Shown: in pieces, positions 1 through 21,720 of the stretch
Layout: each line of letters begins with the position of its first letter
Numbering within the stretch: position 1 is the first letter of the stretch
DNA from: a virus
Virus record (IMG/VR): IMGVR_UViG_3300044691_000536
Span: 1 to 21,720 of that record
Direction: 5' to 3' (one strand)
Length of the DNA: 21,720 bases
Notes under the pieces: generated by a model
Databases searched by the model: none
The model's input: the letters and a program-made list of their open reading frames with translations, nothing else
Told to the model about the DNA's origin: nothing
Made by a program: the position numbers and the translations under genes

Positions 1-2
1 CC

Positions 3-305
3 GTGACGTTTGCCGAAACCTTCCGTGACATTGTGCTGCCTGACCTGGAGTGCATGGCCAAAGAATACGGCTATTTCGTCGCGTCCGAGGAAGTAGACTT
101 CGACGACGCGTATCAGCAAATCATGGCCCACGCCACGCTACGCGGCGCCAATCTATTACCTGACCATCTGTATTTCGGCCTACGCGATCTGATCTCCCTC
201 CGTATCCTGGAGGAAGTCGAAGCATCATTCAAACGCGGAAGGGATGCCTGGGAGGATATCCAGGCACAACGCGCTAGGCATCTGCTATGCCAGCAGACAA
301 CATAG
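3..305 (+). CDS. Hypothetical protein, possibly 5'-truncated
   Basis: A 100-residue acidic, mostly helical-looking protein reading from a GTG at the very left edge, so the true start may lie outside the window. I do not recognise a family, and there is no membrane segment or catalytic motif. Its last codons overlap the start of the RepA-type ATPase (ATG at 287) by 19 bases, which suggests translational coupling and a role in the same early or replication operon. The reading frame is open throughout and precedes a convincing gene on the same strand. Confidence 0.55.
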   Translation: MTFAETFRDIVLPDLECMAKEYGYFVASEEVDFDDAYQQIMAHATLRGANLLPDHLYFGLRDLISLRILEEVEASFKRGRDAWEDIQAQRARHLLCQQTT

Positions 306-1591
306 ATTGGTGGACCCAGAAGGCAGATCCATCATCCCCTCCTCCCGCCACATCGGAGGAGGATTACGGTGTCGAGAACGTTGTCTCCATGCCGGCCGCC
401 AAGCGTCCCTATACCAATGGCCACGCCGTTGCCGATGCGCCAGCCCGTCTACCCGCTCTCTGGACGCTAACCGAACCGTGGCTAGTCGCCGACATACCGC
501 GGCGCCCGTGGATCGCCCGCGGCTATCTCATGCGCGGCGCCATCACGGTGCTCTCTGGCCCTCCATCCGCCGGTAAATCAAGCCTGGCAGTCGCATGGGC
601 TGCAGCGCTGGCTGTTGGGTCATCATTCCACCGGATGAGAGTTTCATCCCCTCTGAGGGTTGCAACTTACAACGTCGAGGATGACCTGGACGAACAGAAG
701 CGCCGGTTCTCTGCTCTCCTGTCGATGATGGAACTCGTGCCTTCCACTCTTGCCGGCAACCTTGCAATTATCGGCCCATCTCAGGTCGGCACCCTCTTGC
801 ATTCCGGCATCGACGGAGGCCGCGTTGTCAGGACGGATGTCATGGAGCGGTTGTGCGAGTTCATCGACGAGTTCAAGCCCGACGTGCTCTTTCTTGATCC
901 ATTTGTGGAACTCCATTCAGCCGAGGAGAACGACAACACCGCCATCCGTGGCGTCCTGGCGGCATTTCGCAGTATAGCGACCCATTACGCCATCTCAGTG
1001 GTCATCCTTCACCATTCCAGGAAGGGCCTGAACTCCCCCGGCGACCCAGACAGCCTGAGAGGCGCGTCCGCAATTGTGGGCGCAGCCCGTATCGCCCTCA
1101 CGGTCAATATTATGACCCCCGACGAAGCAAAGGAGTTCAAGATATCGGAGCGTCGCCGCCGCGATTTTTTCCGGCTTGACACCGCCAAGAGCAACTATGC
1201 CCCAATCGAAGATGCCGAGTGGTTCGAGCGGCACGAGGTCAAACTTTTGAACGGACCAGATGGTTCGGATGGAGATGGTGTTGCCGCGGCCTGGCCATGG
1301 AAGCCTCCCGGGTTGGGTGAATTGACACCATCCTCCGTCAACCGCGTCCTGGACATCATCGCGGCTGGTAGCGATGGCGTCCCATTTGCGCCCTCTATGA
1401 CCGGCAAGAATAACCATCGATGGGTCGGGCTCGTCATTATGGAGCACCTATCGTGCACGGACGCGAGAGCAAAAACACTCCTTTTGGAGTGGTTCGACAG
1501 CGGCGTCCTGGCCAAAGAGACCTACTTTGACCCCTCTCAAAGAAAGGATAGGATCGGCGTTTCGGTCGTCGATTCGTTACGTCCAGCATGA
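287..1591 (+). CDS. RepA-type P-loop ATPase (AAA_25 / RecA-fold, replicative helicase-like)
   Basis: This 434-residue protein has a RecA-fold ATPase core of the kind found in plasmid RepA helicases and phage replication ATPases. Walker A is GPPSAGKSS at residues 91-99 (Lys97, Ser98). Walker B is DVLFLDPF with Asp204. A conserved VVILHHSRKG strand near residue 238 resembles the sensor/H4 region of RepA-like proteins. The N-terminal 55 residues look disordered, and the C-terminal part from about 340 resembles a winged-helix region. Role by family: ATP-driven unwinding or loading of replication proteins at an origin. The iteron-like repeats immediately downstream support that. ATG 287 overlaps the preceding gene. 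Exact family not proven. Confidence 0.85.
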   Translation: MPADNIDWWTQKADPSSPPPATSEEDYGVENVVSMPAAKRPYTNGHAVADAPARLPALWTLTEPWLVADIPRRPWIARGYLMRGAITVLSGPPSAGKSSLAVAWAAALAVGSSFHRMRVSSPLRVATYNVEDDLDEQKRRFSALLSMMELVPSTLAGNLAIIGPSQVGTLLHSGIDGGRVVRTDVMERLCEFIDEFKPDVLFLDPFVELHSAEENDNTAIRGVLAAFRSIATHYAISVVILHHSRKGLNSPGDPDSLRGASAIVGAARIALTVNIMTPDEAKEFKISERRRRDFFRLDTAKSNYAPIEDAEWFERHEVKLLNGPDGSDGDGVAAAWPWKPPGLGELTPSSVNRVLDIIAAGSDGVPFAPSMTGKNNHRWVGLVIMEHLSCTDARAKTLLLEWFDSGVLAKETYFDPSQRKDRIGVSVVDSLRPA

Positions 1592-1605
1592 TCCATCTAA
1601 AAATT

Positions 1606-1764
1606 AACTGGCGCAACCATGGCGCAAAACTGGCGCAGAAAAATCCCCGGAGGACCGGCTTTGCGCCAGTTCAGCCCCCCTTAGAAAGGGGGGCTGGAAT
1701 AGACTGGCGCAGAGCTAAGCCGGTCCGTAGGGAAACTGGCGCAACCATGGCGCAGACTGGCGCA
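1606..1764 (+). repeat. Iteron-like ACTGGCGCA repeat array, putative phage origin
   Basis: The 9-mer ACTGGCGCA occurs five times on the plus strand (1607-1615, 1629-1637, 1703-1711, 1735-1743, 1756-1764) and once inverted (1662-1670). Two further TGGCGCA cores lie at 1620-1626 and 1748-1754. A 21-base unit is repeated exactly at 1606-1626 and 1734-1754. The block starts 15 bases after the RepA-type ATPase gene. Clusters of short direct repeats next to a replication protein gene are typical of iteron origins; that function is inferred. Confidence 0.65.
1652..1726. repeat. Three nested inverted repeats (extended hairpin/cruciform) inside the repeat array
   Basis: Three perfect 9-bp arms nest inside one another: GGACCGGCT (1652-1660) with AGCCGGTCC (1718-1726); TGCGCCAGT (1662-1670) with ACTGGCGCA (1703-1711); CAGCCCCCC (1672-1680) with GGGGGGCTG (1688-1696), loop TTAGAAA. 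The left arm has 1-base spacers and the right arm 6-base spacers, giving a stem with regular one-sided bulges. There is no trailing T tract, so it is not a simple terminator. A structured origin element or a protein-binding site is more likely. Confidence 0.7.
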
Positions 1765-1778
1765 AGTGGGGTCCGGCC

Positions 1779-2168
1779 ATGACCCCACCCGACGAACTTA
1801 CCCGCCTCCGCTCCGCCATGGCGCTGATCCTTGACGCCAGCGACCTAGCCGAAGTGAGCGCGATCGCGCTCAAAGCTTTGGAACCACCACCACCACCCAA
1901 GCCGCCCCGGGAATACGAGGAGGCGCGGACGCTAGCCGATCTGGACCATAATGCGTGGCGAATCGTGGCCCGGCAGACCGATGAAAAGCATGGCTACATC
2001 ATCCCGTACAACGAGATCGACACGTTCCGCCGCCTCCGCGCCGAGGGGCTGATAACGTCGGCTCAGGCGCGCCGCGGGGCTCAGACCTTGATCCTCGCCA
2101 GGCTGCTGCGGAGCGTGCCAGAGGCCAGGCCAACGCCGCGGCGGCGGACTTCGGTGGCCGCGCCATGA
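1779..2168 (+). CDS. Hypothetical protein with proline-rich linker
   Basis: A 129-residue protein with no family I recognise. Residues 1-33 look helical, then comes a PPPPPKPP linker, a central region (about 42-110) that could be a small helical DNA-binding domain, and an arginine-rich tail. It follows the putative origin and its stop overlaps the ATG of the DUF6456-like gene (ATGA at 2165-2168), indicating coupled translation. Position and basic tail suggest a replication accessory protein, but that is inference. No clear Shine-Dalgarno sequence precedes the ATG. Confidence 0.6.
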   Translation: MTPPDELTRLRSAMALILDASDLAEVSAIALKALEPPPPPKPPREYEEARTLADLDHNAWRIVARQTDEKHGYIIPYNEIDTFRRLRAEGLITSAQARRGAQTLILARLLRSVPEARPTPRRRTSVAAP

Positions 2169-2857
2169 GCCGCAGCGTCGCCCAACGCGAGGCTGCCATG
2201 AGCCGCAAGCGCCGCCAGCGCGACCGTGAGCGAGCAGCCGCGCGTCTGTCCGCCGCAGCCAAGGCGGCCCGCCAGGAGGCCAGTGACGAGCACCTGGCGC
2301 CGGCTGTCATGCGCCACACCATCACATCGACGGAGGGCTACATGCTGACCGGACCCCGTGTGCGGATTATCAACGGGAGGCCAGAGCGAACCAATGCGCT
2401 GGAGATGGAGATCGGACTTAAAAACCCCGAGTTCACGGTCATGCGACGGTGGGCGGCTAAAGAGTTCATGCTCGACTGGGACGATGTTGGCGCTGGAGTG
2501 AATGTGGCTGCCGTGGATTATCTGCGCTCCAGCGGGGGCACAGGAGGCGATGGAGGCCATCGGGCACTTATGGAGCAGGTTCAGGCCAGGGCGAGGCTGG
2601 AAGGCGCCATGGCCATGCTGGGAGCGTTTGCGCCTGGGGTGTGCCGCGTAGTGCTGGACCGCGTGCCGATCTCGGTGTGGGTGCAAGAGGGCGAGCCAGC
2701 CTGCACCGTCCGGGAGGGCGTAGCGTGGCTTATGCTGGCGCTGGATCGGTTGGTGCTTTTCTACGATCCCCCATCGTCTAAGCGGGTGGTTATTCGAACA
2801 ATTGGGCCGCCGCGAGCGGATTATACAACGGAGGTTGGTGATGAGCGGCGTGAGTAG
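2165..2857 (+). CDS. DUF6456-like protein (putative replication/regulatory accessory)
   Basis: A 230-residue protein with a very basic N terminus (Arg/Lys/Ala-rich, residues 1-45) that would bind nucleic acid. Its C-terminal half (about 145-205) matches my memory of the DUF6456 pattern of alphaproteobacterial phage and chromosomal proteins: a helix, then LGxxxPGVCRVVLD, then a charged loop, then a VAWLMLALDRLVLFYD helix. The function of that family is not established. It overlaps the previous gene by four bases (ATGA) and its end overlaps the next small gene by 17 bases, so the genes are probably co-translated. Family call is tentative. Confidence 0.65.
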   Translation: MSRSVAQREAAMSRKRRQRDRERAAARLSAAAKAARQEASDEHLAPAVMRHTITSTEGYMLTGPRVRIINGRPERTNALEMEIGLKNPEFTVMRRWAAKEFMLDWDDVGAGVNVAAVDYLRSSGGTGGDGGHRALMEQVQARARLEGAMAMLGAFAPGVCRVVLDRVPISVWVQEGEPACTVREGVAWLMLALDRLVLFYDPPSSKRVVIRTIGPPRADYTTEVGDERRE

Positions 2858-3005
2858 ATTTATAGCAGGCGCAATCGTGGGTTGTGTGGTTACCCCCGCC
2901 ACGTATTTTCTTGGGTTTGAGATAACGTGGAAGTTATGCCTATTGCTCTTCATCGCAATGTGGGCTGCCGGCATTGCTGATTCGATCTGCAGGCGACATG
3001 GGTGA
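2841..3005 (+). CDS. Small two-helix membrane protein
   Basis: A 54-residue protein. I chose ATG 2841 over an upstream GTG because GGAGG (2830-2834) lies 6 bases before it. Two hydrophobic stretches (about residues 7-24 and 29-46) should span the membrane, followed by a short basic tail. It overlaps the end of the DUF6456-like gene. Function unknown. Tiny two-helix proteins in phages can be holins or superinfection factors, but nothing specific here supports either. Confidence 0.6.
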   Translation: MSGVSRFIAGAIVGCVVTPATYFLGFEITWKLCLLLFIAMWAAGIADSICRRHG

Positions 3006-3020
3006 TGAGCATGGTTGAGC

Positions 3021-3218
3021 ATGAGTGTTTATAATCCGACTAAGCTATCGATAGGCTTTACCTGGATTATGCTGGCCATAGGTTTGGTGGGGGTCGTGAT
3101 TGGTTTGGTCAATGATGTACCGGCTTGGCTGATGCTGATTGCGGGTTGGGTTTGCGGCGGCCTAAGCGTATTCGCTGTGTTCGAGACCCGGGTATTATGC
3201 GACGGAGGTTGGGGATGA
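3021..3218 (+). CDS. Small two-helix membrane protein
   Basis: A 65-residue protein with two strongly hydrophobic segments (about 10-31 and 36-55) separated by a short NDVPAW loop, so probably an inner-membrane hairpin. ATG 3021 is the likely start; an in-frame TTG at 3015 is possible. Its stop overlaps the next gene (ATGA at 3215-3218). It follows another small membrane protein by 15 bases, so the two may act as a pair. No family recognised. Confidence 0.6.
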   Translation: MSVYNPTKLSIGFTWIMLAIGLVGVVIGLVNDVPAWLMLIAGWVCGGLSVFAVFETRVLCDGGWG

Positions 3219-3424
3219 GTTTGGTTGAACGAGTGGCGCGGGCGCTAGCAGCGGCCGCAGGCGACGATCCGAACCGATATTGGGGTGAATATCAGGACGA
3301 TGCCCGTGCCGCGATTGCTGCGATGCGGGAGCCGACCGAGGCGATGGTCAATGTTCTCCGAAACACAGAGCATGGCATACTCGACGATTGGCATGCTATG
3401 ATAGACGCAGCGCTCGCCGAATGA
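3215..3424 (+). CDS. Small conserved phage protein (ARAAIAAMREPTEAMV type)
   Basis: A 69-residue soluble protein. The start is ATG 3215, with GGAGG at 3204-3208 and an ATGA overlap with the upstream gene. The pattern 'VARALAAAAG...YQDDARAAIAAMREPTEAMV' is, to my memory, very common among small uncharacterised proteins of alphaproteobacterial phages. The length is normal for that group. No enzymatic motif is visible and its function is unknown. Confidence 0.7.
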   Translation: MSLVERVARALAAAAGDDPNRYWGEYQDDARAAIAAMREPTEAMVNVLRNTEHGILDDWHAMIDAALAE

Positions 3425-3560
3425 TCCCCATTGACGTGTGACTTTCAATATGCCAACATACATCAGGCTGGACTTGTCGTGCCATGGGCGTGATGTGTCT
3501 GAGTTTCCCCCAAATTGTGCGGATGTTCCCATGACCTCATCAAGAGATGAAGAGGCTATT

Positions 3561-3806
3561 ATGGATGCGATTGATCGTGTGACGCTGGCGGAGCTAGCCC
3601 AGCTTCGGGCGGAACCTTACGATCCGCCGGCAACGCTTGACGCAGAGCCCATGGCTGATCAACAGCGTGAGGTGCTGCAACGCGGTGGATTCCGCCATAT
3701 CAATTTTGTGGTGGAGGTGAGGGACATAGAAAACGCGGCCGCTCCGTTCCCCGTCCGCGCGCTGCGCCACCAGCGCCAGGCAATCGGGCTGTTCGTGCCG
3801 CGATGA
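3561..3806 (+). CDS. Small hypothetical protein
   Basis: An 81-residue protein from ATG 3561, chosen because AGAGG (3551-3555) lies 5 bases upstream. The same frame stays open back to a GTG at 3438 (122 residues), and ATGs at 3450 and 3531 are alternatives. No domain recognised. The central 'VLQRGGFRHINFVVEVRD' segment looks like an amphipathic strand-helix unit. It is the last gene before the inverted repeat that precedes the terminase small subunit. Only moderate support. Confidence 0.4.
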   Translation: MDAIDRVTLAELAQLRAEPYDPPATLDAEPMADQQREVLQRGGFRHINFVVEVRDIENAAAPFPVRALRHQRQAIGLFVPR

Positions 3807-3813
3807 GCTGGCA

Positions 3814-3869
3814 GATTTTTCCGCCGGAAACCGGTTCATTTGCTTCCTTAATAAGGCGGCGGAAAAATC
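3814..3869. repeat. 13-bp inverted repeat upstream of terminase small subunit
   Basis: GATTTTTCCGCCG (3814-3826) is exactly complementary to CGGCGGAAAAATC (3857-3869), with a 30-base spacer that itself contains the palindrome AACCGGTT (3829-3836) and CCTTA-A-TAAGG (3846-3856). No T tract follows on either strand, so it is a poor intrinsic terminator. Being 78 bases upstream of terS, it could be a cos/pac-type packaging site or an operator. Confidence 0.6.
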
Positions 3870-3946
3870 AATGTAGGTTGTGGGCAGCAGTTTTTTCTAT
3901 TGCGATTATTTCAGCGTTCCTCGTGAGCATCTTCCGGTGAATTTTG

Positions 3947-4390
3947 ATGAAAGGTCGGCCAAGCTCATACAGCGAGGAGACGGCAGACGAAATATGCCGT
4001 CGATTGGCGGATGGGGAAAGTCTGCGCTCGATCTGTCGTGATGATAGGATGCCTACCGAGGCATGCGTTCGCGGATGGGCGATAGATGATCGAGAAGGAT
4101 TTAGTTCGCAATACGCGCGAGCCAAAGAAGTACAGTTCTCTGCTATGGCAGACGAACTAATTGATATTGCCGACGATGGCCGTAATGACTGGATGGCTCG
4201 CCCTGGTAACGCCACGATTGGCTACGAACTAAACGGCGAGCATGTTCAGCGGTCTAGATTGCGGTCTGATACTCGCAAGTGGTTGTTGTCTAAGTGCTTG
4301 CCTAAGGTCTACGGCGACAAGATCAACGCAGATGTCTCAGTTGACGGTGGAGTTACCATCAAGATCGTGGGCGGACTGCCGGAGGATTGA
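3947..4390 (+). CDS. terS: Terminase small subunit
   Basis: A 147-residue protein of the Sf6-like small terminase family, which recognises phage DNA at the packaging initiation site and hands it to the large subunit. The N terminus (about 8-55) is a helix-turn-helix with the typical 'ETADEICRRLADGESLRSICRDD..MP' pattern. It is followed by the 'YARAKEVQFSAMADELIDIADD' oligomerisation helices and a 'KWLLSKCLPKVYGDK' segment common in this family. ATG 3947 is chosen; a TTG lies one codon upstream. Unusually, the large subunit gene is about 5.9 kb away rather than adjacent. Confidence 0.9.
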   Translation: MKGRPSSYSEETADEICRRLADGESLRSICRDDRMPTEACVRGWAIDDREGFSSQYARAKEVQFSAMADELIDIADDGRNDWMARPGNATIGYELNGEHVQRSRLRSDTRKWLLSKCLPKVYGDKINADVSVDGGVTIKIVGGLPED

Positions 4391-4415
4391 GCGGCTCACA
4401 CTGTAAGGGCGCTAG

Positions 4416-4520
4416 ATGCGGAAGGCTGGCGGGTTAACCAGAGGGATACAGGTCACCCTCGAAGTCAGCACTGTGAGGCTGCAAATGCTTCTGCCCATGC
4501 ATACCAGATTGCACCCCTAA
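4416..4520 (+). CDS. Possible 34-residue leader ORF before the Ig-like fibre protein
   Basis: An ATG with AAGGG 8 bases upstream opens a 34-codon basic frame that ends in CCC-TAA one base before the TTG of the next gene. A +1 slip from CCC to CCT at this stop would join it to the Ig-like protein, which has no ATG or good ribosome site of its own. It could equally be non-coding; no protein family is recognised. Confidence 0.25.
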   Translation: MRKAGGLTRGIQVTLEVSTVRLQMLLPMHTRLHP

Positions 4521-4521
4521 G

Positions 4522-5649
4522 TTGCCCACTGGCACCATCATAATCGGCACGATCGGCACGCAGACTGAAGGCGTGCCGTTCACAGTAGCTGGCACTTACG
4601 CGATGTCCGGAGGTTCGTTCGTCGAGCAACTCGTATACAAAGACAATGCCGGAACGAACATACCAATTACATCGCCGGTCATTAACCTCCATACCGCAAC
4701 CTGGACGCTAAACCATCCCGGCCTGGCAGCGGGAACGCACACCGTATCGCTCCGCGACAAACTGACCGGTGCGACGGTTGTGTCGAACTCATTCACGGTC
4801 TTGCCGAAGCCGGCCCTGACGATCAGCCCGATTCCCTCAGAGGCCCCAGGCGCCACGTTCACGCTGTCTGGGTCGTATGCCAACTTCCCCGCGGGCGCCC
4901 CGGCGCTTACATACACCATTGACGGCGGTGCCCCTCAAACCGTTACGGTGGTCTCGGGAGGGACATTCTCGACGCCAGCTACGGCGCCCACGGCGTTGGG
5001 CCAACACAGCGCCGTGGTGTCTGCTTCTGGTACCGCGTCTCCGGTAGCTCTATTCACGGTAGCGTCGGTCGCCAAGTCGATATCGTTCTCGATACCTGCC
5101 AATCTTGCTCCGGGGCAGGCGTTCACGTTCTCCGGCTCGATCTCCGGCTACACGACCATTCCAGGCATTACCTACTCTATCGACGGCCTGACACCGGTCT
5201 TGATCACTGGTGTCACGCTGACCGGGTGGTCGATGTCGATTACGGCGCCGGGCTCGGCTGGTAGCCATACGATCACAGTTACCGATGGTACGATCTCGAC
5301 GCCAGTATCGTTCACGGTTGTTGCCACCCCGAAAACCATTGCACCAGCGCAGCCGTCTGGTGTTCTGGCTGGCACTGCATTCACCGACACTGGGACGCTT
5401 GCTGGCTACACAACAATCCCAGTCCTGACATACTCGCTCGACGGCGGCGCGCCGGTAACGATGACCGGCGTCTCTGTCACCGGTTGGGCAACGTCTATCA
5501 CCATCGCGACGACTGGTTCTCATACGCTTGTCGTCTCAGACGCCTTTGGCACAACGCCGGGATCGACGACCTTTACGGTCGCAGCAGCTACGCCACCCGC
5601 GGTGACGTGGAACCCGTCCGACAAGGCGTCGTTCATCACGTTGACCTAA
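4522..5649 (+). CDS. Tail-fibre part 1: four Ig-like repeats
   Basis: A 375-residue protein built of four bacterial/phage Ig-like beta-sandwich repeats at roughly residues 1-95, 96-182, 183-268 and 269-355. The signature in repeats 3 and 4 is 'G.F..SG...GYTTIP..TYS.DG..PV..TGV..TGW'. Such repeats decorate phage fibres and bind carbohydrate or extend the adhesin. The C terminus 'WNPSDKASFITLT' resembles the lead-in normally found just before SPRY domains, and an SPRY-like protein begins 4 bases later in another frame. The start is uncertain: TTG 4522 has no Shine-Dalgarno and the upstream frame closes at 4474 without an ATG. Probably virion tail fibre. Confidence 0.8.
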   Translation: MPTGTIIIGTIGTQTEGVPFTVAGTYAMSGGSFVEQLVYKDNAGTNIPITSPVINLHTATWTLNHPGLAAGTHTVSLRDKLTGATVVSNSFTVLPKPALTISPIPSEAPGATFTLSGSYANFPAGAPALTYTIDGGAPQTVTVVSGGTFSTPATAPTALGQHSAVVSASGTASPVALFTVASVAKSISFSIPANLAPGQAFTFSGSISGYTTIPGITYSIDGLTPVLITGVTLTGWSMSITAPGSAGSHTITVTDGTISTPVSFTVVATPKTIAPAQPSGVLAGTAFTDTGTLAGYTTIPVLTYSLDGGAPVTMTGVSVTGWATSITIATTGSHTLVVSDAFGTTPGSTTFTVAAATPPAVTWNPSDKASFITLT

Positions 5650-5653
5650 GAAA

Positions 5654-6343
5654 ATGCCGTCAAATTCCCCGTTCTCTGCTGAATTTAGTCCGGATTTTGG
5701 TTTCACCGTGAATAATACCGCCACAGCAACCGGGAGTGCAACGATCGGTGCGCAACCGCAGGCTGTCCGCGCGACGGCGCCGATAAACATCACCAATAAA
5801 CCGGTGGTGTGGGAAGTTACACTCGTTACCCTGACACAGAATTATGCGATTGGCATGGCGGATAGCACCTACAATTTGCTGTCGGCTGGGGGCCTTGGAT
5901 TTGACGCCGTTTCCATCGGCGTCTATCCATTATCAGGGTCACATGCGGCGCAATCGGTATTTTATAATAGCTTGCAGCTCACCGCAGGGAATGGAGTTTC
6001 AAGCGCGAATGGCGATATTGTGTCGCTTGCGGCCAACGGGAAGAGCTTCTTTTTCTCTACCCCGTCCATGCGTGCGACCGCTGGCGTGGCCTGGAACAAC
6101 TCGACGACGGCGGACCCGGTGACTAATGTTGGCGGACTAGCATTCTCCGGCTCGCCAAATCTTCCTTATTATCCGGCGTTCAGTGAGCAGGAATCACCCG
6201 GTTCCGTTACTCTCAATGACGGAACTACGGCGTTCAGTACTTTCCTCACGAGCTATCAGACGGCGCATTCTGGTGCGACCATCTCGCTTGGGGCGCAGGC
6301 TTCGTTACCATCGACAAAGACTATCACCCCGAACCCTCCATGA
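5654..6343 (+). CDS. Tail-fibre part 2: SPRY-like (B30.2-type) domain
   Basis: A 229-residue, beta-rich protein with a pattern like the SPRY/concanavalin fold: 'AVRATAPI..TNKPVVWEVTLVTL..NYAIGMAD', then 'VFYNSLQL', 'GDIVSLAANGKSFFFS' and a late 'GVAWNN'. SPRY domains are protein or glycan recognition modules. It ends in KTITPNPP, which corresponds to the first strand of the Ig repeats (KTIAPAQP in part 1), and the rest of that Ig domain continues in the next frame. The stop overlaps the next ATG (ATGA at 6340-6343). Together with part 1 it looks like a segment of one formerly continuous fibre. Confidence 0.7.
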   Translation: MPSNSPFSAEFSPDFGFTVNNTATATGSATIGAQPQAVRATAPINITNKPVVWEVTLVTLTQNYAIGMADSTYNLLSAGGLGFDAVSIGVYPLSGSHAAQSVFYNSLQLTAGNGVSSANGDIVSLAANGKSFFFSTPSMRATAGVAWNNSTTADPVTNVGGLAFSGSPNLPYYPAFSEQESPGSVTLNDGTTAFSTFLTSYQTAHSGATISLGAQASLPSTKTITPNPP

Positions 6344-8799
6344 GCGTTACCGCGGGAGCACCGTTTCCATTCACTGGGTCGATTAGCGGATATATCAACG
6401 CGCCGAACCTGACGTATTCTATAAATGGTGCCACGGCTATCATTCTGCCAGGCGTCACTGCCACCGGATGGTCCACGACACTGACCGTTGCCGGCGCGGG
6501 AACTTACACCATAGTCGTCTCGGACGGGAGCGGAACGACCGGGTCGGTTACTTTTGTGGCGTCATCCGCTACGGAATCAGTCGATAAGACGGACATTAAT
6601 TCTGCCGGTCCAACGATCAATGCCTCTCCTAATCCAGGCACAGCAGGCAGTGGAAATATCATAGCAATTACGCCCGGAGGTCAGCTTAGCGTAAATGGCG
6701 TGGTTATAGCCGCAACAAGTGGGGTTGCCGAAATATATTACAGCAATCATACCGCTTACCAGTTTAATGGAACACAGTGGTTTGCGCCGATTGTAGCTGG
6801 GAATGGTGGAATACTATTCCCGAACAATCCGAAGTCCCCAGAATCATTCCAGAATACTGACATTACGACTGTCGGCCCAACGCTCAATGCTTCTCCTACC
6901 CCAGGCACAGCAGGTAATGGCAATATCATAGCGATCACGCCTGGTGGGCAGGTCAGTGTCAATGGTGTTACTATAGCATCAACAGGCGGGGTCACTGAGC
7001 TATACTATGCCAATCATACCGCTTACCAGTTTAACGGAACCAATTGGTTTGCGCCGATTGTAGCTGGGAATGGTGGAACACTGTTAGCGAACAGTCCGAA
7101 AGTTCGCAATTACCTCGTGGGCTACCGTGACGGCAACCCTAATGACACCACGACAGCAGGACTGTTGGGTTATGCATGGGAGTACACCATCAACAACAGT
7201 GCTCAAGATCCCGGGGGTGGTTCTGGCGTCAGCGGGCTTGGTTCGTCTCCTCATCCTGGCGTGTCGGTCATTATCGACGTGTTTCATCTCGACAACGGCA
7301 CCCCGAGCTATATGGACCCGGTCGTCGCGGGGAATGGTGGGTACAATACCTTCTATACTCAAACTGCGCAGGCGCTTATCCAATATGCAAACCTCATCCA
7401 TGGTGTTCGCATTGATTCTGAGTTCAACGGCAACTGGCAGATTTGGGGAGCGTTTGGCGGCGTCGGACAGGTAATTGACGCAACTACCTATATTAATGGG
7501 TGGCGCAACCTGGCGCAGGCTATCCGTACGGCTCTACCCTTGGCCAAGATTATCTGGAATCCGAACCTTGGGTGGAATAATCCGTATCCATATTATCCTG
7601 GAGATGATCTGGTTGATCTCATTGGGTTTGATGCCTACATGCAGCCGGCATTCTCGGGGACCTCAACATCGGCACAGGTGTGGCAAGACTTCCTGAATGG
7701 TCAAGGTGGCAACAACCTTACTGCCATGGCCGCATTTGGTTTTTCTCACAACAAGCCGCTTTGCTTCCCCGAATGGGGCGACGGATTTGGTGATGGCTAT
7801 TATATCACGCAGTTCGGTGCGTGGATGGATCAACACAACGTTGTTGCTCACTCCTATTGGGACTCCTCTGACGGTCTTACCAATACCACCGCGCTAACGC
7901 AGCTACCAAACAATCAAGCAGCGTTTGTAAAGGCTTTCGGCCATCGGCCCTACACCGGGACATACTGGCCATCACTCACACCTACCGGCGGGGTGTCACC
8001 ACCAGCGCAGGCCACGGCACAAGGGTTTGCCACCTTAACTGGGGGGGCTGAGTTCAACAGCCAGACCGACGTGACGAACGTCATCAACGGTAGTACTGTC
8101 GCGGCCCTCTATAATTTTGATGGTGGGGGGGCGGGGATGCCGGCGAATGGATGGAGCATTTCAAACGGCATCTTGTCAATAACTGCTGCTACCAATCACG
8201 GACAAGGTCTTGAGACGCTATGTAATTCAAATGCCCCGATATCAGTAGGACCTGTCAGCGTCAACGGAAGGAAGACTAATATCGGGACAGGTATGCTCTT
8301 CCGTTATTTCTACATGGAAGCCAGTATTCGGTTCAATTGGCAAGCTGGTCCTGGCGCCGCATTCTGGACGTGGGCATATAATAATGGTGGGGCTCCAAAT
8401 ACATTGGAACTCGATATCGTCGAGGTCGGATCGGATAGCAATGTCTTCTCATTCTGGCACGGCCACGGCTCGGGCGGTGATGACGGTCCTAACACCGGCG
8501 GCAACGCGTCTCTCAACGGGAATTTAACTGGTTGGGCGGTCCCCAATCAGCGGCTTAATAAAAGCAATTCTCCTGCTGTGTTCAATAAATACGGTTTATT
8601 GTGGACTACGGCAAAAGTCGAATGGTATTACAACGATGTTTTGATCCAGAATTTTGCGACCAACACACCTATCCCATGGTCAACTGGGGGGAATCAGACG
8701 GCCAACAGCATTGACAATATGGGGATTATGGCTCTAGCAGCCATCTTCGGAACCTGGAGTGAACAAATGGATATTGACTGGTTCCGCGTCTGGCAATGA
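6340..8799 (+). CDS. Tail-fibre part 3: bifunctional depolymerase, Ig + 2 modules + GH26-like + GH16
   Basis: An 819-residue protein. Order: the remainder of an Ig-like domain (1-73); two 89-residue modules (79-167 and 168-254) with the pattern 'N.TAYQFNGT.WFAPIVAGNGG'; a TIM-barrel glycosidase of clan GH-A, best matching GH26 (about 256-545), with the probable acid/base Glu361 in RIDSEFNGNW and nucleophile Glu478 in CFPEWGDG; and a C-terminal GH16 domain (about 570-819) with the diagnostic ELDIVE motif (Glu690, Asp692, Glu695) and 'FNKYGLLWT..KVEWYYN'. No signal peptide is present, as expected for a virion protein. It likely degrades host surface or exopolysaccharide during adsorption. GH16 is secure; the GH26 family assignment is less so. 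Confidence 0.88.
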   Translation: MSVTAGAPFPFTGSISGYINAPNLTYSINGATAIILPGVTATGWSTTLTVAGAGTYTIVVSDGSGTTGSVTFVASSATESVDKTDINSAGPTINASPNPGTAGSGNIIAITPGGQLSVNGVVIAATSGVAEIYYSNHTAYQFNGTQWFAPIVAGNGGILFPNNPKSPESFQNTDITTVGPTLNASPTPGTAGNGNIIAITPGGQVSVNGVTIASTGGVTELYYANHTAYQFNGTNWFAPIVAGNGGTLLANSPKVRNYLVGYRDGNPNDTTTAGLLGYAWEYTINNSAQDPGGGSGVSGLGSSPHPGVSVIIDVFHLDNGTPSYMDPVVAGNGGYNTFYTQTAQALIQYANLIHGVRIDSEFNGNWQIWGAFGGVGQVIDATTYINGWRNLAQAIRTALPLAKIIWNPNLGWNNPYPYYPGDDLVDLIGFDAYMQPAFSGTSTSAQVWQDFLNGQGGNNLTAMAAFGFSHNKPLCFPEWGDGFGDGYYITQFGAWMDQHNVVAHSYWDSSDGLTNTTALTQLPNNQAAFVKAFGHRPYTGTYWPSLTPTGGVSPPAQATAQGFATLTGGAEFNSQTDVTNVINGSTVAALYNFDGGGAGMPANGWSISNGILSITAATNHGQGLETLCNSNAPISVGPVSVNGRKTNIGTGMLFRYFYMEASIRFNWQAGPGAAFWTWAYNNGGAPNTLELDIVEVGSDSNVFSFWHGHGSGGDDGPNTGGNASLNGNLTGWAVPNQRLNKSNSPAVFNKYGLLWTTAKVEWYYNDVLIQNFATNTPIPWSTGGNQTANSIDNMGIMALAAIFGTWSEQMDIDWFRVWQ

Positions 8800-9368
8800 A
8801 ATACTTCCGGCAGGTCATGTCCGGGATCGATGTGCAGCCGCTGCTGGCGCAGATCGAGGGGCATCCAGAGTTGTGGTCTCGCACTGGCGCATGGACAGAC
8901 GGAAAACAGAGCGTCCTGGCCAAGATGGAAACTGGTCTGGCTGCCAAGCGTATTGAGTTGCGCTACAACACGACGCCCGCCGGGTTGCCGAAGCATCCAA
9001 AACATTGGAACCGCGCGGCATGGCCTATTCTTACCGAGGCGACAAAGCTGATCGCAGCGTTGCAGTTCGCGCTTGGCGGAATTGAGATGCTTGGCCGTTG
9101 TATTATTTCCCGAATGGCCCCGGGTGAGGTCATCGCGCCACACACGCATGAGGTTCAGTTTGGGCTGCCGCCGATATTCGAGACGTATCAAATCCCGTTA
9201 CAGGTCGATCGGGGGGTCAGGTTCTATTGCGGCTATGAGGATTGCTACATGGAACCGGGAACTGCATGGACATTCCCCAATCAAGTTGAGCATACCGTGC
9301 ACAACGGCAGCTACCGAGATCGTATTTCCATGATGGTTGATATCAGGCCGTTGGGAGTGAACAGATGA
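8796..9368 (+). CDS. Aspartyl/asparaginyl beta-hydroxylase-like Fe(II)/2-oxoglutarate oxygenase
   Basis: A 190-residue double-stranded beta-helix protein. The motif PGEVIAPHT places a metal ligand at His116. The second is His166 in 'NQVEHTVHNGSYRDR', and Arg176, ten residues later, matches the 2-oxoglutarate-binding Arg spacing known from human AspH (His725/Arg735). No Asp/Glu ligand is obvious, consistent with the two-His AspH type. It overlaps the depolymerase stop by four bases (ATGA). Family role: hydroxylation of Asp/Asn/His or related side chains. Here it might modify a fibre or capsid protein, or a host protein; that is inference. Confidence 0.75.
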   Translation: MKYFRQVMSGIDVQPLLAQIEGHPELWSRTGAWTDGKQSVLAKMETGLAAKRIELRYNTTPAGLPKHPKHWNRAAWPILTEATKLIAALQFALGGIEMLGRCIISRMAPGEVIAPHTHEVQFGLPPIFETYQIPLQVDRGVRFYCGYEDCYMEPGTAWTFPNQVEHTVHNGSYRDRISMMVDIRPLGVNR

Positions 9369-9583
9369 GCCGCATCACTCAGGAAGAACTACCCCTTTGG
9401 CCGCTGCCGCGTTGGCCATCCGCGGCCTATCTCGCCGACGCGTTCACACTCTATCTAGTCGCCTCTGTTTGTGTAGGATTGCTTGTTTTCGGCGGGATCG
9501 TTGTCGTCGCACGGCCTCTATGGGCGATGATATTTGTTGCTGGCGTTATGGCCGGTTGGTGGTGGGTAATGAAATGGTTATGA
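9365..9583 (+). CDS. Small two-helix membrane protein
   Basis: A 72-residue protein with a polar N terminus (1-22) and two hydrophobic helices (about 24-47 and 51-71), the second Trp-rich and reaching the C terminus. It is coupled by ATGA to the oxygenase upstream and by ATGA to the next gene. Size and topology would fit a class II holin, but no endolysin is adjacent, so I leave it as a membrane protein of unknown role. Confidence 0.65.
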   Translation: MSRITQEELPLWPLPRWPSAAYLADAFTLYLVASVCVGLLVFGGIVVVARPLWAMIFVAGVMAGWWWVMKWL

Positions 9584-9765
9584 CTTTGTGGGTCATACTT
9601 TCTCTGGCCACTATTGGCGGACCTCAGGCAGGTTTTTCGGTCTTCGATAGCGAGGAAGCCTGTCAAAATGCGCTCCCAGCACAGGACGAGAAAGTGCAAA
9701 TAACCGGGCGGCTTTGGGTGTGTGCCCCAATCGCGTTGCATACAGATAAAGCGCCAGGACGTTAG
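9580..9765 (+). CDS. Small protein with N-terminal hydrophobic segment
   Basis: A 61-residue protein from ATG 9580, inside the ATGA stop-start overlap with the preceding gene. Residues 1-19 are hydrophobic and could be a short signal peptide or anchor, followed by 'FSVFDSEEACQNALP' and a second Cys in 'LWVCAPI'. The two cysteines suggest a small disulfide-bonded periplasmic domain. The pattern 'F.S.EAC..A...' recurs in small secreted phage and bacterial proteins of unknown function. Confidence 0.6.
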   Translation: MTLWVILSLATIGGPQAGFSVFDSEEACQNALPAQDEKVQITGRLWVCAPIALHTDKAPGR

Positions 9766-9784
9766 CCCGTCGGGAGGCGTAAAC

Positions 9785-10303
9785 ATGTCAGACCTAACCA
9801 TTCAACTCCCCCTACTAAACGAGCGCCAGATCGAGGCCCACGCGCGCTTCCGGGAAGTCAGGAAGGCACTGCTCGTGCGTCCCCGGCGGTGGGGAGCGAC
9901 GACGCTGGCGATGACCGTGGCAGTGGATGCCGTGACCAAGGGGCGGCGGGTTGGATGGTTTGATGGCCTTCCTGGTGTTGGTTCGTTCGATGAGATCGCA
10001 GCCATGCTGGAGCCGGTTGCTACATCGGTTTCTAGGCCGTGCGAGACACCGATTCGACGGAATTGGGTGCGACAGGGGGATAGCGTCATACGAACCAGTG
10101 TTCGGGGGCTATTTCTGTTCTATGACGCAGCCAGCAAATTAGCGGGTCATGCCCGGTCTTTCGATTTGGTCATCGTTGATAACACGACCCACTGCACTTC
10201 TGCGATGCAGTGCAGCATGTTCGGTGATGATACGCGTGTGCTTGTGCTTCTGTCTGATGAAGATGTGGTGCCGCAAGAGTTCGCGCATCTGGCGCGGATT
10301 TAA
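9785..10303 (+). CDS. ATPase-dead truncated paralogue of terminase large subunit
   Basis: A 172-residue protein from ATG 9785 (GGAGG 7-8 bases upstream). It aligns along its whole length with the first ~165 residues of the terminase that follows: RRWGATT (34-40) against RRWGKTD, AVDAVTKGRRVGWF against AVDAAVKGKAVGWF, LAGHARSFDLVIVDN (119-133) against LAGRSRHYHIVIMDE, and VLVLLSDED against VLVISNTNG. The Walker A Lys is Ala38 and the Walker B Asp-Glu is Asp132-Asn133, so ATP hydrolysis should be lost. The nuclease domain is absent. The open frame and good ribosome site argue for a maintained protein rather than debris. It may regulate or cap the terminase; unproven. Confidence 0.8.
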   Translation: MSDLTIQLPLLNERQIEAHARFREVRKALLVRPRRWGATTLAMTVAVDAVTKGRRVGWFDGLPGVGSFDEIAAMLEPVATSVSRPCETPIRRNWVRQGDSVIRTSVRGLFLFYDAASKLAGHARSFDLVIVDNTTHCTSAMQCSMFGDDTRVLVLLSDEDVVPQEFAHLARI

Positions 10304-10306
10304 GCC

Positions 10307-11662
10307 GTGCGCGAGATCGAGGTCCGTGTCCCGACGTTTTACCCAGCGCAGGTTGCGGCGTTCAACACATGGCGAAAGAACCGTTTTGTTGTTGGAAGAT
10401 GCGGGAGACGGTGGGGTAAGACGGATTTTGGCAAGGTCATCGCGGTAGACGCTGCGGTCAAGGGTAAGGCAGTAGGTTGGTTCGCGCCGAATTACAAAAT
10501 CCAAACAGAAGCTTACGCTGAAATTGCGGCTGCGCTTCGGCCGGTTAAGACAGAGTCATCCGAGATGAAGGGCCTGATCCGCACCATGAAGGGCGGCAGG
10601 ATCGACTTCTGGACGACAAATGACCCTCTGGCCGGCCGGTCTCGGCATTACCACATTGTCATTATGGATGAAGCAGCGTTCATGAAAGAGAACGCCATCG
10701 ACATCTGGGACCAGGCGATCGAGCCGACGCTCTATGACTACACCGGCAAGGTACTGGTAATATCGAACACGAACGGGATTTCTCCAGCTAACTTTCTCCA
10801 TATGCTGTGTGAGCCAGATGCCGTGCGGCCCGCTGGAACACCCGGCCCGGAGCGGGGGTTTGTCGAGTTCCACGGAACGATCTATGACAATCCGCACCTT
10901 CCGAAAAGAAAGGCAGGTGAATCAGATGCGGCTCATGCGACCCGGCGCGCGGAGAACATTGAGACGCTTCGTAAGACGAAGCACCCACTCGTCTGGCGGC
11001 AGGAATATCTCGCTGAGTTCGTTGACTTCAGCGGCGATGCGTTCTTTCTGAAGGAGTGGCTATTAGTCAATGGCAAGGCCGTGCCATATCCACGCAATTG
11101 CGACTTTGTTTATGCGGTCATTGATACGGCAGTAAAGTCCGGTCGGGAGCATGACGGCCTGGCGGTCACCTTCTTTGCCAACGATGAGTATTCAGGCAAG
11201 CCACCGATCACGGTACTCGATTGGGACATCTCGAACCTTGAGGGGTCTTTGCTTGAAGCATGGCTTCCGAACGTGTTCCGTCGCCTCGAAGAGCTGGCCA
11301 AGCTGTGCGGCGCGCGGGCTGGATCGCTTGGTGCCTGGATCGAGGACAAGGTGTCTGGCACGATCTTGCTACAGCAAGGCCGGCGAAAGGGCTGGCCGGT
11401 CCATGAGATCGATTCGGAGCTAACGGCAGTCGGCAAGGATGAGCGCGCGGTTTCGGTTTCGGGCTACGTGGTCAGCGACAAGGTCAAGATATCGGAGTTC
11501 GCGTGGGATAAGACGAGCCCCTACAAGGGCGTCCATCGCAATCACTTCCGGGCTCAAGTTCTGGGGTTCCGCGTGGGCGCGAAGGGGAATCAGGTTGACG
11601 ATTTACTCGATACATTCACGTATGGGATTGCGATAGGTCTCGGCAACCAGGACGGATATTAG
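10307..11662 (+). CDS. terL: Terminase large subunit (ATPase + nuclease)
   Basis: A 451-residue packaging motor. ATPase domain: Walker A GRCGRRWGKT (30-39, Lys38), Walker B IVIMDE (117-122, Asp121 and catalytic Glu122), coupling motif VISNTNG (151-157). The C-terminal RNase H-like nuclease has the expected acidic residues: Asp in 'VYAVIDTA', Glu-Asp in 'GAWIEDKVSG' and Asp-Asp in 'GNQVDDLLDTFTYG'. The start is GTG 10307, three bases after the dead paralogue's stop, so the two are co-transcribed and probably co-translated. It pumps DNA into the prohead through the portal and cuts genome ends. Length is normal for the family. Confidence 0.93.
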   Translation: MREIEVRVPTFYPAQVAAFNTWRKNRFVVGRCGRRWGKTDFGKVIAVDAAVKGKAVGWFAPNYKIQTEAYAEIAAALRPVKTESSEMKGLIRTMKGGRIDFWTTNDPLAGRSRHYHIVIMDEAAFMKENAIDIWDQAIEPTLYDYTGKVLVISNTNGISPANFLHMLCEPDAVRPAGTPGPERGFVEFHGTIYDNPHLPKRKAGESDAAHATRRAENIETLRKTKHPLVWRQEYLAEFVDFSGDAFFLKEWLLVNGKAVPYPRNCDFVYAVIDTAVKSGREHDGLAVTFFANDEYSGKPPITVLDWDISNLEGSLLEAWLPNVFRRLEELAKLCGARAGSLGAWIEDKVSGTILLQQGRRKGWPVHEIDSELTAVGKDERAVSVSGYVVSDKVKISEFAWDKTSPYKGVHRNHFRAQVLGFRVGAKGNQVDDLLDTFTYGIAIGLGNQDGY

Positions 11663-11694
11663 ATGGTTGCTGCGGGCCAGACTCGACACTGGCT

Positions 11695-11817
11695 ATGAGT
11701 GCTCTTGCTCTGATGCCGGACTCGAACCGGCAATTGGATAAACCGACTCGCACGGGCCGCCCTTGTGCTCAAGGACAAGGCGGATCGAAGGATTTCGCCT
11801 TCGCCGCCAGCGTATAA
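11695..11817 (+). CDS. Possible small ORF in terL-downstream gap
   Basis: A 40-codon frame from ATG 11695 with no known domain. The surrounding 11663-11919 stretch is rich in hairpins: TGCCGG/CCGGCA at 11714-11732, CCTTG/CAAGG at 11761-11774, and an 11-bp bulged stem at 11779-11808. It may be an RNA element rather than a protein. No clear ribosome site is seen. Confidence 0.25.
   Translation: MSALALMPDSNRQLDKPTRTGRPCAQGQGGSKDFAFAASV
11779..11808 (+). other. Strong bulged hairpin downstream of terL
   Basis: GGCGG (11779-11783), a two-base bulge, then CGAAGG (11786-11791), loop ATTTCG, then CCTTCG (11798-11803) and CCGCC (11804-11808): an 11-bp stem with no T tract behind it. It could be a Rho-assisted end or an mRNA processing/stability element between the terminase and portal segments. 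Confidence 0.45.
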
Positions 11818-11919
11818 CCATTATTCCGCCAATCGAGCGTGTCCTTCCACGCCGCCGCAGCAACCAGCCTTGATCTATGCCACGATCAGCTGACGATGTA
11901 AAGGGACGGGTATTAGAAG

Positions 11920-12366
11920 ATGATCGCAGCCACCCCAGGGTCTACTGGCCGATCCCGCTTTATATTGCTGTGCGACATAGAAGTCGATGATGGGCATGTC
12001 GCTATCCGGGTAGTCGATGATGTAGATTATTACATGATGGAAGACGCGAGGGGAAACTTCAGTTTGTTGTGCCGCCCTGAAGGCAGTGATGAAAGCCCTA
12101 ATTGGCCGCTTCCTAACGATGAGCAAATGACAGAATCTGTCAAAAGCCGGATGACTGGCAGAGATGTACCTATCCCACCCTCCGGAGCGCTGCCTCCACC
12201 TGGCGCGACGATCGAGAGCGGAGATCGTGCGGACAAACGCTGCATAGAAGCTGCCACCGAGGTTATGGCTCAACGCATGGTTGGCCTTGTCTTGTTTAAG
12301 GACATGGAGGCTGCGATTGATGCCTACTTAGCATCTGCCGCAAAGCACGGGTGGAAACTGAAATGA
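11920..12366 (+). CDS. Hypothetical protein
   Basis: A 148-residue soluble protein. Residues 15-45 form a beta-rich, acidic segment (LLCDIEVDDGHVAIRVVDDVDYYMM); a proline-rich linker lies at about 85-95; and the C-terminal 45 residues look like two helices ending 'AAIDAYLASAAKHGWKLK', a tail style common in small phage proteins. No family recognised, and the ribosome site is weak. It sits between terL and the portal. Confidence 0.55.
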   Translation: MIAATPGSTGRSRFILLCDIEVDDGHVAIRVVDDVDYYMMEDARGNFSLLCRPEGSDESPNWPLPNDEQMTESVKSRMTGRDVPIPPSGALPPPGATIESGDRADKRCIEAATEVMAQRMVGLVLFKDMEAAIDAYLASAAKHGWKLK

Positions 12367-12378
12367 TGGCGCGTTGAT

Positions 12379-12525
12379 GTGACGCTCTACCCGCACAAAA
12401 GCTTTTGGGTCAGCGTTGCACAGATCGTGATTATCGTTGTGGGATTGATGATGATCTGGTGCTTTACGCTGCCTTATCGAACGACCGTTAGCTACTCGCC
12501 GTTGGGAGTGTCAAGTGGGCGATAG
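12379..12525 (+). CDS. Very small single-pass membrane protein
   Basis: A 48-residue frame from GTG 12379, 12 bases after the previous stop. It has one strong transmembrane helix (about residues 10-31, 'VSVAQIVIIVVGLMMIWCFTL') and a polar C-terminal tail. It overlaps the next gene's GTG (12515) by 11 bases. The hydrophobic pattern and coupling make coding plausible although it is short. Function unknown. Confidence 0.45.
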   Translation: MTLYPHKSFWVSVAQIVIIVVGLMMIWCFTLPYRTTVSYSPLGVSSGR

Positions 12526-12721
12526 TGCCTATGAGAAGAGCGCGGAGGCTGCAGATACCCGCATGGCGCGTGTAGAGGCGCTGGCGGCTGATATCCTCGC
12601 TGACCTGGCACGCAAGCCCACGGTGGCCTGTCTGTGTGACATGGTGGGCGTGGTGGTGGGTGTGGCCGCGTCCTTGATCGTCGTGTTCGTCGGTGTGCTT
12701 ATATACTTGGCATCGCGTTAA
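12515..12721 (+). CDS. Small C-tail-anchored membrane protein
   Basis: A 68-residue protein starting at GTG 12515 (GGGAGTG just upstream). The first 40 residues are an Ala-rich amphipathic helix (EKSAEAADTRMARVEALAAD), and residues 44-66 form a Val-rich transmembrane helix at the C terminus. It overlaps the preceding tiny membrane protein. No family recognised; the topology resembles spanin or holin accessory proteins, but this is not enough for a call. Confidence 0.55.
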   Translation: MGDSAYEKSAEAADTRMARVEALAADILADLARKPTVACLCDMVGVVVGVAASLIVVFVGVLIYLASR

Positions 12722-12735
12722 AAGCCTTTCCCAGC

Positions 12736-12942
12736 ATGGCTAACCTACCTGACTTTCAGACGGTTTTGCGTCAGATCGGCGAGCGCGTGCTTTGTCGTGA
12801 TCGTGGCATTCCCGTATCCGAATTGGATAGCGAGCTTGAACGGCTGGGCAACATGGTGGTGAAAATCGACGTAGCCAGGGCCAGGGCGGTGGATGCGGTG
12901 ACCAAGGGTCATAATGTCGGGTGGTTTGCGCCAGATGGCTGA
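12736..12942 (+). CDS. Chimeric small protein with a terminase-like fragment
   Basis: A 68-residue frame. Its first part, MANLPDFQTVLRQIGERVL, is encoded by a sequence repeated near the MuF gene. Its last 20 residues (AVDAVTKGHNVGWFAPDG) match the segment just after Walker A in both terL (AVDAAVKGKAVGWFAP) and the dead paralogue (AVDAVTKGRRVGWF). There is no Walker motif, so it cannot be an ATPase. Its stop lies inside the portal start region (ATGGCTGA at 12935-12942). It is probably a recombination remnant that is still translated, or a coupling leader for the portal. Confidence 0.5.
   Translation: MANLPDFQTVLRQIGERVLCRDRGIPVSELDSELERLGNMVVKIDVARARAVDAVTKGHNVGWFAPDG
12742..12764 (+). repeat. 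23-bp exact direct repeat, copy 1 (upstream of portal)
   Basis: These 23 bases are identical to 16745-16767, and similarity continues for about a dozen further bases. Each copy lies just upstream of a head gene (portal here, MuF there) and encodes NLPDFQTV in the same frame of a small ORF. Confidence 0.8.
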
Positions 12943-14413
12943 GATATCCGTCAGTTCGTCCACGCTTGGTAATCCGTTGCAGCACATGCTTATGTGCGAC
13001 GCGATCGAGCCGGGAAGCGATCCTTCGTATCAACTGTGTAAAACCATATACGAATATCATCCACTCGGCGCCAAGCTCGTGGAAATCCCAACCGCCATAG
13101 CGCAATCCCAGCCGCGTGAAATCACGGTCACAGATGGCCCGGAGGAGCACTGCAAGAAGGCGTTCAACGCGGAATGGGAGAAACTACACGCCGACAAGGT
13201 CATCTTCAACGTATGTCGTCTATCCCGCGTCTACGGTATCGCATCGGTCGCCATGTTGGTGGAGGGTGAGAACTCTGCGACCGAGGTGGATTTCGAGAAG
13301 TTCTGGAACAAGCCGGTATCGTTCAATGTTTTCGATCCGCTGAACACGTCTGGTTCCTTGGTCCTGAACCAGGACCCGAACGCCTCTGACTATCAGAAGA
13401 TGCCGGGCCACATCGTCGTTCAAAATCAAACCTATCACCGGTCCCGTTGCTTCGTGAAGATGAACGAAGATCCGATTTACATCGGATACACTAACTCGGC
13501 GTTTGGCTTTGTCGGTCGCTCGGTCTATCAGCGCACACTCTTTCCGTTGAAATCGTTCGTTCGCACGATGATCGCGGACGAGATGGTGGCCAAAAAATGC
13601 GGCCTGATCGTCGCGATGATCAAGAATGCCGCGAGCATCGCCAACGCGACGATGCAGGCGATGATGGGGATCAAGCGCAGCATCCTGAAGATCGCTGAAA
13701 CAGACAACGTGATATCGATTGGGCACGAAGACAGCATTGCGGCTGTCGATCTGACGAATGTGAATGCCGCGATGGAGACGACGCGGAAGAATATCTTGAA
13801 CAACATTGCGTCTGGCGCCCCCATGCCGGCGATCCTTGTGAACGAGGAGACTTTCGCGGAGGGGTTTGGTGAGGGCACCGAGGACGCGAAGATGGTGGCG
13901 CGGTATATCGACCGCTACCGCAAGGAAGAGCTGGCGCCGATCTACGCTTGGTTTGACAACATCGTTCAACGACGGGCCTGGAATGAAGAGTTCTACGCGG
14001 CGACGCAGAAACTGTTCACGGAGTATAAAAACGTCCCTTACGAAACCGCGTTTACGAAGTGGCAGAACTCATTCTCGGCGGCCTGGCCGTCGCTGCTAGT
14101 TGAGCCTGATTCGGAGCGCGCCAAGGCCGACGATGTGAAGTTGAAGGCGGTTATTTCGCTGCTAGAGGTGCTGTTGCCGCAGGCGGACCCGGACAACAAG
14201 GCTGCGATCATCACGTGGGCCGCGGATAACATCAACGCGATGGAAGAACTGTTTACTTCGCCGCTGATGATCGACGCCGATGCGATGGCGGAATATGTGC
14301 CGCCGGTTCCCGCTGCGGGGGATGGCGATGGGACGAAGCCGCCGCAGCCGGAGAACTCGATGAAGGACAGCGCGTCAGTCATGGAACTGGTGCGGCGTGC
14401 GGCTCGCGCCTAA
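12935..14413 (+). CDS. Phage portal protein (DUF1073 / Phage_portal_3 type)
   Basis: About 492 residues from ATG 12935; ATG 12914 in frame would add seven. The pattern matches the DUF1073-type portal family: an N-terminal 'YQLCKTIYEYHPLGAKLVEIPTAIAQSQPREI', a central 'FNVFDPLN' and 'HRSRCFVKMNEDPIYIGYTNSAFGFVGRSVYQR' crown/stem region, and a late 'FGEGTEDAKMVARYIDRYRKEELAPIYAWFD' helical segment. The portal forms the dodecameric ring at one head vertex through which TerL packages DNA. The C-terminal 60 residues are acidic and proline-rich. Its start overlaps the small chimeric gene upstream, which suggests coupled translation. Confidence 0.88.
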   Translation: MAEISVSSSTLGNPLQHMLMCDAIEPGSDPSYQLCKTIYEYHPLGAKLVEIPTAIAQSQPREITVTDGPEEHCKKAFNAEWEKLHADKVIFNVCRLSRVYGIASVAMLVEGENSATEVDFEKFWNKPVSFNVFDPLNTSGSLVLNQDPNASDYQKMPGHIVVQNQTYHRSRCFVKMNEDPIYIGYTNSAFGFVGRSVYQRTLFPLKSFVRTMIADEMVAKKCGLIVAMIKNAASIANATMQAMMGIKRSILKIAETDNVISIGHEDSIAAVDLTNVNAAMETTRKNILNNIASGAPMPAILVNEETFAEGFGEGTEDAKMVARYIDRYRKEELAPIYAWFDNIVQRRAWNEEFYAATQKLFTEYKNVPYETAFTKWQNSFSAAWPSLLVEPDSERAKADDVKLKAVISLLEVLLPQADPDNKAAIITWAADNINAMEELFTSPLMIDADAMAEYVPPVPAAGDGDGTKPPQPENSMKDSASVMELVRRAARA

Positions 14414-14431
14414 AATGGGAATACGAGTGTG

Positions 14432-14815
14432 ATGCCAGAGAGAACGGTCGATAGGATTTACATAGACGCGTGTATTGATGCGGTTCCAGACTGGGCATGG
14501 GAGGCTGTTGGTCTCCGCAGCCCTCGCAGCCTTATGAGCGATACCAATAAGCCAGACGCCGATCCGGTCCAAGAGCGTGTGGACCAGGTGATCCAGCGCG
14601 CGATCTCCATCTCGGGTGATAAATGGGCGGACTATGTGAAGGCGTGGATGATCGAGGACGTGAAGCAGCCAGATGCCGATCCGGTTCATGATCGTGTGGA
14701 TCAGGTGATCCAGGACATGACCGCCGGCAAGGTGATACCGCGCAAGGTGGACGAATTGAGCACTGCGGTTGACCGGGCGAAGCGGGATCAGGCAGTGCAT
14801 CGGGTTACGAAGTAA
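14432..14815 (+). CDS. Hypothetical protein with an internal duplicated segment
   Basis: A 127-residue protein (ATG 14432; GTG 14429 is adjacent). A 15-residue unit PDADPV(Q/H)(E/D)RVDQVIQ occurs twice, 39 codons apart, encoded by 45-base repeats at 14552-14596 and 14669-14713. The intervening part is amphipathic helix. No domain known. It sits between portal and lipase-like gene, so a structural or accessory role is possible. Confidence 0.55.
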   Translation: MPERTVDRIYIDACIDAVPDWAWEAVGLRSPRSLMSDTNKPDADPVQERVDQVIQRAISISGDKWADYVKAWMIEDVKQPDADPVHDRVDQVIQDMTAGKVIPRKVDELSTAVDRAKRDQAVHRVTK

Positions 14816-14821
14816 TCCGTG

Positions 14822-15427
14822 ATGCTCTCAGACCTCGATCTAGCCAAGCTTGAATTGGACACGTACGCCGTCACTCCGGTCGGCGAAGTGATAGCGGTGA
14901 ACGAAGACCGTGCCGTGATCACCCGGATGCCGGACGTGACCGTGGTCTCCATCATGGGGACAAACGATGCAAAAGGGTGGATTTCGGATTTTAAGATCCA
15001 GGGCGTCTTTTCCCGCACGCACCGTGACATCGGGGTATGCGAGAGCGGCTTCTTGGACGGCGCCGAGGCGCTCTGGCCACTGTTGGCGCCGCTCCTTGGC
15101 ACGGGGCCTATCATCCTTCAGGGGCACTCCCGCGGTGCGGGGATGGTCCCGATACTAGCGGCGTTCGCGCTCGATGCGGCGGTCAAGATCGAGCGCTGCA
15201 TCTGCTGGGAAGGGCCTTGGTGTGTTGGCCCGGTATGCCGTGACTTGCTTCTCGCCGCCAGTGTGCCTGGCGTTCAGTGGTGGCATGGGGATGATCCGGT
15301 GCCATGCATAGCGGCCGTGCCGTGGCTCATATCCAACGTCTGGCCGATCAAGCACTTTGGCTCGTGGAAGCTGGACGCGACGGCGTGTCATTTGATGGCG
15401 GGGATCGTTGCAGAACTATCCGTGTAA
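14822..15427 (+). CDS. Lipase-like alpha/beta hydrolase
   Basis: About 201 residues (ATG 14822; GTG 14819 also possible). 'SIMGTNDAKGWISDFK' resembles the oxyanion-side strand of class 3 lipases, and 'ILQGHSRGAGMVPILAA' carries the nucleophile elbow G-H-S-R-G (Ser near residue 103). Asp in 'GDDPVPCIAAVPWL' and His in 'ATACHLMAGI' complete a plausible triad. No signal peptide is present. Among phage structural genes it may be a virion-associated or lysis esterase, or an intracellular enzyme. The substrate cannot be read from the sequence. Confidence 0.75.
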   Translation: MLSDLDLAKLELDTYAVTPVGEVIAVNEDRAVITRMPDVTVVSIMGTNDAKGWISDFKIQGVFSRTHRDIGVCESGFLDGAEALWPLLAPLLGTGPIILQGHSRGAGMVPILAAFALDAAVKIERCICWEGPWCVGPVCRDLLLAASVPGVQWWHGDDPVPCIAAVPWLISNVWPIKHFGSWKLDATACHLMAGIVAELSV

Positions 15428-15457
15428 GTCTCGTGATACAACTGTAACCACAGAGTT

Positions 15458-15589
15458 TCCCAGCATCCACTGGGACGCAGCAACCACGGAAGCCCTTCAT
15501 CGGTGCCCGGTGGTTGCCTAAACCGCAACCCCCTGCTTGCTGCCGGGCGTGGATGGCCGGGCACCGATGGGGACTTTCCCGAGGTGAAA
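15458..15589 (+). promoter_or_regulatory. Structured leader with competing inverted repeats before the Rha-HNH gene
   Basis: Several complementary pairs sit in this leader: TCCCAG/CTGGGA (15458-15463, 15470-15475); CATCCAC/GTGGATG (15464-15470, 15549-15555); GCAACCAC/GTGGTTGC (15480-15487, 15510-15517); GGTTGC/GCAACC (15512-15517, 15525-15530); and a perfect 13-bp CATCGGTGCCCGG/CCGGGCACCGATG (15498-15510, 15557-15569). Several are mutually exclusive, as in a switch or attenuator. The AGGTG ribosome site of the next gene lies 12 bases past the last stem. Confidence 0.55.
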
Positions 15590-16432
15590 ATGAGTAGCGA
15601 AGCCGTGAACCTTGTCGGCGATCTGCGCTTGCGTGCCGATGGCATGATACCGGTGGTCAATAGCCGCGATGTGGCGGAGGTGTTCGGTAAGAGGCATGAT
15701 CACGTGCTTCGGGATGTTGATGCTCTGATCGGTTCCCCAGATTTGGGGAGCCTTATAAATCAAGGGGTTAGCGCTTTTCGCGAACTGGCCATCTTTGACG
15801 AAAAAGCCAATCGCGAGGTTCGATGCTTCGACATGACGCGCGACGGTTTTACACTGTTGGTCATGGGCTGGACCGGCGCAAAGGCGATGAAGTTCAAGAT
15901 CGCCTACATCAAGGCATTCAACGCCATGGAGATAGAGTTGCAGAAACCCCCGATTGTTCAGGGGGGGATCACGGCTCAAGAGTTACTGGCCGGGCTGAAA
16001 GAGGCGATCGCGCCATTGGCGACGCGTTTTGATGGACAGGACAAAGCGCTTGGTCGTGTCGAAAGCCGGGTTGATGGATTGGCGGAAGACGTGGCGTGTA
16101 TCAAAATGCGCCTTAACAGCGGTCGGCGCAGGATACAGGACAAGGCTAAACGCGATCATATAGCCGATATTTTCGAGCTGGGTGGTCGCTGCCCGTGCTG
16201 TAGCAAGCATGCAGTTGTAGATACAGACGGGAATAGACTCCCGTTCACGGACTTTGATCACTTTTGGGAAAATAGTATCGCTGACTCTTCGCACACTTGG
16301 CTTATCTGCAAGCCGTGCCACAATGAACTTACTCGTGGCCAAGTAGCGCGCTCTAACCGCACATCGGTATTCAACGCTTATCAGGACCAACGTAGTCGCC
16401 TATCTGCCAGGCAACCTCGTCTGTTCGGATGA
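15590..16432 (+). CDS. Rha-family regulator fused to an HNH-type zinc domain
   Basis: 280 residues from ATG 15590 (AGGTG 4 bases upstream; an upstream in-frame ATG at 15503 would run through the structured leader). Residues about 18-118 are the phage pRha domain: 'VVNSRDVAEVFGKRHDHVLRDVDAL' and 'FDMTRDGFTLLVMGWTGAKAMKFKIAYIKAFNAME'. A coiled-coil-like linker (about 130-180) follows. The C terminus has CPCC (201-204), DH (223-224), His235 and CKPCHN (240-245), like an HNH endonuclease or zinc-ribbon. Rha proteins are phage regulators or antirepressor-type factors. The fusion could couple DNA recognition with cutting. ATGA overlap with the next gene at 16429. Confidence 0.8.
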   Translation: MSSEAVNLVGDLRLRADGMIPVVNSRDVAEVFGKRHDHVLRDVDALIGSPDLGSLINQGVSAFRELAIFDEKANREVRCFDMTRDGFTLLVMGWTGAKAMKFKIAYIKAFNAMEIELQKPPIVQGGITAQELLAGLKEAIAPLATRFDGQDKALGRVESRVDGLAEDVACIKMRLNSGRRRIQDKAKRDHIADIFELGGRCPCCSKHAVVDTDGNRLPFTDFDHFWENSIADSSHTWLICKPCHNELTRGQVARSNRTSVFNAYQDQRSRLSARQPRLFG

Positions 16433-16755
16433 GCAAAACTGCATTTGATAAGATCGCCGAAGGTCTCAATGAGGCTCTGGAGATCGTTAGAGCCATGCCG
16501 ATGACCTGGAATTATCGCATCATAAAACACGATGAACCCGAATATGTCGGCAAAGAATGGTTTGCGCTGCACGAAGTCTACACAGATAACGGCAAGATGT
16601 CTTGGACGGAAGACCCTATTTCGTTTGTGTGCGACGTGGAAGAGGGGCCGGAGGGGATTACAAAATCCCTCGAAACGGCGCTTTCCGATGCTCGTAACCG
16701 TCCGGTTCTGCTGATGAGTGAGTTGATGGCGCAACTCGATGACCAACCTACCTGA
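16429..16755 (+). CDS. Small conserved protein with antitoxin-like N terminus
   Basis: A 108-residue protein starting in the ATGA overlap with the Rha-HNH stop. Residues 1-21 (MSKTAFDKIAEGLNEALEIVR) resemble the opening of many HTH antitoxins, but no helix-turn-helix follows. From residue 25 the pattern 'MTWNYRIIKHDEPEY...EWFALHEVYTDNGKMSWTEDPISF' matches a widespread family of small uncharacterised proteins as I remember it. It may be a fusion of an antitoxin N-terminal tag and that domain. Function unknown. Confidence 0.65.
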   Translation: MSKTAFDKIAEGLNEALEIVRAMPMTWNYRIIKHDEPEYVGKEWFALHEVYTDNGKMSWTEDPISFVCDVEEGPEGITKSLETALSDARNRPVLLMSELMAQLDDQPT

Positions 16756-16810
16756 CTTTCAGACGGTGTTGCGGCAGATGGGGCCGATGTTCAGTGCCGC
16801 CACCGAATGA
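16739..16810 (+). CDS. 23-codon mini-ORF before MuF gene, paralogue of the pre-portal ORF start
   Basis: ATG 16739 opens a 23-residue frame, MTNLPDFQTVLRQMG..., nearly identical at its start to the protein encoded at 12736. It overlaps both the end of the previous gene and the GTG start of the MuF gene, so it could act as a translational coupling leader or be a remnant of the same repeated gene. Coding status uncertain. Confidence 0.3.
   Translation: MTNLPDFQTVLRQMGPMFSAATE
16745..16767 (+). repeat. 23-bp exact direct repeat, copy 2 (upstream of MuF gene)
   Basis: Second copy of the repeat at 12742-12764, 4.0 kb away in the same orientation. It lies inside the mini-ORF at 16739 and ends 27 bases before the MuF start codon. 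Confidence 0.8.
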
Positions 16811-17651
16811 CCTAGGCTACTTCGGCCAGAGCGGGAGCACGTTCTATCGCGTCTTGTCCCAAGCCATCAACGAAATGGCTGAAACTGGTTTCGATAACGT
16901 CGCGAGACTGCAATATTGGGTGCAGCGCATCCGGGATGCTGCGGTTCGGTCCTTGATCCCCGAGTATATTTTGGAAGCGCAACTACACGCGGCTTTCCGC
17001 GGCACGTATGCGAGATTGATCGAGCGAGGCGGCATCGTCAAGCTTCACCCTGGAATTCCAAGGTTCACGCTGGAGAAGGTCCGTCCGGCCCTACACGCGG
17101 AACTTGCCAGGAGGCTAATGGCGGCACGGAACTTGATCAAGATGAACCGCCAGGAGGCGATCGAGACGACGGTACGCCGGTTCGCGGGCTGGGCTTCGTC
17201 GGTTCCGGACGGCGGCACGGACGTTGCGAACAAGCGTGCGACGAAGTCCGAAATACGCAAGGCGCTGGCGTCGCTGCCGTTTCGGGAACGGCGTGTGGCG
17301 ATCGACCAGGGCCATAAGTTCGTAGCGAACCTGAATAACATCCTTGCGACGGATGGCGGGGCGATTGCCGGGGAATGGTTGAGTCACTGGCGCCAAGTGA
17401 ATTACAACTATCGCCCCGATCACAAGGAGCGAGAGGGCAAGTTCTACGTAGTCAGGGGAAATTGGGCGCTTGATCGCGGTTTGATGAAGGTAGACGGGCA
17501 TAAGTATATGGACGATATTACTATGCCTGGGGAGGAGATTTACTGCCGATGCAGCTATCGGTACTGCTACTCGCTCCGCGCTCTCCCCCCCGACATGGTG
17601 ACTGAGAAAGGCAGGCAGGAGTTGGCGAGGGCCGCTCACATGGTGGCTTAA
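16794..17651 (+). CDS. MuF-type head morphogenesis protein
   Basis: A 285-residue protein from GTG 16794. The C-terminal region 'GEWLSHWRQVNYNYRPDHKEREGKFYVVRGNWALDRGLM' and 'DDITMPGEEIYCRCSYRYCYSLRALP' carries the His/Asp/Arg and CxC pattern of Mu gpF / SPP1 gp7 minor head proteins. The N-terminal 200 residues are helical, as in the family. These proteins bind the portal and help build the prohead or travel with the DNA. It ends tail-to-tail with a minus-strand gene, the two stops sharing TTAA at 17648-17651. In many phages this gene directly follows the portal; here three genes intervene. Confidence 0.85.
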   Translation: MPPPNDLGYFGQSGSTFYRVLSQAINEMAETGFDNVARLQYWVQRIRDAAVRSLIPEYILEAQLHAAFRGTYARLIERGGIVKLHPGIPRFTLEKVRPALHAELARRLMAARNLIKMNRQEAIETTVRRFAGWASSVPDGGTDVANKRATKSEIRKALASLPFRERRVAIDQGHKFVANLNNILATDGGAIAGEWLSHWRQVNYNYRPDHKEREGKFYVVRGNWALDRGLMKVDGHKYMDDITMPGEEIYCRCSYRYCYSLRALPPDMVTEKGRQELARAAHMVA

Positions 17652-18052
17652 TCTTCGGGCACACGTGGGATCTTGGCCACATGCCTTTCTAAGCTGCTGA
17701 TGGCATCTTTGAACAGCGACAGGAAGGAACACACAATTTTCGCATCCTCTTGATGTATCTCGCCGTTTTTCGCAGCCTCATTTTTGAGGTAATGCATCAC
17801 GCATCGTGAAAATTCTTTAGGGCCGAATTTAATTTCGATGGGGTTAAAGCCCTGTAACGGACCGCCGGTTTCCTCTACCCACCATGAGAATTCCACCTCT
17901 GGTAAATAATACCAGTTCCCTCTGGAAAAGTCGTGGAAGCATTCAATTAGCGATACACGAACTATATCATTGATATTAGAGTTTATACCCCGCAAGTTCT
18001 TATCATCAACTTCAAAGTTTCTGAAGTTTTCAGCAACGCCACGCTTCGTCAT
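17648..18052 (-). CDS. Hypothetical protein, last gene of minus-strand cassette
   Basis: A 134-residue soluble protein, lower in GC and richer in Asn, Phe and Lys than the plus-strand phage genes. The N-terminal 40 residues look helical; the middle has aromatic strands (NWYYLPEVEFSWWVEE); the C terminus is helical ('EDAKIVCSFLSLFKDAISSLERHV'). No family recognised. Its stop overlaps the MuF stop. Composition and opposite orientation suggest an acquired accessory (moron) gene. Confidence 0.65.
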   Translation of the reverse strand: MTKRGVAENFRNFEVDDKNLRGINSNINDIVRVSLIECFHDFSRGNWYYLPEVEFSWWVEETGGPLQGFNPIEIKFGPKEFSRCVMHYLKNEAAKNGEIHQEDAKIVCSFLSLFKDAISSLERHVAKIPRVPED

Positions 18053-18121
18053 AGGGGGTGTTTCCTGACAGTGGAAGAAGGGGTGTGCGGAACTGGAGCG
18101 GGCGTGGTCGATGGTGGATGT

Positions 18122-18496
18122 CTAAACCATGTCATCAAAGAATTCCGATAGCCGTTTGAACGCCGCTATGATCAGTTGGCCGTGGGGATAAAATATATAT
18201 CCTCCACTGTCGTCCTCACCCCAATATGTGTGCCTGCATTCTCGGAGGTTTCCTGATGGTCCCTCCCCATAGAAAATGCACTTACCCTCCGTGAGAGTTT
18301 CGCCATCGTTATCGATAAAGCCTCCAATGTATTCCAAAACGGCGAACTTTACCCACAAATCTTTGTCGTCGAATACAAAGAACCCTTTTGGAAGGTCCTC
18401 GACTCTAAATCTCTCTTTTACTATAGGGATCAGTATCCCGTCGGGCGCCGAGTGTTCTGCGCTATTAGCGAAAGATAGCCAGGGAGGAATGGGCAT
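18122..18496 (-). CDS. Hypothetical protein of minus-strand cassette
   Basis: A 124-residue soluble protein. ATG at 18496 is preceded on the minus strand by AGGAT. It is acidic and aromatic, with a beta-rich middle ('GFFVFDDKDLWVKFAVLEYIGGFIDNDGE', 'GKCIFYGEGPSGNLRECRHTYWGEDDSGGYIFYPHGQLIIAAF'). No catalytic motif is identified. It shares the lower-GC, Phe/Tyr-rich style of its downstream neighbour, which suggests both came together. Confidence 0.65.
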   Translation of the reverse strand: MPIPPWLSFANSAEHSAPDGILIPIVKERFRVEDLPKGFFVFDDKDLWVKFAVLEYIGGFIDNDGETLTEGKCIFYGEGPSGNLRECRHTYWGEDDSGGYIFYPHGQLIIAAFKRLSEFFDDMV

Positions 18497-18505
18497 TTTG
18501 ATATC

Positions 18506-18859
18506 CTAGCGATGATATTCTGCTTTGTCCGCCCACATCCTCTGGCAAGGCTGGTAATACCCATTAGCAGCCCCGTTCTGGAAGTGCCTGGACATGGTTC
18601 CGGAGCACTGCGCAATAGACGAAGCATCGTTGGTGATGCGCTTGAATCCGTCCATGAGCGCATCGCAAGCATAGTCGGGAACGGAACGAAAGATAGTCGC
18701 ACCAACTCTGCATTGCACGAGCGCTGACTGTTGGGCATGGGCGTGGGTCATAAAGAACCACACCGCCATTGCCGCGATACCGAATATCAGCAGGGTCCGT
18801 GCCCAGCGGAAGCAGATCAGGGCCGCGAGCACGCCAGCGATGATGAAAAGTGGGGTCAT
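18506..18859 (-). CDS. Small membrane-anchored, Cys-containing exported protein
   Basis: A 117-residue protein from the ATG at 18859, in an ATGA overlap with the 52-residue gene. Two hydrophobic segments (about 4-17 and 22-38) end in THAHAQQ, which resembles a signal peptidase site. The remaining 75 residues contain four spaced cysteines (in VQCRVG, YACDAL, AQCSGT and QPCQRM), suggesting two disulfide bonds in the periplasm. Function unknown; an envelope-modifying or exclusion role is a guess. Confidence 0.65.
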   Translation of the reverse strand: MTPLFIIAGVLAALICFRWARTLLIFGIAAMAVWFFMTHAHAQQSALVQCRVGATIFRSVPDYACDALMDGFKRITNDASSIAQCSGTMSRHFQNGAANGYYQPCQRMWADKAEYHR

Positions 18860-19014
18860 GACTGTAATTCTTTCTCGACTTGATCGAGCCATTCTTGAAC
18901 CAATCTATCAGAATCTTTTTCACCGTATTCACTTTGAGCTGCCCCGAGAGCCCACTGAAGCGTTTCGAGGATTTTCTTTGAGGGGCGCGGCAACAGGATG
19001 AGGATGGGGGTCAT
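18856..19014 (-). CDS. 52-residue helical protein of minus-strand cassette
   Basis: Starts MTPILILLPRPSKK at 19014 and ends EKELQS, with ATGA overlaps to the genes on both sides. The body (LETLQWALGAAQSEYGEKDSDRLVQEWLDQVEKEL) is an acidic amphipathic helix. No family known. Its last codons (GAA TTA CAG) and the overlapping start mirror the end of the 57-residue gene at 19211, including position relative to the next start. Confidence 0.6.
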   Translation of the reverse strand: MTPILILLPRPSKKILETLQWALGAAQSEYGEKDSDRLVQEWLDQVEKELQS

Positions 19015-19214
19015 GGACCAGATCCTTGGGTTACGAGAACGCCATGCGAGACAATAGGCACGTTCGTTCCGTCGTCGTCTATGTAGACGAGATCGACCAT
19101 ACGCACTGGATATGGAAGCGGCCCGCCGGTTAACATGAACGACTGCCCCGGAGCGAGGTTGGCAACGGTGATCGCCTCAGTCTGGGCAGGGATTGGGATC
19201 GTGGTGTTGGTCAT
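19011..19214 (-). CDS. Orphan truncated Ig-like domain
   Basis: A 67-residue protein resembling the N-terminal Ig-like domain of the plus-strand fibre: 'NLAPGQSFMLTG' matches NLAPGQAFTFSG in repeat 3, and 'VDLVYIDDDGTNVPI' matches VEQLVYKDNAGTNIPI in repeat 1. It stops after about two thirds of a domain. ATG 19214 lies in an ATGA overlap with the 57-residue gene, whose end supplies GAGGAGG as a ribosome site. It may be a decoy, a capping strand donor, or debris of a second fibre. Confidence 0.65.
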   Translation of the reverse strand: MTNTTIPIPAQTEAITVANLAPGQSFMLTGGPLPYPVRMVDLVYIDDDGTNVPIVSHGVLVTQGSGP

Positions 19215-19384
19215 GGCTGTAATTCCTCCTCGGTTGGGAAGCAGTCCCGCATGATCTCATCCCGGATTTGCTCTGTAAGCGTTCCTTTACGAACCTGGAA
19301 ATTCAGAGCACTCCACAGCCACATGATACGAACGTCCCTCTGATCATCCCAGGACGTGGGGGGTACAAAGTCATCATCGGCCAT
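19211..19384 (-). CDS. 57-residue hypothetical protein of minus-strand cassette
   Basis: An acidic, Trp-rich small protein (MADDDFVPPTSWDDQRDVRIMWLW...). Its second half is helical and ends TEEELQP with the stop in an ATGA overlap with the Ig-like gene. No family known. A 15-codon frame starting in the RHH stop (19421-19374) overlaps its start, forming a possible coupling leader. Confidence 0.6.
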   Translation of the reverse strand: MADDDFVPPTSWDDQRDVRIMWLWSALNFQVRKGTLTEQIRDEIMRDCFPTEEELQP

Positions 19385-19417
19385 GTGCATATACCTCGTT
19401 GATGAAGAGAATTGGGG

Positions 19418-19567
19418 TCATGTTTTGGATCTTTCGCGATATTCGTCGATGATTCTGCGGACCAGATCGGCAACCGAAATGCCCAACGTGGCAGATGTAA
19501 GTTTCAGATAGGCGATCTGCGGCCCGGTGAACGTGATCGTCTGCTTGTGTGTTGGGGTGGTGATCAT
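19418..19567 (-). CDS. Ribbon-helix-helix regulator
   Basis: 49 residues from ATG 19567 (an upstream in-frame ATG would add 12). The pattern 'KQTITFTGPQIAYLKLTSATLGISVADLVRRIIDEYRERSKT' fits a CopG/Arc-like ribbon-helix-helix: a short strand (ITFT), helix A, turn with GIS, helix B ending in a basic tail. It is the first gene of the minus-strand cassette, so it probably autoregulates the divergent promoter region at about 19570-19610. Family call is by pattern. Confidence 0.7.
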   Translation of the reverse strand: MITTPTHKQTITFTGPQIAYLKLTSATLGISVADLVRRIIDEYRERSKT

Positions 19568-19614
19568 GGGAACCACTATGGCACTAAAGCGGGCGTGATG
19601 CAAGAGGCTTTGGT

Positions 19615-19821
19615 ATGATAAACGGAAGTGCCGCTGGCCACACCTTCGTCAATGGCGTTTGCGTGTGCGGGCGCCGATTTGTTGACATCCAGTACTACAA
19701 TGAATCGCACGTCGATCAGAAAGATATTGCGCACACCGGCAACCTGACCTCATCCGAAGCACGGTCGATAGCCGATCTGAAGGCGCAGCAAGATAAGGTT
19801 TATGAACTGGTTTTGGCGTGA
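19615..19821 (+). CDS. Small zinc-site-like phage protein
   Basis: A 68-residue protein diverging from the RHH regulator. The N terminus 'GHTFVNGVCVCGRRFVDI' (His, then CxC) is typical, to my memory, of a small phage family with one zinc or CxC-type knuckle. The C-terminal half is helical (SSEARSIADLKAQQDKVYELV). ATG 19615 overlaps the stop of a 6-codon mini-ORF (ATGA). Function unknown. Confidence 0.6.
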   Translation: MINGSAAGHTFVNGVCVCGRRFVDIQYYNESHVDQKDIAHTGNLTSSEARSIADLKAQQDKVYELVLA

Positions 19822-19974
19822 CACCCCATTGCCCCACGGGCGATCCGCCGTAGCGCTGGCGGTCACAGTGCTCTGTTTCCTCCCGAAACTAACAAACTCC
19901 GTCCGGCGATTGCATGACGTCGGGCGGTATTTTTGGGGCAAACGAGAGGCATGCGCTGAATTGGAGTAACGACT

Positions 19975-20139
19975 ATGTCCACCATACTGATTATCTTAGT
20001 GCTGCTGCTGCTGTTCGGCGGCCTCGGAGGCGGCTATTATGGTCATACTCAAGGCTATTACGGCGTTGGCAGCTTCGGTGGGATTGGGCTGATTGTTGTC
20101 TTGCTGGTCCTCTTCCTTGTCTTTCGAGGCGGCTTCTAG
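19975..20139 (+). CDS. DUF3309-like small membrane protein
   Basis: 54 residues, with a Leu/Ile-rich helix (3-15), a Gly/Tyr loop 'GGLGGGYYGHTQGYYGVGSFGG' and a second helix ending FLVFRGGF. This layout matches the DUF3309-type tiny membrane proteins frequent in alphaproteobacteria. GGAG lies 8 bases upstream of the ATG. Function of the family is unknown. It is followed after 2 bases by another membrane protein. Confidence 0.7.
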   Translation: MSTILIILVLLLLFGGLGGGYYGHTQGYYGVGSFGGIGLIVVLLVLFLVFRGGF

Positions 20140-20141
20140 CC

Positions 20142-20261
20142 GTGGCCTGGGATCTGATCGTCTACTGTCTATGCGTGGCATTCACTGTCGGGTGGCTCGT
20201 CGGAGCGTTTATCGAAAACCGGCGTGCTCGTTTGGTGCATGACCTAGGCGGACGGCCCTGA
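20142..20261 (+). CDS. 39-residue single-pass membrane protein
   Basis: The GTG at 20142 lies two bases past the previous stop. One transmembrane helix (about residues 4-24, 'DLIVYCLCVAFTVGWLVGAFI') is followed by a basic cytoplasmic tail (ENRRARLVHDLGGRP), as in many tiny phage proteins. Function unknown, but the hydrophobic/basic pattern and tight spacing support coding. Confidence 0.5.
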   Translation: MAWDLIVYCLCVAFTVGWLVGAFIENRRARLVHDLGGRP

Positions 20262-20321
20262 TTGTCCATCGCCGCGGCGCCTATTCCTGTCGGTGCCGAC
20301 CCGTGACAAGGCCAACGCGGG

Positions 20322-20345
20322 GGCCGGTTTCTTTCCCGACCGGCC
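20322..20345 (+). other. Hairpin in leader before structural gene
   Basis: GGCCGGT (20322-20328) pairs with ACCGGCC (20339-20345) around a 10-base loop. No T tract follows. It lies 61 bases before the next start codon and may be a leader structure. Confidence 0.4.
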
Positions 20346-20406
20346 GGCGGGCTAACGCAGTAACCTAACGGCGAGGGCTTCGCCGATCATTTAAGGAGCT
20401 ACCCCC

Positions 20407-21087
20407 ATGGCAGGTTCTGTTGTCATCGCTGCCCTAAAGAATGACGCAACTATGGATATTCCGATCACCGGCGTGGCCGCTGATGGCACCACGGTTGTGC
20501 CACTGCCGGCCGGCGTCACTCCGGTGTTAGGACCTGTAAGTGACGCAGTGAGCCTCGGCGCCAAGATCGTCCCGCCCACCGCGCCGGCAACTGGGTTCAT
20601 GTTGCACATCAATGCGCTCGTCCCTCTGCAAGCAACTGCGATGACCGTCGAGGTTGATGACGGCACACTCAAGCCGATGGTGTTGACGGTCAGCGCCATC
20701 GTTGCCGACATCCCGCCGGCTGCCAGTGTTGGTCTTGATGTGGCTCATGCCACTGTCGGCACGCAGCCTGTTCCGGGTGCGGTGGTGGTGGTGCCGCCAG
20801 TAGTGATGGAATCGGCTGACAAAACCTCAGTCACCACCGCTGGGCCAGTCATCAACGCGTCGCGCACTCCAGGAACGGCCTCAACTGGACCGTTTGACAC
20901 GTTCGCGCTAACGGCAAACCCAGGGTTCATCGTTGTCAATGGCGTGACGGATACGGTCACCTCGCTTGAGGTGGTTCAGCTCTTTTACAAAGGACATCAA
21001 ACCTTCCAGCAGAACAGTGCGCTACTGTGGTGGATGTGGGATGGCACCACCCCTTGGGTATCCACCCCAACTGACCCGACGATCTAG
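20407..21087 (+). CDS. Probable structural/decoration protein with depolymerase-type module
   Basis: A 226-residue protein with a strong ribosome site (AAGGAG, 9 bases). The N terminus (1-130) is a beta-rich Ig-like domain, similar in style to the next structural gene at 21578 ('D.P.T..ADGTTVVPLPAGVTPV'). The C terminus (about 134-226), from ESADKTSVTTAGPVINASRTPGTA to 'FQQNSALLWWMW', is a divergent copy of the two 89-residue modules in the depolymerase (ESVDKTDINSAGPTINASPNPGTA ... QFNGTQWF). The module probably binds carbohydrate or mounts on the virion. Exact role inferred. Confidence 0.7.
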   Translation: MAGSVVIAALKNDATMDIPITGVAADGTTVVPLPAGVTPVLGPVSDAVSLGAKIVPPTAPATGFMLHINALVPLQATAMTVEVDDGTLKPMVLTVSAIVADIPPAASVGLDVAHATVGTQPVPGAVVVVPPVVMESADKTSVTTAGPVINASRTPGTASTGPFDTFALTANPGFIVVNGVTDTVTSLEVVQLFYKGHQTFQQNSALLWWMWDGTTPWVSTPTDPTI

Positions 21088-21126
21088 CGCCATCTAAGGC
21101 ACAGCCTCCGAAGTAAAGGTCCACCA

Positions 21127-21534
21127 ATGGCAGATGATCCGAACCCCACACTTCGCGCTGAACTTGTGGCTGCGAACGCCGTGCTAGCCCCTCAGATTCG
21201 GGGGCTCCACGATCTTGCCCTCGTTTCCATATCCTCCGAGCTTGCGGCTGAGATTGCCAAACAGATCGCTGCGCGCGAACGTCGGCGTGATCTGATCAAT
21301 GGCGTTATCGCGTTGCTGGATGGTGCGTTGCAGTCGCTGAACGCGCTGCAAGCTGACGGATACCCGTTACTTCCAACTGTGCCTCTCCATGCTGCGCTGC
21401 TCTCAGAACTGTTCGGCGAAAAGACTGATCTGGATGCCGCTCATGGGCTGTTCACGCCAGAACCGGCGATCGCTTTGGATGTCGCGAACGCACATTTCAC
21501 CTCTCAGCCGGCTCCGCCAAACGCGGGACCGTAA
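21127..21534 (+). CDS. Hypothetical protein of structural module
   Basis: A 135-residue protein: two long helices (about 8-75; 'ELAAEIAKQIAARERRRDLINGVIALLDGALQSL') followed by a Pro-rich tail with 'LDAAHGLFTPEPAIALDVANAHFTSQPAP'. The phrase LDVA(N/H)A also occurs in the preceding gene (GLDVAHATVGTQPVPG), hinting at shared ancestry of the tails. The helical first part could oligomerise. No family recognised. Confidence 0.6.
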   Translation: MADDPNPTLRAELVAANAVLAPQIRGLHDLALVSISSELAAEIAKQIAARERRRDLINGVIALLDGALQSLNALQADGYPLLPTVPLHAALLSELFGEKTDLDAAHGLFTPEPAIALDVANAHFTSQPAPPNAGP

Positions 21535-21577
21535 CCGAGGCGCCAGTGCACGGCGCTAACCACAAGGAGACTCCCCC

Positions 21578-21720
21578 ATGGATATTCACAACACCCAGGT
21601 ATTTCATATTCCGCTTACGCTCACCACCACCGATGCTGCTGGCGTTGTGACCGTCATTCCGGTGCCGGCCGGCGATGTGTTCACCCCGGTTTCCAGTTCT
21701 CCTTCGCTCAGTGTCACGGT
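21578..21720 (+). CDS. Ig-like structural protein, 3' end outside window
   Basis: The first 47 complete codons of a gene starting at ATG 21578, with AAGGAGACTCCCCC upstream, the same leader style as AAGGAGCTACCCCC before 20407. The sequence 'IPLTLTTTDAAGVVTVIPVPAGDVFTPV' parallels the N terminus of the 20407 protein (IPITGVAADGTTVVPLPAGVTPV), so the two are probably paralogous beta-sandwich structural proteins. Confidence 0.65.
   Translation, partial: MDIHNTQVFHIPLTLTTTDAAGVVTVIPVPAGDVFTPVSSSPSLSVT

Follow-up and report, generated by a model that had tools for sequence, protein, structure and literature searches.

Organization of the locus

The DNA analyzed here, hereafter the window, is a fragment, a virus record of 21,720 bases (IMG/VR IMGVR_UViG_3300044691_000536). 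Three open reading frames (ORFs) are located on the plus strand between TerS (3944-4390, PF20901) and TerL (10307-11662), at 4522-5649, 5654-6343 and 6340-8799 in frames 1, 2 and 1. The open stretch of frame 2 runs from 5645 to the TGA at 6341; frame 1 is open up to the TAA at 5647 and then a second time between 6220 and 8797. Part 1 (375 residues, from an uncertain TTG start) contains four Ig-like repeats followed by the first strand of a SPRY domain. Its TAA stop (5647-5649) is separated by a gap of 4 nt from the ATG of part 2, which lies in the SPRY frame. Part 2 (229 residues) comprises 19 new residues, the body of the SPRY domain (5711-6298) and strand A of the next Ig repeat. An ATGA stop-start overlap (6340-6343) connects it to part 3 (819 residues), composed of Ig repeat 5 minus strand A (6343-6555), two repeats of ~85 residues, and glycosidase domains revealed by profile matches to GH26 (7414-7734, E 2e-8) and GH16 (8290-8673, E 4e-6). 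Apart from the two junctions, the three frames are intact. ORFs, frames, overlap and gap are all as described in an earlier reading of this DNA made from the sequence alone (the sequence-only reading). A further ATGA couples part 3 to a gene encoding an Asp/Asn beta-hydroxylase-like protein (8796-9368, plus strand; PF05118, E 6e-12). A portal and a head morphogenesis protein are also encoded in the window. The site between TerS and TerL is an odd one for a receptor-binding or depolymerase gene.

Domains cut by the ORF boundaries

The ORF boundaries cut a SPRY domain exactly once and an Ig-like repeat exactly once, an arrangement proposed in the sequence-only reading and borne out by profiles from relatives that fit both sides of each cut. 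The SPRY profile, built without the window, aligned the lead-in left at the tail of part 1, TWNPSDKASFITL (5605-5643, plus strand), with positions 1-13 and part 2 with positions 17-209, whereas the first 19 residues of part 2 match nothing in the profile. An Ig-repeat profile derived from whole repeats of relatives only aligned the C-terminal 8 residues of part 2, KTITPNPP (6317-6340, plus strand), with positions 1-8, and residues 2-72 of part 3 with positions 10-80. This octapeptide constitutes strand A of Ig repeat 5 and shares 5 of 8 residues with its equivalent in repeat 4, the likeness first noticed in the sequence-only reading. Among 4,536 8-mers from 15 window proteins, a score of 5 is unique to KTITPNPP and only repeat 4 itself scores higher.

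A profile comprised of six SPRY sequences matches the SPRY domains of RanBP10 and RanBP9 (E 2e-5), the match starting at the W of W-x-P-x-D-K. The Pfam cut-off for SPRY was not reached, the best value being E 0.14 for one member. No Pfam cut-off was reached by the Ig repeats (Big_3 only, at E 0.66), thus the label "Ig-like" rests on the repeat pattern and predicted strands. AlphaFold2 models were too poor for use, with a mean pLDDT of 38 for part 3 and 31 for the SPRY domain.

Relatives and the fused homologue

The sequence-only reading proposed that homologous loci be searched for a fused version of the gene. Such a version was found in L012 (IMG/VR 3300045391_003842) and L013 (IMG/VR 3300033475_000088) as a single ORF of 1619 codons that opens Ig-Ig-SPRY-Ig, the order seen in the window. 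Part 1 is homologous to the beginning of the fused L012 protein, which reads unbroken through VVWDATHKSSTIVLSNGSGTATSSG and HTITPVSPGTVTAGQAFTFHGTISGY at the places matching the window junctions. The likeness is at the N-terminal end; the fused homologue is one ORF with a distal GH5 domain (Pfam), whereas the window encodes GH26-GH16. L012 and L013 are viral contigs of 115,788 and 38,243 bases that come from different metagenomes and match at 100% identity across 16.3 kb of compared sequence. The fused version shows that the three ORFs descend from one gene, in agreement with the view that they are pieces of one, and the relatives reveal the polarity of both cuts.

The only close relative known, L004 (IMG/VR 3300044691_000438), is about 80% identical in DNA sequence. 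Parts 1 and 2 of L004 occupy one frame of 407 codons, ended by the contig edge, and its part 3 begins at the same ATGA as part 3 of the window. The TerL and portal genes are likewise downstream of the fibre-like locus in L004, and the counterpart of the Asp/Asn beta-hydroxylase-like gene lies downstream of the fibre within an ORF at 3742-4437. The SPRY lead-in is continuous in L004, L012 and three further SPRY loci (L022-L024). Weak matches in approximately 400 genomes from the order of G004 yielded one likely SPRY protein (L011, E 9e-4), the lead-in of which, WDPSTNRGEILSNGNRTATD, is also continuous; most of the other weak matches in these genomes looked out-of-frame or unrelated. No relative of parts 1, 2 or 3, or of the N-terminal region of L012, was found among named phage records. 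A portal-based search added a further relative, L006, the short record of which gave no SPRY match.

Age of junction 2 and selection on its flanks

At the ATGA overlap (junction 2) the window and L004 are each one base shorter than the fused L012. The 60-nt blocks flanking the junction are 73-87% identical between window and L004, and an identical run of 10 nt spans it. A recent exchange between the two phages as the source of the shared ATGA was rejected, the divergence around it being normal. Since the cut is common to both phages and the surrounding divergence is normal, junction 2 predates the divergence of window and L004, and the substitutions that separate them therefore arose after the split. 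For this single pair, L004 being the only close relative known, parts 1, 2 and 3 gave dN/dS values of 0.20, 0.14 and 0.13, respectively, comparable with those of TerL (0.16) and the portal (0.11). Part 3 has 819 open codons in both phages, while simulated neutral evolution at 0.1 substitutions per site left part 3 open in 0.1% of runs. Since junction 2 is old and dN/dS values of 0.13-0.20 have accumulated since it arose, the results indicate that it is a working gene boundary. Both phages retain the KTI of strand A, all three codon changes within it being silent, although the eight codons of the strand hold too few changes to prove constraint.

The sequence-only reading had allowed that the two shifts are compensating indels. 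This did not hold, as junction 2 is old and present in L004, whereas junction 1 is missing from L004 and the other SPRY relatives. The two junctions are thus separate events of different age, and the second shift, back to frame 1, does not compensate for the first. That reading had also named a finding that would speak against it, stable separate genes in relatives with full Ig domains in each. This was half borne out: part 3 is indeed a stable separate gene in L004, but the Ig domain there is the same incomplete one. Overall, the observation made from the sequence is confirmed and its interpretation partly supported.

Translation of part 3

In both phages the open frame of part 3 contains a single start codon, the ATG at 6340 in the window and at 1221 in L004. 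Among the gene pairs listed, seven neighbouring pairs overlap by ATGA (1588, 1779, 2165, 6340, 8796, 9365 and 16429), and this overlap is the phage's commonest, ordinary gene junction. No XXXYYYZ slippery heptamer is present in the usable overlap of the window (6216-6343) or L004 (1064-1224), and no unusual RNA structure was detected at junction 2 (z-scores -0.14 to 0.89). These results favour termination-reinitiation over frameshifting at junction 2. Reinitiation, probably the simplest mechanism judging from the sequence, would produce separate proteins, and the overlap of stop and start together with its retention in the only close relative is consistent with it. No Shine-Dalgarno-like sequence precedes the restart at either junction; in coupling tests with Haloferax such motifs were not essential, and 13 of the 14 overlapping pairs examined there showed strictly coupled termination-reinitiation (PMC6728339). 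Short gene overlaps are enriched among subunits of heteromeric complexes (PMC10666635). The junction resembles these pairs in its four-nucleotide overlap, co-directional genes, related products and lack of an independent start (PMC6728339, PMC10666635), and differs in that the boundary falls inside a domain that is whole in the fused homologue and in that no Shine-Dalgarno motif is present. The earlier suggestion that reinitiation makes both split and fused fibres is thereby retained for the reinitiation itself, the best reading at junction 2, and not for its product, which would be separate proteins.

Probable insertion at junction 1

Junction 1 is a net 58-nt insertion present in the window only (5647-5707, plus strand), with L004 reading straight through. 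The insert contains the TAA stop of part 1 and the ATG restart of part 2. Its G+C content is 43% compared with 62% and 54% in the flanks, and about 5% of the 61-nt windows of the locus are as low. Neither the window nor the retrieved loci yielded a donor sequence for it. The junction is a recent one and is known from a single metagenome contig. It is best read as a second split with a coupled restart, a reading less certain than that for junction 2 and for which an assembly fault is the main rival.

Alternative explanations

It is improbable that the fibre of the window is simply decaying, a pseudogene broken twice. Both cuts fall inside domains, and in lambda PaPa a frameshift has split the side tail fibre gene into the adjacent reading frames ORF401 and ORF314, both truncated (PMC9659904). 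However, the fibre of lambda PaPa was lost in a laboratory strain, whereas here the split is found in two diverged phages with strong purifying selection on both sides after junction 2 arose, part 3 has remained open in both, and the three frames of the window are otherwise intact. Still less probable is recoding at junction 2, in which a -1 frameshift near the stop of part 2 would join parts 2 and 3 into a full-length fusion in some of the product. In its favour, the cut falls in the middle of the fold, a shift of -1 made at the stop would restore the Ig repeat gap-free, and phages are known to append Ig-like domains via +1 or -1 frameshifting (PMC5009743). Phages T3 and A2 gain Ig-like domains via -1 frameshifting (PMC5009743), and SPP1 extends its tail tube protein (gp17.1*) via +1 frameshifting (PMC6316719), so that in all three a C-terminal module of a structural protein lies behind a frame change. 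Their shift sites are recognizable and a whole protein is extended, whereas here a domain is cut, no shift site was found in either phage and the RNA structure is ordinary; the programmed frameshift of the sequence-only reading therefore has no sequence support at junction 2. Any shift would also be confined to CCA-TGA, since the preceding codons fit the Ig strand in frame 2 only.

The insertion at junction 1 could be an assembly or sequencing fault, the real phage having parts 1 and 2 fused like L004. This is unlikely, yet less so than decay or recoding. The insert is in one contig only, the lead-in is continuous in L004 and the other SPRY relatives, and a 32-nt piece of the insert has no exact copy in the viral contigs searched. 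Against a fault, an insertion of 58 nt of unique sequence is atypical of indel errors, the divergence from L004 is similar on either side of the junction, and the insert supplies an in-frame ATG 4 nt past the stop. From these features we infer that the insertion is real. Translational bypassing was considered because ACC TAA ... ACC GTG resembles T4 gene 60, in which an out-of-frame insert likewise contains a stop directly after a codon matched further on (PMC5009743). Ribosomes would hop from ACC (5644-5646) over the TAA to ACC (5705-5707) and resume at GTG, making parts 1 and 2 one protein across a 61-nt out-of-frame gap not found in relatives. Such a hop is very improbable: the window is without the take-off stem-loop of gene 60 (-2.2 kcal/mol, z 0.7), the matched codons have a chance of ~12% (ACC 4.0%, three positions), and the putative product is one residue short, with four residues in a turn that has five in all five relatives.

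Proposed history

The reading favoured here, with a probability of about 0.62, is a two-step fission of one adhesin-glycosidase gene, with reinitiation at junction 2 and a later 58-nt insertion at junction 1. The ancestral gene would have encoded Ig repeats, SPRY, Ig, further repeats and glycosidases. A one-base change within the Ig repeat that follows SPRY, in the ancestor common to the window and L004, would have created the ATGA overlap, such that ribosomes ending part 2 reinitiate on the overlapping ATG and produce part 3 as a chain of its own. The two pieces would then have been retained by purifying selection, a retention which argues that the split product works. The two chains are most plausibly held together by the end of part 2, the strand A of which would complete the Ig-like fold that opens part 3. 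In the lineage of the window only, the insertion into the first SPRY hairpin would later have parted part 1 from part 2, leaving a restart codon 4 nt past the stop of part 1.

Gene fission with translational coupling is of a known kind; the unusual part is the stably halved Ig-like repeat. In at least one survey, of frame transitions, the division of a conserved domain between two genes was assumed not to occur (PMC3711429), and junction 2 looks like an exception. If the reading of junction 2 is correct, an Ig-like repeat has long been kept in two pieces with the first strand provided by the upstream protein, constituting a natural split-domain joint inside a fibre that arose from one base change and reinitiation. 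It would also offer a route from a long modular fibre to a multi-subunit fibre, and would caution against taking a domain that lies across two ORFs as proof of frameshifting or error.

Likely role of the protein

No tail genes were recognized in the 21.7 kb window. The GH26-GH16 portion has a counterpart, with 66% identity, in the C-terminal part of a 1273-residue protein of L005 that adjoins tape-measure and baseplate genes and contains FN3 domains matching central tail fibre J. The sequence relationships suggest that the product is likely a tail-borne adhesin and polysaccharide-degrading enzyme. Related SPRY domains are found at the C-terminal end of glycosidases in L022-L024. Since these glycosidases appear, as judged by eye, to start with signal peptides, secretion is possible in other phages.

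Other features of the window

TerL is flanked by two short ORFs (9722-10303 and 12736-12942) that resemble its N-terminal part, with 28% identity over 181 residues (E 8e-19) and 50% over 32 residues (E 1e-7), respectively. They are partial terminase duplicates and may represent remnants or an accessory ATPase-like protein. The ESxDKT repeat of part 3 recurs in an ORF of 226 residues (20407-21087). On the minus strand, a short ORF (19011-19214) contains a piece resembling the Ig repeats, of which 40 nt (19125-19164) are 85% identical to the fibre. The protein encoded at 15503-16432 combines an N-terminal part of the Rha/antirepressor type with an HNH-like C-terminal part, which suggests a temperate relative.
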